Positions 1 through 64,000 of a DNA stretch of 64,000 nt are shown one piece after another (position 1 is the first letter of the stretch; the number at the start of each line of letters is the position of its first letter). The notes under the pieces are model-generated. The model saw only the letters and a list, made by a program, of their open reading frames with translations, ran no database searches and had not been told where the DNA came from. This DNA comes from Neolewinella aurantiaca (GTDB lineage Bacteria; Bacteroidota; Bacteroidia; Chitinophagales; Saprospiraceae). The position numbers and the translations under genes were made by a program. Location: NCBI RefSeq assembly GCF_008014675.1, contig NZ_VOXD01000013.1:62001-126000 (forward strand), in the 5' to 3' direction.

Positions 1-1
1 C

Positions 2-205
2 GGGTACATAACCGATGATCACTTCTTCGTGATGCGGGATGGCGGAGTTCCCATGATAGATATTATCAACTTTGGCGACGAAGGCTTCGGAGACCATTGG
101 CACACCGGCAACGACGGTATGAACATCATCGACAAGAACACCCTCCGCGCCGTAGGCCAGGTGGTCGCCGCCGTGGTGTACCGGGATGCAGCCGGAACGT
201 TCTAG
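2..205 (+). CDS. M28 family metallopeptidase, C-terminal fragment
   Basis: Only the last 67 codons are inside the window; the reading frame is open at base 2 and stops with TAG at 203-205. The stretch DHWHTGNDGMNIID matches the C-terminal zinc-site region of M28 aminopeptidases and related glutaminyl cyclotransferases, where a His close to an HTxxD-like motif completes the metal site. The family usually acts on extracytoplasmic peptides as a di-zinc exopeptidase. The N-terminal half, any signal peptide and the other metal ligands lie outside the window, so peptidase and cyclotransferase cannot be separated here. Confidence 0.72.
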   Translation, partial: GYITDDHFFVMRDGGVPMIDIINFGDEGFGDHWHTGNDGMNIIDKNTLRAVGQVVAAVVYRDAAGTF

Positions 206-208
206 TTT

Positions 209-305
209 GTTGGATCGTTGGTTCGTTAGAGTTTGACGCCTAAACGTAACAATGCTCCAAATTACCGAAGACCAACGCTCTAACGAATCAACCCCTCCAA
301 CGAAC
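209..305. repeat. Imperfect inverted repeat after the M28 gene
   Basis: The arm at about 209-232 (GTTGGATCGTTGGTTCGTTA) is the imperfect reverse complement of the arm at about 276-300, with about 45 bp between them. It may be a REP/MITE-like element or act as a weak terminator; there is no clear T-run. Confidence 0.6.
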
Positions 306-319
306 CAAATTACCAACCA

Positions 320-327
320 TACCTTTG
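320..327 (+). promoter_or_regulatory. Bacteroidota -7 box, leaderless arrangement
   Basis: TACCTTTG fits the Bacteroidota consensus TAnnTTTG and ends only 4 bp before the ATG at 332, so transcription would be expected to begin at or next to the start codon. No convincing -33 element was identified. Confidence 0.55.
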
Positions 328-331
328 TACG

Positions 332-520
332 ATGGACATCCTCATCACCATAGCACTCGTTTACCTCGCTTACCGAGGATACCAGTGGTATAACAACATC
401 CAGAATCAGGTGAACGGAGCCGACCGGCCCCGGGAAGTGAACGAGGAAGACCTTGCCGCCAATCCGCCGCCGCAGCCCGGCAGCGAAGACGACTACATCG
501 ACTACGAAGAAATCAATTAA
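332..520 (+). CDS. Small single-pass membrane protein (62 aa)
   Basis: Residues 1-19 (MDILITIALVYLAYRGYQW) form one hydrophobic N-terminal helix. The rest is polar, with a short proline run (PPPQP) and a strongly acidic C-terminus. This resembles the small one-helix proteins common in Bacteroidota (DUF4834-like), but no family signature is certain. The TAA stop directly precedes the next reading frame, and the pseudouridine synthase follows on the same strand, so the two may be co-transcribed. Function unknown. Confidence 0.6.
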   Translation: MDILITIALVYLAYRGYQWYNNIQNQVNGADRPREVNEEDLAANPPPQPGSEDDYIDYEEIN

Positions 521-634
521 TTGCACTTTGTGACCTCGTTAGGCCTGTTAAATGGCTTTAACGCATCGCAACTTAAGTTCAGCAAACTCCGGTATAAGCC
601 AGAGGATATTACGCAGCATATACATCAACTTACT

Positions 635-1318
635 ATGGCGGATCCCACCCGTTTCAACGGTCGCATCAGCGACTGGATCCTGCATAAGGATAACCAACTC
701 ATCGTTTTCAATAAGCCAGCCGGGCTGAGTGTTCAGCCCGATAAAACAGGTGATCCCAGCTTGCTGGGGATGGGCGCAGCCTACGTCCGCCACGACCTTT
801 ACCTGATCCACCGGCTCGATCGTCCGGTTTCCGGTGTAGTTGTGATGGGCCAGAAGCCATCGGCTCAAACTGCCCTGACAAAACAGCTCCAGGCCGGAAC
901 CATCGGTAAGCACTACCTGGCCATCGTGGCCAATCGTCCCGAGAAGGATGAGGATACGCTGAAGCACTACCTCAAAAATGCTGCCGGCAATCGCTCTGCG
1001 ATCGATGAAAACCCCAGCCCCGGCTCCAAACTGGCTGAGCTGAGCTACAAATACATCGGTTCCAGCGATCGTTACCACCTGCTGGCGGTAAGCCTCAAAA
1101 CCGGACGAAAGCACCAGATCCGTTGCCAGCTGGCAGCCATCGGCTGCCCGTTAAGAGGAGACACCAAGTATGGCTTCAAGCGTGCAAACCCCGACAACAA
1201 TATAGATCTGCACAGCTACAAAGTCGCCTATGATCACCCCGTTACCGGAGAGCGTACAGAGCACGTTGCACCGCTGCCCGAAGGAGCAGTATGGGATGCC
1301 TTTCGGGAAATGGTATAG
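635..1318 (+). CDS. RluA-family RNA pseudouridine synthase
   Basis: The predicted product (227 aa) converts specific uridines in rRNA or tRNA to pseudouridine in the cytoplasm. The catalytic motif HRLDRPVSGVVV, with the conserved Asp, lies near residues 60-71, and the C-terminal GRKHQIRCQLA motif is typical of RluA/RluC/RluD enzymes. There is no S4 domain. The frame is open back to a TTG at 521, but the residues before ATG 635 do not look like the family, so 635 is preferred. The RNA target (tRNA U32/U65-type or 23S) cannot be told from sequence. rsmG follows downstream, giving a small RNA-modification cluster. Confidence 0.87.
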   Translation: MADPTRFNGRISDWILHKDNQLIVFNKPAGLSVQPDKTGDPSLLGMGAAYVRHDLYLIHRLDRPVSGVVVMGQKPSAQTALTKQLQAGTIGKHYLAIVANRPEKDEDTLKHYLKNAAGNRSAIDENPSPGSKLAELSYKYIGSSDRYHLLAVSLKTGRKHQIRCQLAAIGCPLRGDTKYGFKRANPDNNIDLHSYKVAYDHPVTGERTEHVAPLPEGAVWDAFREMV

Positions 1319-1373
1319 CCCTGAACGGATATTCCGAATCATAAGCCTGCTCCCAGCCGGAACAAACAAACCG

Positions 1374-1381
1374 TACCTTCG
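1374..1381 (+). promoter_or_regulatory. Probable -7 box for rsmG
   Basis: TACCTTCG is a one-mismatch match to TAnnTTTG and lies 20 bp upstream of the rsmG ATG, giving a leader of about 15 nt. Confidence 0.4.
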
Positions 1382-1401
1382 CCGTTCAAACGAATTCCAT
1401 A

Positions 1402-2037
1402 ATGACCGCCGACCTGATCTTCGAGCACTTCCCTCATCTGACCGACAAACAAAAAGAGCAGTTCAATGCGCTTGATGCGTTGTACCGCGACTGGAACGCA
1501 AAAATTAATGTCATCAGCCGTAAGGACATTGATAACCTCTACGTAAACCATGTTCTCCACAGTCTGGCAATCGCTAAAGTGGTAAACTTTCTCCCCGGTG
1601 CGCGTATTCTCGATCTCGGGTGTGGCGGAGGCTTTCCCGGTATCCCGTTGGCTATTTTGTTTCCGGAAACAGAGTTTCATCTGGTAGATGGGATCGCGAA
1701 GAAAATCCGCGTCTGCAACGAAGTGATCGAGGGCATTGGCCTCACAAACTGCAAAGCGGAACAGAAGCGGGCTGAAGAGATTAAAAAGCCGGTCTATGAC
1801 TTCGTCGTTACCCGCGCTGTTGCGAAGATGGAAAAGCTTGCGGAATGGAGCATGCGCCTGATCACCAAGAAGCAACGCCATGCCCTGCCGAACGGAATTC
1901 TTGCCCTCAAGGGCATTGGCCTGGAGGAAGAGATGGCTGCCTTCCCCAAAGGAGCAGTAGAAGAGTTTCCGATTGCTAAAATGTTTCCCGGTCATCCCTT
2001 TTACGAAGTAAAAGCGGTGGTTTACCTGCAATATTAG
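1402..2037 (+). CDS. rsmG: 16S rRNA (guanine527-N7)-methyltransferase RsmG
   Basis: RsmG (GidB) transfers a methyl group from SAM to N7 of G527 in 16S rRNA on the small subunit. The SAM-binding glycine loop ILDLGCGGGFPGIPLA is at residues 69-84, and the downstream FVVTRAVAKMEKL segment is the usual GidB C-terminal core. At 211 aa the length is normal. The N-terminal SRKD-NLYVNHVLHSL stretch is also characteristic. Loss of this enzyme gives low-level streptomycin resistance in other bacteria. The gene is followed by a repeat element and converges on a minus-strand gene. Confidence 0.95.
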   Translation: MTADLIFEHFPHLTDKQKEQFNALDALYRDWNAKINVISRKDIDNLYVNHVLHSLAIAKVVNFLPGARILDLGCGGGFPGIPLAILFPETEFHLVDGIAKKIRVCNEVIEGIGLTNCKAEQKRAEEIKKPVYDFVVTRAVAKMEKLAEWSMRLITKKQRHALPNGILALKGIGLEEEMAAFPKGAVEEFPIAKMFPGHPFYEVKAVVYLQY

Positions 2038-2059
2038 GAGCCGCAAAACGGGAGGTTTT

Positions 2060-2213
2060 CCAAAGAACCTTACGACAAGTCGTATCCACTCCGTGCAGCA
2101 GCGCAGTTCGGTTCTGACTGCGTTGCTCAAATCTTCATTTAGCTAAGGCTAAAGTCCGGTTTGAGCACCTTGATAGCCCCAAAATTTACGAGTGCGCTAC
2201 TACCAGTTTGAGG
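2060..2213. repeat. Interspersed structured repeat, family B copy 1
   Basis: The core at about 2126-2166 can fold as a hairpin (CTCAAA...TTTGAG outside, TTAGC...GCTAA inside). The right end GACAGACCACTAG nearly equals the right end of the copy at 10349-10518. The left end is degraded. Confidence 0.65.
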
Positions 2214-2250
2214 GCTGACAGACCACTAGGCCAGTTTGCCGGGGGTAAAT

Positions 2251-2312
2251 AAAAAAAGCATTCAGTGTGCAGGCTGCCATTAGGAGGCAGGCCCGAACGC
2301 TGAATACTTTTT
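2251..2312 (-). terminator. Rho-independent terminator of the 2358-3188 gene
   Basis: On the minus strand a long GC-containing stem (AGTATTCAGCG... paired with ...ACTGAATGCT) is followed by a run of T residues. Two other minus-strand terminators in the window share the AGCAnTCAG outer stem. Confidence 0.75.
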
Positions 2313-2357
2313 CGTTGTCTGGTGAGAAATAAATAACCTGGGCGAGCAGGTTTTCTG

Positions 2358-3188
2358 TTATTCCTCTTCCGGCTTGGTTTTCTTTTTAGCCTTGGGGGCC
2401 GGCTTGTCTTCCGGGGCGGGCTGAGGATTAGCAGCGGCTTCGGCAGCAAGGCGTTCTTTTTCCTCTTCTTTCCGTTTTTGGATTTTGTTGAGAAGAATCG
2501 CGGCCTTGATCATGAAGTCGTCGTGGCGTTCGGTGTACTCGTTGAACACCATCATCAGGCGGGCAGCATCGAAGGCTGCCGTGCCGGGGATGATCTGGCG
2601 GGCAGCGATGGGGTGAAGCCAGTACTCGAGGTTGTTGGAGCGCAGGTAAGACTGATCGGTGTGGAAGTCGATCACCGTCGCCAGTTTGTTGAGACTGAAC
2701 AGGTAGTCGGTTTCCCGGTTCAGGTCTTTCTGGATGTCAATGATGTTGACATAGTCGAAATTAACACCCGAACGCTCACAGAGGAAAATGTCGCGGCGGC
2801 CGTCGAATACGATGAGGTCGTCGAAGCGGTATTTGCGAAGGTTTTTCAGCAGGAAGTTCCGTACCGCCATTTTGGTAGAGCGGAGGTTACGGAAGGCATA
2901 CTGTAGTTCTTCTTCTTCAAGGCGGAAGTCTTCTTCGTAGCGGAAACGGCGGTTGGTACGCATATTGAGTACCTCACGTACCCGACGGGTAGTGTGGCCC
3001 AGTTCGTCGGTTTCGGCGTATACATCGACGATGTCTACGTTGGCCTGGTTGATCCAGCTTTCGAGGAATATCTTGTTTGACCCCCGCTCAAAGACGAGGA
3101 GGGCGATTTCACTAATCGCGTAGAAGTTGGGGTAGCCTCCGTAGATGTTCCCATACTTCAGTTCTAGAAAGGCAATGTTCTCGTTCAC
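2358..3188 (-). CDS. Unknown protein, possibly a degenerate DEDD-exonuclease-like fold
   Basis: A 276-aa soluble protein that I do not recognise with certainty. It begins with FLELKYGNIYGGYPNFYAIS, has VFDGRRDIFLC near residue 127, and GTAAFDAARLMMVFNEY near 200. This layout (acidic residue in strand 1, Asp after a central strand, AxxDA near the end) recalls DnaQ-like 3'-5' exonucleases, but not all expected acidic ligands are evident. The last 45 residues are a low-complexity Lys/Glu/Ala/Pro tail. Translation appears to begin with GTG. The gene is flanked by its own terminator and by the divergent or tandem peptidase gene upstream. Confidence 0.5.
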   Translation of the reverse strand: MNENIAFLELKYGNIYGGYPNFYAISEIALLVFERGSNKIFLESWINQANVDIVDVYAETDELGHTTRRVREVLNMRTNRRFRYEEDFRLEEEELQYAFRNLRSTKMAVRNFLLKNLRKYRFDDLIVFDGRRDIFLCERSGVNFDYVNIIDIQKDLNRETDYLFSLNKLATVIDFHTDQSYLRSNNLEYWLHPIAARQIIPGTAAFDAARLMMVFNEYTERHDDFMIKAAILLNKIQKRKEEEKERLAAEAAANPQPAPEDKPAPKAKKKTKPEEE

Positions 3189-3376
3189 GGTTTGAGGTTA
3201 ATTTCAGTTTTTGTTCCCGGTAATCTTCAGAAAACTTAAATAAGGGCTTTAAAGCTGCAAAAGAATAACTACTCGTATTTCAGTCAGGGATGTTATTCGT
3301 TTCAAAGCCTTGTTAATAGCACAAGGTAGGTATTCAGTCGTTAAGTAAAGGTCTTTACCCCCGTCAAAGGTTGAAC

Positions 3377-4486
3377 CTACGGCCATAATTCGGCTTTAAA
3401 ACGGCCGTTGCGGTAAATTTCTTCACCGTCAGCGTAAATTATGCCTCCGTTTTTCATGTCGGCAATCATATCCCAGTGTACGGTGCTTTCGTTCTTGCCG
3501 CCGGCAAGTGCATAGCTCTGGCCGATGGCCATGTGAACTGAGCCGCCGATTTTTTCGTCGAAAAGTATGTTTTTGCTGAACCGGTCGATGGTGTAGTTGG
3601 TGCCTACAGCGGCTTCGCCAAAACGACGCGTTCCGGGAATTTCAAAGGTCTCGTCCAGTACCTCCTGTCCGCTTTCGGCTTCCCATTTTATTATCTCACC
3701 ATCTTTTACCGTTAGTGTAACCCCCTGAACTGTCTTTCCGTTGCGGATAGCCGGATAATCAAAGTAGATATACCCGTTGGCAGATTCTTCTTCCGGGCTG
3801 GTGTATACCTCGCCGCTGGGCATATTGGTTTGCCCGTCGGAGTTGATCCAGGTCCGGCCGTTGGTGGTGAAGGTAATGTCCGTTCGGTCGTTGACGTAAC
3901 GGAAGGTGGTACAGCTGTTCATATGGTCTACCACCGCCTGTTGCGTTTTACGAACTTCCAGCCACGCTGCGCGTGGATCTGTTTGGTCGATCTTTGTGGC
4001 CTGAGCAACAAAGGCTGTGTACTCTTCGAGGCTCATTTCGGCTTCTTCGGCGAGGGCCGGGCACGGGAAGACACAAAGGCTGCGCTTCAGCCGGCGATCG
4101 GCCGTGCGCTCGAAGTAGGTTTTGAGGATGGGCGCCATCGCTTCGCGGTTGGCTTCACGGAGAGCAGGAGCCGGTGGCTCCTCGCGTAAACTGAAGGGCG
4201 CACGAATATTGATGTAAGCTTCGAACTCTTCGATTGCCGTTTTATAAAGGGTCGGGATATAGGCAAACTGTTCGGGGCTGCCGTAGTCGCGCATCGCGGC
4301 ACCGGATCCCTCAACCGAAAGGCTGTACTCGAGGTGGCCGCCGACCTTGAGAACCTCTTTCTTGATCTCGGTAATCAGTGGAGCTGCCAGCACGGTGGAG
4401 TTCACAAAAAGTCGCTCTCCGGCCTGGAGGCTGACGCAGTAATTCACCAGCAGGTGAGCGTAGGAGTTTAATTGCTTTGGGGTCAT
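3377..4486 (-). CDS. M29-family aminopeptidase (AmpS/AmpT-like)
   Basis: A metallo-aminopeptidase that removes N-terminal residues from peptides in the cytoplasm. The C-terminal half carries the M29 metal-site pattern: Glu in GEVYTSPEEE, Glu in FGEAAVGTN, His and Tyr in HMAIGQSYAL, and His/Asp in the HWDMI motif. Length is about 369 aa. The frame extends to 4519, but MTPKQLNSYAHLLVNYC (ATG at 4486) matches the usual family N-terminus better. The SDR gene upstream ends only about 40 bp before this start, so the two probably form an operon. Confidence 0.9.
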   Translation of the reverse strand: MTPKQLNSYAHLLVNYCVSLQAGERLFVNSTVLAAPLITEIKKEVLKVGGHLEYSLSVEGSGAAMRDYGSPEQFAYIPTLYKTAIEEFEAYINIRAPFSLREEPPAPALREANREAMAPILKTYFERTADRRLKRSLCVFPCPALAEEAEMSLEEYTAFVAQATKIDQTDPRAAWLEVRKTQQAVVDHMNSCTTFRYVNDRTDITFTTNGRTWINSDGQTNMPSGEVYTSPEEESANGYIYFDYPAIRNGKTVQGVTLTVKDGEIIKWEAESGQEVLDETFEIPGTRRFGEAAVGTNYTIDRFSKNILFDEKIGGSVHMAIGQSYALAGGKNESTVHWDMIADMKNGGIIYADGEEIYRNGRFKAELWP

Positions 4487-4525
4487 GGAAAGAAAGGAAA
4501 CGTAAAGTGAAAAGGCCAAATACCG

Positions 4526-5350
4526 TTACCGTGGCCTGAGAAATTTTGCGCGGTCGAGGCTTCGTTGTAAAATTCGTTCGTAACTCTCCGGCATCAAACG
4601 GGTAATCTTGTCGATCAACCTGGCGTCGGAGCCGATAGTAATTCTGCTTTTACCACGCTTTATTCCGCTAATAATGATTTCTGCGGCCTGCGATGCGGTG
4701 GTCTTAGCCAATTTGTCGAAACGGGTGACGAAGCGCTCGTGATCGGTCTCGTTACTTACCAACGCGTGGCGGGCTATGTTCGTTTTGATGCCGCCGGGAT
4801 GAACGCAAACTACCTGCAATCCGGTGCCCCGCATCTCCACGCGGAGGGTTTCTGTGAAGCCCCGGACTCCAAACTTGCTCACACAATATGGTGCCTGACC
4901 GGGGCAACCCATCAGCCCGAATACGCTGCTGATATTCACCAGGCAGCCATCGCCGTGCTCGCGCAAGTGAGGCAGAAAGGCCAATGAACCGTAAATCACA
5001 CCCCAGAGGTTCACCTGTAGAATCTTTTCGTAATCTTCAATGGTTCCGTAAATCACCGGGGTGATCTGCTGGGTCAGTCCGGCGTTGTTGAATACGACGT
5101 CGATTCTGCCAAGGGCTTTGCGCGCCGCGCCGGCAAAACCCTCAACGGCCTGCCGATCTCCGACATCGAAAGCTTCCATGTAGCCGCGGGCTGCCTCGGG
5201 TAATTCTTCCCAGATAGCCATCAGGGAGTCCTGGTTCCAATCATTGAGGACAAATATGGCGCCCTCCCGGGCAAGCTGTCGGGCCAGTTCGCGCCCAATA
5301 CCCGAGCCGGCGCCGGTAATGACGACTACTTTGTTTCGGAAGTTTTGCAT
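4526..5350 (-). CDS. Short-chain dehydrogenase/reductase
   Basis: A Rossmann-fold NAD(P)-dependent oxidoreductase of the classical SDR type (274 aa). The cofactor motif TGAGSGIG is at residues 12-19, NNAG at 88-91, a catalytic Ser near 141-142 and YCVSK with Tyr155 and Lys159. The region after the active site (HPGGIKTNIARHAL) is typical of SDRs acting on lipophilic alcohols or ketones, but the substrate cannot be assigned. It lies just upstream of the M29 peptidase on the same strand. Confidence 0.9.
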   Translation of the reverse strand: MQNFRNKVVVITGAGSGIGRELARQLAREGAIFVLNDWNQDSLMAIWEELPEAARGYMEAFDVGDRQAVEGFAGAARKALGRIDVVFNNAGLTQQITPVIYGTIEDYEKILQVNLWGVIYGSLAFLPHLREHGDGCLVNISSVFGLMGCPGQAPYCVSKFGVRGFTETLRVEMRGTGLQVVCVHPGGIKTNIARHALVSNETDHERFVTRFDKLAKTTASQAAEIIISGIKRGKSRITIGSDARLIDKITRLMPESYERILQRSLDRAKFLRPR

Positions 5351-5421
5351 GATGATCTCTTAATTTTAAAGGGCCGGGCCTCACTCACATATAAAGAGAG
5401 CAACTTCAGTAGGTTGCATTT

Positions 5422-5443
5422 GGGCGCAGGCGCAGGTGCAAGG
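5422..5443 (-). repeat. 20-bp interspersed motif (copy 1)
   Basis: Reads TTGCACCTGCGCCTGCGCCC on the minus strand, about 70 bp upstream of the SDR start at 5350. Confidence 0.65.
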
Positions 5444-5544
5444 TAAGGGTAACGGAGCAAAGGCCCCTTTTTACACCGGTACACAACCCGTCTGGAGGCC
5501 CGTCAACCATTAAACAGGCCGTTGAGTGCTGGTAGGCTTTCGGG

Positions 5545-5660
5545 GCTGGAATGGTGTTCAAGCGGTAGTTCAACCGTAGTTAAATGAGGACTTGAGCAGG
5601 GCAGCCAGAACCGATAAAACACTGCAGCCTGCTACCATAGCCAGGTTCAGACAAGCTACT
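5545..5660. repeat. Interspersed structured repeat, family B copy 2
   Basis: On the minus strand the core GCTCAAGTCCTCATTTAACT followed by a pairing GTTGAAC..TTGAAC side aligns with the copy at 2060-2213. The outer ends are not clear. Confidence 0.6.
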
Positions 5661-5673
5661 TGCTTGCCTGCGG

Positions 5674-6315
5674 TTATTCCTGAATTACTACGGCAGCGGC
5701 AGTCTCATATTTGCTGAAGTCGCTGTAGCCAAACAGTTTCATTGCGTCTTCACGGCTGAGCTGAATATCGGGGAATTTATAACCCTCCGGGCAGGCGTAG
5801 CGCCCCGATGCCTGCAGGGTGATCTTTTTATCGGGATGGTCGGGTAAGAAGACTTCGATTTTCTTGCGAAAGAAAATCCCCGACTCGCAAACGTTGGCGT
5901 AGCCGCTGAAGGGCTGAACCTCCCGCTCGGGGATGCTGACTTTCACTTCCTGCGCCTGGTAAGACCACGGGCCGAGCCGCTTGTCCCGCAACTCCCGCAG
6001 CTCGCGGGAGGCGGCCGACTCATACTCCAACTCGGTAAGCTTACCGGCCAGGTCGGGATCCGCGAAGTGAAAAAGTTCGTGCTCTTCTTTTAGCCAGTTG
6101 GTCGCTCCTGCGGCAGAGTACTCCTTGCTGAAAATCTTACCCATCAATGTCTCGTCGTCGGCCATGTCTTTTTCCAGATCGATGACAAGTTCGGCGTCGC
6201 CGTACTTCCAGCGGATGTCGGTGGTTTTAGCTTCGGTACCGGTAAGCCCCCAGCCGATGGCAAGGCCGGAAAGCAGACAAACGATGGCGAGAATGATTGT
6301 TTTGGTGGTCGACAT
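5674..6315 (-). CDS. Membrane-anchored or secreted protein of unknown function
   Basis: A 213-aa protein with an N-terminal hydrophobic segment (TIILAIVCLLSGLAIGWGLT, residues 6-25) that could be a signal anchor or signal peptide. The remainder is soluble and charged, with two cysteines (ANVCESG and GRYACPEG) that could form a disulfide outside the cytoplasm. No domain was recognised. It is flanked on both sides by copies of the 20-bp motif in opposite orientations and lies downstream of the DUF302 lipoprotein on the same strand, separated by a terminator. Confidence 0.6.
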   Translation of the reverse strand: MSTTKTIILAIVCLLSGLAIGWGLTGTEAKTTDIRWKYGDAELVIDLEKDMADDETLMGKIFSKEYSAAGATNWLKEEHELFHFADPDLAGKLTELEYESAASRELRELRDKRLGPWSYQAQEVKVSIPEREVQPFSGYANVCESGIFFRKKIEVFLPDHPDKKITLQASGRYACPEGYKFPDIQLSREDAMKLFGYSDFSKYETAAAVVIQE

Positions 6316-6398
6316 AAAATACGGGCGGTCAGAAAGTTTGGCCTAAATGTACGTACCAGTAGGTTGGAACCAGCTCGCCCTGCCCTTCAACTTGCCGG

Positions 6399-6415
6399 GA
6401 ACCTGCGGCCGCGCC
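6399..6415 (+). repeat. 20-bp interspersed motif (copy 2)
   Basis: Reads GAACCTGCGGCCGCGCC, about 85 bp upstream of the minus-strand start at 6315. Confidence 0.6.
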
Positions 6416-6461
6416 GTCAGGAAACCATTGTCCATACTCAGCTAACGCCACCCGGAAAAAC

Positions 6462-6500
6462 AAAAACCGGAGCCGACACTACTGCCGACTCCGGGTGGTT
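6462..6500 (-). terminator. Terminator of the DUF302 lipoprotein gene
   Basis: Minus strand: CCCGGAGTCGGC pairs with GTCGGCTCCGG around a 6-nt loop and is followed by TTTTTG. Confidence 0.7.
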
Positions 6501-6533
6501 TGGGGATGATCCCGTATCAAAATAATGCAGGAT

Positions 6534-7463
6534 CTAATTGTTCGTCGCAGAATCAACGAGGCCTTCGAGCGCAGTGCGCATCGTGGAGATGGCCTCGAGG
6601 TCATCTCCGATGTCATGCCGGTCGGCGATCCATTCCGGATCGTTGTAAGCAAGCGTGGTGCCATTGCCGTTGTCGTACACGAGTATTTTTACCGGGAGGT
6701 CGATACTGGCGGTTTGGTCTTCCTGCATGAAAGGTGTACCCACGGCAGGGTTGCCGAAAATGATGAGCTTACTGGCGGGAAGCGAGAGCCCAACGCTTGC
6801 GGCGTTGTCGGAATGATCAAGCTCCGCAACGATGGTGAGGTTCGCGTTGCTGGCAATGGCGGCCTGCAAACGGTTATAGACAACCTCCACGCTATCGGTG
6901 GATGTCGTCATAACGATTCCCGTATTTTCACTAACGGTAACATCAATGGAGTTGGAGACCTGCTCGCCGGTGTTTTCCTCGACGAAGCTTTGGAGAGCAT
7001 TGCCGATGTTGGTGAGTTCTCCGTTGTCGGTAAGATCGTAGCGGCTGGCCAGGTATTCGGTAGAGTTGTAAGCCACAATCACGTCGTCGTCTCCGGCCTG
7101 GTAGAAAGCGATCTTCTGCGGCAGATCGAGCCCGGCAAGCATGTTTTGCTGCATGAGTGGCGTGCCGAGTGCTGGGTTGCCAAACATTATCACCCGGGTG
7201 GGGCGGAGGGTCAATCCTGCGCCGGAGGCGTTAGAAGCATGGTCTACTTCGGCAATGATGCTGACGGGGCCGGCGGCCTCGATGTCGGCCTTCACATTAT
7301 TGTAGATATCGGAAAGAGATTCATCTTCATCCTCAACGTAAGTTAAGCCGGTAGCGTCTACGGGTTCTTCGCCGGTAACAAAATCGATGACGTCGTCATC
7401 GTCGTTGCAGGCAAATACAGAAAGGGCAAGAAAAGAGAGGAGTAATAGTTTGCTGAAATGCAT
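6534..7463 (-). CDS. Lipoprotein with two DUF302 domains
   Basis: A 309-aa exported lipoprotein: signal peptide with lipobox SVFAC (acylated Cys at residue 19), then an acidic linker and two tandem DUF302 domains. Each domain has the signature TRVIMFGNPALGTPLMQQ or its repeat KLIIFGNPAVGTPFMQED, a DLPxKI strand and a Y-N-x-x-E/W segment. The duplication is internal, so both halves align along their whole length. DUF302 proteins are small alpha/beta proteins of unknown role, often near redox or metal genes. Nothing in the neighbourhood fixes the function. Confidence 0.85.
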   Translation of the reverse strand: MHFSKLLLLSFLALSVFACNDDDDVIDFVTGEEPVDATGLTYVEDEDESLSDIYNNVKADIEAAGPVSIIAEVDHASNASGAGLTLRPTRVIMFGNPALGTPLMQQNMLAGLDLPQKIAFYQAGDDDVIVAYNSTEYLASRYDLTDNGELTNIGNALQSFVEENTGEQVSNSIDVTVSENTGIVMTTSTDSVEVVYNRLQAAIASNANLTIVAELDHSDNAASVGLSLPASKLIIFGNPAVGTPFMQEDQTASIDLPVKILVYDNGNGTTLAYNDPEWIADRHDIGDDLEAISTMRTALEGLVDSATNN

Positions 7464-7561
7464 TTTATGTACGATTTTAAGGGGTTAGTCGCTTCTGTTG
7501 AAGCGTAAGTGCACCCTTAATGGTTCGTGCTTTTTTGCCGGAAAACTATTACTCCGTCGTT

Positions 7562-7852
7562 CTAAAAGGTACTTCCGGGATTTTCCTTTTCGCTGAGGAA
7601 CTGCTCGGTCTTCGCCCGTTCTACCTTATTGTAAAGCCGTTCCGACTCGTGGCGGTCACGCGTGACCTTCGCCAGGGTGAAGCACGCGCTGACCGTGAAA
7701 ACGAAGCCCATGGCGAGGAAACCCTTGGTGGCCAGGCTGCTTTCGAGGAGGATAATGCCCGCCATGGTACCAGCGGTGGCCAGTACAAAGGCGATCCACG
7801 CCATGTTAAAGAAGGACTTGCTGTTGGAATGGTCGATAATGGTATGACTCAT
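7562..7852 (-). CDS. YiaA/YiaB two-helix membrane protein
   Basis: A 96-aa inner-membrane protein with two predicted helices (about residues 17-35 and 42-62) and the YiaAB-domain look: NSKSFFNMAWIAFVLATAG and a charged TRDRHE after the second helix. The C-terminal tail is charged and cytoplasmic by the positive-inside rule. Family members have no known biochemical role. It stands alone between the lipoprotein gene and mqnC. Confidence 0.75.
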   Translation of the reverse strand: MSHTIIDHSNSKSFFNMAWIAFVLATAGTMAGIILLESSLATKGFLAMGFVFTVSACFTLAKVTRDRHESERLYNKVERAKTEQFLSEKENPGSTF

Positions 7853-8033
7853 CGTTCAGTATTTTGCGTAGCTGTCAATAATCGGCAAACGACGATCTCG
7901 GCTACTGGTTCAGGGGCAAAACTCCGACCGGATTTTGTTAAAACCATGGGGTCATCGATGAAACAGGATGAGTTCTCGACCAGTAAAAGCGAAATCTCGT
8001 TGAATGCACTTGACGGAGATAACGGTTTCAGGG

Positions 8034-9176
8034 TCAGTCCACAATCATCCCTTCGCCCACGAGTTCCTGCTGCTTCATGTGTACCGGCAGGTCCCGGTAT
8101 TCGTACTGCTGCGTCCGTAGCTGCGGCCGGAAACCGGCCTCGGCGATGGCTTCCTGGATGCCATCGGCGGTGAAGCGCCAGCGTGCTCCGGCGGCAGAAA
8201 CTACGTTCTCCTCGATCATGATGGAGCCGAAGTCGTTGGCCCCGGCGTGGAGACAGAGCTGGGCGACTTCTTTGCCCACCGTAAGCCAGCTGGCCTGGAT
8301 GTTGGTTACGTTGGGGAGCATGATGCGGCTTAGTGCGATCATTCGGATGTATTCGTCTCCGGTAACGGTGTTGCGGGCACGTTTGATTTTTTTGAGGATG
8401 GTGTCTTCGTCCATAAACGGCCAGGGGATGAAGGCGAGGAAGCCTTTGGCGTGAGCTGGCTTTTCAGACTGTACCTGCCGCATCCGCACGAGGTGATCCA
8501 TACGCTCCCAGTTGGTTTCGATGTGGCCAAACATCATGGTGGCGGAGGTGGTGATGTCTAACTGATGCGCTGCGCGCATCACGTCGAGCCATTCTTCGCC
8601 TCCGCACTTTCCTTTGGAGATAAGACGGCGAACGCGGTCGCTGAGGATCTCGGCTCCGGCACCGGGGAGGCTGTCGAGCCCGGCTTCCTTCAGGGCTTTG
8701 AGCACGTCGTAGTGGCTCATCTTTTCGAGCTTAGCTACGTGAGCGATCTCGGGCGGGCCGAGGGCGTGGAGCTTCAGGTTGGGGTAAAGTTCCTTCAGCT
8801 CGCTGAAGAGCTTGCAGTAGTAATCGAGGCCCATATCGGGGTGGTGGCCACCCTGCAGGAGGAGCTGCTCTCCGCCGAAGGCGAAAGTCTCTTCGATCTT
8901 GGTCTTGTACTCCTCGATGGTAGTAATGTATGCTTCCTCGTGGCCGGGCCGACGGTAGAAATTGCAAAACTTACAGTTTGCAATACAGACGTTGGTCGTG
9001 TTGGAGTTCCGGTCGATGATCCAGGTTACATCTTTCCTGGGCACAGCTTCGAAGCGCAGCTGGTTGGCGACGTACATCAGGTCGGCAGTATCTGCGTTTT
9101 CGAGCAGGAAAACGCCTTCTTCGGCGGTAAGCCATTCTTTGTTGAGGGCGCGTTCGAGGAGGTCAGCGGAGATCAT
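8034..9176 (-). CDS. mqnC: Cyclic dehypoxanthine futalosine synthase MqnC
   Basis: A radical SAM enzyme of the futalosine route to menaquinone; it cyclises dehypoxanthine futalosine. The [4Fe-4S] motif is C64-x3-C68-x2-C71 (CIANCKFC), followed by FYRRPGHEEAY, which is typical of MqnC rather than MqnE. QGGHHPDMGLDYY and the late GANDFGSIMIEENV motif also fit. Length 380 aa is normal. No other menaquinone gene is adjacent, so the pathway is dispersed in this genome. Confidence 0.93.
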   Translation of the reverse strand: MISADLLERALNKEWLTAEEGVFLLENADTADLMYVANQLRFEAVPRKDVTWIIDRNSNTTNVCIANCKFCNFYRRPGHEEAYITTIEEYKTKIEETFAFGGEQLLLQGGHHPDMGLDYYCKLFSELKELYPNLKLHALGPPEIAHVAKLEKMSHYDVLKALKEAGLDSLPGAGAEILSDRVRRLISKGKCGGEEWLDVMRAAHQLDITTSATMMFGHIETNWERMDHLVRMRQVQSEKPAHAKGFLAFIPWPFMDEDTILKKIKRARNTVTGDEYIRMIALSRIMLPNVTNIQASWLTVGKEVAQLCLHAGANDFGSIMIEENVVSAAGARWRFTADGIQEAIAEAGFRPQLRTQQYEYRDLPVHMKQQELVGEGMIVD

Positions 9177-9337
9177 AAGGTTGAGTTGTGGCTAATTCAA
9201 CAAGCTTTACGGAAGTAGGTTGTGGGAACTTTCATTTTTTATTGAAAGTTTGCCTGGTGGAAGGGAGTCTGACGGGCCAACCGGCCGTTTTTATCTCGTC
9301 TTGTTTTTGGGGCAATCGGAGTAAAATTCCTCCACCG

Positions 9338-9763
9338 TCAGAAAACGATTCGCTTCAGGATCACGTCTACCCGCCGGTTACTGAGTTTTCCTTCCCAGGT
9401 TTTGTTGTCGAAACTCGGTTCGTCTTCTCCGAGGGGGAGCATGCGCATCATTTCTGGCGGCAACGGGTAGGCGATGAGGCGGTCGCGGACGGTGCGGGCA
9501 CGAAAATCGGACAGGCGGAGGTTGTACTCGCGGTTGCCGATGTCGTCGGTATGGCCCTGAATTTCGATTTCGTAGGCTTCGAGGTTGGGGATCTCGTCGA
9601 GGAATTGTTTCAGGCGGGCGCCTTCTTCGGGGACGATGTAGTAGCTGCCGCCGCCGAAAAAAATACTGTGGATGTGGTCCTGGTCGGCAGGGGAGGCCAG
9701 CGGTTGACTTTGGGCGCTGACGCAGGTGCAGAGCAAGGTTATCAGGAACAGGTAGAAGCGCAT
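9338..9763 (-). CDS. OmpA-like peptidoglycan-associated protein
   Basis: A 141-aa exported protein. The signal peptide (MRFYLFLITLLCTCVSAQ) is followed directly by an OmpA-C domain. The peptidoglycan-binding pattern GHTDDIGNREYNLRLSDFRA and the final NRRVDVILKR are clear. There is no beta-barrel and no lipobox at the usual position, so it is probably a periplasmic protein. The frame runs further upstream, but ATG 9763 gives the only signal peptide. The codons for the C-region of the signal peptide contain a copy of the 20-bp interspersed motif. Confidence 0.85.
   Translation of the reverse strand: MRFYLFLITLLCTCVSAQSQPLASPADQDHIHSIFFGGGSYYIVPEEGARLKQFLDEIPNLEAYEIEIQGHTDDIGNREYNLRLSDFRARTVRDRLIAYPLPPEMMRMLPLGEDEPSFDNKTWEGKLSNRRVDVILKRIVF
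9713..9730 (-). repeat. 20-bp interspersed motif (copy 3), inside a signal peptide
   Basis: Minus strand TGCACCTGCGTCAGCGCC encodes CTCVSAQ at the cleavage region of the OmpA-like protein. Confidence 0.65.
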
Positions 9764-9825
9764 GGGTGGGGGCTTTAGCTGTAATTTACGAATAGTCTCC
9801 AACTCGGTCTCCCGGGAAACGCACC

Positions 9826-9844
9826 CTGCACCTGCGGCCCCGCC
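9826..9844 (+). repeat. 20-bp interspersed motif (copy 4)
   Basis: CTGCACCTGCGGCCCCGCC reaches the stop codon of the DoxX-like gene and forms an inverted pair with the copy at 9713, about 95 bp away. Confidence 0.7.
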
Positions 9845-10203
9845 TAAGCACCGAACACTTTGCCGTAATAAATGCGGGATACCAAAGTGACGATGATGGC
9901 CAGCAAAGAGAGTTGCAGCCACCCGTCTCCGTGGTCGACGTGCGCCGCCTGGGCCAGTACTGCGTCGAAGAAGAAGCCGGCGTAGGCCCACTCGGTCAGC
10001 ACCCTGACCTTACGGGTAAGGATCGCTGCCACGCCGAGGAGTTTCGCGGCGGCCAGCGGAGCCACCAGCCATGTGGGGAAGCCCAGCTCCGGGAAAAAGC
10101 CGGAAATCATCTCGTAGTTGAGGATGTACATCCCCGCAGAAAAGGTGAAGATCAGGCAGGTCAGACCCGTAGCAACCCAGTAAATGATTTTGTCTGATTT
10201 CAT
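9844..10203 (-). CDS. DoxX-like four-helix membrane protein
   Basis: A 119-aa integral inner-membrane protein with four predicted helices at about residues 8-26, 43-62, 69-86 and 95-112. The pattern of short loops and the KLLGVAAIL helix fits the DoxX-like (DoxX_2) family, whose members have been linked to quinone or thiosulfate metabolism, but no activity can be assigned to this one. The frame extends to 10326, but MKSDKIIYW at 10203 is the natural start. The stop codon abuts the interspersed motif, and the OmpA-like gene follows. Confidence 0.75.
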   Translation of the reverse strand: MKSDKIIYWVATGLTCLIFTFSAGMYILNYEMISGFFPELGFPTWLVAPLAAAKLLGVAAILTRKVRVLTEWAYAGFFFDAVLAQAAHVDHGDGWLQLSLLAIIVTLVSRIYYGKVFGA

Positions 10204-10348
10204 TTCGTATTCTTTTCTGCAAGTATAGGTAAGCCCCGGTTGGGAAGACACCGCTATGGACGGAACTTGTCTGTTCTGGACATACGGGCGCAGGCCGAAT
10301 CCGCTTGGGCAGAGGAAGGGGAGCACACCGTAAACTGCTCACCTGATG

Positions 10349-10518
10349 CTAGTGCTCTGTCAAGCTCATATTTCCGGGTTAGCTGCGGTGTCTTTTGGCG
10401 GCTGACTTCGTTACTCAAATCCTCACTTAGCTACGGCTAAGCTCCGGTTTGAGCGCCTTGTCAGTCACCAAAATCTACCAGCACCCAACCTGGAAATTAA
10501 ACATTGACAGAGCACTAG
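10349..10518. mobile_element. MITE-like element, family B copy 3 (best preserved)
   Basis: A 170-bp element bounded by perfect 15-bp inverted repeats (CTAGTGCTCTGTCAA left, its reverse complement right). The centre folds into a hairpin with CTCAAA/TTTGAG and CTTAGC-TACG-GCTAAG stems. No coding capacity and no clear target duplication. It fills most of the 380-bp gap before ruvA. Confidence 0.82.
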
Positions 10519-10544
10519 TTGCTAATTAACAGCGGATTAACCCT

Positions 10545-10552
10545 TACCTTTG
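10545..10552 (+). promoter_or_regulatory. Probable -7 box for ruvA
   Basis: TACCTTTG matches TAnnTTTG, with a TTGC about 23 bp upstream at the edge of the MITE-like element. The predicted leader is about 30 nt. Confidence 0.55.
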
Positions 10553-10583
10553 CGCGCCCAAACCAAACGCATCCCTTTTCCCT

Positions 10584-11177
10584 ATGATCACCTACGTAAA
10601 TGGCCCCATCGCACATAAGACGCCCAGTTTTGTGGTGATCGAGGCCGGCGGTCTTGGCTACCACATCAACATTAGTCTCTACACTTACACTAAAATTGAA
10701 AAAGCAGAAAAAGCAAAGCTGCTGACGCACTTTCACGTAAAGGAAGACCAGCAGACGCTTTATGGCTTTTACGACGAGACGGAGCGGAGCCTTTTTCGTC
10801 TGTTGATTGGGGTGAACGGGGTTGGCCCGAGCACGGCCCTGGTGGTGCTTTCTAGCATGAATCCGGACGAGTTCCGTAGTTCCGTAATCGGTGAGGACGT
10901 GAGCAGTATCCGCAAGGTAAAAGGCATCGGCCCCAAAACGGCGCAGCGCATCATTCTGGACCTGAAAGACAAGATGATGAAGGAAAGTTTCGATACTCCG
11001 ACAATGCTCTCTCCCCAAAGCAATACCCAACGTGCCGAGGCGTTATCTGCTCTGGTAAACCTTGGTTTCGGTCGTCCGGCTGTACAGCGTGCTCTGAATC
11101 GGGTGTTTGCTGCAAAACCGGACATCGGGACTTCGGAGGATATAATAAAACTCGCTCTGCGGGAATTGTCTTCCTAA
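10584..11177 (+). CDS. ruvA: Holliday junction helicase subunit RuvA
   Basis: RuvA binds four-way DNA junctions as a tetramer and recruits the RuvB motor for branch migration. The 197-aa sequence has the N-terminal OB fold (MITYVNGPIAHKTPSFVVIE), the acidic-pin domain II with two HhH motifs (GVNGVGPSTAL and VKGIGPKTAQRIILDL), and the C-terminal UBA-like domain III (EALSALVNLGFGRPAVQRAL) that contacts RuvB. Neighbouring sprA on the same strand is a conserved arrangement in Bacteroidota. Confidence 0.95.
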   Translation: MITYVNGPIAHKTPSFVVIEAGGLGYHINISLYTYTKIEKAEKAKLLTHFHVKEDQQTLYGFYDETERSLFRLLIGVNGVGPSTALVVLSSMNPDEFRSSVIGEDVSSIRKVKGIGPKTAQRIILDLKDKMMKESFDTPTMLSPQSNTQRAEALSALVNLGFGRPAVQRALNRVFAAKPDIGTSEDIIKLALRELSS

Positions 11178-11322
11178 GCTTGCACATTTTGCATTGTGAT
11201 TTGCCGGAACGAACCGGCCTCCCTAATCTTAAAATTGATCCTCGGAACACGCTTATGCCTAACTGTTTTCGTTTCCGATGGACTGCCCGCAATTTCCCCG
11301 GGTCTTTGGTAAGGATTGATAT

Positions 11323-14300
11323 ATGAATAAGACGCTACTTTTCCTACTTTGTTGTTTCGCCATCAGCTCGCTTAACTTCGCTTATGCTCCCCTCTTTACT
11401 GGCTTCGATAAGGAAGAGGAGGACGCCGTAATACAGCTTTTCAAGAAAATTACCTACCAGCCGCTGCCGGACAAGGTGAAAAGTGAAAACCTGCCCGGGT
11501 ACATAGACCCTGCAGGTTTGGCAACGACCTTATTCCCCTTGGGAGGAGCCGCGGATACCATCCCTCCGATTCAGGACCGTGACCGGGACTTCATCACCGA
11601 TCCCAACCGTAACCCGGTCGACCTGCGTGACCCCGCCAACGTAACCCGTACCGTAGAGTACGATCCCGCCACCGGCAACTACATCGTACGGGAAAAGATC
11701 GGTAACCTCGATTTTCGTCCGCCTACAACCCTCACCTTCGAGGAATACTTCAAGTACCGCGAAGAAAAAGACAAGCAGGATTACTTCCGCTCTCTCGGAG
11801 GCGTTGGCCTCGGAGATGCTTCCGTTACCGCCACCGACCCACTCGATGAAATCGAACTCGATCCCGACCTGATAAATAATCTTTTCGGTGGTACTGAAAT
11901 CGACATCCAGCCGAAGGGTGGGGTAGACCTGAGCTTCGGGGTCAATTACCAGTTTCAGGACAACCCCTTTATCGTAGAACGTTTCCGGAAGAATACGATC
12001 TTCGATTTCGACATGGACATCCAGATGAACGTGACCGGCCAGATCGGCGATAAGCTGAAGCTTAACACCAACTACAATACCGGAGCGACCTTCAATTTCG
12101 ACAACCAGATCAAACTCGATTATAACTCCGAAGCTTTCAGCGAAGACGACATCCTGCGCAAGATCGAAGCGGGTGATGTGAGCCTGCCGCTGCGTGGTTC
12201 CCTGATCGAGGGCGCACAGTCGCTCTTCGGGCTCAAGACAGAACTTCAGTTTGGTCACCTGAAACTTACTGCCATCGCGAGTCAGCAAAGGAGCCAACGC
12301 GAAAAGCTTACCATCGAAGGAGGCGCACAACTCGCCGAATATGAGGTGTACGCCGACAGCTACGACGAGAACCGTCACTTCTTCCTGAGCCACTTCAACC
12401 GTAATGTGTACGAAGAAGCCCTGTCTAACCTGCCCCAGATCAACTCACTCTTCCATGCTGAAAATATTGAAGTATGGATCACTAACGATCGTAACGATGT
12501 ACTCGACGTGCGGGACATCGTCGCCTTCGCCGACCTTGCTGAACCAGACGCAGACTTTCTTACTAACCCGGATGCCGTTCGTCCTTTTGGGTCTCCCGAA
12601 TACGAGCAACTTTGCCCCAGCGACGTTTCGTTGCCAGACAACGGAGCCAACGACCTTTACAGCAAACTGGTCAATGCCGGAGATCAGGTGCGCGACATCG
12701 ATCGCGCGGTTTCCACCCTTCAGTCTGCCCGTTTCGGCCTGGAACCGATCCGTGACTTCGAGAAGGTCTCGGCGCGTAAACTGACCGCCCGGGAATACAC
12801 CGTGCACCCAGAGCTTGGTTTTATCTCCCTCAATATCAATGTTCAGCCAGATCAGGTAGTCGCAGTTTCTTACCGGTATAAATACAACGGCAACATCTTC
12901 AAAGTAGGTGAGCTCTCCGTAAATACCGACAACTCCAACAACGGTACTCTGAGCAATACTACCAGCTCTCAGGAAGACACCAGTGCCTTTGCGAACCAGG
13001 TGCTTTTTACCAAAATGCTGAAGTCATCAACCCAGCGCGTAGGCCTTCCTACCTGGGACCTGATGATGAAAAACGTTTACTCCCTCGGAGCCTATCAGGT
13101 GAATCAGGAAGATTTCCGGCTCGACATCCAGTACGAAGATCCGGGCGAGGGCTTTAAGCGCTTCCTCCCCGTTCCGGTCGATGGAATCCCCGGTCTGCCC
13201 CTCATCCGTGCCTTCAACCTCGACCGGTTGAACACTCAGCTTGACCCTGTTCCGGATGGGGTCTTCGATTTTGTTCCCGGTATCACGATCAACCCGACAA
13301 CGGGCCGCATTTATTTCCCTGTTCTGGAACCCTTCGGTTCCGACCTCGCTGAACTCCTCGACCCTGAGGACCGTGACCAATTCGTTTACCAGGAGCTTTA
13401 CGACTCCACAATTTTCCAGGCACAGGAATTCCCGGAAAAGAACCGTTTTGCGATTCGTGGTTCCTACAAATCTTCGGTTCAGTCGGAGATCAGCCTCGGT
13501 GCCTTCAATATCCCCGCAGGCTCGGTTCGGGTAACAGCTGGTGGAGCCTTGCTGGAAGAAGGGCGGGATTACTCGGTCGACTACAGCACAGGCCGCGTAC
13601 GGATTCTCAACGATGCAATTCTCAGCTCCGGCGTACCGATCAATGTTTCCTTTGAGGACAACACCGTCTTTAGCCTCCAGACCAAAACGATGCTTGGTTT
13701 ACGGGCCGACTACGAAGTCAGCGATAAACTCAGTCTTGGTGGTACGTTCATGCAGCTCTTCGAACGGCCGTTTACCCAGAAAGTAAACATCGGTGAAGAC
13801 CCGATCAACAACAAAATTTACGGCTTTGACGCGACCTTCCAGACCGAGTCCGGCTGGCTTACCCGTATGGTGGATAAACTGCCCTTGTTCAGCACGAGCG
13901 CACCGAGTAACATCAGCCTAACGGCCGAAACGGCCTGGCTCAGACCAGGCCACAGTAAGGCGATCAACAAAGCGCAGGGAGAAAAAGAAGGTATCGTTTA
14001 CCTGGATGATTTTGAAGGAACAGCAAGCCCGATTGACCTGAAAACCCCGGTACAGTCTTGGTACCTCGCCTCGGTGCCTCAGAATGATGCGGGCAACAAC
14101 AACCCGCTCTTCCCCGAAGCCCAACAGGAAGGCCTCGTTACGGGAGCCAACCGGGCCCTTCTGAACTGGTACCGTTTGGAGCCTAACTCGAGGACGGGAG
14201 TAGAAGGTGCAGACGAAAACGTTTACACAAGCGCCGTTCCGCAGCAGGAGGTATTTCCTAACCTGGACATCCCACTCAGCCAGCGGGCACAGACCCAGTT

Positions 14301-17300
14301 CTTTACCTTCGATATGTCCTACAGCCCGAACATCCGGGGTCAGTACAACTTCGATACTCCTGCCGGCTACCCTGGTTTTACTTCTGGTGCTTTTCTGGAG
14401 AACGATCCTATCTCTCCGGTCAAACTCGTTGATCCTGAAACGCGCTGGGGCGGAATCATGCGCGAGATGCGCACACCAGACTTCCAGAGTTCGAACATCG
14501 AATTTATCGAATTCTGGATGCTATCTCCCTTCCTTGATCCTAATAACGCAAACCTGCCGGCTGATGACGGTGTGGATAAGCAGGGTACTTTATACATCAA
14601 CCTCGGTAACGTAAGTGAAGATATCCTGAAGGATAGCCGGAAAGCATTTGAAAACGGCCTCCCGGGCCCCATCAACCCTAATCGTCCGGTAGACGAAACG
14701 GTCTGGGGGCGGGTGCCGGTCTCGCAACAAATCACATTAGGCTTCGACAATGATCCCGCAACCCGCGAGTTACAGGATGTAGGGCTGGACTGTATCGGAG
14801 ACTCGCTCGAACAGATAACGTTTAGTGAATACCTGAATGCGTTTGCAGGGTTGTCCGCCGGTGGATTTCAGGCGCTGCAGGCTGACCCCTCTAACGACAA
14901 CTTCTACTATTTCAACAACGACCGGTATACAGCAGGGGACGACCTCCTCACCCGCTACCGGGGATGGAACGGTATGGAGGGGAACTCGGCTGCTAATACA
15001 GGTTCTTCCAGTAGCTCCGTTCGGGAGAGTACAACCAACCTCCCCGACGCGGAAGACCTTAACCAGGACAACACCCTGAATGAATCCGAGAGTTACTTCC
15101 AGTACGAAATCCCGTTCGTACGCAGCGGGACTGATGCCCGGGAGTTCGACCGCGAAGCAACACCATTTATTACCGATCAGCTGGAAGCAGCTAATGGCCG
15201 CATCTGGTATCGTTTCCGCATCCCGCTGAACTCCGACCAGAAAACGGCCGTAGGTGGTATCCAGGATTTTCGTTCCATCCGTTTCATGCGGATGTACATG
15301 CACGATTTCCGGGCACCGGTTACCCTTCGCTTTGCCGAGTTCGAACTCGTGCGGAACAGCTGGCGGCGGTATACCCGCGATTTCCAAAGCGGGCCTGCTA
15401 TTGGTGGCGAAGGCTCCACGGAGTTCAACATCGACGCAGTAAACATCGAAGAAAACAGTAGCCGCCAGCCGTTCAACTACGTGCTACCCGCCGGCATCCG
15501 GCGTGAGCAGAGCCTGGGTGTAGTGAACACCCTGCAGAACGAGCAGTCACTCACGATGAAGGTGCAAAACTTACAGCCCGGCGCCCGCCGTGCCATCTTC
15601 AAGTACACAGATACCGACCTGCGGGTGTACGACAAGCTACGCATGTTTGTTCACGCCGAGGCACTCGGCGATAGCCGGTTCCAACGGCCGGATACCGGTC
15701 AGCTGATTCTCTTTATGAGAATGGGCTCCGACTTTGAGCAGAACTATTACGAATACGAAGTGCCGTTGGAACTATCGGACACCAGTGGCCTCCAAATGAT
15801 TTTGGATAGCCTTGGTGATGCGAACGCCCAGAACCAATACCTCAACGGGAGCGCGTATTCCGAAGAGGTCTGGAAGCCACGAAACGAGGTGAACCTGCCG
15901 CTGGAACTGTTGCGCGATCTCAAATTGGAGCGAAACAATACCAACGTGCCACTAAGCCAGGAATATTCTCAGGAGTTTGAACCCTTTACGGACCCGGACG
16001 AGTACGGGGCCGCAGACCCGATACGTAATGTTCGCCATACCATCAGGGTAAAGGGTAACCCCAACCTGGGCTACGTCAAGGTGTTCATGATTGGTTTGAA
16101 AAACCGGGATGACCTGAACAACAACGGTATCAGCTCGGAAGTCTGGATTAACGAACTCCGCCTGGAAGGGCTTGACGAACGCGGAGGCGTGGCTGGTATC
16201 GCCCGCGCCGACATTCAGCTTGCCGACCTCGGGAATATCACCGCGGCAGCAAACTACAGCAGCATCGGATTCGGTGCACTCGACGACAATGTAACTGAGC
16301 GTAACCGGGAGTCGACTTACGGCTATGACCTGGCGGGTAACTTCGCCCTCGATAAATTCCTGCCCCAAAAATGGGGCGTCCGGTTGCCGCTTTACCTGCA
16401 GCACAGTAAAACGGTAAGCACGCCCGAATACGATCCCTACGATCTGGACATCAAGCTGGAGGACAAGATCAACGCCACCGACGATTCGAACATTCAGGAT
16501 TCCCTGCGGGAACAAGCGCGGGAAATCAATAAGATTTCCGCGCTGGCGCTCAATAACGTAGGCATCACGCCGGCGACAAGGCGAACCAAACCGAGTCCGC
16601 TCGATCCCGCCAACATCAGCGTCAGCTACGGAGTAACCAAAACCGAACGTTCCGATCCATTCATCGAAAGTGAGGTCGTTAAAGACCATACGGGAGCTCT
16701 GGATTACACCTTCAGTCGCGGACGAGGAGGCTCCATCGAACCCTTCAAAGGGATCAAGAGCAAGTACCTGAAACTGATCAGCGAAATCAACATCAATCCG
16801 TTGCCGAACAGTTTCACGTTCGCAAACGTGATCAACCGAAGCTTTGCTACTACTAAGTACCGCTTCGCCGATGTTAACCCCGAGTTCAACACCTTCTATA
16901 ACAAACGCTTTACCTGGGACCGGACCTACGATGTTCGCTGGGATCTGACCCGCAGCATTAAACTCGGGTTTAACGCCAACATGAGCGCGACGATAGACGA
17001 ACCGGACGAGAACCGACTGCTTCAGTTTGACGAGGCTGAGCGTGATCAGATCAGAAAAGACAGTATTTGGGAAAACCTCCTTAACGGTGGCCGACCGAAG
17101 TTGTACACTCACGGTCTCAACGCCAGCTACCAGCTGCCGCTGCGCTACCTGCCGTTCCTCGACTTCGTAGACGTAAGGGCCAACTACCTGGCGAATTATA
17201 CCTGGAATGCTTCGCCCCTCAGCCTGACGGGCGAAGACACGCCGGGAGGAAGCTCCCTGGGTAATACGATCCAGAACAGCCAGAGCCGGCAAATTACGGC

Positions 17301-18990
17301 CAACCTGAATTTTGAAAAATTCTACGACCAGTTCGATTTCCTCCGGCAAATCAACCGGCCGCAACGCCGCCGGCCAACTACCCGGACACGGACCCGCAAC
17401 GAAGATCCGGACAGTAAAGAAGAACCCAAAAAGAGGGAACGAACGAAATCATCGGGGCCAAGTGCCACTACGCGGGCGCTCATCCGTCCGTTGCTCGCGC
17501 TGCGAAGCGTACGGGTGAATTACAGCGAAGATTTCGAGACGGTGATCCCCGGCTTCCTGCCGGAACCGGATTTCTTCGGGCAGAGCGCAGGCTTCAAATC
17601 TCCGGGATGGGGCTTCGTTGCAGGCTTCCAGCCTAAAATCAGAGAACTGGCCCAATCGGACTGGGGCGGATCAGATGACTACCTCAATGAACTGGGCGAA
17701 GACGGTTACCTGACCGTAAACCCGCTCTTTAGTCAGGAAGTAATCCAGAATTACACCCGCCGCTGGGATGGATCGGCGACCATCGAGCCCTTCAAAGACT
17801 TCCGCCTGGAACTGTCCATCGACCGGACTTTTACCGAAAATTACAGCGAAACCTTCAAGGTGCTCTCAAAAGACCCGACGCTGCAGTTCTTCAACCATAC
17901 CATCCCGATTCGGGATGGAGCACTGACTTTCTCTAATGGTGGAGCCAGCTCGCTGTTTAAGCAGGATACAACGGTTCTGAATGACCTGTTCGAAACCTTC
18001 GAGGCCAACCGCCTTGTGGTCAGTCAGCGACTCGGGCGCTCCGGCGATAACCCCAATACCCTACACTCGGATCCGTTGCTGGCCCAACAGGGCTACGCCT
18101 TTGGCTACGGCCCGAACCAGCAGGACGTTCTGCTGCCCGCCTTCCTCGCCGCTTACCGGGGCGAAGACGCCAACACGGTCAGCCTGAATCCTTTCGATCT
18201 GAAGGCAAGCCCGAACTGGCGTTTCAGCTGGACGGGACTGGACAAGATCGGCAACCTGGGCGAAATCTTCCGTCGCGTAAATATTCAGCATGGTTTCCAG
18301 TCAACGTTCTCCATCAGCAGCTACGGCACGAGCCTTGACTACCTGGACGCGCTGTCTGAGGCCACCCAGCCGGAGTTTATTGGCTACGATACCGTAAGCC
18401 TCAATTACTTCCCACGGATCGAGATTCCGAACATTACTGAGTCGAAGTCTTTTGCTCCGCTCTTCTCCATTGAAGCGGAAATGCAGAACGGTTTGTCGGT
18501 CAACTTCGCCTACCAGAGCCAGGATAACCGTAGCATCAATATCGTGAATAAGCTGCTGAGTGAGCAGGTCTCTAAGGAGGTTGTAGGCGGATTTGGCATT
18601 GTACTCAGCGACGTACAGATCGGCTTCCTGCAGGGCAAGACGAAGAAGCGAAGATCGTCGCGCGAGCAGGAGGAGCAATCGCAACGCGGTGGCCAGCGAC
18701 GGGGAGGAAGTTCTTCCGGAGGGCGCCTGAACGTCAGTGATATGGACGTTCAGTTCAATTTCAGCCTGCGTGATGGTAAAACCTACGCGAGTACCCTGAG
18801 CACATCAGACCGGCTGATCGTAGAAGGTAGCCGGGTCTTTACCCTCGCGCCTTCCGTCGAATATCAGGTCAACAACCTGCTCAGTCTGCGGGCCTTCTTC
18901 GATTACCGGAAGACGACACCGTTCAACCCGCTCGGCTTCCCGCAAACAGCGGCTAGTGGAGGTATGGTGGTCCGGTTCCAGCTCCAGTAG
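11323..18990 (+). CDS. sprA: Cell-surface protein SprA, type IX secretion translocon
   Basis: SprA (Sov) is the giant outer-membrane beta-barrel that forms the protein-conducting channel of the type IX secretion system, used for secreted enzymes and, in gliding species, adhesins. The product is 2555 aa with an N-terminal signal peptide (KTLLFLLCCFAISSLNFAYA). Typical SprA passages include GGVDLSFGVNYQFQDNP, KEGIVYLDDFEGTASPIDL and SSEVWINELRLEG, and the protein ends in a barrel-like strand with GGMVVRFQLQ. Two very basic, low-complexity stretches (coding at about 17356-17460 and 18640-18725) are probably extramembrane loops. Other secretion components are not in the window. Confidence 0.96.
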   Translation: MNKTLLFLLCCFAISSLNFAYAPLFTGFDKEEEDAVIQLFKKITYQPLPDKVKSENLPGYIDPAGLATTLFPLGGAADTIPPIQDRDRDFITDPNRNPVDLRDPANVTRTVEYDPATGNYIVREKIGNLDFRPPTTLTFEEYFKYREEKDKQDYFRSLGGVGLGDASVTATDPLDEIELDPDLINNLFGGTEIDIQPKGGVDLSFGVNYQFQDNPFIVERFRKNTIFDFDMDIQMNVTGQIGDKLKLNTNYNTGATFNFDNQIKLDYNSEAFSEDDILRKIEAGDVSLPLRGSLIEGAQSLFGLKTELQFGHLKLTAIASQQRSQREKLTIEGGAQLAEYEVYADSYDENRHFFLSHFNRNVYEEALSNLPQINSLFHAENIEVWITNDRNDVLDVRDIVAFADLAEPDADFLTNPDAVRPFGSPEYEQLCPSDVSLPDNGANDLYSKLVNAGDQVRDIDRAVSTLQSARFGLEPIRDFEKVSARKLTAREYTVHPELGFISLNINVQPDQVVAVSYRYKYNGNIFKVGELSVNTDNSNNGTLSNTTSSQEDTSAFANQVLFTKMLKSSTQRVGLPTWDLMMKNVYSLGAYQVNQEDFRLDIQYEDPGEGFKRFLPVPVDGIPGLPLIRAFNLDRLNTQLDPVPDGVFDFVPGITINPTTGRIYFPVLEPFGSDLAELLDPEDRDQFVYQELYDSTIFQAQEFPEKNRFAIRGSYKSSVQSEISLGAFNIPAGSVRVTAGGALLEEGRDYSVDYSTGRVRILNDAILSSGVPINVSFEDNTVFSLQTKTMLGLRADYEVSDKLSLGGTFMQLFERPFTQKVNIGEDPINNKIYGFDATFQTESGWLTRMVDKLPLFSTSAPSNISLTAETAWLRPGHSKAINKAQGEKEGIVYLDDFEGTASPIDLKTPVQSWYLASVPQNDAGNNNPLFPEAQQEGLVTGANRALLNWYRLEPNSRTGVEGADENVYTSAVPQQEVFPNLDIPLSQRAQTQFFTFDMSYSPNIRGQYNFDTPAGYPGFTSGAFLENDPISPVKLVDPETRWGGIMREMRTPDFQSSNIEFIEFWMLSPFLDPNNANLPADDGVDKQGTLYINLGNVSEDILKDSRKAFENGLPGPINPNRPVDETVWGRVPVSQQITLGFDNDPATRELQDVGLDCIGDSLEQITFSEYLNAFAGLSAGGFQALQADPSNDNFYYFNNDRYTAGDDLLTRYRGWNGMEGNSAANTGSSSSSVRESTTNLPDAEDLNQDNTLNESESYFQYEIPFVRSGTDAREFDREATPFITDQLEAANGRIWYRFRIPLNSDQKTAVGGIQDFRSIRFMRMYMHDFRAPVTLRFAEFELVRNSWRRYTRDFQSGPAIGGEGSTEFNIDAVNIEENSSRQPFNYVLPAGIRREQSLGVVNTLQNEQSLTMKVQNLQPGARRAIFKYTDTDLRVYDKLRMFVHAEALGDSRFQRPDTGQLILFMRMGSDFEQNYYEYEVPLELSDTSGLQMILDSLGDANAQNQYLNGSAYSEEVWKPRNEVNLPLELLRDLKLERNNTNVPLSQEYSQEFEPFTDPDEYGAADPIRNVRHTIRVKGNPNLGYVKVFMIGLKNRDDLNNNGISSEVWINELRLEGLDERGGVAGIARADIQLADLGNITAAANYSSIGFGALDDNVTERNRESTYGYDLAGNFALDKFLPQKWGVRLPLYLQHSKTVSTPEYDPYDLDIKLEDKINATDDSNIQDSLREQAREINKISALALNNVGITPATRRTKPSPLDPANISVSYGVTKTERSDPFIESEVVKDHTGALDYTFSRGRGGSIEPFKGIKSKYLKLISEININPLPNSFTFANVINRSFATTKYRFADVNPEFNTFYNKRFTWDRTYDVRWDLTRSIKLGFNANMSATIDEPDENRLLQFDEAERDQIRKDSIWENLLNGGRPKLYTHGLNASYQLPLRYLPFLDFVDVRANYLANYTWNASPLSLTGEDTPGGSSLGNTIQNSQSRQITANLNFEKFYDQFDFLRQINRPQRRRPTTRTRTRNEDPDSKEEPKKRERTKSSGPSATTRALIRPLLALRSVRVNYSEDFETVIPGFLPEPDFFGQSAGFKSPGWGFVAGFQPKIRELAQSDWGGSDDYLNELGEDGYLTVNPLFSQEVIQNYTRRWDGSATIEPFKDFRLELSIDRTFTENYSETFKVLSKDPTLQFFNHTIPIRDGALTFSNGGASSLFKQDTTVLNDLFETFEANRLVVSQRLGRSGDNPNTLHSDPLLAQQGYAFGYGPNQQDVLLPAFLAAYRGEDANTVSLNPFDLKASPNWRFSWTGLDKIGNLGEIFRRVNIQHGFQSTFSISSYGTSLDYLDALSEATQPEFIGYDTVSLNYFPRIEIPNITESKSFAPLFSIEAEMQNGLSVNFAYQSQDNRSINIVNKLLSEQVSKEVVGGFGIVLSDVQIGFLQGKTKKRRSSREQEEQSQRGGQRRGGSSSGGRLNVSDMDVQFNFSLRDGKTYASTLSTSDRLIVEGSRVFTLAPSVEYQVNNLLSLRAFFDYRKTTPFNPLGFPQTAASGGMVVRFQLQ

Positions 18991-19008
18991 GCATTGTGCC
19001 AAAAAGGA

Positions 19009-19047
19009 AATGCGAGGATGACTCAGGTCGTCTTCGCATTTTTTTTG
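19009..19047 (+). terminator. Terminator of sprA
   Basis: TGCGAGGATGAC pairs with GTCGTCTTCGCA around a 4-nt loop and is followed by eight T residues. Confidence 0.88.
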
Positions 19048-19064
19048 CGCGGTCGCAGGTGCAG
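19047..19064 (-). repeat. 20-bp interspersed motif (copy 5)
   Basis: GCGCGGTCGCAGGTGCAG directly follows the sprA terminator. It shares the GGTCGC variant with the copy on the other side of tsaE. Confidence 0.65.
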
Positions 19065-19129
19065 TGGAAAGGTTAATGGGCCTGGTGATTCCCTTCGGGC
19101 ACGTATGGTTACCGTTGGAGTCGTGCTTA

Positions 19130-19555
19130 TTACGGCAGGATTTCAGCAGAAGTCGTAATCTCTCTTGAAGAGCCATCTTCCCCATGCTTCAGCCTCAGTA
19201 CCACCGTGCTGTCGGGTAACAAGTCTTCAACGACGGCTGGCCATTCTACGAATATGGGATAGTCTTCATGTCCGGCGAAGAGTTCTTCCAGGCCAGCGTC
19301 CAGTGCTTCCTGAATTGAATTGAGGCGGTAACAATCGAGATGGTATACGGGGCCGGAGGTGGTCTCGTACTGGTTTACGATGCTGAAGGTGGGGCTGGAG
19401 GTTGGCTCCGTTACGCCAAGTTGACGACACATCTCGGCAACGAGCGTCGTTTTGCCTGCGCCCAGTTCGCCCAGCAGAGCGTAGGTCCGGTTACGGCCCA
19501 GTTTCTCGATCAGTTGGGCAGCAAGTGCAGGGATGTCATCCGTAGTGTAATGCAT
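19130..19555 (-). CDS. tsaE: tRNA threonylcarbamoyladenosine biosynthesis ATPase TsaE
   Basis: TsaE hydrolyses ATP and works with TsaB-TsaD to place the t6A modification at A37 of ANN-decoding tRNAs. The P-loop GELGAGKTTLV is near residues 29-39, and PTFSIVNQYE, YHLDCYRL and FVEWP are family hallmarks. The preferred start, MHYTTDD at 19555, lies 4 bp downstream of a TACCTTCG box; the longer frame would begin with TTG inside that box. The product is 141 aa, normal for the family. It converges on sprA. Confidence 0.94.
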   Translation of the reverse strand: MHYTTDDIPALAAQLIEKLGRNRTYALLGELGAGKTTLVAEMCRQLGVTEPTSSPTFSIVNQYETTSGPVYHLDCYRLNSIQEALDAGLEELFAGHEDYPIFVEWPAVVEDLLPDSTVVLRLKHGEDGSSREITTSAEILP

Positions 19556-19559
19556 GATG

Positions 19560-19567
19560 CGAAGGTA
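19560..19567 (-). promoter_or_regulatory. -7 box of tsaE, leaderless arrangement
   Basis: Minus-strand TACCTTCG ends 4 bp before the ATG at 19555. Confidence 0.5.
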
Positions 19568-19595
19568 CAACGGCTGTCCTTTTCAGAAACCCGCG

Positions 19596-19615
19596 CTGCA
19601 CCTGCGGTCGCGCCC
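19596..19615 (+). repeat. 20-bp interspersed motif (copy 6)
   Basis: CTGCACCTGCGGTCGCGCCC, 41 bp upstream of tsaE and inverted relative to the copy at 19047. Confidence 0.7.
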
Positions 19616-19710
19616 GTATTGCCCCGGTAGCTGATGTCGTATTACTGTTTTGCCGCATGGGTACAACCGGAGATTGAAAACGCGGTAGCGCTACAAGCCG
19701 GTAAGACCGT

Positions 19711-19718
19711 TATCTTTG
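19711..19718 (+). promoter_or_regulatory. -7 box of era, leaderless arrangement
   Basis: TATCTTTG fits TAnnTTTG exactly and ends 4 bp before the era ATG at 19723. Confidence 0.6.
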
Positions 19719-19722
19719 CCGA

Positions 19723-20619
19723 ATGCACAGATCAGGTTTTGTAAACATCATCGGCCGGCCAAACGCCGGAAAATCAACCCTCATGAATGGCCTCATCGGC
19801 GAACGGATGAGTATCATTACGGCTAAGCCGCAAACGACCCGCCATCGCATTTTCGGGATCGTGACGGGCGAGGATTTTCAGATCGTTTTCTCCGATACAC
19901 CCGGTGTGATCGAGGACCCGAACTACAAGATGCAGGAAATGATGAATCGCTACGTGAACACCACGTTCGAAGATGCCGATCTCATGATCTACCTCATCGA
20001 CCCTCAGGAGGAATACAGCGAAGATGACCTGTTGGTGGGGAAACTGCGCCACAATAAAGTGCCGCTGTACCTGGTCTTCAATAAGTCTGACCTGATGAGT
20101 TCCACGAAACTCAAGGAAATCAATAAGCAGTTTAAAAAGTGGCTGAAGCCCGAGAAGGTGTTTATGATCTCTGCCCTGAAGGGAGACGGAGTTCCTGAAC
20201 TTCTCGAAGCCATCAAGGAGCAACTACCCGAAGGCCCGAAGTACTTCCCCGACGAACAATTGACCGACCGCTCGGAGCGCTTTTTCGTCTCTGAAATCAT
20301 CCGCGAGCAAATCCTGGAGCAGTACCACCAGGAAATCCCCTACTCCGTAGAGGTCGACATCGAGTCTTTTCAGGACAGCGAAACGAAGGACGGGCAGGAA
20401 CTCGCCCGCATCAGTGCCCTGATCTACGTTTCCCGCAAAAGCCAGAAGCCTATCCTTATCGGCAAAGGCGGCAAAGCCATCAAGGAGCTCGGTTCCCAGG
20501 CCCGGAAGCGAATGGAAGAGTTTTTACAACGCAAGGTATTCCTGGAGCTCCACGTCAAAATCCGTGAAGACTGGCGAGACGATGAAGACGCGCTGAAAAG
20601 GTTCGGTTACGAACGGTGA
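19723..20619 (+). CDS. era: GTPase Era
   Basis: Era is an essential GTPase that binds the 3' end of 16S rRNA and helps 30S assembly. The 298-aa product has G1 GRPNAGKS (11-18), a switch I/G2 TAKPQTTRH, G3 DTPG (58-61), G4 NKSD (120-123) and a C-terminal KH domain with IGKGGKAIKELGSQARKRME. The tail CDE-like end DALKRFGYER is typical. The stop codon is directly followed by the tandem-repeat array. Confidence 0.96.
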   Translation: MHRSGFVNIIGRPNAGKSTLMNGLIGERMSIITAKPQTTRHRIFGIVTGEDFQIVFSDTPGVIEDPNYKMQEMMNRYVNTTFEDADLMIYLIDPQEEYSEDDLLVGKLRHNKVPLYLVFNKSDLMSSTKLKEINKQFKKWLKPEKVFMISALKGDGVPELLEAIKEQLPEGPKYFPDEQLTDRSERFFVSEIIREQILEQYHQEIPYSVEVDIESFQDSETKDGQELARISALIYVSRKSQKPILIGKGGKAIKELGSQARKRMEEFLQRKVFLELHVKIREDWRDDEDALKRFGYER

Positions 20620-20625
20620 GTGAGT

Positions 20626-21356
20626 TTGGAGTCGGGAGTCAGGGAGTCGGGAGTCTGGAGTCGCTACCGCGAGCGGCTTTTGCGGCAGCGACTCCCGACT
20701 CCCGACTCCAAATTCCCGACTCGTAGTACTCCCGACTCCTTTACTGCCTGTAAGCGAGTAAGCGTAGCGCTGCGAGTGGTGTTTGCGGCAGCGACTCCCG
20801 ACTCCCGACTCCCGACTCCCGACTCGTAGTACTCCCGACTTTTTTACTGCCTGTAAGCGAGTAAGCGTAGCGCTGCGAGTGGTGTTTGCGGCAGCGACTC
20901 CAAACTCCCGACTCCCGACTCCCAACTCCCAACTCGTAGTACTCCCGACTTTTTTACTGCCTGTAGGCGAGTAAGCATAGCGTCGCGAGTGGTGTTTGCG
21001 GCAGCGACTCCCGACTCCCGACTATAAACTCCCGACTCGTAGTACTTCCGACTTTTTTACTGCCTGTAAGCGAGTAAGCGTAGCGCTGCGAGTGGTGTTT
21101 GCGGCAGCGACTCCCGACTCCCGACTCCCGACTATAAACTCCCGACTCGTATTACTTCCGACTTTTTTACTGCCTGTAAGCGAGTAAGCGTAGCGCTGCG
21201 AGTGGTGTTTGCGGCAGCGACTCCCGACTCCCGACTCCAAACTCCCGACTCGTAGTACTCCCGACTTTTTTACTGCCTGTAGGCGAGTAATCGTAGCGTC
21301 GCGAGTGGTGTTTGCGGCAGCGACTCCCGACTCCAAACTCCCGACTCCTTTACTGC
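20626..21356. repeat. Higher-order tandem array built from a 7-bp unit
   Basis: About 730 bp between era and rsmI. Runs of the heptamer CCGACTC alternate with a conserved segment starting TTACTGCCTGTAAGCGAGTA and ending GTTTGCGGCAGCGACTC. TTACTGCC begins at 20741, 20844, 20954, 21057, 21167, 21270 and 21350, so periods are 103, 110, 103, 110, 103 and 80 bp; 103 and 110 differ by exactly one heptamer. The left edge (20626-20665) carries the heptamer in inverted orientation. The last TTACTGCC is the end of the rsmI coding sequence. Confidence 0.92.
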
Positions 21357-22015
21357 CCCGCTACCACCACGACAATTTCTCCCTTTACTTTCCCCTTCGC
21401 TTCGTAATGAGCCTTCAGTTCAGGCAACGGGGCTGTGGTGATTTCTTCGTGAAGTTTTGAAATTTCCCGGGCAACGCAGGCGGTGCGGTCTTCGCCGCAG
21501 AATTCCATTAGTTGGCCCAGTAGTTTTACGATGCGGTGCGGGCTTTCGTAGAGGGCAAAGGTATTGGGCAGGTCGGCGAGGTATTTGAGCCGGGTTTGCC
21601 GGCCTTTTTTGTGAGGCAGGAAGCCTTCGAAGTGAAATTTATCGCAGGGGATGCCACTTGCGGCGAGGGCCGGCACGAAGGCTGCGGCGCCGGGCAGACA
21701 ACTCACTTCCACGCCGGCTTCGCGGCATGCCCGCACGAGTAAGAAACCGGGGTCGCTGATGCCGGGTGTTCCGGCATCGGTGATCAGGGCGTACGTCGCT
21801 CCGTCTTTCAGTTCGTCGACCAAACCGGGTACGATGCCGTGTTCGTTGTGGGCGTGGTAGGCACGCAGTGGCGTTTCGACGCCGTAATGTTGCATCAGGG
21901 GGCGGCTGGTTCGGGTGTCTTCGGCCAGAACCAAATCGGCTTCCATCAGCATCCGGACGGAACGTTGCGTGATGTCTTCACGGTTACCGATGGGAGTAGG
22001 AACAAGGTAGAGCAT
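21350..22015 (-). CDS. rsmI: 16S rRNA 2'-O-ribose methyltransferase RsmI
   Basis: RsmI methylates the 2'-OH of C1402 in the 30S decoding centre using SAM. The 221-aa product contains LYLVPTPIGNREDITQRSV at the N-terminus, the LITDAGTPGISDPG loop (residues about 76-89) and YESPHRIVKLL, all typical of the tetrapyrrole-methylase-type fold. It is somewhat shorter than the E. coli protein, as usual in Bacteroidota. The stop codon sits inside the last partial unit of the heptamer array. Confidence 0.94.
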   Translation of the reverse strand: MLYLVPTPIGNREDITQRSVRMLMEADLVLAEDTRTSRPLMQHYGVETPLRAYHAHNEHGIVPGLVDELKDGATYALITDAGTPGISDPGFLLVRACREAGVEVSCLPGAAAFVPALAASGIPCDKFHFEGFLPHKKGRQTRLKYLADLPNTFALYESPHRIVKLLGQLMEFCGEDRTACVAREISKLHEEITTAPLPELKAHYEAKGKVKGEIVVVVAGQ

Positions 22016-22057
22016 AGTGAGCGCTTTGCTTTTTACAGGAGGGGCAAAGGTCGGCTA

Positions 22058-22666
22058 TTATTGTTCCATGTAATAACGGGAGGTCCGGCGGACGATTTCG
22101 ACGGTTGCCCCGAAGGCAACGTGGCCGGCCAGGTTTTGAAATTTGTCCTTAGCGATGTCCTTTGCTGCTGCGGGCATAACTCCCATGGCGGGAACGGCCA
22201 GTTGCTGAACGGTAGCGAATACGCCTCCTCCGTCTTCTGCGGAGGCTTCGGTTTTAGCTTCGGGCATCGCTTCTACGATCAGGCCATAAACGCCGCCCAT
22301 CAATGCGCCAATCCCGACCTCGATGATGGCTGCTGCTGCATTTTCGCCGTCTTCGTCGAGATCGATTCCCGTAAGTTCTTCGGCTTTGTCTACCAGGTTA
22401 TCGGCTACCTTATCTTCGATCTGGTCGGTATTTGGGGCCGCGTAGTGATCAACAGCCATCTTCACCGCCACTCCGGCGATACCCCCCAAGACACCAGCAA
22501 GAAAACCCCGGCCGTAATTCTTGGGGCCAGTATGTTCTGTTTTACGCATGAACTCTTCGACGGAATCTATGCTGCCGCCGGAGAACTGTTGAATCATACT
22601 GGTATCCCCGCTGCTTACAGCGTCCTTTACGGTGTCAATAAGGGTGTCTACTATGGAATTGGCCAT
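22058..22666 (-). CDS. Membrane-associated protein of unknown function
   Basis: A 202-aa protein with two glycine-rich hydrophobic stretches, FLAGVLGGIAGVAVKMAV (about residues 54-71) and IIEVGIGALMGGVYGLIVEA (about 112-131), separated by an acidic region. The first recalls the YagU/DUF1440 membrane-protein pattern, but the match is weak. The N-terminal 40 residues are soluble. It is adjacent to rsmI on the same strand with a 42-bp gap, and divergent from the GH3 gene. I cannot assign a role. Confidence 0.6.
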   Translation of the reverse strand: MANSIVDTLIDTVKDAVSSGDTSMIQQFSGGSIDSVEEFMRKTEHTGPKNYGRGFLAGVLGGIAGVAVKMAVDHYAAPNTDQIEDKVADNLVDKAEELTGIDLDEDGENAAAAIIEVGIGALMGGVYGLIVEAMPEAKTEASAEDGGGVFATVQQLAVPAMGVMPAAAKDIAKDKFQNLAGHVAFGATVEIVRRTSRYYMEQ

Positions 22667-22766
22667 GTTGTGTTGAGCTTATGCTATACTTAACCGTCTG
22701 TTACGATTCAGGTTCGCTGAATTCGGTTGCAAGTTACTGTATGCAGCTTTGTAACGCCCGTAACCG

Positions 22767-22774
22767 TACCTTGC
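22767..22774 (+). promoter_or_regulatory. Possible -7 box for the GH3-family gene
   Basis: TACCTTGC, 27 bp upstream of ATG 22802; one base from the consensus. Confidence 0.35.
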
Positions 22775-22801
22775 AATCAGCAACCTTTAACTCATATCGC
22801 T

Positions 22802-24328
22802 ATGCTGCTAGACCGTGTAATTGAACTTGGCCTGGAGGCCGCCGATAAATTCCCCCGCCGCCGCCGTGCACCCTGGCCGGCTCAGGAAAGAACGCTTAAG
22901 AAGCTACTGAAAAAGGCCCGTAAAACGACTTTCGGAAGGGCTTACGGTTTCAAGGGGCTACTGGAAGCCGAGGATATAGTCGCCGCGTTTCAGCAACGCG
23001 TACCTCTGGTGGATTACAACGGAATGTTCAAACCATGGTGGGAACGGGTTTACGAAGGTGAACAGGACATCACCTGGCCGGGAGGGACCGAGTACTTCGC
23101 CATGAGCAGTGGAACGAGCGACGCTAATACCAAATACATTCCGGTTACCGAGTCCACAGTGAAAAGCATCAGCCGGGGAGCTTTCAGGATGTTCGCTTCT
23201 TTTCCCGACTACGGGTTGTCTGAAGATGTCTATACTGCATCCTGGCTGGCTATTGGGGGCACTACTCAGCTCACCAGGCAGGGCCGCCGGCGCTTCGGCT
23301 ATCTGAGCGGCATCAACGCGCGTGAGCAGCCGTTATGGGCCCGGGGGTTCTATAAGCCCGGACGACGCATCGCCCGGATCGAAGCCTTCGATGATCGTGT
23401 CGAAGAAATTGCCCGCAATGCTCATAAATGGAATATCGGCATCATTGTCGGTATCCCGCACTGGGTGCAGATTACCCTTGAGCGTATCCTTGAGATCCAT
23501 AACATTGAGCACATCTCCGAAATATGGCCAGACCTGGAACTCTTCGTTAGTGGGGGAGCCGATTACAAAGCCTATGTGAAAAGCTTCGACCGCCTGATCG
23601 GTCACCCGATCAAGTACATGAATACCTATCTGGCAAGTGAAGGGATGTTCGCCTTTCAGCGGTCGGCTGATGCGCAGGGGATGCAGCTGTTGCTGGACAA
23701 CGGCATTTTCTACGAATTCGTCCCTTTCAATGATTTGAATTTTGACGACGAGGGAAACCTGCGCCCTGGCGCAAGAGCACTCACGCTACGTGAAGTGGAG
23801 CGGGATAAAGAGTACGCAATGCTCACGACTTCATGCAGTGGTGCCTGGCGCTATATGGTAGGCGACACGGTCCGTTTTCTCGACGTCGAAAACGCAGTCA
23901 TCACGATTAGTGGCCGTACGAAGCATTACATCAACCTGGTTACGGAGCACCTCACCGTCGACAACATGAATGCTGGTGTCGTAGCCGTTGAACACGCGCT
24001 GAATGTGCGCATTCCCGAGTTCACCATCATCCCGGTGAAAGAAGACCAATACGTGGCACATGAATGGTACCTGGGCAGCAAGGATGAACTCGATGCCGAA
24101 ACCATCCTGCCGGTTCTTGACGCTGCGCTGGGCGAAGTGAACGATGATTACAAATCGGAGCGGAAGACATTGCTTCAGATAAAGGTCAATACCGTACCGC
24201 TCGGCCATTTTTACGAATGGCAGCGCCTTAGTGGTCAGGTAAACGGCCAGAGCAAAATTCCGCGGGTGCTCAAAGGCGCGGCCAAAGACCGCTGGCTGGA
24301 ACTGGTGAAGGGAGCCAAGAAAAGCTGA
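22802..24328 (+). CDS. GH3-family acyl-adenylate-forming protein
   Basis: A 508-aa protein of the GH3 family, which in plants joins amino acids to jasmonate or auxin through acyl-adenylates. The bacterial relatives have no settled substrate. Visible signs are the nucleotide-binding AMSSGTSDANTKYIP (near residue 100), FVSGGADYKAYVKSF, the TYLASEGMFAFQ region, and the TSCSGAWRYMVGDTVRFL segment. The C-terminal small domain follows. ATG 22802 is chosen over an in-frame upstream start because the upstream residues are unrelated to the family. It stands alone and converges with the sulfurtransferase gene. Confidence 0.88.
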   Translation: MLLDRVIELGLEAADKFPRRRRAPWPAQERTLKKLLKKARKTTFGRAYGFKGLLEAEDIVAAFQQRVPLVDYNGMFKPWWERVYEGEQDITWPGGTEYFAMSSGTSDANTKYIPVTESTVKSISRGAFRMFASFPDYGLSEDVYTASWLAIGGTTQLTRQGRRRFGYLSGINAREQPLWARGFYKPGRRIARIEAFDDRVEEIARNAHKWNIGIIVGIPHWVQITLERILEIHNIEHISEIWPDLELFVSGGADYKAYVKSFDRLIGHPIKYMNTYLASEGMFAFQRSADAQGMQLLLDNGIFYEFVPFNDLNFDDEGNLRPGARALTLREVERDKEYAMLTTSCSGAWRYMVGDTVRFLDVENAVITISGRTKHYINLVTEHLTVDNMNAGVVAVEHALNVRIPEFTIIPVKEDQYVAHEWYLGSKDELDAETILPVLDAALGEVNDDYKSERKTLLQIKVNTVPLGHFYEWQRLSGQVNGQSKIPRVLKGAAKDRWLELVKGAKKS

Positions 24329-24350
24329 CCGCCGGCATAAGTTGTTCTGG

Positions 24351-25172
24351 TTATAACTCAGTAATCCATTCACTCCAGCTGCCGGGGTAGAGCAGCGGCA
24401 GCTTTCCATACGCGTGCGTATAGGCCAGAATGTTATGGCAAGCGGTTACTCCGGAGCCACAATAAAAAACATTGTTTCCGGCATCTGCCCTTAGGCCCGA
24501 AAACCGGATCTTCAGCTCATTTTTGCTTTTCAACTTTCCGTCTTTCAGATTTTCCGGCCAGGGTAGGTTGATGGCGCCTTCGATGTGTCCGGCTACGGGA
24601 TCGATCGGTTCTTCCTCGCCGCGGTAGCGGGGGGCGGTACGCGAGTCGATTACAGTATAACTCTGATCATTGCGCAGTACGTCAATTTGGGCGCGGTCGC
24701 GGGTGCAAAGCGGGGAATAAGGAGCGAGGTGAGGAGCAGCCTTGTCTACTGCTGCGGGCCATTCATTGTTTCCGGCTTCGAGTGGGTAAGCAGCCGCCCA
24801 GGCCTGGATGCCTCCATCGAGTACCGCTGTGTTCTTGTGTCCGATTACCCGGAGCATCCACCAGAGGCGGGCTGCTATCCCGCCACCTTTGTCATCATAA
24901 CATACCACTTGGGTGTCCTCGCTTAGCCCGAACCGGCTGACGAAGACCGCAAAGGCGTCCATGTCCGGCAAAGGATGCCTCCCTGTTTCTCCTGAAATGA
25001 TCGCTCCGGAGAGGTCGTCGTCGAGGTGTAAGAACCACGCCCCGGGGATGTGCATGTTTTCATATTTCGTCCTGCCCGCGCCTGTATCGGACAGCTCGTG
25101 CCGGCAGTCAAAGAATAGTGCCTCGTCTGATAGGAGAAAAGCGTTTTCGGCAGAAATGATGGTAGTATGCAT
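24351..25172 (-). CDS. Two-domain thiosulfate/3-mercaptopyruvate sulfurtransferase
   Basis: A tandem rhodanese of 273 aa. The first domain is the inactive one; the second carries the active-site loop CGSGVTACH with Cys238. CGSGVTA is usually found in 3-mercaptopyruvate sulfurtransferases (SseA-like) rather than classical rhodaneses. DDKGGGIAARLWWMLRVIGH and VIDSRTAPRYRGEEEPIDPVAGHIEGA are also typical. No signal peptide is seen, so it is cytoplasmic. A -7 box sits 4 bp before the ATG. Codons for TRDRAQI contain a variant of the interspersed motif. Confidence 0.9.
   Translation of the reverse strand: MHTTIISAENAFLLSDEALFFDCRHELSDTGAGRTKYENMHIPGAWFLHLDDDLSGAIISGETGRHPLPDMDAFAVFVSRFGLSEDTQVVCYDDKGGGIAARLWWMLRVIGHKNTAVLDGGIQAWAAAYPLEAGNNEWPAAVDKAAPHLAPYSPLCTRDRAQIDVLRNDQSYTVIDSRTAPRYRGEEEPIDPVAGHIEGAINLPWPENLKDGKLKSKNELKIRFSGLRADAGNNVFYCGSGVTACHNILAYTHAYGKLPLLYPGSWSEWITEL
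24689..24710 (-). repeat. 20-bp interspersed motif (copy 7), inside a coding region
   Basis: Minus strand TTTGCACCCGCGACCGCGCC lies in the middle of the sulfurtransferase gene (CTRDRAQ). Confidence 0.55.
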
Positions 25173-25176
25173 GATG

Positions 25177-25183
25177 CAAAGTA
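25177..25183 (-). promoter_or_regulatory. Probable -7 box of the sulfurtransferase gene
   Basis: Minus-strand TACTTTG, one base shorter than the consensus, ends 4 bp before ATG 25172. Its context (TTTGCATCATGCAT) closely resembles that of tsaE. Confidence 0.4.
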
Positions 25184-25201
25184 CGGTTCCTTTACCATTT
25201 T

Positions 25202-25224
25202 TTGCACCTGCGCTCCGTCGCCCG
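25202..25224 (+). repeat. 20-bp interspersed motif (copy 8)
   Basis: TTGCACCTGCGCTCCGTCGC, 30 bp upstream of the sulfurtransferase start and just after the infB terminator. Confidence 0.6.
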
Positions 25225-25258
25225 CATGGGCTGTTGCCGGGAATTACCGACGGGCATT

Positions 25259-25296
25259 AAAAAAGCCCCGCCCGACGTGAAGTCGAACGGGGCTTG
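25259..25296 (-). terminator. Terminator of infB
   Basis: Minus strand: GCCCCGTTCGACTT pairs with a GTCGGGCGGGGC arm and is followed by TTTTTT. Confidence 0.88.
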
Positions 25297-25321
25297 ATTC
25301 TTTCAAGGCGTGAGACGAAAA

Positions 25322-28183
25322 TTACTTCATCTTCTGAGCAATCTCGACGATTTCGTAACCTTCGATTACGTCACCCTCTTTGATGTCGTTGAAGCCTTTG
25401 ATGTTAAGACCACATTCCATACCTGCGCGAACTTCCTTGACGTCGTCTTTGAAGCGTTTGAGGCTGGCCAGTTCGCCAACGGCGCCTTCCTTGAGCGGGA
25501 AGACAACGATACCGTCGCGAATGATACGGATGAGCGTGTTGCGGGAAATTTTTCCTTCCTCCACGTAACAACCGGCAATGGTACCGATCTTAGAGATCTT
25601 AAAGGTCTCACGAACTTCCACCTGGCAGACATTGCGCTCTTCCTTGGTCGGTTCGAGCATGCCTTCGATGGCGTCGCGAATCTCTTCGATGGCCTGGTAA
25701 ATGATGGAGTAAGTCTTGATTTCCACTCCTTCGCGCTCGGCGAGTTTCCGGGCAGAACCACTTGGGCGAACCTGGAAACCAACGATGATGGCGTCGGATG
25801 CAGTTGCGAGCAGGATATCGGAATCGATAATCTGACCAACAGCCTTGTGAATAACATTCACCTGAACTGTTTCCTGACTCAGCTTGATCAGGGAGTCAGC
25901 GAGTGCTTCTACGGAACCATCCACATCACCTTTAACGATGAGGTTAAGCTCTTTGAAGTTTCCGAGCGCCAAACGACGTCCGATCTCGTCGAGAGAGATA
26001 CGCTTGCTGGCACGGTTGGCCTGTTCGCGGGAGATTTGAGCGCGGCGGCCTGCCAGTTGGCGGGCTTCCTGTTCGCTTGGCATCACCTTAAGCATTTCAC
26101 CGGCTTGCGGTGCACCGTTGAGGCCGAGAAGGAGAGTCGGGCTACCGGGTCTCACTTCTTTCACCCGTTGGTTGCGCTCGTTGAACATGGCTTTCACACG
26201 TCCGCTGTGCTCACCGGCCACGATGATGTCCTGAATGCGGAGCGTACCGTGGTTGACGATGATTTTGGTAACGTAACCACGACCGTGCTCCAGAGATGCT
26301 TCCACAATGGTCGCTCCTGCCGGGCGGTCAGGGTTGGCTTTCAGTTCAAGAACTTCTGCCTCGAGCATGATAAGTTCCATAAGGTCTTCGATGCCGATAC
26401 CTTTGAGAGCTGAAATGTCTGCACTCTGGTACTTACCACCGTAAGCCTCGATTGGGTAACCCATCTGGGCAAGTTCTCCTTTGATCTTGTCGGGATTCGC
26501 TCCCGGCTTATCAATTTTGTTGATCGCAAAGATCATCGGTACGCCGGCGGCCTCAGCGTGGCTGATGGCTTCCTTCGTTTGCGGCATGATGTCGTCATCA
26601 GCTGCAATAATGATCACGGCGATGTCGGTTACTTTGGCACCACGGGCACGCATCGCCGTAAAGGCTTCGTGACCAGGAGTATCCAGGAAGGTAACGCGTT
26701 TGCCTTCTTTGGTTTTTACTTCGTAAGCACCAATGTGCTGTGTGATACCACCTGCTTCGCCTTCGGTTACGGAAGCGTTGCGGATGTAATCGAGCAAGGA
26801 TGTCTTACCGTGGTCTACGTGACCCATTACAGTAACGATAGGCGGACGCTCTTGGAGATCATCCGGCTCATCTACCCACTCGTCTTCTTCTTCGATGTCT
26901 TCTTCCGCGGAGATGAATTCTACCTCGTGCTCAAATTCTTCAGCTACGAGTTCGATGATCTCGGCATCGAGGCGCTGGTTGATGGAAACGATCACTCCTG
27001 CATTCATACAGGCCATGATTACGTCACCTACACCTACGTCCATCATGTTCGCCAATTCCTGGGCGGTGACGAACTCGGTTACCTGAAGCTTATCGGTGGT
27101 GCGTTCCGCCTCGATGGCTTCCTGACGTTCACGGATACGTTCGCGGTTATCCCGACGTTGACGTTGACGTTTTTTCTTGCCGCCGCCGCCCTGGAGGCGG
27201 GCCATGGTGGCTTTGATCTTATCCTCGATTTCCTTGGCGGAAACTTCGCGGGGCTCGTTGCTGCGGCTATTGCCGCCGGTGCGGCCTCGGCCACCACCGG
27301 TGGAGCGACTACGGCCGCCACCACTATTGTTACCTCCGGTGCTTGGCCCGGTGGTAATCTTTTTGCGTTTACGCTTGCGCCGTTCGCCGTCGCCGGAGTC
27401 TTTCTTCTCTGGCTTCTTGATCTCGATTTTGCCCATCACCTTCAGTCCTCTCAGGTTGGGTGCATCGGCACGCATCACAGTAGGACGGTTGGAAATGGTT
27501 TCGGGAGCTTTGGGCGCAGGAGTGGCCGGGGGAGGCGTTGGGGCCTTTGCCGCTGCCGGAGGAGGCGTTTGCGCAGCCGGCTTGGGAGCCGGCGCTTTAG
27601 CCGCAGGGGCTTGCTTAGCCGCAGGTTTCGGAGCAGGCTTCTGGTTCGACTTCTTTTTCTTTGGCTTAGCTGCTCGTTTAGCGGCGTCCAAATCAATGGT
27701 TCCGATAACCTTAAGGCCCGGGCTCTTACGCTCAATGTGTGTATCCGACGCTGGCTTAGCAGCAGGCGGGGCAGGCTTGGGCGTTTCCGCCGGTGCTGGC
27801 GGAGGAGTCGGTGCCGGAGTCTCCTGTTTAGGAGCAGGAGGTGCCGCCGGTGTTTCCACTTTAGGGGGAGCTGGCGGAGGTGGTGGTGGCACGGCTCCAA
27901 CTACAGGTGGTGGCGGTGGCAACGGACGCCCGGCAGCGGGTGGCGGTGGGGGCGGCGGCGGTGGGGGGACGGCAGTAGGACGCGTATTGAATTCTAACTT
28001 GTCCGCTTTCTTCTTGTCTTGCAACGCTTTGGCGAACGCTTCACGCACTACGTTCTCCATATCCGGCGTCAGTTTTGCCGTGGGTTTGTTTTCCACTTCA
28101 AAACCTTTACTGGACAGGTGCTCGACGAGAGTCGAGGTGGCCACGTTAAGTTCGTTCGCTACTTTAATTAGTCGTTTACTCAT
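25322..28183 (-). CDS. infB: Translation initiation factor IF-2
   Basis: IF-2 is the GTPase that places initiator tRNA on the 30S subunit and promotes subunit joining. The start is [13 protein letters not shown] (ATG 28183), giving 953 aa. An IF2_N domain is followed by a long Pro/Ala/Lys-rich linker with a run of ten prolines and several shorter ones, then basic Gly/Arg-rich sequence. The G domain has GHVDHGKT (near residue 452), DTPGHEAF and NKID, with domains II-IV after it. It is the last gene of rimP-nusA-infB, with its own promoter-like box upstream. Confidence 0.96.
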
Positions 28184-28324
28184 TCGATCTTTTAAGCACG
28201 GCAATATTTAACCGCGGAGTGCTGCCGCGGGGCGATTTAGAAAAACCCTAAATAGCCGTGATTTTTCCCCTTTTCAACACCGCGTTAAAGGGAAGGGCTT
28301 CCCAAACAATTTTCGGAAGCGCTG

Positions 28325-28332
28325 CAAAGATA
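28325..28332 (-). promoter_or_regulatory. Probable -7 box for infB
   Basis: Minus-strand TATCTTTG, about 140 bp upstream of the infB ATG. Confidence 0.5.
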
Positions 28333-28568
28333 AGATAAATACTGCTACATAACACACAGCAGTTTCTATCATCAACTTGCTTAAGGTAACAACCTCGCGA
28401 TTGTTAATGTTTGAAGCCTCCTTGATTACTTAACATCACGAATACCGTTTTTGGTTGCATTTCATGCATTTCAACGGAGTTTGACGGGTGATAAGCTGGC
28501 TTTGCTTCGCGCCCAGTGGCGGTTCCCTGAGGCTTTTTCGCTAGTCACTTTAGGGGCAACTAAGATTA

Positions 28569-28609
28569 TAAAACCGCACCATGACCTGAATCATGATGCG
28601 GTTTTTTAC
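28569..28609 (-). terminator. Terminator of nusA
   Basis: AACCGCATCATGATTCAGG pairs with CATGGTGCGGTT on the minus strand and is followed by TTATAA. The plus strand also ends in a T-run. This hairpin suggests that infB is at least partly transcribed separately. Confidence 0.8.
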
Positions 28610-28630
28610 AAATAGATCGCTGTCTGGCGC

Positions 28631-30085
28631 CTATTCTTCTTCGGGAGCTGCAGCATCTTCGACAGCATCGACCATGGCTTCTTCAACGGGACTTTCCATC
28701 TCGCCTTCCTCGGCGCGGGTTTCCGGTATGGCGGTTTCGGTTGCTTCCAGATCCCGTACTGTTTCGGGAGCTTCAGCAGCAGGGCCTTCGGATGGCGGAA
28801 CCTCGGCCGCAGCAGCAGGTGCTGTGGTTGCGGCGGGCGCGGGGCCTTCCACGTCGTCGAATTCTGCGGCGAGGACGGCAACTACGTTGCGAACGGTCTC
28901 TTCCTCGAGGTCAGTACGGCGAACGAGTTCGTCGACACTCAGTTCGAGTACTGAGCGGGCGGTGTCGCAACCGATCGACTTGAAGGCATCAAGTACCCAC
29001 ATTTCGATTTCGTCTTTGAACTCTTCGAGGTCTACGTCGTCGATTTCAACTTCGTTGTTACGGTAAACGTCGATTTCGAACTCTACCAGGCGGCTGGCAA
29101 GTTTGATGTTCGTACCACCTTTACCGATAGCAAGGCTGACCTGATCGGGCTCGAGGTAAACTTTGGCACGGCGGCCTTCCATATCGAGGTCGATCTGGGA
29201 AACGCGCGCCGGCGTAAGGCTACGTTGGATGTAAAGGCTTGTGTTGTTGGTGTAAGGAATTACGTCGATGTTTTCCTGGTTCAGCTCCCGGACGATACCG
29301 TGAATACGTGAACCTTTCATACCTACACACGCGCCAACGGGGTCGATGCGGTCGTCGTAGCTTTCCACGGAAACCTTCGCCCGTTCTCCGGGGATGCGAA
29401 CGATGCCCTTGATGGTAATCAGGCCATCCTCGATTTCGGGAACTTCCTGCTCCATGAGTTTGGCGAGGAAACGCTCGTCGGTGCGGGATACGATAACAAC
29501 GGGGTTGTTGTTGTTGCGCATTTCGACCTCCTTGATGATGCCACGAACCATGTCTCCTTTACGGAAGTAGTCGCCACGGATAGTCTCAACGCGGGGCATT
29601 ACGAGTTCGCGGCCATTGGCGTCGTCGATCACGAGAATTTCGCGTTTCAGAATCTGCTGAACTTCGCAGAGAACCAGATCGCCTTCGCGCTCAGTGTACT
29701 GCTTGTAGAGCTCGTCTTTTTCGAGATCCATGATACGGCTGATGAGCGTTTGGCGTGCAGCCATGATGGAGCGGCGGCCAAAGTCTTCCAGGAAGAGTTG
29801 TTGATAACATTCTTCACCTACTTCGTAGTCGTCATCGACAGCCAGGGCCTCTGAGTAAGAAATTTCGGAGAGCTCGTCGGTAACCTCGCCGTCGGGTACG
29901 ATTTCGCGTACGCGCCAGAGTTCGAGGTCGCCGCGGTTGGCGTTCACGATGATGTTGAAGTTCTCGTCGGTGGTGAACTTCTTTTTGATCAGGGTGCGGA
30001 AAACGTCTTCGAGAACCCGTACCATGGTAGGGCTGTCGATTGATTTACCGGAGCTGAAGTCCTTGAATATTTCAACTAAATTCAT
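28631..30085 (-). CDS. nusA: Transcription termination/antitermination factor NusA
   Basis: NusA binds RNA polymerase and nascent RNA, modulating pausing, termination and antitermination. The 484-aa product has the N-terminal RNAP-binding domain, an S1 domain (around residues 135-200, ending in VIVSRTDERFLAKLMEQEVPE), two KH domains (RIPGERAKVSVES...GMKGSRIHGI and SLAIGKGGTNIKLASRL) and an acidic Ala/Glu/Pro C-terminal tail in place of well-conserved AR repeats. It follows rimP with a 2-bp gap. Confidence 0.95.
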   Translation of the reverse strand: MNLVEIFKDFSSGKSIDSPTMVRVLEDVFRTLIKKKFTTDENFNIIVNANRGDLELWRVREIVPDGEVTDELSEISYSEALAVDDDYEVGEECYQQLFLEDFGRRSIMAARQTLISRIMDLEKDELYKQYTEREGDLVLCEVQQILKREILVIDDANGRELVMPRVETIRGDYFRKGDMVRGIIKEVEMRNNNNPVVIVSRTDERFLAKLMEQEVPEIEDGLITIKGIVRIPGERAKVSVESYDDRIDPVGACVGMKGSRIHGIVRELNQENIDVIPYTNNTSLYIQRSLTPARVSQIDLDMEGRRAKVYLEPDQVSLAIGKGGTNIKLASRLVEFEIDVYRNNEVEIDDVDLEEFKDEIEMWVLDAFKSIGCDTARSVLELSVDELVRRTDLEEETVRNVVAVLAAEFDDVEGPAPAATTAPAAAAEVPPSEGPAAEAPETVRDLEATETAIPETRAEEGEMESPVEEAMVDAVEDAAAPEEE

Positions 30086-30087
30086 AG

Positions 30088-30558
30088 CTAGAAACTGATT
30101 TTTACTTTTGCTTTTTTAATGTCGGCGTAGGCGATTTCGGTTTGTTGAACAACCGTTTTTTTGCGTTTGCCTTCCTTGACGCGCACTTTGGCTTCAAGGG
30201 TTATTTTCTCGTCGTCGGCAGCGATCATCTGGCCTTCGTGGTCTTCACCTTCATTGGTGGTCACCTTCATCTTACGGCCGATGTTTTTTACGTATTGGCG
30301 CTTGAACTTCAGCGGTCGGTCTACACCGGGGCTGCTGACGTTGAGGGTGTATTTTTCGCCGAGAGGCTGCTCCTCGTCGAGGTAGGCTTCCACAAAACGG
30401 CTGATCTGCTGACACTTTCGGAAGGTCATGTCGGAGTCGGCATCGACGAAGATTTCCAGCTTGACGGTCGTCTGCTTTACGTCGACGATGAAACAATCGG
30501 TGAAGTCTTCGCTGGTGGCGAACATTTCTTCCAGCATGTTGGTAACGTGCTCTTCCAT
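30088..30558 (-). CDS. rimP: Ribosome maturation factor RimP
   Basis: RimP supports 30S maturation. The 156-aa protein has the typical N-terminal alpha/beta domain (FVDADSDMTFRKCQQISRFVE) and NVSSPGVDRPLKFKRQYVKNIGR, followed by a small SH3-like C-terminal domain. It is the first gene of the rimP-nusA-infB operon. The start MEEHVTNMLEEMF is preceded by a copy of the interspersed motif and a distant TATCTTTG box. Confidence 0.93.
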   Translation of the reverse strand: MEEHVTNMLEEMFATSEDFTDCFIVDVKQTTVKLEIFVDADSDMTFRKCQQISRFVEAYLDEEQPLGEKYTLNVSSPGVDRPLKFKRQYVKNIGRKMKVTTNEGEDHEGQMIAADDEKITLEAKVRVKEGKRKKTVVQQTEIAYADIKKAKVKISF

Positions 30559-30583
30559 TGGGACAATGCTTTAAAACCATTCA

Positions 30584-30604
30584 TTGCACCTGCGTCTGCG
30601 CCTG
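30584..30604 (+). repeat. 20-bp interspersed motif (copy 9)
   Basis: TTGCACCTGCGTCTGCGCC, 26 bp upstream of the rimP start, in the presumed rimP leader. Confidence 0.65.
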
Positions 30605-30681
30605 AAAATACTTTGGCTATGGACACAAAAAAGAGGGAATCTAAACGATTCCCTCCGGGTGCTTTTAACGGCCTTGAGTTG

Positions 30682-30689
30682 CAAAGATA
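30682..30689 (-). promoter_or_regulatory. Probable -7 box of the rimP-nusA operon
   Basis: Minus-strand TATCTTTG, an exact consensus match about 125 bp upstream of rimP. Confidence 0.55.
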
Positions 30690-30727
30690 ACGCATTTAAT
30701 AGAAATGAGTTCACTGGTGTTTTTTTG

Positions 30728-30838
30728 GTGTGTATCACGAGATGCACGGATCCCCCTCTCCCCCGGCCCCTCTCCTCGGGAGAGGGGAGACGTGACAAGC
30801 GGCAAGTTCGTGATAGTAGTGCATCTCGTGATACACAC
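30728..30838. mobile_element. MITE-like element with 19-bp inverted repeats and 8-bp target duplication
   Basis: A 111-bp element with perfect terminal inverted repeats GTGTGTATCACGAGATGCA and its reverse complement. It is flanked by the direct repeat TTTTTTTG (30720-30727 and 30839-30846). The inside holds a pyrimidine-rich palindrome around CCTCTCCTCGGGAGAGG. No coding capacity. It occupies the gap between rimP and the divergent SDR gene. Confidence 0.85.
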
Positions 30839-30845
30839 TTTTTTT

Positions 30846-30865
30846 GGCGCGGCCGCAGGATGCAA
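30846..30865 (-). repeat. 20-bp interspersed motif (copy 10)
   Basis: GGCGCGGCCGCAGGATGCAA, immediately after the MITE-like element and 48 bp before the SDR start. Confidence 0.65.
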
Positions 30866-30913
30866 AGCAGGTTTAAAGCTGTGTTGATTAACTTGCCCCA
30901 AAGTCGAACAAAT

Positions 30914-31687
30914 ATGTCTGTTATAAAAGATCGTTTTAGCCTCGAAGGCCGGGTTGCAATTGTTTCGGGAGCGAGTAAAGGAATCGGTAAGGCGATAGCT
31001 CGCGGTTTAGCCGAGCAGGGCGCTTCCGTCATTATCAGCAGCCGCAAACAGGAGGCGGTGGACGAAGTCGCAGCCGAATTCAAAAAAGAAGGTCTGGAAG
31101 CCACCGGCATTGCCTGCCACGTAGGCGACGAGGCCCAACTCAAAAACCTTGTTGACCGCACGATCGATGTGTACGGCGGAATCGACATTCTGGTGAACAA
31201 CGCCGCTACCAACCCCGTCTTCGGTCCGCTCGACCAAATGACCGGAGAGGTGTTCGACAAGGTGATGAACGTAAACGTGAAAGCATGCATGCTGCTGGGG
31301 AACCTCTGTAAGCCCTCGATGGCGGCCCGGGGCCACGGTTCGGTGATCAACATCGCTTCGGTGGAGGGCGTGAAGCCCTCACCGATGATGAGCATCTATT
31401 CGGTAAGCAAGGCTGCGTTGATTATGCTGACCCAGAGCCAGGCGCGGGAATGGGGGAGCGAAAACATTCGTGCAAATGCCATCTGCCCGGGCTTAATCCA
31501 AACCAAGTTCAGTGCCGCACTGTGGCAAAACGAGCAGGTGTTGAACCACTTCGTTGATCAGCTGCCCGTGGGCCGGATGGCCCAACCGGAAGAGATGGTG
31601 GGCCTGGCCCTCTACCTGGCTTCTGACGCGGCGAGTTATTCTACCGGCGGGGTATTTGCCGCCGACGGAGGATATTTGGTGGGATAG
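30914..31687 (+). CDS. Short-chain dehydrogenase/reductase (DHRS4/glucose-dehydrogenase-like)
   Basis: A 257-aa classical SDR. Cofactor motif GASKGIG at 19-25, NNAA at 95-98, catalytic Ser near 149, Tyr162 and Lys166 in YSVSK, and the C-terminal GGVFAADGGYLVG typical of the FabG-like group. The longer open frame upstream runs through the repeats and is not credible; ATG 30914 is used. The substrate is unknown. Confidence 0.9.
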   Translation: MSVIKDRFSLEGRVAIVSGASKGIGKAIARGLAEQGASVIISSRKQEAVDEVAAEFKKEGLEATGIACHVGDEAQLKNLVDRTIDVYGGIDILVNNAATNPVFGPLDQMTGEVFDKVMNVNVKACMLLGNLCKPSMAARGHGSVINIASVEGVKPSPMMSIYSVSKAALIMLTQSQAREWGSENIRANAICPGLIQTKFSAALWQNEQVLNHFVDQLPVGRMAQPEEMVGLALYLASDAASYSTGGVFAADGGYLVG

Positions 31688-31770
31688 CTTGATACGGTTT
31701 GGGAGCAGAGTGAACCGAGTGTTTGCTGGCTGCTTTTCAGGCGCAGGGTATTCTTTTTGACGGGTATTAC

Positions 31771-31916
31771 CATACTACTGGACATTTCGCTTCGCTGCTT
31801 CTTCGGGGTTTGGTTTCCTCTCCGCTGAGCCTCAGGCGAGCACGAAGTACTGCAAAGCAAACCTTGCTGGAGAGGGCGGAGGGTGAGGTGGAAAATCAAA
31901 AATGTCCAGTAGTATG
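31771..31916. mobile_element. MITE-like element, family A copy 1
   Basis: A 146-bp element with perfect 17-bp inverted repeats (CATACTACTGGACATTT). It is flanked by GGGTATTAC (31762-31770) and GGGTGTTAC (31917-31925), a 9-bp target duplication with one mismatch. The interior CCTCTCCGCTGAGCC is shared with the copies at 42845 and 59364. Confidence 0.85.
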
Positions 31917-31928
31917 GGGTGTTACCCA

Positions 31929-32711
31929 CTACCGCCGCAGCCGTTCTTCTTCCTTGATCTTTTCGAGGCGTTTCCAGAAGGCTTCCTGTTTTAGTCGTTC
32001 GGCTTCCTCGGCGCGTTCCTTTTTCGTTTTGGTGAAGGCATCGGGCTCAAGGAAATGTTCCTTTTGGCGGGGCGTACGGCGGGCGAGGTCTTTGTTGCGT
32101 TTTTCTATCTCGTGGTCTTCGAGGTTGTTGCGGAAAAGCCAGCCGCCAAAGGCACCGAAGAGGAAGCCGGTGAGGTGGCCCTCCCAACTGATGCCTTCCT
32201 GACCGGGGAGTACACCCGCGGCCATGCCGCCGTAGTAGAAGAGCACGATGAGGGCCACCACGATGGCCCGGAAATCGCGCCGGAAGATGCCGCTGAAGGC
32301 CAGGAAACTGGCCAGGGCGTAGATCAGTCCGCTGGCGCCAATATGGACTTCGGTCACGCTATTGAGGTCGATAACGGTGTTCAGGAAGCCTCCGGTGAGC
32401 CACAGGAGCGCACCGGAGCCGAGCCACAAAGTAGTCAGTATCCGCGGCCAAAGGCGCGGATAAAAGAAGATGAGCATCGCACTCAGCGAAAGAAATGGGA
32501 CAGAATTGGCGATGAGGTGCCCCCAGCCTCCGTGCAAAAAAGGGAAAAAGAGAATCCCTTTCAGGCCAACAATTTCGTTGGGGCGCAGGCCGTACCAGTA
32601 GCTGAGTTGCCCCCCCGTGAGGTAGGTGTCAACGATAAAGACGATCCACATGATCGCCACAAGGGCCAGTGGCCACTTGATTACGTTTTTAAGGTTGCGT
32701 TTGCTCAACAT
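31929..32711 (-). CDS. Rhomboid-family intramembrane serine protease
   Basis: A polytopic protein of 260 aa. The active site is GASG with Ser127 in HIGASGLIYALASF and the partner His179 in SWEGHLTGFLFG. HGGWGHLIANS is the usual loop-1 region after the first core helix. Six or so transmembrane helices lie between residues 12 and 195, followed by a charged cytoplasmic tail of about 65 residues rich in Arg/Glu/Lys. Natural substrates cannot be predicted. Confidence 0.93.
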   Translation of the reverse strand: MLSKRNLKNVIKWPLALVAIMWIVFIVDTYLTGGQLSYWYGLRPNEIVGLKGILFFPFLHGGWGHLIANSVPFLSLSAMLIFFYPRLWPRILTTLWLGSGALLWLTGGFLNTVIDLNSVTEVHIGASGLIYALASFLAFSGIFRRDFRAIVVALIVLFYYGGMAAGVLPGQEGISWEGHLTGFLFGAFGGWLFRNNLEDHEIEKRNKDLARRTPRQKEHFLEPDAFTKTKKERAEEAERLKQEAFWKRLEKIKEEERLRR

Positions 32712-32729
32712 TTGCTGATGGGTGGAATG

Positions 32730-32876
32730 TAGTGGGTAGTGCTACCGCAGATACATAAAGTTATATGCTCGCTTTGCTCTGGACGGCTTCGCCTATGTGA
32801 GCTTAGGGATTGCGGGAAAAGAGGGGGGGCTCCACGAGCAAAGCGAGCATCAACCCGCAGCAGCACTACCCACTAC
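32730..32876. repeat. Nested inverted-repeat element between rhomboid and rbfA genes
   Basis: Outer perfect 15-bp arms GTAGTGGGTAGTGCT and reverse complement, and inner perfect arms ATGCTCGCTTTGCTC (about 32774-32788) and GAGCAAAGCGAGCAT (about 32836-32850). Related to the shorter hairpin at 57334. No clear target duplication. Confidence 0.78.
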
Positions 32877-32883
32877 TTTCTAT

Positions 32884-33255
32884 CTACTCCTTAGGCAACT
32901 GCCCTTCTTCTTCGAGCCGGTCGAAGAGTGTTTCGACGCGGTTCATTTCGTCGAGCGTCTCGTCGATGAAAAAGGAGATAGCGGGAATGCGCCGAATGTG
33001 CTTACGGATGCGTTGGGCCAGCGCGTTTTTGAGGCGTTGGTGCTCTTCGTTCATCTTTATAATCACGTCCTGTTTGTTATCGGTATTCCAGATGGAAACA
33101 TAGATTTTGCACAAACTGAGGTCGGGGGTAGGGTGCACTTCGGTTACGGTTACCAGAGGTTCCGGACCATAAATGTAGGAGCCTTCCTGCTGAAGAACGA
33201 GGCTGAAGTTACGTTTGATCTGTTCGGCTACCTGCCGTTGTCTTTTGGATTCCAT
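32884..33255 (-). CDS. rbfA: Ribosome-binding factor A
   Basis: RbfA binds the 30S platform during 16S 5'-end processing and late assembly. The 123-aa sequence has the single KH-like fold, with MESKRQRQVAEQIKRNFSLV at the N-terminus, VTVTEVHPTPDLSLCKIYVS in the first half and IRRIPAISFFIDETLDEMNR near the end. The length is typical. Confidence 0.92.
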   Translation of the reverse strand: MESKRQRQVAEQIKRNFSLVLQQEGSYIYGPEPLVTVTEVHPTPDLSLCKIYVSIWNTDNKQDVIIKMNEEHQRLKNALAQRIRKHIRRIPAISFFIDETLDEMNRVETLFDRLEEEGQLPKE

Positions 33256-33486
33256 AGCTAAGTAACGCTTGTTTTTCCGGCTCGGTTGCTTAAACGCATG
33301 CTTTTAGGGCAGGGAACAACGTTTTATCGACGAGTGGCGGTTTTCGTACCCTGCCTTTTTAAAAGCGATGGAGGCACCTGCAACCGTGCCTGTTTTTCCG
33401 GTTTGCTGCCTGTTGTTCCGTAAAATAACTGGGGCAGGCAGCGCAGAACAAGCTTGCCACAGTATGGTTATGCATAAAAAGATCCA

Positions 33487-33849
33487 ATGGCTAAGAACGT
33501 TTTAGGCAAACCACTGATTGGTTGTTGTACCGACCCGATGACGGGTTATTTCCGTGACGGTGTGTGCAACACCGGACCTACCGATAGTGGGCGGCACGTG
33601 GTGTGCGCTATCATGACCGAAGAGTTTCTGGACTTCACCCGGAGCCGGGGCAATGACCTTTCGACCCCAAGACCAGAATACCAGTTTCCTGGTCTGAAAC
33701 CCGGCGATGGCTGGTGCCTGTGCGCCCTGCGCTGGAAAGAAGCTTACGATGCCGGAGTGATCGTTCCCGTCAAATTAGAAGCGACGCACGAAAAAGCGCT
33801 GGAGTACATCGACTTTTCGATCCTGCTGGACGCCAAAATCGTGTCGTGA
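33487..33849 (+). CDS. DUF2237 family protein
   Basis: A 120-aa soluble protein with the DUF2237 signatures NVLGKPLIGCCTDPMTGYFR, HVVCAIMTEEFLDF and GLKPGDGWCLCALRWKEA. Cysteines are conserved in CC and CLC pairs, suggesting metal or redox use, but the family has no known function. The length and start are normal. It stands alone between rbfA and the TauE-like gene. Confidence 0.88.
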   Translation: MAKNVLGKPLIGCCTDPMTGYFRDGVCNTGPTDSGRHVVCAIMTEEFLDFTRSRGNDLSTPRPEYQFPGLKPGDGWCLCALRWKEAYDAGVIVPVKLEATHEKALEYIDFSILLDAKIVS

Positions 33850-33882
33850 TGACTATTGCGGGGAGCTACCGTTCTTGTGTAG

Positions 33883-34644
33883 TTAAGGCCAGAAAGCCTT
33901 GGCGATAGCCGCAAAGACGACCACGATGAGCAGGCGGTAGGCGTACAATCCTGCCTTAGGGTGTACGGCGGCAAAACGGGCCGTCAGGTAACCACCCAGC
34001 ATCTGGCCAACGGCCATAAGTAAACCGATGCGCCAATCGATGAGGTCGCGCCAGGCAAAGATTGCTACCGCAAGGAGCGTGTAGGCAATGATTACAAGTA
34101 CCTTTACGACGTTGGCCTGGATGATGTCGTAATGTGCTGCAAGCACCATAACGGCAACGAAGAAGACCCCCATTCCCATCTGGATGAAACCACCATAGAT
34201 GCCAAGGACAAAGAAGATCGGCACCGTGAGCCATACCGACAGTGGTTGCTGATCCTCGGGGACAACGAGCCACCTTTTAGGATTGACCAGGATGACGACG
34301 AGCATGAGCACGAGCAGGTAGCGGAAAATTTCTTTATAAGCTGCGTTGGAAATAATGAGGCTCAAATAAATCCCGAGCATGGCCCCAATGGTCGTAATGA
34401 TGGTAATCTGCCACATTTGGCGGTTCATTGCTGCAGTTTGTTTAAACCTGCCGGCTTTATTGAACGCATACCCTGCCCCCACACTGTTGGCGAGAATACC
34501 GACGCGGTTGGTGCCGTTGGCGACGTCGGCCGGGAGGCCGATCAGTTCCATGAGAATCGTTAGCGTAATGGCGGAGCCATTGCCGGAGAGCGTATTGATG
34601 CCGCCGGCGAGGAGAGCGCCGAGGAAGGCGATTAAATAGGTCAT
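33883..34644 (-). CDS. TauE/SafE-family membrane transporter
   Basis: A 253-aa integral membrane protein with about seven or eight helices and two related halves. N-terminal LGALLAGGINTLSGNGSAIT and mid-protein FVLGIYGGFIQMGMGVFFV are the duplicated signature of the sulfite-exporter TauE/SafE family, which moves organic or inorganic sulfur anions. The frame continues to a GTG at 34671, but ATG 34644 starts the first helix cleanly. The substrate is unknown. Confidence 0.85.
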   Translation of the reverse strand: MTYLIAFLGALLAGGINTLSGNGSAITLTILMELIGLPADVANGTNRVGILANSVGAGYAFNKAGRFKQTAAMNRQMWQITIITTIGAMLGIYLSLIISNAAYKEIFRYLLVLMLVVILVNPKRWLVVPEDQQPLSVWLTVPIFFVLGIYGGFIQMGMGVFFVAVMVLAAHYDIIQANVVKVLVIIAYTLLAVAIFAWRDLIDWRIGLLMAVGQMLGGYLTARFAAVHPKAGLYAYRLLIVVVFAAIAKAFWP

Positions 34645-34754
34645 AGATTGAGTTGATGGGGCTGGATTCACTGCCGCAGGTACCCTTAGCGGCGTTAAGC
34701 TTGCTCACCCAAAAGAGAGTGGTCAGTGCGGCATCAGACCCTCCGGCTTCAAAC

Positions 34755-35489
34755 TTACCGGGTAAGTACGATAAAATCAAGCAACACCTTATCCAGGAAT
34801 TTTTCCGGGGTGTACTTTACTTCTTTTTTGTCCAGCTCCAGTTCATCCGCAATGCGGATGGCAAGTTTGCGGACGGCCTGTTTGTGAGCGGGGTTGCCGT
34901 ATTGCCGGCTTCGTTGTAGGGTGCGCTTGACGACCATCATGTCGTGGTTCGTGAAGCGCTGTACGCCGGGAAACTCGGGCTCATGGTCTTCCCTGCGGGT
35001 AATTCCCATTATCTCTTCGAGAGTAAAGGTATTGGAAATAGCGGTTTGGATCACCACCGTGCCGGCCACCATGTCTCCGAGGCGCTGGTTGTGCCGACCA
35101 CTACTGATGAGTAACATGGCGGGAATGCCCGAAGAGAGGATTACATCGGGAAGAAGGAAGATAGAGCGGGTAAGAAAGTCTGCCGGTGTGGGGTCCCGCC
35201 CATCGAGCCGGATGACCCGCAGGCCGACAACTTTTTTGCCAAGCGTTTGGCCCCGGTTGAACAGCTCCAGCAGGAAGTAATAACCAAGAAAGCTGAAAAC
35301 ACTTCCGAAAGCGATGATAGCGAAATCATCCAGGCTGTCCATAAAGTTTATGAGCAGCATAGACAGAATCCAGTAAGCAATCGTGAAGACGATTGCGTCG
35401 ATAAAAAACGCCCCCATCCGCGATCCGGCCTTGGCCAGTTCGTAGTCGATACGTACATTTTGGGTTGTTTGAATCGTTACTGATTCCAT
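34755..35489 (-). CDS. RDD family membrane protein
   Basis: A 244-aa protein. The RDD domain is seen as RMGAFFIDAIVFTIAYWIL (first helix, after the ELAKAGSR lead-in) with further helices up to about residue 130, including QTLGKKVVGLRVIRLDGRDPT. A hydrophilic C-terminal half of about 110 residues follows and carries no recognised domain. RDD proteins may exchange small ions. A -7 box lies 4 bp before the ATG. Confidence 0.83.
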   Translation of the reverse strand: MESVTIQTTQNVRIDYELAKAGSRMGAFFIDAIVFTIAYWILSMLLINFMDSLDDFAIIAFGSVFSFLGYYFLLELFNRGQTLGKKVVGLRVIRLDGRDPTPADFLTRSIFLLPDVILSSGIPAMLLISSGRHNQRLGDMVAGTVVIQTAISNTFTLEEIMGITRREDHEPEFPGVQRFTNHDMMVVKRTLQRSRQYGNPAHKQAVRKLAIRIADELELDKKEVKYTPEKFLDKVLLDFIVLTR

Positions 35490-35493
35490 AGCG

Positions 35494-35501
35494 CCAAGGT
35501 A
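35494..35501 (-). promoter_or_regulatory. -7 box of the RDD gene, leaderless arrangement
   Basis: Minus-strand TACCTTGG, 4 bp before ATG 35489; one mismatch to the consensus. Confidence 0.4.
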
Positions 35502-35642
35502 CGGACCTCGTTACCATACCTTTAAATAACTGCGCAGAAATATGAACTTTTGTATCAGGTAGCGTAGTATTACGGTTGCCGGTTCGTAGCAAAGGACAGT
35601 TCTGTGCTTCCCAACGGTCAACCGGCCCCTAATAACTCCCCA

Positions 35643-37061
35643 ATGAGTAAAAGAACCATCTACCTGATTGTAGGTCTTATTATTTCGGCGATCGTCGGTG
35701 TCATCTGGTTACAACTGGAGATGATCCAGACCGCTATGGAAGTAAACGCACAGCGCTACGACGAGGCCGTGCAGGATGCCCTGAAGTTTGCTGCAAACGA
35801 ACAGGAAGTGTATGAGACGGCCCTGGTAAACAATCAGATAAATGGTTACACTGAGCGCCTTGGCCGGCTATCCGGTAAGTTGCCAACCACTGGTATTCTG
35901 GATCGCAAGCTTGGGTCTGGCCTTTCTTCCGGTTGGGAGTCCAACGCTCCTCAGTTGGCCGTCAATAATCGCATCAAAAATCAGGACCTGGAAGAGCGTG
36001 TCAACCGTGATATGTTGCACAAAGACCTTACTACGCAATTCATCAACGCCAACCTTGACAGGAACCTCGCTTACGGTGTCTTTGATGTTCGAAAGCAAGA
36101 GTTTATTATTCGAAACGGCCGGCCGTTGTCTAAAATCGGTGCCGATACCGCCCGCCATTCGGATCTGATGAACAGTTCTTACCGGGTTTCGCTGTTTGAC
36201 GATAAAGATGGCCAGCCCCGGGGATACATCATCGCCTACAGCCCGGAGAAAGACGATGTCATCTTCGATTCAATCTGGTACAACCTGGCCCTGAGCTTCC
36301 TGTTCGTCAGTATAATACTTGGTTGTTTTATTTATACGATCTATGTCATCCTGTTCCAAAAGAAGCTCTCCGAGATGAAGACGGACTTCATCAACAACAT
36401 GACCCACGAGTTCAAAACGCCGATAGCAACCATCAGCCTGGCTACGGACAGCATCGTGAGCCCTAAGGTCTCGTCTGACCCCGACAAGGTTCAGCGCTTT
36501 GCCCGTATCATTAAGCAGGAGAACAAACGCATGAACGACCAGGTGGAAAAAGTCCTCCAGATGGCTAAACTGGACAAGAACAAACTCAAGCTCAACATCA
36601 GCGAAGTCGACCTTAACGATGTGGTTACCGACGCCGCCGTTTACATTGGTCTTCAGGTAGAACCCCGGGGCGGGACGGTGGAAACAGACCTGCAGGCAGA
36701 GCCTGCAATCGTGCAGGGAGACCTGACTCATATATCGAGCCTGATCAACAATTTACTGGACAACGCGAACAAATATTCACCAGAATCGCCAAAAATCCTT
36801 GTATCCACACGCAATGTATCGAAGGGTGTAGAGGTTACTGTTAAGGACCATGGCCTCGGAATGACCCGCGAGGCGCGAAAAAACATCTTTGATCGTTTTT
36901 ACCGGGTCCATACGGGCGATCGACACGACGTGAAAGGGTTTGGCCTCGGCCTCTCTTACGTTAAAACAATTACCGAGGTGCACAATGGCACCATCAACGT
37001 AAAAAGTGAAATAGGAAAAGGAAGCAGCTTTATTGTCACCTTTCCTTACCTGCAGGATTAA
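35643..37061 (+). CDS. Membrane-bound sensor histidine kinase
   Basis: A 472-aa two-component sensor. TM1 (TIYLIVGLIISAIVGVIWL), an extracytoplasmic domain of about 180 residues, TM2 (LALSFLFVSIILGCFIYTIY), then HisKA with the phospho-acceptor His in NNMTHEFKTPIATI, and HATPase_c with N box LDNANKYS, G1 DHGLGM and G2 GFGLGLSYVK. No HAMP is obvious. The start at 35643 is chosen over the upstream GTG because it opens TM1. Its partner regulator follows after 33 bp. Confidence 0.93.
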   Translation: MSKRTIYLIVGLIISAIVGVIWLQLEMIQTAMEVNAQRYDEAVQDALKFAANEQEVYETALVNNQINGYTERLGRLSGKLPTTGILDRKLGSGLSSGWESNAPQLAVNNRIKNQDLEERVNRDMLHKDLTTQFINANLDRNLAYGVFDVRKQEFIIRNGRPLSKIGADTARHSDLMNSSYRVSLFDDKDGQPRGYIIAYSPEKDDVIFDSIWYNLALSFLFVSIILGCFIYTIYVILFQKKLSEMKTDFINNMTHEFKTPIATISLATDSIVSPKVSSDPDKVQRFARIIKQENKRMNDQVEKVLQMAKLDKNKLKLNISEVDLNDVVTDAAVYIGLQVEPRGGTVETDLQAEPAIVQGDLTHISSLINNLLDNANKYSPESPKILVSTRNVSKGVEVTVKDHGLGMTREARKNIFDRFYRVHTGDRHDVKGFGLGLSYVKTITEVHNGTINVKSEIGKGSSFIVTFPYLQD

Positions 37062-37094
37062 CAAATCATAACCCATTTTAAAACTGAACCTGAC

Positions 37095-37838
37095 ATGAGT
37101 GATGCTACCCAAGCCATAGCCCCCAAAATCTTATTAGTGGAAGACGACCGGAATTTCGGCGACGTCCTCCGCTCTTTCCTTGAAGTACACGATTACGACG
37201 TAACGCTTGCGACCGATGGTCTGGCGGGGTTCGAGGCTTATCGTAAAGGGAAGTGGGACGTTTGCATTTTTGATGTGATGATGCCGCGCCTCAGTGGATT
37301 TGAGTTGGCTAAAAAAGTGCGCGAAAGCGACAAAGACACGCCCATCATCTTTTTGACCGCCAAAGCGATGAAAGAAGATATTCTGAATGGTTTTGAGATC
37401 GGAGCTGACGATTACATTACCAAGCCTTTCAACAGCGAAGAGCTGCTGGCGCGTATGAACGTCATCCTTCGCCGGAGCGCCGCGCCTCCGGATCCAAAGG
37501 AGGAGCAGACTGAATTCGAGTTCGGTCAGTTCCATTTCAACTTTCCGCTGCGCATCCTTACCCACACGGATGCGGAGGGCGAAAAGAACAAAGAAAAACT
37601 CAGCCCCAAAGAAGCGCAGTTGCTGCGCCTCTTCGCCATCAACAAGAACGATATTCTGAGCCGTAATGAGGCCCTGACGAAAATATGGGGCGAAGACAAC
37701 TATTTCACCGCTCGCTCAATGGATGTGTTCGTTACCAAGCTGCGCAAGTACGTTAAGCCCGACGAAAACATCGAGATCGTAAACATTCATGGCAACGGTT
37801 TTCAGCTCCTTATTCGTGGCGAAGGGAGCGAAGCATAG
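37095..37838 (+). CDS. OmpR-family response regulator
   Basis: A 247-aa receiver plus winged-helix DNA-binding protein. The acidic pocket is E16-D17-D18, the phospho-acceptor Asp60 is in CIFDVMMPRLSGFE, and Lys lies in FLTAKAMKED. The C-terminal trans_reg_C domain includes LSPKEAQLLRLFAINK and RSMDVFVTKLRKYVK. It is the cognate partner of the kinase just upstream. The target genes are unknown; the cell-wall genes lie downstream but are separated by a terminator. Confidence 0.94.
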   Translation: MSDATQAIAPKILLVEDDRNFGDVLRSFLEVHDYDVTLATDGLAGFEAYRKGKWDVCIFDVMMPRLSGFELAKKVRESDKDTPIIFLTAKAMKEDILNGFEIGADDYITKPFNSEELLARMNVILRRSAAPPDPKEEQTEFEFGQFHFNFPLRILTHTDAEGEKNKEKLSPKEAQLLRLFAINKNDILSRNEALTKIWGEDNYFTARSMDVFVTKLRKYVKPDENIEIVNIHGNGFQLLIRGEGSEA

Positions 37839-37974
37839 TCAAATTACTGTACTTACACGAGAAATATGCCTCCCAAGGCTGGCCTATCGTGAAGAAATTT
37901 CTACATTTGGTCCTGCCTAACAGTATGGTGTCCGCCACGACACCACGATTTTAGTTTTTGGGATTATGATTTAT

Positions 37975-38016
37975 GGGCCGTCCTGGTGATTCCGGGGCGG
38001 CTCCTTTTGTTTTTTT
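37975..38016 (+). terminator. Terminator of the two-component operon
   Basis: GGGCCGTCC pairs with GGGGCGGCTC and is followed by a run of T residues. Confidence 0.75.
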
Positions 38017-38056
38017 AAACGCAGGTTGCACCCTGCCAAAGTAACTTTCCCAACCG

Positions 38057-39436
38057 ATGAAAAAGACACACCAGTTTCAGCTAGCCTTTCGCTTTTTCTA
38101 CCTGTTTTCTGCTTTCTTTATTGCGGGGACGCAGGTGCAGGGACAGTTGGATTTAAACGGCAGGGACAACCGCCAACTTCAGGAACTGACGGAATTCAAC
38201 GAAGTCTTCGAAGGAGGGCAAACGGGCTTTGTCCTCTACGATCTCGATTACCAAACGAACCTGTACGGCCTCAACGCTGACCGACGCTTCGTGCCCGCAA
38301 GTAATGTGAAACTGCTTACGTTTTACCTCGCGAATAAGATTCTCGGACATCGCGCTCCGGGGCTCTTTTACCAGGAGTACGATGATCATTACGAAGTGTG
38401 GGGCTCCGGGTATCCGCTGCTTTTGCATCCCGCATTTACGGGCTTCGATGAAGCCGGTACCTGGTTGGCCAATAGAGAAAAACCGATGGTTTTTAATTTT
38501 CCGATCGGGCCGGGACAAAGCGTATCGCGCTACGGCCCCGGCTGGAGTTGGGACGACTATAACGACAGCTACGTCTACGAACGATCCTCGTTGCCACTAT
38601 TCGGTAACCGGCTTTACCTCAACCTCTCGCCGGTGGACGCCGAAGGCAGGCAGGTACTACTGGGGGCTCCGGTTTCCATTGCGGGAGAACTGCGCGAACT
38701 GCCCGGGCAGGCCGCCAGGATCCGTCGTTCTGAATTCGGGAATGATTTTACCGTAAGTCCCGATTTTATCGATCGGGGCAGCTTCCCGCTGGAGCGGCCC
38801 CTGCACCTGTCTGACCAGCTGGTGGGCAATGAACTTTCAGCGACCTTCCCCCAGCAACAAATTTCGGTCAACCAGGCTCCCTACCCGCCTGCCGAAGCGA
38901 TGACGGCCCTTGAGGTGTCAATGCCGGATACCGTTTTCAGGAAGTTGCTTCAGAACAGCGACAACTTTCTGGCCGAACAACTCGTAATTCAGGCCGCCGC
39001 CCGGCGTTATCGCCGGCCCGACGCAAACGCTGTCCTCAAGTACGCAAAAGACACTTTACTGCCCGCGATCGGGGTCGAAGACATCCGCTGGGTAGACGGC
39101 TCGGGCCTGAGCCGGTACAACCTGCTGAGCCCCCGCCAAATGGTGAGGGTGGTGATGGCCCTCGATCAGGAAATTGGCCGCGACCGCTTATTGGCTCTTT
39201 TACCGCAGGGAGGCACCTCCGGAACATTGGAGTCGCGGTTCGCCGACAAGCCGAAACCCTACGTTTGGGCAAAAACTGGGTCGCTTAGCGGGGTTCTATG
39301 CCTTAGCGGCCTGTTGCAGACCAAGCGGGGAAAATGGCTTGCTTTCAGTTTTATGCACAACAACTTTACCGGTCAGAGTTCTGCTTATTATAAAGAAATG
39401 GAAAAGACGTTGGGGTGGTGTTACGAAAACCTTTAA
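38057..39436 (+). CDS. dacB: D-alanyl-D-alanine carboxypeptidase, PBP4 type (S13)
   Basis: A 459-aa exported peptidase of family S13 that trims or cleaves peptidoglycan peptides in the periplasm. The penicillin-binding motifs are SxxK (S82-N-V-K85), SxN (SDN in LLQNSDNFLAE) and KTG (WAKTGSLSGV). The N-terminal helix to about residue 26 is the signal peptide. The region between the first two motifs carries the extra domains of PBP4. The signal-peptide codons contain a copy of the interspersed motif in antisense orientation. The bifunctional PBP follows downstream. Confidence 0.9.
   Translation: MKKTHQFQLAFRFFYLFSAFFIAGTQVQGQLDLNGRDNRQLQELTEFNEVFEGGQTGFVLYDLDYQTNLYGLNADRRFVPASNVKLLTFYLANKILGHRAPGLFYQEYDDHYEVWGSGYPLLLHPAFTGFDEAGTWLANREKPMVFNFPIGPGQSVSRYGPGWSWDDYNDSYVYERSSLPLFGNRLYLNLSPVDAEGRQVLLGAPVSIAGELRELPGQAARIRRSEFGNDFTVSPDFIDRGSFPLERPLHLSDQLVGNELSATFPQQQISVNQAPYPPAEAMTALEVSMPDTVFRKLLQNSDNFLAEQLVIQAAARRYRRPDANAVLKYAKDTLLPAIGVEDIRWVDGSGLSRYNLLSPRQMVRVVMALDQEIGRDRLLALLPQGGTSGTLESRFADKPKPYVWAKTGSLSGVLCLSGLLQTKRGKWLAFSFMHNNFTGQSSAYYKEMEKTLGWCYENL
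38123..38140 (-). repeat. 20-bp interspersed motif (copy 11), inside a signal peptide
   Basis: GCGGGGACGCAGGTGCAG encodes AGTQVQ at the end of the PBP4 signal peptide. A weaker copy (ACGCAGGTTGCA) lies at 38021-38032, in the upstream leader. Confidence 0.6.
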
Positions 39437-39548
39437 CCGGAAGATGCTCACTCCGTCAACGAGCGTAGTGAGTACTCTCCGGGTGCAATAATCTGCGCGC
39501 AGCCGGAGGCTGCGTTGCTTTGGGCGGCCCCTGCCTTCAACTTCCCTC

Positions 39549-39569
39549 TGTACCTGCGGCCGCGCCCGG
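39549..39569 (+). repeat. 20-bp interspersed motif (copy 12)
   Basis: TGTACCTGCGGCCGCGCCC, 52 bp upstream of the PBP1A start. Confidence 0.68.
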
Positions 39570-39620
39570 AAACACAAAACCGGAAATAAAGCGTTCAATA
39601 ATGGAAAGTATGTAAACCGA

Positions 39621-42131
39621 ATGGATAAACACTTCTTTTATAACCTGCAGTCCCGTGCCAGGCAGTTGGGGCTGAATGTCTGGGCGTGGGTTCGCCGTCA
39701 GCCACCACTGAAGCTTGCATTTGCTGTCATTGCCCTGCTGGTACTGGTAACAACGGTGCTTTTTCTTACCCTTTTCATCAGAACACTGGGAGGCAACTAT
39801 GGCCATATGCCCGAGCACGCAGAGTTGGCCCTGATCGAAAACTCGGAAGCCAGCTCGGTTATCAGCGAAGATGGTAAGTTGCTGGGTAAATACTTCAGGG
39901 AAAACCGGGTGAGTGTTGAACTGGATGAAATCTCGCCCTACGTGATCCAGGCCCTGATCGCGACCGAAGACAGTCGGTTTTTCGAGCACCAGGGCATCGA
40001 CCTTAGGGCTTTAGCCCGGGTGGCCTGGCGTTCTATCATCCTTGGTGACCGGAGTGGCGGTGGAGGTTCCACCATTAGCCAGCAGTTGGCCAAGCAACTG
40101 TATCCCCGCCACAACAGCGGTAAATTCGGGATGATCAAGATCAAGATGCGGGAGATGATTATCGCCAGCCGTTTGGAAGAAGTGTACGACAAGCAGGAAC
40201 TGCTTGCACTGTACCTGAACACTGTTCCCTTCGGCGAAAACGCTTACGGCATCGAAGTTGCTGCGGGGCGTTTCTTTAGCAAATCCGCCGCAGATTTGAA
40301 GGCAGAAGAAGCGGCTGTACTCGTCGGCCTGCTCAAGGCAAATACCAGCTATAACCCGCGTGCCCACCCTGAGCGGAGCCGCGAACGCCGGGACCTTGTA
40401 CTGGCCCTGATGGCCCAGAACGGATCGCTCGAGAAAACGGTGACCGACAGTCTGGCTGCTCTGCCACTCGTGATCGACTACCAACGCCAGAACGACCGCG
40501 TAGGCAGCGCGACTTACTTCCGCCACATGCTCCGCGCCGAAGCAGAGAAAGCCCTGGCGGGCAAGAAACGGCCGGACAGCCGGCCGTGGGACATCGACCG
40601 CGACGGGCTCCTGATCCACGTTAGCGTCAACTCCGTTATGCAACGGCTGGCCGAGGAAGCCGTGCTGGAGCAGCTGCCCCGCATCCAGCAGAACCTGGCC
40701 ATCGACTGGAAATCCGCCAAGCGTGCGCCCTGGGAAGATGCCTTTATGAAAACCGTGAAGCGCAGTCCCCGCTATAAAAACCTGGAAGCGGCCGGAAAGA
40801 ATGAGGACGAGATCATGGAAGTCCTGCGCCAGCCCCGACCGATGACGATCTACGACTGGAAAACTGCCGATGCCGTTGATACGATGATGCGGCCAATAGA
40901 CAGTTTACGCCACTACTTCACCTTGCTGAACGCAGGTTTGCTGGCCACCGAGCCAGAAAACGGGGTGGTTCGTGCGTGGGTAGGCGGCGTGGATTACCGC
41001 TTTGTACAGTACGACCACGTGACGGCCCGCCGGCAGGTGGGATCCACCATAAAGCCCGTCATTTACGCCACTGCTTTGCAGCGTGGGATGCTGCCTTGCG
41101 AATACACCCCGGCGCAGCAGTTCACGATCGAGGACTTCCAGAACTACAATCCGCGTAACCCCGGCGGCAATTACGAAGGAGCGTACTCAATGCGGGGTGG
41201 CCTGGCCAAGTCGGTGAATACCGTTGCCGTAAACCTCGCCGTCCGCAGCGGGCTCCAGAACGTCGTCGATGAAATCCACGAGTTGGGCATCACCGGTAAG
41301 GTGGAGGCTATCCCCAGCGTCGCCCTCGGCACGGTAGAGGCTACGCTGCCGGAGATGAATACCGTCTTCAGTGCCTTCGCTAACGGCGGCCGGAGGCCGA
41401 CGGGTGGCATTCATTTCCTCGATAAGATTACGACGGCAGACGGAGAGACGATCGTCAGCTTTGTCCGGCCGAAGAAAACCATGCGCGTGATGAGCGATAC
41501 CGTCGCCAACATCACGACCTTCCTGATGACCGGTGTGGTCAACAACGGTACGGGTGCCCGGCTGCGCAGCACCTACGGCGTCAGCGGCGCCCTGGCCGGA
41601 AAAACAGGAACTACGCAGGACCAGTCAGACGGCTGGTTTGTGGGGTACAACCCGAAGCTTGTGGTAAGCACATGGGTGGGGGCGGAGTACCCCGCTGTTC
41701 ACTTCCGCACGCTGCGGCGCGGCTCGGCGACTGCTACGGCCCTGCCCGTGTGGGGAACGTTCATGCGCAAGGTGCAACGGACCCGTGGACTCGGCCGCTA
41801 CCACGGCGGTAGTTTCCCCCGCCTCGATGAAATGACCGTCGCTCTGCTGGAATGCCCCGACTACCTCGAAGAATTGCCCGTCTACGCCGAATACGGTGCT
41901 CCTGATCCGGAGGACATCATGTCTGTGAACGAAATCAGGGCCCGGTTGGCTGAGTTCCCCGCCCAGGACGTAGAGCAAATGATGGCCCGCAAGCGCCGCC
42001 GCAACAACGAAAGCACGCTTGCTTACACCCGGCGAATCATCGGATTGCTGGAAAGAGATAACCGGAGAGATGAACGGAAGGCTAAGCGGAAAGAGTTTTG
42101 GGCGAAGACCTTGTTTGGGAAGAAGGATTAG
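39621..42131 (+). CDS. mrcA: Penicillin-binding protein 1A, bifunctional transglycosylase/transpeptidase
   Basis: An 836-aa class A PBP that polymerises glycan strands and cross-links peptides. A single TM helix (about residues 31-54) follows a short cytoplasmic part. The GT51 domain has ATEDSRFFEHQGID (Glu116) and GGGSTISQQLAKQL. The transpeptidase has SxxK (GSTIKP, near 475), SxN (KSVNTV) and KTGTTQ (near 660). The C-terminus is a basic tail of about 60 residues. The TAG stop at 42129-42131 abuts the 3' end of a convergent tRNA gene. Confidence 0.95.
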   Translation: MDKHFFYNLQSRARQLGLNVWAWVRRQPPLKLAFAVIALLVLVTTVLFLTLFIRTLGGNYGHMPEHAELALIENSEASSVISEDGKLLGKYFRENRVSVELDEISPYVIQALIATEDSRFFEHQGIDLRALARVAWRSIILGDRSGGGGSTISQQLAKQLYPRHNSGKFGMIKIKMREMIIASRLEEVYDKQELLALYLNTVPFGENAYGIEVAAGRFFSKSAADLKAEEAAVLVGLLKANTSYNPRAHPERSRERRDLVLALMAQNGSLEKTVTDSLAALPLVIDYQRQNDRVGSATYFRHMLRAEAEKALAGKKRPDSRPWDIDRDGLLIHVSVNSVMQRLAEEAVLEQLPRIQQNLAIDWKSAKRAPWEDAFMKTVKRSPRYKNLEAAGKNEDEIMEVLRQPRPMTIYDWKTADAVDTMMRPIDSLRHYFTLLNAGLLATEPENGVVRAWVGGVDYRFVQYDHVTARRQVGSTIKPVIYATALQRGMLPCEYTPAQQFTIEDFQNYNPRNPGGNYEGAYSMRGGLAKSVNTVAVNLAVRSGLQNVVDEIHELGITGKVEAIPSVALGTVEATLPEMNTVFSAFANGGRRPTGGIHFLDKITTADGETIVSFVRPKKTMRVMSDTVANITTFLMTGVVNNGTGARLRSTYGVSGALAGKTGTTQDQSDGWFVGYNPKLVVSTWVGAEYPAVHFRTLRRGSATATALPVWGTFMRKVQRTRGLGRYHGGSFPRLDEMTVALLECPDYLEELPVYAEYGAPDPEDIMSVNEIRARLAEFPAQDVEQMMARKRRRNNESTLAYTRRIIGLLERDNRRDERKAKRKEFWAKTLFGKKD

Positions 42132-42205
42132 AGACGGCAGCCGGAATCGAACCGGCATCTCAGGGGTTGCAATCCTGCCCCATTGCCAACATCGGGCATA
42201 CCGTT
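42132..42205 (-). tRNA. tRNA-Cys(GCA), with some non-standard pairs
   Basis: Cloverleaf on the minus strand: acceptor 5' AACGGTA with TGCCGTC (A1-C72 mismatch), D stem CCCG/TGGG, anticodon loop TTGCAAC with GCA, T arm GCCGG-TTCGATT-CCGGC intact. The discriminator is U73, as expected for Cys. One anticodon-stem pair (31-39) is mismatched. The gene begins one base after the mrcA stop codon on the other strand. Confidence 0.7.
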
Positions 42206-42218
42206 TTGACAGCGTGTG

Positions 42219-42303
42219 CGGTAGGTGAGGGACTCGAACCCCCGAATGGTTTCCCACGTCTCTCCTTAGCAAGGAGGCCCGTTACCAGCTCCGGCAACCT
42301 ACC
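42219..42303 (-). tRNA. tRNA-Ser(GCT)
   Basis: Acceptor GGTAGGT/ACCTACC perfect, D arm CCGG-AGCTGG-TAACGGG, anticodon loop TTGCTAA with GCT, long variable arm (AGACGTGGGAAACCATTCG) typical of Ser, and T arm GGGGG-TTCGAGT-CCCTC. Discriminator G. Confidence 0.9.
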
Positions 42304-42316
42304 GTGTTAAAACTTG

Positions 42317-42390
42317 CACCTCCCATAGGAATCGAACCCATGACGCAACGGAGTTGGAATCCGTCGGCAACACCCACTTGCTGGGGAGGC
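42317..42390 (-). tRNA. tRNA-Trp(CCA)
   Basis: Acceptor GCCTCCC with GGGAGGT (one G-U at position 1), D arm GCAA-GTGGGTG-TTGC, anticodon stem ACGGA/TCCGT with loop TTCCAAC, T arm ATGGG-TTCGATT-CCTAT. Discriminator G, as expected for Trp. The body differs from the usual Bacteroidota Trp tRNA. Confidence 0.75.
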
Positions 42391-42423
42391 GGTTTTTAGA
42401 AGCTAGGAATTAGGAGCTAGAAA

Positions 42424-42593
42424 CTTGTGGCCTGTCAAGATCAGATTTTCAGGTAGCCTGCGATGCTTTTTTGCGCCTGACGTCGTTGACCAAACACTTC
42501 CGTAGCTACGGCAATGCAAGTATTTGGTCGCCTGGTCAGCCACAAAAAATCATCAGCATCCAACCCGAAAATTGAACCTTGACAAACCAATAG
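42424..42593. repeat. Interspersed structured repeat, family B copy 4, inside the tRNA cluster
   Basis: Imperfect terminal inverted repeats around TTGTGGCCTGTCAAG and CTTGACAAACCAATAG. The central hairpin keeps its pairing with different bases (ACCAAA/TTTGGT instead of CTCAAA/TTTGAG). It separates tRNA-Trp from tRNA-Phe. Confidence 0.72.
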
Positions 42594-42646
42594 AGTATTA
42601 AGTCATCTCCTCGTAACAATTCACTAATTCCTATCTTCTAAAATTG

Positions 42647-42720
42647 TGGTGCCGGAAGGATTTGAACCTCCGACCTTCTGTGCTTCAAACAGACGCTGCT
42701 ACCAACTGAGCTACGACACC
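42647..42720 (-). tRNA. tRNA-Phe(GAA)
   Basis: Perfect acceptor GGTGTCG with CGGCACC, D arm GCTC-AGTTGGTA-GCAGC, anticodon stem TCTGT/ACAGA with loop TTGAAGC, T arm GGAGG-TTCAAAT-CCTTC, discriminator A. Confidence 0.92.
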
Positions 42721-42731
42721 GGAATAACTTG

Positions 42732-42838
42732 CGGAAACTGAAGGAGTCGATCTCCGAAGGAAGCAGCGTAGCTAACCTTCGACCTTTCAGTCGGGCTGGT
42801 TTTCAAGACCAGTTGCACGCCACCGCGCCCCAGCTTCC
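42732..42838 (-). tRNA. tRNA-Ser(TGA) with a 24-nt T-loop insertion
   Basis: Acceptor GGAAGCT/AGTTTCC (one G-U), anticodon stem CTGGT/ACCAG with loop CTTGAAA, and variable-arm stem CGAC/GTCG. The T arm becomes a perfect GAAGG-TTCGACT-CCTTC only when 24 nt (42751-42774) are removed. With the insertion the gene is 107 bp. Confidence 0.8.
42751..42774 (-). other. 24-nt insertion in the T loop of tRNA-Ser(TGA)
   Basis: Minus strand: begins TAGCTACGCTGCT and ends CCTTCGGAGA. It interrupts the loop after the first or second T (T54/T55; the boundary is ambiguous by one base). 20 of 24 positions match the insertion at 43220-43243. Confidence 0.75.
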
Positions 42839-42844
42839 ATATCC

Positions 42845-42938
42845 GTTAACAAACATTCCGGTTTTCCACCTCTCCCCCCGCCCTTTCCTACAGGCTTCGC
42901 CCAAGGCTCAGCGGAGAGGGAGCCAAAATGTCTGTTAC
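42845..42938. repeat. Degraded family A element (copy 2) between tRNA-Ser and tRNA-Pro
   Basis: Minus-strand CCCTCTCCGCTGAGCCTTGG matches the interior of the elements at 31771 and 59364. The ends (GTTAACAAACATT and AATGTCTGTTAC) are imperfect inverted repeats. Confidence 0.65.
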
Positions 42939-42960
42939 TTAGCGGTCAATGAATTAATCG

Positions 42961-43035
42961 TACGGGTAGTCCGACTCGAACGGACATCTCCTGCGCTCCA
43001 AACGCAACTCTTTCGGCCAATTAAGATACACCCGT
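42961..43035 (-). tRNA. tRNA-Pro(TGG)
   Basis: Acceptor ACGGGTG/TACCCGT (one G-U), D arm TCTT-AATTGGCCGA-AAGA, anticodon stem TTGCG/CGCAG with loop TTTGGAG, T arm GTCCG-TTCGAGT-CGGAC, discriminator A. Confidence 0.88.
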
Positions 43036-43041
43036 AAAAGA

Positions 43042-43079
43042 GAAGGCCCGCCGGTGAACTTGTCACCAACGGGCCTTCC
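43042..43079 (-). terminator. GC-rich hairpin between tRNA-Met-like and tRNA-Pro
   Basis: Minus strand: GGAAGGCCCGTTGGTGACA pairs with the GTTCACCGGCGGGCCTTC arm and is followed by TCTTTT. It may end the transcript of the upstream tRNA-like gene. Confidence 0.6.
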
Positions 43080-43201
43080 AAAACGCATGCTTTACGCACA
43101 CTGGTCAGCTACCGTCAGGACGGGGGAGAAGGGATAAAACAACTCGGTGACCAGAATAGAAACATGATGATTGAATTTTTTAGCTTTGAATTTTTCTTTG
43201 A

Positions 43202-43296
43202 TGCGGGAAGAGGGTTCGACCGCCGAAGGCAGCAGCGCAGCTAACCCACGATCACTGGCTTATGAGACCGGTATGCTACCACTGCACTACCCCGCA
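43202..43296 (-). tRNA. tRNA-Met-like gene (CAT) with a 24-nt T-loop insertion
   Basis: Anticodon loop CTCATAA, D arm GTGC-AGTGGTA-GCAT. Acceptor TGCGGGG/TCCCGCA can pair throughout but then gives an unusual T discriminator; shifting by one gives GCGGGG/CCCGC with discriminator A. After removal of 43220-43243 the T loop reads TTCGAAC, but the T stem and one anticodon pair are poor. It may be a decaying or unusual tRNA; Met versus Ile2 (lysidine) cannot be told. Confidence 0.6.
43220..43243 (-). other. 24-nt insertion in the T loop of the tRNA-Met-like gene
   Basis: Minus strand: begins TAGCTGCGCTGCT and ends CCTTCGGCGG. Same T-loop position as in tRNA-Ser(TGA). A hairpin CTGCC-TTC-GGCGG can form; the tRNA-Ser copy replaces its G-C pair by T-A. 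Confidence 0.7.
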
Positions 43297-43510
43297 TCGT
43301 TGTAAGGTCATGGAGGAAGTGATAAGTTGCAGGCAGCCCAATAATGTAAACGAGAACTCGCCAGTCGAATTCTTTTTTGCTCCGGCATTTAAGGAGATAC
43401 AAGTCTGGTGAAGATGATCCGGCTATTGAAGACAGAGATATGAAAGGGGGGGCAAAAAAGTTCGCCTGTCGAGTTCGGTTATGCCCGACCCGACTCCTCA
43501 AAACCTCACC

Positions 43511-43530
43511 CTGCATCCCGCGTCCGCGCC
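43511..43530 (+). repeat. 20-bp interspersed motif (copy 13)
   Basis: CTGCATCCCGCGTCCGCGCC, immediately next to the thrS terminator. Confidence 0.55.
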
Positions 43531-43574
43531 AAAAAAAAAGCGCCTCCCTACCGAAATAGAGAGGCGCTTAAGTT
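43531..43574 (-). terminator. Terminator of thrS
   Basis: Minus strand: AGCGCCTCTCTATTT pairs with GGTAGGGAGGCGCT, followed by nine T residues. It lies about 85 bp downstream of the stop codon. Confidence 0.88.
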
Positions 43575-43594
43575 TTGAAGAGTCGAATGGCGCA

Positions 43595-43634
43595 GTCGGC
43601 GGACGAGTCAGAGCTAACGCTCGCCTCGGCCGAC
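43595..43634. repeat. Palindrome with AGCTAA centre downstream of thrS
   Basis: GTCGGCGGACGAGTCAG and CGCTCGCCTCGGCCGAC form imperfect arms around AGCTAA. It lies between the thrS stop and terminator. Confidence 0.6.
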
Positions 43635-43658
43635 GACCTGAAGTTTCCCCTGTGGGGC

Positions 43659-45587
43659 CTAGTACGTCAACTGCTCCTTAAAGAAAGCGATAAATTCTTC
43701 GACGGACATCGTGCCCTTATCGCCTTCGCCCTGCACGCGCACGGCAACGCCGCCGGCCTCGACTTCCTTCTCGCCTACGATGAGCATGAAGGGGATGCGG
43801 TTGGTTTCGTTGTCGCGAATCTTGCGGCCGATGGTCTCGTTGCGGTCGTCCACCAAGCCACGGATATCGTGGGCGGCGAGCTGCTGGGAGACCTCGTGGC
43901 AGTAGTCGTTGTACTTTTCGCTGATGGGGAGGATGGCAAACTGATCGGGCGTTAGCCAGAGCGGGAACTTGCCGCCGGTGTGCTCGATGAGGATGGAGGT
44001 GAAGCGCTCCAGCGATCCGAAGGGTGCGCGGTGGATCATCACCGGGCGGTGGGGCTGGTTGTCGGAGCCAATGTACTCCAGCTCGAAACGTTCGGGCAGG
44101 TTGTAGTCTACCTGTACGGTGCCGAGCTGCCAGCTGCGGCCAATAGCGTCGCGAACCATGAAGTCGAGCTTGGGACCGTAGAAAGCGGCTTCGCCGTACT
44201 CGGTTACGGTCTTAATATCGATCTCCTTACAGGCATCGATGATGGCCTGCTCGGCGGTCTCCCAGTTTTCTTCGGAGCCGATGTACTTTTCGGGCTTGTC
44301 CGGGTCGCGTAGCGAGATCTGGGCGGTCACGTCGTCGAAGCCGATGAGGTTAAGGACGTCCTTCACGATGTCTACCACGGCGATGAATTCGTCCTTCACC
44401 TGGTTGGGCATACAGAAGATGTGAGCATCGTCCTGCGTGAAGCCGCGTACGCGGCTCAGGCCGTGCAGCTCACCGGTTTGCTCGTAACGGTAAACGGTGC
44501 CGAACTCGGCGAGGCGCAGCGGGAGCTCTTTGTAAGAGCGCGGGCGGAATTTGTACATCTCGCAGTGGTGCGGGCAGTTCATGGGCTTAAGCATGAACTC
44601 CTCGTCTACCCGTGGGGTCTTTATGGGCTGGAAGCTGTCTTCTCCGTATTTGTCCCAGTGACCGGAGGTCACGTACAGGTCTTTCTTGCCGATGTGCGGC
44701 GTGGTTACCTGCTGGTAGCCGGCGTTTTCCTGCTTTACTTTCAGGAAATTCACGAGGCGTTCGCGGAGCTGGGTGCCTTTTGGCAGCCACATCGGGAGGC
44801 CGGCGCCAACTTTGTCGGAGAACATGAAAAGTTCGAGTTCCTTACCTAGTTTGCGGTGGTCGCGCTTCTTGGCTTCTTCCAGCATTTCGAGGTATTCCTT
44901 CAGCTCTTTGGCCTTGGGGAAGGAGATGCCGGAGATGCGGGTGAGCTGTTTGTTGTTTTCGTCGCCGCGCCAGAAGGCACCGCCGACTTTCATCAGCTTG
45001 ATCGCCTTGATGGCACCCGTGTTGGGGATGTGTGGGCCACGGCAGAGATCGGTGAACTCACCCTGGGTGTAGAAGGTGATGGTGCCGTCTTCGAGGGCGT
45101 CCAGCAGTTCCAGTTTGTACTCGTCGCCTTTTTCGGTGAAATAAGCGATAGCATCGGCCTTGCTTACTTCCTTACGGGTGAATTTGTTTTTCTGGCGGGC
45201 CAGTTCCAGCATCTTAGCTTCGATCTTCGGGAAGTCGTCGGTACTGATCACGGTTCCTTCGGGGGGCTCTACGTCGTAGAAGAACCCCTTTTCACTGGCG
45301 GGGCCGTAGCCGAACTTGATGCCGGGGTAGAGGGCTTCCAACGCTTCGGCCATCAGGTGGGCCGTAGAGTGCCAGAAGGTTTCCTTGCCCTGCTGGTCGT
45401 TCCAGGTATGAAGGGCGAGGGTGGCGTCTTTTGTGAGTGGGAGGTCGCGGTCGGTCAGTTGGCCGTTTACGGTAGCTGATACGACGTTGCGGGCAAGGCC
45501 GCTGGAAATACTTTCGGCAATCTGAAAAGCAGAGGTGCCGGACTCGTACTGACGGACGTTGCCGTCCGGAAAAGTGATGTTGATCAT
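43659..45587 (-). CDS. thrS: Threonyl-tRNA synthetase
   Basis: Charges tRNA-Thr. The 642-aa class II enzyme has an N-terminal TGS domain ([17 protein letters not shown]), an editing domain with [11 protein letters not shown] (HxxxH, near residues 73-80), the catalytic core with [21 protein letters not shown] (zinc Cys) and FRYEQ-like [19 protein letters not shown], and a C-terminal anticodon-binding domain. ATG 45587 matches the family start better than the ATG nine bases earlier. A TAACTTTG box lies upstream. Confidence 0.96.
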
Positions 45588-45633
45588 CAGGGTCATTTAG
45601 TGCCTTCCTACAAACGAAGGCGGGTTCAGGGCG

Positions 45634-45641
45634 CAAAGTTA
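45634..45641 (-). promoter_or_regulatory. Probable -7 box of thrS
   Basis: Minus-strand TAACTTTG, an exact TAnnTTTG match about 47 bp upstream of ATG 45587. Confidence 0.55.
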
Positions 45642-45716
45642 ATTCTTAGTCCGTTAGCCTGTTAGTTCAACGCTTCTTAAGTGAAATGGTCTGGCAGGTA
45701 GCGGCTGTAATTTTCT

Positions 45717-45737
45717 GGCGGGGTCGCAGGTGCAAAG
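45717..45737 (-). repeat. 20-bp interspersed motif (copy 14)
   Basis: GGCGGGGTCGCAGGTGCAAA, about 75 bp upstream of the thrS -7 box. Confidence 0.65.
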
Positions 45738-45792
45738 CGGAGTTTCCTGTGCTGAGTTACTCCGGGAGACTATTTTCTTTATTTCGTGGGGG

Positions 45793-45852
45793 CAAAAAAA
45801 AGCACTCAGCACTCAGCCCCGGGCATTGCCGGGAAACTGAACACTGAGTGCT
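45793..45852 (-). terminator. Terminator of the YceI-gene
   Basis: Minus-strand stem CAGCACTCAGTGTTCAG...CTGAGTGCTGAGTGC with inner CCCGG pairing, followed by eight T residues. Shares outer stem sequence with the terminators at 2251 and 46763. Confidence 0.8.
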
Positions 45853-45929
45853 GGGTAGTCGGTAAGTCCTTGCGTTTAGCTGATAAGGAACCAGGCCGAC
45901 TACAGGCTCGAAACAAATCGGGCGACAGG

Positions 45930-46583
45930 CTATTTGTTGGCAACCAACATGATCTCGAGACCGATGTTGTCGTTGATCATCTTGTCCTGTACGGTACCAA
46001 TTGCTCCGCTGCCGTACTCCATACCCCACTGGGTACGATCGATGGTGAACTTAGGAGTACTTGCTTTCAGCATTCCTCCCTCCATAGAAACGGTGGCAGG
46101 AATGGTGATGCTGCGGCTTTCGCCGTGCAGGGTAAGGTTACCGGTGATGTCGTGTGTGCGGCCGTCTTCGTTAGAAGCTTCCTGTACCTGAGTGATGACG
46201 AAGTTGGCCATCGGGTAAGTCTCTACGTCGAAGAAGTCTGCGCTCTGGAGGTGAGAGATCAGCTTGGTTGCTTTTTCGCCTTCCAGGTCGGTGCTTTCCA
46301 TCTCACGCAGGTCGATCGCAAACTTCCCTCCAACGATTGCATCGTTGGCAACGATCAGCTGACCGTCGGTAACGCGAACCGTGCCGGTGTGTCCGTAAGC
46401 GATCTTTGATCCTTCCCAGTTAATGACGCTGGCCGCAGGGTCAACGTTGTACTGTGTCGAAGAAACCATTTCGGTCTTGGTTGTTTCGTCTTCGGCTTCG
46501 GAGGATTCCACAGCCTGGCCTTCGGGGCCACCGCATGCGGTGAAGAAAGCAGCGAGGGTAAGTAAGAAAAAGAAATTTTTCAT
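45930..46583 (-). CDS. YceI-family lipoprotein
   Basis: A 217-aa lipoprotein: signal peptide with lipobox AAFFTAC (Cys at residue 17), a short Glu-rich linker, then a YceI domain. The domain has YNVDPAASVINWEGSKIAYGHTGTVRVTDGQL, the FAIDLREMESTDLEG stretch, NFVITQVQEA and the late DRTQWGMEYGSGAIG motif. YceI proteins are lipocalin-like barrels that bind isoprenoids or other lipids. The longer frame to 46631 has no signal peptide. Confidence 0.92.
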   Translation of the reverse strand: MKNFFFLLTLAAFFTACGGPEGQAVESSEAEDETTKTEMVSSTQYNVDPAASVINWEGSKIAYGHTGTVRVTDGQLIVANDAIVGGKFAIDLREMESTDLEGEKATKLISHLQSADFFDVETYPMANFVITQVQEASNEDGRTHDITGNLTLHGESRSITIPATVSMEGGMLKASTPKFTIDRTQWGMEYGSGAIGTVQDKMINDNIGLEIMLVANK

Positions 46584-46909
46584 TGCTAAGTTGTTGTTGA
46601 TTCTAGTAGAGGCAAATAGGTTTGAGGCCATTTACAATGGTTGGTTACGACGCTTATAACAGCCAACTAACGGATATGTTAGTTGCTCATGGAAATTAGT
46701 GTATGTACACCAGAGAGGTGTCCGTAAGCAGGATGTCCGGTATTTTCGTTGGCTCTTCCAACAAAAAAGCATTCAGCCTGCAGGCTACCGTGCGTGGTAA
46801 CCTGCAAGTTGAATGCTGTGTGTTGGAGCGAAGATCGAATCCTGATATGTTCAAAACTGATCTCCTTGCCTTTGCGGATTGAGGATGCTCCGCACTTATA
46901 CCGTTGTAA
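46584..46909. other. Intergenic stretch between gnd and the YceI gene (326 bp)
   Basis: Contains the gnd terminator near its left half; otherwise AT-richer DNA, with no ORF of coding character. Confidence 0.55.
46763..46817 (-). terminator. Terminator of gnd
   Basis: Minus strand: AGCATTCAACTTGCAGG pairs with the CTGCAGGCTGAATGCT arm, followed by TTTTTT. It lies about 95 bp downstream of the gnd stop codon. Confidence 0.8.
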
Positions 46910-48325
<1,416 letters not shown>

Positions 48326-48478
48326 TTGCTGGATATATTTTGGTTCGGGAGTTTACTTCCCTTATCTGTAAAGGTATGTATTTGGCGGAGGTTCACTTGC
48401 GGCAATTATTGTGTTGTTTTCCGACGTTTCAGGGGCTTACGCCACGATAAACGTTCGGTATGCTGCCGGTTTGAAGCG

Positions 48479-48497
48479 GCGCTGATGCAGGTGCAGG
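48479..48497 (-). repeat. 20-bp interspersed motif (copy 15)
   Basis: GCGCTGATGCAGGTGCAGG; inverted pair with the copy at 48541. Confidence 0.55.
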
Positions 48498-48540
48498 CAC
48501 GGTTTATTGGAGGGTAATCTCTTTGTCGTTAAACCTTACC

Positions 48541-48560
48541 TTGCACCTGCGGCCCCGCCC
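48541..48560 (+). repeat. 20-bp interspersed motif (copy 16)
   Basis: TTGCACCTGCGGCCCCGCCC; also the left edge of the segment shared with 53256-53340. Confidence 0.72.
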
Positions 48561-48624
48561 AGAGCTGCCTGGCAGAAGAAAGATGTTACTCTTCCAGCGC
48601 TGCTACCTTGCCATCCGCCGGATT
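48561..48624 (-). pseudogene. Remnant of the rpiB 3' end
   Basis: On the minus strand the sequence CGGCGGATGG-CAAGGTAGC ... GAGTAACATCTTTC aligns with the last 11 codons and downstream bases of the intact rpiB (53279-53340). One base is missing, which breaks the frame; corrected it would read RRM-KVAALEE-stop versus RRMGKVAELEK-stop. Upstream it is cut off by a family B repeat. Confidence 0.72.
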
Positions 48625-48715
48625 TTTGTGCCACAACAAAGCGCTGAATCCGGAGTTTAGCCATCGCTAAATGAGGATTTCGGCAACGAAGTCACGGTGC
48701 GAAAAGACAAGGAAT
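48625..48715. repeat. Interspersed structured repeat, family B copy 5
   Basis: Minus strand GACTTCGTTGCCGAAATCCT followed by CATTTAGCGATGGCTAAACTCC aligns with the family core at 10400-10450. It truncates the rpiB remnant. Confidence 0.65.
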
Positions 48716-48812
48716 AACGGCCAGGTAATCATAAACTCAGCCAGTAGTCAAACGTTTGAGATAGGCTTGCTTTAGGCCGCTGAATGGTAAAGAACTGGGT
48801 GAAGCACACCGG

Positions 48813-48896
48813 GCGCAAACCAGATTGTTGCTCCCCCCCCCTGCCTCCCCACTTCGCAACGCTGGGGAGGAGCAACCGGGACAATCGGGTTTGCGC
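48813..48896. repeat. G/C-rich palindrome
   Basis: Arms GCGCAAACCAGATTGT (left) and the near reverse complement at 48881-48896, with inner TTGCTCC/GGAGCAA and CTCCCC/GGGGAG pairs. A second ACAATCTGGT lies at about 48943-48952, so the element may extend further right. Confidence 0.65.
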
Positions 48897-49147
48897 GCAA
48901 ACACACCTGACATAATCATCGTCCCCAAAAAACAATCTGGTCTATACTCAACAACACTTCTCTTTTATTAGAAATGACGACACATGTATAGCTTGCACCA
49001 TGTGTTAATATTCGTTTTTTTTTGATTGTTGTTGTTGTTAATATTGTATTATTGATAACCGCGAGTGAAAAGTTAGTCATTTCCTTTTACTTTCTGTTTT
49101 GAAGGAGGCGGGGATTTTAATCTTATATACTCTCATAAACCTTTTTT

Positions 49148-49450
49148 ATGAAATTAATTCTATTGAGTATGTTGATATCTCTTGGGCTATCAACAACAAA
49201 TACCAATTCGATAGCCACAGATAGCAGCGATGAGAATTTATATCTGGATGGGTATAACTCAACTACTTCAGCTGTTTCCATGGAAGAGACAGACCCTTGC
49301 TTGTCCGGTTGTATTGAAACAACCGTAAGAACCTACTGTGGAATAATTATAAAGTTTCAGGCGTGTCCGTGTCCATGGTTCCCTCCTTTTCAAATCCAAC
49401 GGGCCAGGCTTATTAGGCAAGCATGTGGCGTCGGTGGTGTAGATCCGTAA
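49148..49450 (+). CDS. Small cysteine-rich secreted protein of unknown function
   Basis: A 100-aa product with an N-terminal hydrophobic stretch (LILLSMLISLGLST), then a polar Ser/Asp-rich region and a C-terminal half with six Cys (CLSGC, YCG, ACPC, ACG). The pattern suggests a disulfide-bonded secreted peptide, but no family was recognised. Local AT content is well above that of the window. It has its own strong terminator and lies 95 bp before the GLPGLI gene. Confidence 0.55.
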   Translation: MKLILLSMLISLGLSTTNTNSIATDSSDENLYLDGYNSTTSAVSMEETDPCLSGCIETTVRTYCGIIIKFQACPCPWFPPFQIQRARLIRQACGVGGVDP

Positions 49451-49492
49451 GAAATTAGTTTAAGCAAATAAATGACCTGATAATTTTGTTTA

Positions 49493-49527
49493 CGTGGGGA
49501 AGTAGCGCTTTCGCTACTTCCCCACGC
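49493..49527 (+). terminator. Terminator after the cysteine-rich gene
   Basis: Perfect 15-bp stem CGTGGGGAAGTAGCG with a CTTT loop, followed by CTATTTTATTTC. Confidence 0.87.
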
Positions 49528-49545
49528 TATTTTATTTCAACTATT

Positions 49546-50400
49546 ATGACTAGATGGATTTCCTTAGCTATCACCTGTGTATTCGGAAACGTTTGCTACG
49601 CGCAGTTGACTAAAACAGTGGACTATGCTCTAATTTATGACCTTTCATATATAAGGGATACCTCTGCAAATGAGTACCACAGTGGTTACGAGTGCATTGC
49701 CATGCGGGTAGGTGACGAAGGGCGCTTTCAGGATTTCAATGAATACTTCAACGATTCTATATTAATTTCATTTGGAGAGCGATACCCGGGTTTAAATACC
49801 GCATCGCTTCCAAAGGAACAACTTGACGCAGTACTGGAAGAAATCGATGCGACGATGGCAAAATGGCAAAAACCAAGCACTGATAAATATAGAATAGTAA
49901 AAGATTTCAGCAGTAATCGTTCTAAATTGGTATCAATCTACAGCATGACTCCTCAGCACCTTGAGCAACCATTAGCTCAAGACTGGCAGCTCACCACTAT
50001 TCAAGATACCATTGCTGGAATGCGTTGTTATCAAGCAACAACATGCTACGGTGGCCGGAATTACGTGGCTTGGTACAATCCTGATATTCCGATTTCCGAT
50101 GGGCCTTACGTTTTCGCGGGCTTGCCCGGTTTAATCGTAAAAATAAGCGACGATAAAAATTGGTACAGCTTCACGCTAAAGCGATTGAATTTGAAGCCGC
50201 ATGAGCGATTTTGGAATGAATACCTTATACTTCCCGCCAGTACGCCCGTCAGTCGGGAAATATTTGTTCGAACCATGAAAGAACGAAAAGAGAATCCTAA
50301 AATGATGGGCCTGATTGGAAAGGAGCCGGAAGAAGTTCGTCTCCAAAGGAAAAAAGGATTTAATAAACGCTTCGATCTGCTGCTGGAACAAAATCATTAG
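49546..50400 (+). CDS. GLPGLI family protein
   Basis: A 284-aa secreted protein with a signal peptide (WISLAITCVFGNVCYA) and the family hallmark YVFAGLPGLIVKISDDKNWY at about residues 191-210. IPISDGPYVF just before it is also typical. GLPGLI (TIGR01200) proteins occur only in Bacteroidota and are often encoded directly before a TonB-type outer-membrane protein, as here (3-bp gap). Their function is not known. The ATG at 49546 is used; the longer frame would run through the terminator. Confidence 0.88.
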   Translation: MTRWISLAITCVFGNVCYAQLTKTVDYALIYDLSYIRDTSANEYHSGYECIAMRVGDEGRFQDFNEYFNDSILISFGERYPGLNTASLPKEQLDAVLEEIDATMAKWQKPSTDKYRIVKDFSSNRSKLVSIYSMTPQHLEQPLAQDWQLTTIQDTIAGMRCYQATTCYGGRNYVAWYNPDIPISDGPYVFAGLPGLIVKISDDKNWYSFTLKRLNLKPHERFWNEYLILPASTPVSREIFVRTMKERKENPKMMGLIGKEPEEVRLQRKKGFNKRFDLLLEQNH

Positions 50401-50403
50401 TAA

Positions 50404-53031
50404 TTGCTAAACCACCTCGTTCTTTTACTGATTTGCCTTTTGCCCTGCTTCATGAGTAATCTTCAGGCGCAAGAAAAACAACTGTCGGGCACGGTAACCG
50501 ACGAAAACAGCCAACCGCTTCCCGGGGCAAATTTCCTGGCTAAAGACGCACCGGAAGGCAACATCCTGAAATTCGCCATCACCGACGGAAAAGGCCACTA
50601 CCAATTGAGCCTTCCACCCGGTAAGGATTCGCTATGGATCGAAGTAACCCACCTCACCCAAAACCCCCAGGGGCGCTGGCTCGCCAACGAAACGCGGGAA
50701 CTCGACTGGCAACTTCAGCCCCGCACCTACGAACTCCCCGTCATGGAAGTCACTCAGGAAGCAGTGACCCGGCGTGGTGATACGCTAATCTTTGACGTAG
50801 CACAGCTGCGGGAAAAGAGTGACCAGAACATCGAGCAGTTGCTAAGGCGCATTCCCGGCATCACCGTTAGCCCCGACGGGCAAATCAGCTATCAGGACCT
50901 GCCGATTTCCAAGTTCTATATCGAAGGACTGGACCTCCTTGAAGGACGCTACGCCATCGCCACCCGCAACCTGAATGTAGATGCAATTCGCGATGTCGAA
51001 ATCCTGGAACGGCACCAGCCCATTCGCGCGCTAGACTCCATCATCGTACCGCCGAACGCAGCGATCAATCTCCGCCTGAAATCCGGCATCTCTTTTGCGG
51101 GAACGGTGGAGGGTGGTCTCGGGCTTTCTCCCGCCCTCTACGATGTTCAAGGCACAGGCTTCGGCTTCACCCGCAAGCAGCAATTCAACGCGCTCGGTTC
51201 GGTCAACAATGTCGGAAAGCAGCGGGCCAGTGATTATCAAGATTTTTACCAAGGTACGGACTTCACTCGCCCGTTACTTTCCCCCACGCTCGCCACCGCT
51301 CCTTTCGGCCTGCCGACCGAAGCTTACCTCGACAACCAAGAATACACCGGCAGCCTCAGCTTTCTACGGAAGATCAGTAAACGGCAACAACTCAAATTAA
51401 GCAGCCTCGTCGTTGCTGACGCAGTACACTACCAGGGGCGAAACAACTCCATCTTTCGTGACGGTAACAACGCAGTGACGTTCAACGAGCGCCTGTCAGC
51501 CGAGCAGCGGATTAACCGTTTCAATACTCGCCTGCTCTACGAAATCAACCGGAAACGTTTTTACCTCAACAGTACAATAGAGGTAGATGTCGACAAAGAC
51601 GAGACGCACGCAGACAACGTTGTAAACGAAGCCCCTGTACCAGAGCGGTTCGGGCGGGAAGTGCTGTCCGTAGACGGAGATTTTCAGGCAATCGTACGCC
51701 ACAAACAAAAAGCATTCCAACTCTCAGGAACACTCGACTACCGGGAGCGGGACGTGGTGCTGTCCGTTACCCCCTTACAAGTTTCGGTTCCGGATTTCCC
51801 GCTGCTCTTGCTGGATTCCGTCGCGCAATCAGCACGGCTCTCTTCTCTGAACGGAGATGTGTACACCAGTATGGCAAGCAAAAAGGGGTACTGGCGAATT
51901 AGCAGGCGCATTGGTCTGGGGTTTGAACGCGAGACCATGAGTTCTACCCTGCAGGAAAGACAAGGCGGAACGGAACTACTGCCCGCCGACCTCTTTCAGA
52001 ACGCTACCCGCCAAAGCATTGTCCGGCCCTATCTTTTCCAGGAACTAAAGCGGGAAACCGACCGGCATTACTGGGTAATCAAATTACCGCTTTCTTTCGA
52101 CCTGTTCACTTACGAAGATCAACTTCGGCCAACGACCGGAACCCTGCGGCAAAACATATTTATAGCAAAACCCGATCTGGGCTACAGTTACCGTTTTCCG
52201 AAGGGGCAGTTTTTGTCGTTCGGGTACGGCTTTGCGCTGGACTACGCCCGCGAGAAACAACTGTTTCAGGGTTACATCCTGCGCCGTAACCGTTTCTTCG
52301 ACCGTACGTCAACTGATGTCAATCGTTCCCGGGAGCACAATTTCAGCGCCAGCCTGAGGGGAAACAACCCGACCCTGACTTTTCGCTACCAAACCTCTTT
52401 GAGCGCCAACCTTGCAACCATTGACCTACTTGCAGAAACGAGCTTCGATGCTGCTGGCGAAAGCCAAACCCTCGTGCAAAAACGGAACACCAGAAGGCGC
52501 TACACCTGGGATGGTAAGCTGATATGGATCGCTGGTTCTGATACCGAATTACGGTTGACTACGGATTACACCAGGGCGAACTACCCCGTTTTACTCAACG
52601 ACCGGGTAAGCCGTCAGTTTTACGATCAGGGCAGCCTGAAAGTGGAAGTAGAACAGGTCTTCTCCAACGCGGTTTTCAGAGCATCCCCCGGGGTGATTCG
52701 TACTTTCAACGATTTGGTTAATCTGGTGCAGTGGCAGGAAAAACTGGAGGTCAGCTACTATCAGGAATTACCCCGTGATTGGGGCGCTGCCCGGCTACAG
52801 TACACTTACCAGGGTTTTCGCAACGATGCTCGGGTGACAACTACAAACCTGCTTGGCCTGAGTTACGAGCGCAAGGTGTTTAATGACAATTGGGAATTGC
52901 GCCTCATGGGGCGTAACCTGCTCGGAACAGAAACATACCAGTGGTCAGGTATTGATGTATATACCGTTTCAAGTTCCTCATTTTTGCTCCGCCCCCGACA
53001 GTTGTTTGTGAGTCTTAAGCGCTCGATTTAA
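50404..53031 (+). CDS. Outer-membrane protein with carboxypeptidase-regulatory and TonB-receptor-like parts
   Basis: An 875-aa exported protein. The start appears to be TTG at 50404, which opens a signal peptide (LNHLVLLLICLLPCFMSNLQAQ); the first ATG would cut it. Residues about 25-110 form a CarboxypepD_reg-like beta-sandwich (LSGTVTDENSQPLPGANF), followed by a plug-like domain (NIEQLLRRIPGITVSPDGQISYQ, ILERHQPIRALDS) and a long beta-barrel. No TonB box is obvious. Coupled to the GLPGLI gene; the pair may import or process a peptide-like substrate. Confidence 0.83.
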   Translation: MLNHLVLLLICLLPCFMSNLQAQEKQLSGTVTDENSQPLPGANFLAKDAPEGNILKFAITDGKGHYQLSLPPGKDSLWIEVTHLTQNPQGRWLANETRELDWQLQPRTYELPVMEVTQEAVTRRGDTLIFDVAQLREKSDQNIEQLLRRIPGITVSPDGQISYQDLPISKFYIEGLDLLEGRYAIATRNLNVDAIRDVEILERHQPIRALDSIIVPPNAAINLRLKSGISFAGTVEGGLGLSPALYDVQGTGFGFTRKQQFNALGSVNNVGKQRASDYQDFYQGTDFTRPLLSPTLATAPFGLPTEAYLDNQEYTGSLSFLRKISKRQQLKLSSLVVADAVHYQGRNNSIFRDGNNAVTFNERLSAEQRINRFNTRLLYEINRKRFYLNSTIEVDVDKDETHADNVVNEAPVPERFGREVLSVDGDFQAIVRHKQKAFQLSGTLDYRERDVVLSVTPLQVSVPDFPLLLLDSVAQSARLSSLNGDVYTSMASKKGYWRISRRIGLGFERETMSSTLQERQGGTELLPADLFQNATRQSIVRPYLFQELKRETDRHYWVIKLPLSFDLFTYEDQLRPTTGTLRQNIFIAKPDLGYSYRFPKGQFLSFGYGFALDYAREKQLFQGYILRRNRFFDRTSTDVNRSREHNFSASLRGNNPTLTFRYQTSLSANLATIDLLAETSFDAAGESQTLVQKRNTRRRYTWDGKLIWIAGSDTELRLTTDYTRANYPVLLNDRVSRQFYDQGSLKVEVEQVFSNAVFRASPGVIRTFNDLVNLVQWQEKLEVSYYQELPRDWGAARLQYTYQGFRNDARVTTTNLLGLSYERKVFNDNWELRLMGRNLLGTETYQWSGIDVYTVSSSSFLLRPRQLFVSLKRSI

Positions 53032-53180
53032 GCAACAGGAAGGTTTGCTGGAACGCCCGGTTTCGACGATGATGGTTATATAATTAAGCAAAAAACAGTT
53101 TTCTAAAGAAGTTCTATCTATTGGTAATAGAACATGGCGCTTGGTGAGTATTCGTTGTCCGTTTTTGTAATGTTGTTTCT

Positions 53181-53200
53181 GCGCGGCCGCAGGATGCAGG
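53181..53200 (-). repeat. 20-bp interspersed motif (copy 17)
   Basis: GCGCGGCCGCAGGATGCAGG; inverted pair with the copy at 53256, separated by 55 bp. Confidence 0.68.
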
Positions 53201-53255
53201 GTTCGCTTTTGAGGTCCGCTCAATGCCACGTCGGTTATTTTGAGCAAACCCCACC

Positions 53256-53277
53256 TTGCACCTGCGGCCCCGCCCGG
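53256..53277 (+). repeat. 20-bp interspersed motif (copy 18)
   Basis: TTGCACCTGCGGCCCCGCCC, 25 bp downstream of the rpiB stop codon; same sequence as the copy beside the rpiB remnant. Confidence 0.72.
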
Positions 53278-53301
53278 AAACTGCTTACCAGAAGAAAGAT
53301 G

Positions 53302-53745
53302 TTACTTCTCCAGTTCCGCTACCTTGCCCATCCGCCGGAGCTGGCGTGGGAGTGCGGCGTACTTCGCACCCAGAAATGCGTCGACGAGCGTTTGCGCCAG
53401 GGCGATGCCGATGACGCGGCCACCGAGGCAAATCATGTTCATATCGTCGTGTTCCACGCCCTGAGCGGCAGAATAGGCTTCGTTGATCAGGCAGGCGCGG
53501 ACGTTTTTGATCTTGTTCGCCGCAATGCTCGCTCCCACTCCGGAGCCACAACAAGCGATACCACGGTCCACTTCACCCGCGCCAACGGCGCGCGCCAGGG
53601 GGATTACGAAGTCGGGAAAATCGTCTTTGGCGTCGTACTCAAATGCACCAAAGTCCTTTACCGAAAAGCCCTCTTTTTCAAGGTATTCCTGCAATTGACG
53701 CTTGAGTTCAATGCCGCCGTGATCTGTTGCAATTCCAATAGTCAT
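53302..53745 (-). CDS. rpiB: Ribose-5-phosphate isomerase B
   Basis: Interconverts ribulose-5-phosphate and ribose-5-phosphate. The 147-aa protein has IATDHGGIELKRQL at the N-terminus, the active-site Cys in GIACCGSGVGASIAANK, and the CLGGRVIGIALAQTLVDAFL end. The gene is divergent from zwf and, with gnd, gives a pentose-phosphate gene neighbourhood. Its last codons are duplicated at 48561-48624. Confidence 0.94.
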   Translation of the reverse strand: MTIGIATDHGGIELKRQLQEYLEKEGFSVKDFGAFEYDAKDDFPDFVIPLARAVGAGEVDRGIACCGSGVGASIAANKIKNVRACLINEAYSAAQGVEHDDMNMICLGGRVIGIALAQTLVDAFLGAKYAALPRQLRRMGKVAELEK

Positions 53746-53862
53746 TGTAAATTATTTATGGTTTGGGCTAAAATTACTTCACAAGAGCCGTAAACCTTAC
53801 GAAAGATGAGCACCTTTGATAGATAATAATTAACCGGAACTTCTCCGAATAACTTCTTTACT

Positions 53863-55395
53863 ATGCCCAGCAGTGTAGATTCCCACGTCCTCGTCATCTT
53901 CGGTGCCTCCGGAGATTTGGCCCAGCGAAAGCTGATCCCGGCAGTCTTTGACCTCTTTCGTGGCGGCTATTTGCCCGAAAAATTCGCCCTTCTCGGTGCC
54001 TCCCGCACGGATTTCACGGATGAGGATTTTCGTAAAAAAGTCGTTTTTGATAATGAGCATTTCGAACAGAAGGATGCTTCCGACGATGATGTGAAGACCT
54101 TCTCCGAAAAACTTTTCTACCAGGACCTTGCTTCTTACGACGGAGAAAAGGACATCGAAGCGCTCGCTGCCCGACTGATCAAGCTGGACGAAGAATACGG
54201 TGTTGGAAAGAACTATATTTTTTACCTCTCGACGCCACCTAAACTGTACAGCACCATACCCGGAGCACTGGCTAAAGCTGGCCTGAACGAGAGTGAGGAA
54301 GGCTGGTCGCGTCTGATTGTGGAAAAACCTTTCGGCTACGACGAAGAGTCGGCAGTAAAATTGAACAAAGACATTCAGTCTTACTTCCGGGAGAATACGA
54401 TCTACCGGATCGACCATTACCTGGGTAAAGAGACGGTACAAAACCTGCTGGTAACCCGGTTTGCCAACGGCTTCTTTGAGCCGCTCTGGAACCGAAACTA
54501 TGTACAATCCGTACAAATCACAGCGGCAGAAACCGTTGGGGTGGGTAGCCGTGGCGGCTACTACGACGAGAGCGGCGCTATGCGCGACATGGTGCAGAAT
54601 CACCTGTTACAGGTACTGGCGCACGTAGCGATGGAGCCACCCATTCGTGCCGATGCACCCAGCATCCGGGACGAAAAACTGAAGCTGTTCAAATCGCTCC
54701 GGCCAATCACCAAGAAGGACGTCAAAAACCAGGTCGTCCGCGCGCAGTACACCGAGGGCCGCACCAAGAGCGGCGACGTTGTTTCTTACCGCGACGCCGA
54801 AGGCGTGCCGAGCGAAAGTAAGACGGAGACTTACGTTGGGATGAAGTTCTTCATCGACAACTGGCGCTGGGCTGGCGTCCCCTTCTTTGTCCGGACCGGA
54901 AAGTGCCTTCCTCTCAAGCTCACCGAGGTCGTGATTACCTTCAAGAACCCGCCCCAGGCGTTGTTCTCTGAGTACGACGATTACGCCATGAGCTGCGACA
55001 ATCAGCTGATCATCCGTATCCAGCCAGACGAAGGAATGGCCCTCGAATTCGGGATGAAAGTTCCCGGCGAAGGCTTCCGCGTCAAGAATGTAGACATGGA
55101 TTTCTTCTACCGCGACCTGACCAAAAACGACGTGCCTGCTGCCTACACGCGCCTGTTGCTTGATTGTATGAAAGGAGAGCCTACGCTCTACGCCCGCGGA
55201 GACAGTGTCGAGGCCGCATGGGCTTTCATCGATCCTATCCTGAAAGCATGGGAAGCGGACGAGGTACCGCTCTACAGTTACACTGCCGGTTCCTGGGGGC
55301 CGCTCCAGGCCGATGCCCTCTGGAAAGGAGAAGGCTCCGGCTGGCGGAACCCTTCCGATTCCCTTACCGAAAAGAAGCACTACACTAAGTTGTAA
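53863..55395 (+). CDS. zwf: Glucose-6-phosphate 1-dehydrogenase
   Basis: Oxidises glucose-6-phosphate to 6-phosphogluconolactone, reducing NADP+. The 510-aa product has the N-terminal cofactor loop FGASGDLAQRKLIPAVFDL, the substrate motif RIDHYLGKETVQNL, and KVVITFKNPP-like EVVITFKNPPQALF with a normal C-terminus. It is divergent from rpiB; no pgl gene is visible nearby. Confidence 0.96.
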   Translation: MPSSVDSHVLVIFGASGDLAQRKLIPAVFDLFRGGYLPEKFALLGASRTDFTDEDFRKKVVFDNEHFEQKDASDDDVKTFSEKLFYQDLASYDGEKDIEALAARLIKLDEEYGVGKNYIFYLSTPPKLYSTIPGALAKAGLNESEEGWSRLIVEKPFGYDEESAVKLNKDIQSYFRENTIYRIDHYLGKETVQNLLVTRFANGFFEPLWNRNYVQSVQITAAETVGVGSRGGYYDESGAMRDMVQNHLLQVLAHVAMEPPIRADAPSIRDEKLKLFKSLRPITKKDVKNQVVRAQYTEGRTKSGDVVSYRDAEGVPSESKTETYVGMKFFIDNWRWAGVPFFVRTGKCLPLKLTEVVITFKNPPQALFSEYDDYAMSCDNQLIIRIQPDEGMALEFGMKVPGEGFRVKNVDMDFFYRDLTKNDVPAAYTRLLLDCMKGEPTLYARGDSVEAAWAFIDPILKAWEADEVPLYSYTAGSWGPLQADALWKGEGSGWRNPSDSLTEKKHYTKL

Positions 55396-55420
55396 TTCGC
55401 CGTCCCGGATAAAAGCAAAT

Positions 55421-55450
55421 CAGCCCGTCAATCATGCGATTGACGGGCTG
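55421..55450 (+). terminator. Terminator of zwf, possibly bidirectional
   Basis: Perfect 13-bp stem CAGCCCGTCAATC / GATTGACGGGCTG with a short loop, followed by GTCTGTTT. It lies in a convergent gap and could also serve the minus-strand gene. Confidence 0.8.
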
Positions 55451-55502
55451 GTCTGTTTAGAGGAGCGGATTTCCTGAGGAATTGGCTTCAGTTAAGGTGA
55501 GA

Positions 55503-56714
55503 CTATTCTTTCTTTCCGTAGACTCCGGTTTCCATTTCGCTCAGGTCTACCATGGCGAAGGGCTCCCAACTGGCTGTTTTGGTGAGTGCTTTCCTGTAGG
55601 CAATGTGCTCACGGTGGATGTCGGTGTTCATCTTCTGGCAGGTCTTGATCATCACCTCGTTGTGGCCACGGATGGTCGCCATGTCTACGTATTTGTAGGT
55701 TCTCGAGGTGTGTCGGTTGCCGCTTTGGAACATCGCGTCTACCATCAGGGGGTATACGCCCATGCGCTGGTATTCGCTAACGATGCCAAAGGCGATGCCT
55801 TTGCAATTGCGTGGTTTCTTCTGGAACTTCAGGCGGTAAAGGAAGCGCGGCAGGCCTTTCCAGTCCAGCTTGCCGTTTACGTCTTTCATGAAGCAGTTGA
55901 TGTCTGGTATCAGTCCGGCCAGACCAATTGGCCGGTCGTCTTTATTGTAAGCCAGGCAGGTGAGGTGGGGGTCCATGATGGGCTTCATCTCCTTGAACGT
56001 AGGAAGCACATCTTCGCCAGACATCGGCTTGAAGTAAGGCCAGTGATTGAAGGCAGCGTTGTAGGCTTCGGCGAAATCGTTGGCGGCTGTTGGCAGGTCG
56101 TTCTTATCGATTTGCTTGGTGTATAGCCCGTACTTCTCACGTACCCGGCCGGCGAGGCCGGCCAGTCTGTCTCCCGGAAATTCGGAAACGATGCCGCGCA
56201 TCGTAAGGCATTGTTCGTGGGGGACGTAATTGCGGTCCTCAAACATCCGCTGGTAATAAGGCGGATTATAGGTTTCCTGGTACAACGGGCGGTACCAGCC
56301 TTTGGTGAGCAGACCCCAGAATTTGTCGCGTTCACCGAAATTGATCGGTCCGTCTACGGCTTGCATACCTTCTTCTCTGAGCCATTTTTCTGCAGCATCG
56401 AAAAGGAGTTCGGCAACGGTATCGTTTTCTATGCTTTCGAAGAAGCCGAGCCCACCTACGGGCAAATCGAGTTCCTCGTTTCGCTGCCGATCAATAAATG
56501 CGGCTACCCGGCCAACGGGGCGTTTGCCTTCTTCCAGCACTACCCACAGTTTGAGGTTGGTGCCATCGTAAGCTTTGTTTTTGTCTGAAAGGATGCTCTC
56601 GATATCTCCCTGCAGCGGAAAAACATACTGCTTGTTACCGCGGTAAACTTCTTTGAGGACGGCGTGGAATTGGCCGAAATCCGATGTCTCTTTTAGTTGG
56701 TAGCTCTTACTCAT
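55503..56714 (-). CDS. Large GNAT-fold protein of unknown substrate
   Basis: A 403-aa soluble protein. The N-terminal part (VVLEEGKRPVGRVAAFIDRQRNEE) and the C-terminal CKGIAFGIVSEYQRMGVYPLMVD look like the acetyl-CoA-binding beta-alpha-beta core of GNAT enzymes, so two GNAT-like halves are likely. GPINFGERDKFWGLLTKGW in the middle is conserved among similar Bacteroidota proteins. The substrate is unknown. The TATCTTTG box ends 5 bp before the ATG. Confidence 0.65.
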   Translation of the reverse strand: MSKSYQLKETSDFGQFHAVLKEVYRGNKQYVFPLQGDIESILSDKNKAYDGTNLKLWVVLEEGKRPVGRVAAFIDRQRNEELDLPVGGLGFFESIENDTVAELLFDAAEKWLREEGMQAVDGPINFGERDKFWGLLTKGWYRPLYQETYNPPYYQRMFEDRNYVPHEQCLTMRGIVSEFPGDRLAGLAGRVREKYGLYTKQIDKNDLPTAANDFAEAYNAAFNHWPYFKPMSGEDVLPTFKEMKPIMDPHLTCLAYNKDDRPIGLAGLIPDINCFMKDVNGKLDWKGLPRFLYRLKFQKKPRNCKGIAFGIVSEYQRMGVYPLMVDAMFQSGNRHTSRTYKYVDMATIRGHNEVMIKTCQKMNTDIHREHIAYRKALTKTASWEPFAMVDLSEMETGVYGKKE

Positions 56715-56719
56715 TGGGG

Positions 56720-56727
56720 CAAAGATA
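56720..56727 (-). promoter_or_regulatory. -7 box of the GNAT-like gene, leaderless arrangement
   Basis: Minus-strand TATCTTTG is an exact TAnnTTTG match ending 5 bp before ATG 56714. Confidence 0.58.
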
Positions 56728-56881
56728 ACGATGTGCTTTATTGATGCTCTCTCCCAAGGTGCTTTTAACCGGCCCGTGACAGGAGGAAGGGTAAATCAGG
56801 CTCGGTTGTTCCGGCTCCGAAGGAGCGCAACCTTACTCCCCCCTCGAAGCGTTAACTACTCGTACAAAAACCACCAATCAC

Positions 56882-57328
56882 ATGACGCTAGAAGAGCGCA
56901 TCACCACCGACATGAAGACGGCCATGAAGGCCAAAGATAAAGTCACCCTGCGGGGCATCAGGGCCGTAAAAAGTGCCATCATGCTCCAGAAAACTGATGG
57001 TTCCGGAAAAGAACTGGATGCTGAAGGAGAGATTGCTCTGCTGCAGAAACTGGTAAAGAGCCGCCAGGACAGCCTCGATATCTACATGAAGCAGGACCGC
57101 GAAGACCTCGCCGTTACCGAACGCGAAGAAATCGAAGTGATCAGCAAATACCTCCCCGAGCAACTCTCTGAAGACGAGCTGGGCGCGCTCATCGATGGAA
57201 TCATCGCCAAAACGGGCGCTACCTCTATGCGCGATATGGGCAAAGTGATGGGTATGGCCAATAAAGAAGCCGCCGGCCGGGCCGATGGTAAAACCATCGC
57301 CTCGCTTGTAAAGGCCAAACTCGGTTAA
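56882..57328 (+). CDS. GatB/YqeY domain protein
   Basis: A 148-aa protein with the YqeY pattern MTLEERITTDMKTAMKAKDK, EIEVISKYLPEQLSEDEL and MRDMGKVMGMANKEAAGRAD. YqeY resembles the tRNA-binding tail of the amidotransferase subunit GatB, but stands alone. The in vivo role is unclear. The length is normal. Confidence 0.92.
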   Translation: MTLEERITTDMKTAMKAKDKVTLRGIRAVKSAIMLQKTDGSGKELDAEGEIALLQKLVKSRQDSLDIYMKQDREDLAVTEREEIEVISKYLPEQLSEDELGALIDGIIAKTGATSMRDMGKVMGMANKEAAGRADGKTIASLVKAKLG

Positions 57329-57333
57329 CATTT

Positions 57334-57380
57334 GCAATGGGTAGTGCCGTGTCATATGTCTGACGGGCACTGCCCACTGC
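57334..57380. terminator. Hairpin shared by convergent yqeY-type and metal ABC genes
   Basis: GCAATGGGTAGTGCC pairs with GGGCACTGCCCACTGC around 16 nt. It reaches the stop codon of the ABC gene. The sequence is related to the arms of the element at 32730. No long T-run. Confidence 0.55.
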
Positions 57381-58123
57381 TATTTTACCAGCGACCCTGC
57401 CTGATGCAACAGTGCCAGTTGGCCACCAAAGGCTTTTTTAAGCTCTTCGGGGGTAAATACTTCTTCCGTCGTACCGTACGAAATGAGGCGCTGATTGAGC
57501 AGAATAACGTGGTCGAAATATTCGGGTACAGCCTGGAGGTCGTGGTGGACCACCATCAGCGTTTTTCCTTCGGACGAGAGCTTACGCAAAACCGCAATTA
57601 TTTTCTCTTCGGTCGGGATGTCGACCCCGACGAAAGGCTCATCCAACAACAAAATATCGGCCTGCTGGGCCAGGGCGCGGGCCAGGAATGTCCGTTGTTG
57701 CTGCCCGCCGGAGAGCTCCCCGATCTGCCGGGTCTGAAGGTCCGCAATGCCCAACTCGTTCAGGGCTTCGTCGGCAATCCGGTGGTCGTCTTTGTTCAGC
57801 CGTTGAAAAACCCGTTTGTGCGGGTACCTTCCCATCAGTACCACATCCCGGACGGTAGCCGGAAAAGTAAAGTCTATTTCGCTGCGCTGCGGCACATAAA
57901 CGACTTGTTTGCGTACATCTTTCACTTCCTGCCCCAGCACTTTCACCGTTCCGGTATAGTCCTCGATCAGGCCAAGCATTGCTTTCAGCAATGTCGATTT
58001 CCCCGAACCGTTAGGGCCGAGAATACCGTACCGGTGGCCTTCTTCGATCTCCAGGAAAATGTTGGACAATACGCGCTTCCGGTCGTAGGCTACGGACAGG
58101 TCTTTCACTGAAATGGCAGACAT
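57380..58123 (-). CDS. Metal ABC transporter ATP-binding protein (Mn/Zn type)
   Basis: A 247-aa ABC ATPase of the ZnuC/MntB/TroB group. Walker A GPNGSGKST (36-44), signature LSGGQQQR, Walker B ILLLDEPFVGVD, and VPQRSEIDFTFPATVRDVVLMGR are typical of manganese/zinc importers. It is cytoplasmic and should energise a membrane permease. It follows the binding-protein gene after 56 bp; no permease gene follows. Confidence 0.92.
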   Translation of the reverse strand: MSAISVKDLSVAYDRKRVLSNIFLEIEEGHRYGILGPNGSGKSTLLKAMLGLIEDYTGTVKVLGQEVKDVRKQVVYVPQRSEIDFTFPATVRDVVLMGRYPHKRVFQRLNKDDHRIADEALNELGIADLQTRQIGELSGGQQQRTFLARALAQQADILLLDEPFVGVDIPTEEKIIAVLRKLSSEGKTLMVVHHDLQAVPEYFDHVILLNQRLISYGTTEEVFTPEELKKAFGGQLALLHQAGSLVK

Positions 58124-58179
58124 GGTGGCTGGTGTTTTAAGATGAATGAATTGATGAGGAGGTATTGCCTCTCCGTTGT

Positions 58180-59193
58180 TCAGGCAACTCCTCTGTTGAT
58201 CCGGTTGACCATGAAGAAAAAGGCGCCGGCCATGACGGACAGAATAATCACCAACAGGATCGCCTGTTGGTTTCCGCTGGGCCCCATCCCGATGCCGGCG
58301 TCTTCGGCCTGGCCCTTCAGAGCAGCAACAATGGTGGAGGTGTTGAAGGTAAGCATACCCAGGTAGGTGCCACCTTCTTTGCCCGGCTCGTCGAGCGAGT
58401 CGGCAAGCAGTTCTCCTCCGATGATTACCTTATTGTCAGTAGCAAGCTGGCGGATGAGTTTGGGGTTGATCGTACTTTCTACAAAGATGGCCGGAACGCC
58501 GGATTCCCGGATTATTTTAGTTAGTCGGTTCACATCGTCGGTCTGTACCTGGGCGTCGGTGCTGGTCCCCAGGGCCGCTTCTACCCGGATGCCGTAGTGA
58601 CGACCGTAGTACCGGAATGCGTCGTGGCTGGTGATAAGCACCCTGCGCTGTTCCGGGATCGATTCGATCTGTTCAAAAATCGCTTTGTCCAAATCTTCGA
58701 GCTGTTGCAGGTAAATACCGGCGTTAAATTCATAAACCTCCTTATTGGCGGGGTCGAGCCTACTGAGTGCGTCCCGGATATTACGAACATAAATCATTCC
58801 GTTGCGGGCGGTCATCCAGGCGTGAGGGTCACTCGAGTTGGCGTATTGATCGCTTGAGATGGCCCCGATACCGGCGGTTATGGTTACCGTTTCGGCGACA
58901 GTCCCACTGTTCTCGATAAGTTCGTTCACCCAACCTTCAAACGTAAGGCCGTTGACGAGTACAAGGTCAGCGCGGGACACCAGCTGAACGTTGCTCGGTG
59001 TCGGTTCGTAAATATGCGGATCACCTCCGATGGGAACGATTGACTCAACGTCCACCAGATCTCCTGAAATAACCCGCGTCATATCGGCAAAAATAGAAGC
59101 GGACGTAACGACAAGAAACCTCCTTTCCGTGTCCTGGGCGCGGCCGCAGGTGCACAGGGAAGTTATGAGAAGCAAAGTAAGTAGTAAGCGCAT
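58180..59193 (-). CDS. Metal ABC transporter substrate-binding protein (Mn/Zn type)
   Basis: A 337-aa cluster A-I binding protein. The signal region (LLLTLLLITSLCTCGRA) has Cys residues, so it could be a lipoprotein. Metal ligands: His in GGDPHIYEPTPSN, His in DPHAWMTARNG, and Glu/Asp in the GVPAIFVESTINP region. There is an unusual second hydrophobic helix at the C-terminus (AILLVIILSVMAGAFFFMV). The ABC ATPase follows. A DtxR-like palindrome 25 bp upstream suggests metal control. Confidence 0.9.
   Translation of the reverse strand: MRLLLTLLLITSLCTCGRAQDTERRFLVVTSASIFADMTRVISGDLVDVESIVPIGGDPHIYEPTPSNVQLVSRADLVLVNGLTFEGWVNELIENSGTVAETVTITAGIGAISSDQYANSSDPHAWMTARNGMIYVRNIRDALSRLDPANKEVYEFNAGIYLQQLEDLDKAIFEQIESIPEQRRVLITSHDAFRYYGRHYGIRVEAALGTSTDAQVQTDDVNRLTKIIRESGVPAIFVESTINPKLIRQLATDNKVIIGGELLADSLDEPGKEGGTYLGMLTFNTSTIVAALKGQAEDAGIGMGPSGNQQAILLVIILSVMAGAFFFMVNRINRGVA
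59136..59156 (-). repeat. 20-bp interspersed motif (copy 19), inside a signal peptide
   Basis: Minus strand TGTGCACCTGCGGCCGCGCC encodes CTCGRAQ at the end of the metal-binding protein signal peptide. Confidence 0.7.
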
Positions 59194-59217
59194 GCTTAAG
59201 AATACACTTTTTTTATT

Positions 59218-59233
59218 GTTAGGTTTATCTAAC
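59218..59233. promoter_or_regulatory. DtxR/MntR-like operator upstream of the metal ABC operon
   Basis: GTTAGGTTTATCTAAC is an inverted repeat 25-40 bp upstream of the binding-protein start. TTAGGTTTATCTAA differs at two positions from the DtxR-type half-site block TTAGGTTAGCCTAA. A DtxR-family repressor would make the transporter metal-controlled, favouring Mn or Fe over Zn (Zur). Confidence 0.5.
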
Positions 59234-59363
59234 TTTCGTGAAATTGGCTAATCCGACAGCAATTAGAGTTCCTGCCCTCCTTCTGATGCTGAGTCTCCCG
59301 GCGATCTGCCGACCATACTGATCTGTTGCAGACACTCAAGAGAACTGATGTAATGGCCGAGAC

Positions 59364-59467
59364 CACACTACTGGACATTTTCAGGTGCCCTCTCCGCTGA
59401 GCCTTAGGCGAAGCTTGCCGGAGAGTGCAGAGGGTGAGGTTGGAAATTAAAAATGTCCATTAGTGTG
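59364..59467. mobile_element. MITE-like element, family A copy 3
   Basis: 104 bp with 17-bp inverted repeats CACACTACTGGACATTT (one mismatch between ends). It is flanked by perfect 9-bp direct repeats GGCCGAGAC (59355-59363 and 59468-59476). The interior is shared with the elements at 31771 and 42845. Confidence 0.88.
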
Positions 59468-59571
59468 GGCCGAGACAAAAAAGATCGCTGCTACGGCGGA
59501 GTGAATTCCTGTGCCTCACCGAAGAGGCCTTACCTTTATGGCGCTTTGCCGCCCCACAAAAACCAACCCAA

Positions 59572-61125
59572 ATGAAGTTATTTATCACATTCTTCACCGG
59601 AATTTGCCTGTTGTGGGTTTTGGTCGGGTGTACCGAATCCATCGAAGATTTCTCGAGGGTGGATGAAACCCGCTACGATGCAGCCTACGCGGTTCCTCTT
59701 ATCGACAGCGAAGTAACACTGAATGAACTGATCGGAGACGTAAGCGAAGAAATATCCCTGACCGTAGATCCCGATGGTCTTCTCCGCTTTCGCTACTCGG
59801 GCGAAGTTCCGGCGGTTGGCAGCGATATCGTCTTTGCGCGCCTGGAGTCCATCGCTCAGGGAGTGTTCGTTCCCATTACCCGCTCACCGCAGGCCGCCCC
59901 CTTCGGTGGCGGGGCAGATATCGACATCGACGAAGTACGCATCAAAGGAGGCTTACTCAACTACAGCCTGCCTAATGGCTACGACCGGCCGGTAACGGTT
60001 ACCCTGAGCATCCCCGATGCCCGCCTGGATGGCGTTCCTTTTTCCGTTTCCGCTGATCTGCCAGCCTACTCCGGTGAGGGTACTCCTCCTACTTTTCAAA
60101 ACCGGGATACTCCCGTAAACCTGTCCGGTTACGTCCTCACCATTCCCAACGACTCCCTTTACTTCGAGTACAGTATTGTGGGGGAGAACGGTGAAGACCT
60201 CGCCCCCAGCGCACAAACGGTGGTATCCTTCACCAATCTGCGCTTCAGTTATGTTGAGGGATACCTCGGGCAGGAGCTCTACCCGGGCCTGCGGGATACT
60301 GTAGAAGTCGATTTTTTTGACCGCTACCTCGAAGGAGAAGTCTTCTTCGAAGACCCGACGATCACGATGACCCTCACGAATACTTTTGGGCTGCCGGCAC
60401 TCGCTCAGGTCAGTGTCCTCAATGTTGTTGATGTGAATGGCAACGTGATTCCGATTACGGGAACCGCCGTAGAAGAAGGCTTCTACTTCAACTTTCCCAC
60501 AATTCCCGGAGACACAGCCATCACAACTTTCGTTTTCGATAATTCAAACTCAAACATCTCCGAGGTGCTGAGTGCACGCCCGGTAGCCCTCGATTATGAG
60601 GTCAATGCTCTGATAAATCCCGACGGGGATACGGACATCATCGGGTTCCTGACCGATACTGCCGCTTATTCAGCACGGGTAGACGTAGAACTGCCGCTTT
60701 ACGGACAGGCAAGTGGCTTCGTACTGCGCGATACCTTCCCCATCGACCTCATGGACCGCTTCGGTGAGGTGGTTGGAGTAGACTTCCGGCTTACCACCCG
60801 CAACGGAATTCCCCTGAGCGTTAGCGTAGAAGGTACGTTCCTGGACGAGAACGATAATGCACTGGCTGACCTGACCGACGGCCGCATCCAACTTCTCGAC
60901 GCTGCTCCGATCGGTGCCGCAGGCAACGTACTCAACGGGGGAGAACCACTGATCAACGATGTAACCTTCGAAGACGACCGGCTGGACGCCATTCGTTCTG
61001 CCGACCGGCTGGTTGTTGCGCTGAACTTCTCTACTACCGGGCAGGGCGACGTCTCCGTACGGGTAACCAACGAGCAAAAACTCCAGGTGCTACTGGGGGC
61101 CATTGTCCGGGTAGAAAACCGCTGA
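59572..61125 (+). CDS. Lipoprotein of unknown function, paired with a DUF5723 barrel
   Basis: A 517-aa lipoprotein with lipobox VLVGC (Cys at residue 20) and a long beta-rich domain, without a motif I can name. There are no obvious catalytic residues. Repeated patterns such as VTVTLSIPDARLDGVPFSV and VTMTLTNTFGLPALAQVSV suggest several beta-sandwich units. The downstream DUF5723 gene on the same strand, 74 bp away, is a common arrangement in this group, so the two may act together at the outer membrane. Confidence 0.65.
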   Translation: MKLFITFFTGICLLWVLVGCTESIEDFSRVDETRYDAAYAVPLIDSEVTLNELIGDVSEEISLTVDPDGLLRFRYSGEVPAVGSDIVFARLESIAQGVFVPITRSPQAAPFGGGADIDIDEVRIKGGLLNYSLPNGYDRPVTVTLSIPDARLDGVPFSVSADLPAYSGEGTPPTFQNRDTPVNLSGYVLTIPNDSLYFEYSIVGENGEDLAPSAQTVVSFTNLRFSYVEGYLGQELYPGLRDTVEVDFFDRYLEGEVFFEDPTITMTLTNTFGLPALAQVSVLNVVDVNGNVIPITGTAVEEGFYFNFPTIPGDTAITTFVFDNSNSNISEVLSARPVALDYEVNALINPDGDTDIIGFLTDTAAYSARVDVELPLYGQASGFVLRDTFPIDLMDRFGEVVGVDFRLTTRNGIPLSVSVEGTFLDENDNALADLTDGRIQLLDAAPIGAAGNVLNGGEPLINDVTFEDDRLDAIRSADRLVVALNFSTTGQGDVSVRVTNEQKLQVLLGAIVRVENR

Positions 61126-61199
61126 TTCGCTCCAAGGGGAGATAATCATAGGCCCGGGGTGCTTCCATGCTCCGCAGTTTTTTAAATGCCAACCGCTAA

Positions 61200-62585
61200 A
61201 TGTCAATAACTTTGCCCTGCTCCTTTAACATCCACCGCACCTGCGTCCTCGCCCTGATGCTCTTTTGCGGAACACTCAGCGCCCAGGACCTGACCGTTCC
61301 GCTGTTCTCCGACAGCTGGCAGGCCACGTTCAGTAACCCCGCCCTGTACGGGCAGGCGAAAGGACGGCTTACCGTAGGTTTGCCCGGCGTGAGCAACGAC
61401 CTGTACGCCGAAAACGTGACGTACAACGAACTGCTGGAAACCGAAGACGGAACGCGGGTACTTGATCTCAATCAGCTCCCCGGCCTGCTCGGGCAACGTA
61501 ACGAACTACGCGACGACTTCAGCCTCGAAACCCTTGGTGTGGGCCTGAGGGGAGACCGCTTCAGCCTGGGACTTTACCACCGCCTGCGCGCCGGTGGCCA
61601 GGCCGATTACCCCAAAACCCTGGCTCAACTGGTCGTTCAGGGCAATGCTCAGTTCATTGGCCAAACCGTGGAAATCGCTCCGCTGATCGCGGGGAGCAGC
61701 TACCATGAAGTTGGTTTGGGAGGAAGTATGGCGGTTACCGAAAATATCCACTTCGGTGCCCGGATCAAATACCTGAGCGGAATCGCCGACGCCCGTACCG
61801 GCACTTCCGGATCACTGCTCCTGACCACCGGAGAAGAAAACTACGCCCTTACTCTGGAGCAGGACCTTACCCTGAATACTGCCGGGACCGTAGATTACAA
61901 CGGACTGGATGATGTAGGCATCAACTACGATTTCAACCGGATAAAAACCGATAACATCTTCAGCGAAAACAACGGTGTTGCGTTCGATCTGGGCCTGTTC
62001 GCCTCCTTCGGGAAAGTGCGTTTGCAAGCGGCCGCCAACGACCTGGGGGGCAAAATCAACTGGACGAACGACGTAACCAGTTTCCGCCTCGCAGGAACAG
62101 ATGAATTCAGCGGGCTGGATATCCTTGCTCAGGTTCTCGAAGATTCCCTCTCCTTCGTCGATGCGTTGGACAGCCTGCAGTTGACTTTCGAACCCACCGA
62201 GGACAATTCTCCGTACGACAGCAAACTGTCGGCCACCTACCTCGTGGGGGGAGAGTATGACTTCACGGACCGGCTGACCGGCGGTTTACTGTTGGTACAT
62301 TATCGCCGTCCGCTGAACAGCGAAACCGCTTTTGCGCTCAGCGCCCGTTACCGTATCGTCGATGAACTTACGGTAGGCCTCAACTATAATGCACGCAAAG
62401 ATGCCACGGCCAACTTCGGTGCCCACGTATACGCTCACCTCGGTCCTGTTAATCTCATTGCGAGTACGGACAATCTGTTGACGGTTTTCCGTCAAAAAGA
62501 CAGTTCCCGGGCCGGGCTCCGGCTAGGCGCTTCGCTTAGTATTGGCGTAGAAAAGGAAGAGAAAGTGCCGGAAACGGTGAATTAA
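61200..62585 (+). CDS. DUF5723 family outer-membrane beta-barrel protein
   Basis: A 461-aa exported protein predicted to form a barrel of about 14 strands, resembling PorV-like outer-membrane proteins. FSNPALYGQAKGRLTVGLPGVSND is the N-terminal DUF5723 signature; VGLGGSMAVTENIHFGARIKYLSG and alternating strands follow. The N-terminus is unusual: the hydrophobic part (VLALMLFCGTLSAQ) comes after about 15 residues. A TAACTTTG box (61206-61213) lies inside the assigned start region, so the start could be later. Confidence 0.78.
   Translation: MSITLPCSFNIHRTCVLALMLFCGTLSAQDLTVPLFSDSWQATFSNPALYGQAKGRLTVGLPGVSNDLYAENVTYNELLETEDGTRVLDLNQLPGLLGQRNELRDDFSLETLGVGLRGDRFSLGLYHRLRAGGQADYPKTLAQLVVQGNAQFIGQTVEIAPLIAGSSYHEVGLGGSMAVTENIHFGARIKYLSGIADARTGTSGSLLLTTGEENYALTLEQDLTLNTAGTVDYNGLDDVGINYDFNRIKTDNIFSENNGVAFDLGLFASFGKVRLQAAANDLGGKINWTNDVTSFRLAGTDEFSGLDILAQVLEDSLSFVDALDSLQLTFEPTEDNSPYDSKLSATYLVGGEYDFTDRLTGGLLLVHYRRPLNSETAFALSARYRIVDELTVGLNYNARKDATANFGAHVYAHLGPVNLIASTDNLLTVFRQKDSSRAGLRLGASLSIGVEKEEKVPETVN
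61234..61254 (+). repeat. 20-bp interspersed motif (copy 20), inside a signal peptide
   Basis: CCGCACCTGCGTCCTCGCCC encodes RTCVLA at the start of the DUF5723 signal peptide. Confidence 0.65.
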
Positions 62586-62590
62586 TAGTC

Positions 62591-64000
62591 TTAGCCTCCC
62601 AGCTCCCGTCGGTTCAGTTCTTTCACGGCATGGTCTACCGCCCGGGCGGTCATCGCCATGTAGGTGAGTGAAGGGTTGACGCAGCCGGCGCTGGTCATTG
62701 CGGAGCCATCGGTAACGTAGAGATTTTTACAGTTCCAGATCTGATTGTGTTTATTGAGTACTGAGGTTTCAGGGTCCCGGCCCATTCGGGCGGAGCCCAT
62801 TTCATGAATGCTGAAGCCGGGGTGCGCTTCCTGCTCGTACATACTGACGTTCTTCGCGCCGGCGGCTTCGAGCATTTCGGCGGCGTAGACCTTCATTTCT
62901 TTACGCATCAGGCGTTCGTTTTCACCGAAGGCGCAGTCCATCGTCAGGGTAGGGAGGCCGTCTTTATCTACGACGTCGTAGTTGAGGGTGATGCGGTTGT
63001 TCTCATTGGGGAGGGATTCACCGAAGGCATTGAAACCTATACTCCAACCACCAGGTTGGGTGAGGGCTGCTTTCAGGTCGGGGCCGGGGGCCACGCTTAG
63101 TTCTTTTACCACATGGTGCCAACTGCCACGGTGGCCACCCCCCTGATACCCGAAGCCGCGCAGATAATCGCGCTTGCTGTCTTTACCGAGGTTTACGAAA
63201 CGGGGGATGTAAAGGCCACTCGGGTTGCGCCCTTTAACGGCTTTGTCTTCGAACCCCTCAATGCTGCCGCGGGCACCGGTGCGGTGGTGGTGGTCCATGA
63301 TATTGCGGCCCACCATATCGCTGTCGTTACCCAGCCCGTTGGGCTGGGCGTCGGACTTGCTGGCAAGTAATATCGCTGCGGAGTTGAGGGTGGAAGCATT
63401 GAGGAATACAACACCACGACTGAAGAACTCAACATCGTCTCCGGTGTCGCTCAGGCGGACCCGGACGCCGGCTGCCTGTTTTTTATCAGCATCGTAGATC
63501 ACCTCCCGGACAGCGGCGTTGTGGATCAGCGTCATGTTTCCCGTTTCTTCCGCTACGGGGATGGTGCTGGAGACACTGCTGAAATAGCCGCCGAAAGGAC
63601 AGCCCCTGATGCACCTGTTGCGGTACTGGCACGCGCCGCGGGTACCCAGGTGAACTTTGGGGTCGTAAGCAGTTAGGTGGGCTACCCGCCCAACGGTTAC
63701 CCGCCGTGCGGGGAATTTTTTGTGTACTGCATCCCGGAACTGTTCTTCCACGCAGTTCATCGGAACCCCGGGCAGAAAAGGGCCGTCGGGCAGGTGAGCG
63801 AGGTTTTCTTTCTGCCCGGCTATGCCGACAAAACGGGAGACATAATCGTACCACGGCGCAAGGTCGGCGTAGCGGATGGGCCAGTCGATGCCGACGCCTT
63901 CTTTTGCGTTGGCCTCAAAATCGAGGTCGCTGAGGCGGTAGCAATGCCGGCCCCACATAACACTGCGGCCGCCCGTGTGGTAGCCGCGAATCCAGTCGAA
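62591..64000 (-). CDS. GMC-family oxidoreductase, 5' end beyond the window
   Basis: An FAD-dependent alcohol or sugar oxidoreductase; the frame is open at base 64000 with FDWIRGYHTGGRSVMWGRHC before the first ATG, so the N-terminal FAD motif lies outside. Visible are the YRNRCIRGCPFGGYFSS region (Cys-rich), FLNASTLNSAAILLAS, and the C-terminal HEMGSARMGRDPETSVLN and YVTDGSAMTSAGCVNPSLTYM. It resembles gluconate or glucose-methanol-choline dehydrogenases of Bacteroidota. The stop lies next to the DUF5723 gene in convergent orientation. Confidence 0.92.
   Translation of the reverse strand, partial: FDWIRGYHTGGRSVMWGRHCYRLSDLDFEANAKEGVGIDWPIRYADLAPWYDYVSRFVGIAGQKENLAHLPDGPFLPGVPMNCVEEQFRDAVHKKFPARRVTVGRVAHLTAYDPKVHLGTRGACQYRNRCIRGCPFGGYFSSVSSTIPVAEETGNMTLIHNAAVREVIYDADKKQAAGVRVRLSDTGDDVEFFSRGVVFLNASTLNSAAILLASKSDAQPNGLGNDSDMVGRNIMDHHHRTGARGSIEGFEDKAVKGRNPSGLYIPRFVNLGKDSKRDYLRGFGYQGGGHRGSWHHVVKELSVAPGPDLKAALTQPGGWSIGFNAFGESLPNENNRITLNYDVVDKDGLPTLTMDCAFGENERLMRKEMKVYAAEMLEAAGAKNVSMYEQEAHPGFSIHEMGSARMGRDPETSVLNKHNQIWNCKNLYVTDGSAMTSAGCVNPSLTYMAMTARAVDHAVKELNRRELGG

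Follow-up and report, generated by a model that had tools for sequence, protein, structure and literature searches.

Two redundant tRNA genes of Neolewinella aurantiaca probably carry copies of a dispersed 24-nt repeat in their T loops

What are the 24 extra nucleotides that interrupt two tRNA genes of Neolewinella aurantiaca at one and the same place, and do these genes still give working tRNAs? The genes lie in a stretch of 64,000 nt (contig NZ_VOXD01000013.1, positions 62,001 to 126,000; hereafter the window), and an earlier note, made from the letters alone, had drawn attention to them as a tRNA-Ser(TGA) and a tRNA-Met-like gene whose T loops are broken by a related insertion. We found the interruption where the note had placed it. 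In both the Ser(UGA) and the Met(CAU)-like gene, 24 extra nt stand between T55 and C56, with ends that are ambiguous by one T. ARAGORN, run on the whole window, called five of the seven tRNA genes of the surrounding cluster (Table 1) and missed the two interrupted ones; neither was called with the insert, and once the 24 nt were removed they were called as tRNA-Ser(tga) and tRNA-Met(cat). The T arm that the note had seen restored in the Ser gene, GAAGG-TTCGACT-CCTTC, was indeed recovered; in the Met gene, the T stem falls short of full pairing even after removal of the insert (GTGGG against CCTCT or CCCTC). The genome search with the Rfam tRNA model gave a weak match to the Met gene (29.8 bits); the gene was absent from the window scan, in which the Ser gene gave only a sub-threshold tRNA-Sec match of 22.3 bits.

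Table 1. Features of the extra tRNA cluster and its flanks, in window coordinates.
Feature	Position	Strand	Remark
Cluster of seven extra, divergent tRNA genes	42131..43296	-	ARAGORN and Rfam scan
Extra tRNA-Met(CAU)-like gene, 24-nt T-loop insertion	43202..43296	-	ARAGORN call only without the 24 nt
Dispersed unit in the Met gene T loop	43219..43242 (equally 43220-43243)	-	24 nt
tRNA-Pro(UGG), cluster member	42960-43035	-	
Extra tRNA-Ser(UGA) gene, 24-nt T-loop insertion	42733..42838	-	ARAGORN call only without the 24 nt
Dispersed unit in the Ser gene, T55^C56	42750..42773 (equally 42751-42774)	-	24 nt
tRNA-Phe(GAA), cluster member	42646-42720	-	
tRNA-Trp(CCA), cluster member	42316-42390	-	
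tRNA-Ser(GCU), cluster member	42218-42303	-	
tRNA-Cys(GCA), cluster member	42131-42205	-	
836-aa ORF	39621..42131	+	Converges on the tRNA cluster
645-aa ORF	43659..45596	-	Upstream of the tRNA cluster

The two inserts are identical at 20 of the 24 positions, and one pair of their differences is a compensatory change from G-C to T-A; both points had been made in the earlier note and hold. The compensatory change lies in the second of two hairpins. A chance likeness of the two loops was excluded by shuffled and reversed controls: the insert pattern matched twice in the window and never in 100 shuffles, and 20 times in the N. aurantiaca genome compared to 0 for the reversed pattern. On the evidence set out below, we consider it probable (about 80%) that the inserts are separate copies of one non-coding, probably mobile 24-nt repeat, sitting in two redundant and probably inactivated tRNA genes.

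The repeat was searched for as GTTNGCTNCGCNGCTNCCTNCGGNG with up to two mismatches, using the reversed pattern as the control; individual rows of the genus- and family-wide searches were read among the matches listed. It was matched 31 times in the 6.0-Mb genome of N. aurantiaca and between 1 and 65 times in every one of the 21 Neolewinella genomes, 336 times in total, compared to 0 or 1 match per genome, and 4 across the 21, for the reversed control. Four of the 21 genomes have only 1-3 matches, which is not clearly above the control. When up to one mismatch was allowed, the repeat was detected in 6 of 248 genomes of the family and in 2 of 112 genera. By their differing flanks, the 172 copies of the fetched loci formed 95 clusters, and most of these copies lie outside recognisable tRNA sequence. 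The exact T-loop pattern was matched seven times on six contigs across GTDB (Crocinitomicaceae, Brumimicrobium, Fluviicola, two of N. persica and an Opitutaceae MAG), in a scan that may omit records of the window's own or very near genomes, and ARAGORN called no tRNA on these loci. The units in the Crocinitomicaceae, Brumimicrobium and Fluviicola records (L257-L259) are very similar and of the TTAGCTNCGCTGCTGCCTTCGGCGGTCAA type. Elsewhere, four copies follow one another at a spacing of ~96 nt in a repetitive stretch (L157, G006:C6:3219-3530), each standing between GTGCC (ATGCC in one case) and GGCAC. In another locus (L318, G066:C96), the unit stands directly 3' of ATGGCAAAACGTAAA and, judged by eye, would lengthen an ORF by eight in-frame codons close to its start.

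The unit follows TT (or TG) and is laid out as NGC-TNC-GCN and then GCTNCC-TNC-GGNGGT, that is, as two adjacent hairpins. We aligned 76 of 77 cluster representatives, 60 of them distinct, and left out L155, which is from another genus (alignment A2). In A2, 97.4% of the cells pair compared to 88.0% after shuffling, and the covariation score was 0.227 compared to 0.065 for shuffled alignments and at most 0.042 for slid structures, with none of 500 shuffles reaching it. Covariation was clearest at pair 3-11 (A-U in 30, C-G in 20 and U-A in 5 sequences) and pair 15-23 (G-C in 43, U-A in 10 and A-U in 3). The search did not build it in, as its patterns had N at the covarying positions. Copies with other changes are under-sampled in A2, and related sequences inflate the covariation scores. 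Changes on both sides were seen at four of the nine pairs, two of them well populated (26 and 13 sequences) and two represented by one sequence each; as many further pair types were obtained in 55 of 500 shuffles. Compensatory changes lend support to both hairpins, for the most part at two pairs. Taken alone, the two 24-nt inserts fold no better than shuffles (z 0.46 and 0.64). In the flanks of the 77 clusters, T was found at position -2 in 74, at -1 in 65 and directly after the unit in 73; because T or GTT formed part of the patterns used to fetch the loci, the preference for T before the unit is to some extent a product of the search.

An empty site for the Met gene was found in N. persica (DSM 23188, G065). 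Its Met gene (L233:2523-2595) has no insertion and an intact T arm, GTGGG-TTCGATC-CCCAC, and, with the 24 nt set aside, 62 of its 71 positions are the same as in the window gene. N. persica has other copies of the unit, so the difference between the two genes lies in the occupation of this site. Similar Met genes without the insert were also found in two other genera (G047 and G003; L107 and L111), and one of them sits within an array of extra tRNAs. The evidence for an empty site consists of one pair, for the Met gene; the Ser gene is without such a pair. Of the five positions in the 3' strand of its T stem, the window Met gene has three that differ from the intact gene of N. persica.

Both interrupted genes have counterparts elsewhere in the genome. 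The tRNA model gave 50 matches in the N. aurantiaca genome, and ARAGORN called 48 genes on loci covering them. An intact Ser(UGA) gene was called elsewhere (G000:C30:67619-67706), as were three CAU genes outside the cluster, and each of the seven cluster anticodons has at least one further gene in the genome. The 645-aa ORF upstream of the cluster is, by its sequence, presumably threonyl-tRNA synthetase (thrS), and the 836-aa ORF that converges on it is what we take to be a penicillin-binding (PBP) transglycosylase/transpeptidase. In G068, the sole relative in which both flanks of the cluster are visible and whose ThrRS is 93% identical to that of the window, the 3' ends of the thrS and PBP genes are ~430 bases apart in one locus with no tRNA called. 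At 16 other thrS loci of the genus, ARAGORN called no tRNA and the PBP gene was not seen in the neighbourhood; near thrS in these relatives, ARAGORN would overlook interrupted tRNA genes. Relatives of the cluster Pro and Trp genes sit elsewhere in G075 (L232), and the relative of the Met gene in N. persica also sits elsewhere, ~16.5 kb from thrS on a common contig. The position of the tRNA cluster is thus not fixed among relatives. The earlier note had held that other intact Ser(TGA) and Met genes, together with a lack of transcription and of conservation in related strains, would speak against its reading; in part this is what was found, since other intact Ser(UGA) and CAU genes exist and the cluster is absent in G068. 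A script found no match for the tRNA cluster to a Bacteroidota-type promoter motif. Two further repeats lie between the tRNA genes. Positions 42853-42931 belong to a second dispersed repeat, whose copies in the same genome and in relatives, among the matches listed, are 78-93% identical, and positions ~42413-42594 are a third, an imperfect inverted repeat with a 70% match to its own opposite strand and with copies, again among the matches listed, in the same genome, G068, G065, G071 and others.

We then considered what the insert would do to the two tRNAs. In both RNAs, the native T stem had a predicted probability of ~0 when the insert was present, compared to pair probabilities of 0.17-0.72 (Ser) and 0.18-0.96 (Met) without it, and forcing the acceptor and T stems to form in its presence placed the fold 10.7 (Ser) and 6.8 (Met) kcal/mol above the MFE, in predictions whose model leaves modifications and tertiary contacts outside. 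Compared to shuffles, folding of the interrupted Ser RNA is better (z -2.41), although the shape is not that of a tRNA, and folding of the interrupted Met RNA is not (z -0.83). Neither gene has the 5-bp T arm with a 7-nt loop that is a feature of a working tRNA. In both, the insert separates T55 from C56, the two nucleotides that contact G18 and G19 (PMC7609411). Both interrupted genes probably give no working tRNA, since the insert breaks into the U-turn of the T loop and the predicted folds lack the T stem. As the genome has further genes for both tRNAs, loss of function is also the simplest view. Apart from its insert the Ser gene is intact, and so it may be expressed or tolerated.

Units in tRNA loops are not confined to the window. 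The earlier note had proposed a search for further tRNAs with the insertion, and such units or related hairpins were found in loops of partial Trp, Arg, Asn and Asp tRNA copies. In G062, a partial tRNA-Arg(CCG) copy lies beside the intact gene; the script found a unit in its anticodon loop, and a related unit in its T loop was seen by eye (L274). Tandem 3' halves of tRNA-Asn in the same genome carry T-loop units, four found by script and a fifth by eye (L254), and a tRNA-Asp 3' half has a unit in its T loop, again by eye. The tRNA-Asn halves lie at ~93.8-94.5 kb of G062:C50, near an array of extra tRNAs. In copies of tRNA-Trp, the script found units in the anticodon and D loops; 11 of the 12 rows of its table of tRNA-loop insertions were kept, and L036 was set aside as an alignment artefact.

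Partial tRNA-Trp copies within 1.2 kb of the intact gene gave 61 matches in 14 of the 21 genomes, compared to 0 on the opposite strand and 0.8 on average over the 21 genomes for shuffled tRNA. In two genomes a contig ends within the 1.2 kb, and what places N. aurantiaca itself among the 14 is a single 14-nt trace (positions 38-51). The copies (L400, L401, L413, L394, L396, L398, L399, L402, L405, L409, L411, L412, L393, L397) lie between what we take to be tuf-like and secE-like sequence; those upstream mostly retain the 5' part and those downstream the 3' part of the gene, and they are mostly hairpin-bearing. The 91 interior alignment ends, which are non-independent owing to tandem copies, included 31 in the D loop (positions 16-22), 36 in the anticodon loop (36-41) and 9 in the T loop (58-60); 12 more fell at 48-51 and 3 elsewhere. 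The D-loop inserts of the script rows are 22-24-nt variants, and the T-loop inserts are 41 nt in G066 and similar in G062 and G075; the insert sequence is different in the copies of G273. Within one tRNA-Trp copy, the D-loop and anticodon-loop units have opposite orientations. Seven copies were folded, with z-scores from -4.05 to +0.35; five of them have both units, and pairing between the units was predicted in four of these five. Among the rows listed for 100 family genomes, 98 of them from outside the genus, no tRNA-Trp half-copy with these break points was found outside the genus, a null result that is weak because the rows listed are a part and because the gene has diverged there.

To examine the target, we removed the unit and checked the junction for an inverted repeat, using one representative for each of the 95 flank clusters. 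A stem score of at least 5 was reached at 21/95 junctions compared to 154/1900 controls and 914/10364 TT-matched controls; for scores of at least 6 the counts were 10/95, 43/1900 and 282/10364, and for at least 7 they were 6/95, 13/1900 and 106/10364. Against the first control, Fisher tests at the three thresholds gave P values of ~4e-5, 1e-4 and 2e-4. The mean stem score differed from both controls (P 0.013 and, TT-matched, 0.016), and the mean number of pairs across the junction differed from the first control (P 0.020) but not significantly from the TT-matched one (P 0.088). Thus an excess at hairpin loops is suggested, but for a minority of the copies. As a universal rule, hairpin-loop targeting is unsupported, most copies being outside such loops. 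The presence of two of the 31 N. aurantiaca copies in tRNA genes had a P of ~2e-4 when the whole genome was considered, and of ~0.01 if copies are restricted to an assumed intergenic fraction of 12%.

These observations suggest how the locus may have arisen. The 24-nt unit probably went into the T loops of two redundant genes of the tRNA cluster at the conserved TT^C. Most likely, the unit would be placed in DNA after TT by a putative enzyme that acts in trans and to some degree favours a TT in a hairpin loop. We propose that hairpin loops would be favoured because single-stranded DNA is exposed there. The occurrence of both orientations of the unit within one tRNA copy argues, without proof, for a DNA rather than an RNA substrate. 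It is possible, and no more than tentatively put forward here, that the unit prefers a TT in hairpin loops with tRNA loops among the favoured ones, and that the tRNA-Trp copies between tuf and secE are kept as structured non-coding RNA. If so, the paired inverted units in the D and anticodon loops near tRNA-Trp would be a structured RNA and not debris.

Other explanations for the pair of inserts were weighed against the same evidence. One T loop might have been invaded once and the second insert copied by gene conversion within the cluster, as the identical site and the distance of ~0.5 kb between the Ser and Met genes would allow. The inserts, however, differ at four of 24 positions and represent two forms, GCTTCC..GGAG and GCTGCC..GGCG, each of which is present elsewhere in the genome, and the T stems around them differ, all of which makes this course rather improbable. 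The unit might instead be a REP or REPIN that depends on a Y1 (RAYT) transposase for its movement; it is small and palindromic, some copies are arranged as inverted pairs (L271, L330), and Y1 transposases were found in 20 of the 21 genomes. Yet no GTAG or CGTC tag occurs in the 76 copies of A2 or is conserved just outside the 77 clusters, and no unit with up to two mismatches was found in the 30 examined of 70 Y1 loci with flanks of up to ~1.5 kb. The numbers of Y1 genes and units are also uncorrelated across the 21 genomes (Spearman 0.19, P 0.41), and we think it quite unlikely that the unit belongs to this class.

Two further explanations would have the tRNAs work, and among the fates that the earlier note had entertained (splicing, an extra arm or decay), decay fits best and nothing supports splicing. 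That the insert is intron-like and removed from the precursor tRNA to leave a normal T loop might be read from its common position and hairpin in both genes and from the way in which exact removal restores both tRNAs in ARAGORN. A length of 24 nt is too short for a group I or II intron core, and no intron family appeared in the Rfam scan of positions 40000-46000. The unit is also found at many other places, mostly outside tRNA sequence, and in antisense in the tRNA-Trp copies, and splicing is unnecessary because other genes for both tRNAs exist; we regard an intron as very improbable. Alternatively, the insert might be retained and tolerated as an extra arm, with the tRNAs working, perhaps under stress, as in the Anabaena trn operon. 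Apart from the insert, the Ser gene has the form of a good type II tRNA, and its RNA with the insert is better folded than shuffles; outward stacking of the double hairpin from the loop is conceivable, and arrays of extra tRNAs can be functional (PMC10272220). Such tolerance would have to overcome the predicted loss of the T stem and the cost of 10.7 and 6.8 kcal/mol for restoring it, the parting of T55 from C56 with their contacts to G18/G19 (PMC7609411) and, in the Met gene, a T stem altered relative to N. persica, and it seems unlikely. We therefore return to copies of a dispersed repeat in two redundant genes as the preferred reading.

The annotation of such loci calls for caution, both interrupted tRNA genes having been missed by ARAGORN. 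In the open-licence literature we found no report of units of this kind in tRNA loops. Repeats of ~24 nt are too short for the usual transposon ends. As tRNA genes are exact and recognisable targets, insertion there reveals the empty site, the orientation and the end points of the unit. With 21 genomes that hold repeats, an empty site in a type strain and insertions in three tRNA loops, the rules of target choice and a search for the enzyme become practical.

Among known systems, tRNA introns resemble the insert in that their exact removal from a tRNA loop restores the cloverleaf. They are group I introns in bacteria and bulge-helix-bulge introns in archaea, some of them in the T loop, and the 24-nt unit differs in being dispersed, in occurring outside tRNAs and in occurring in antisense. 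Rickettsia palindromic elements are likewise palindromic and enter genes, and at ~100-150 nt they are much longer than the 24-nt unit. RPE-1 is described within a tRNA pseudouridine synthase gene in PMC3733652. REPs and REPINs, as portrayed in PMC3116915 and PMC3733652, are tiny palindromic repeats with many copies that are sometimes arranged as inverted pairs; the Neolewinella unit differs by the lack of a GTAG or CGTC tag, by its two hairpins and by its presence in tRNA loops. The cluster itself recalls the Anabaena trn operon, where extra tRNA genes stand beside a complete housekeeping set (PMC10272220). In comparison with such arrays, the extra genes here are seven in number and lie on a 149-kb contig between two housekeeping-type genes. 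The closest likeness is to the small dispersed repeats (SDRs) of Nostoc and its relatives, which Elhai and colleagues reportedly described in 2008 (Genome Res 18:1484) as dispersed repeats of 21-27 nt in varied contexts, said to show compensatory changes in their structure, confinement to clades and signs of recent movement. The Neolewinella unit is 24 nt long and dispersed, with differing flanks, compensatory changes and one empty site; the hosts differ, Bacteroidota here and cyanobacteria there, and the two are likened by description and not by sequence. We know of no repeated presence of SDRs in the loops of tRNA copies, unlike the Neolewinella unit. The insert in the two T loops is most likely a very small mobile repeat comparable to the cyanobacterial SDRs.
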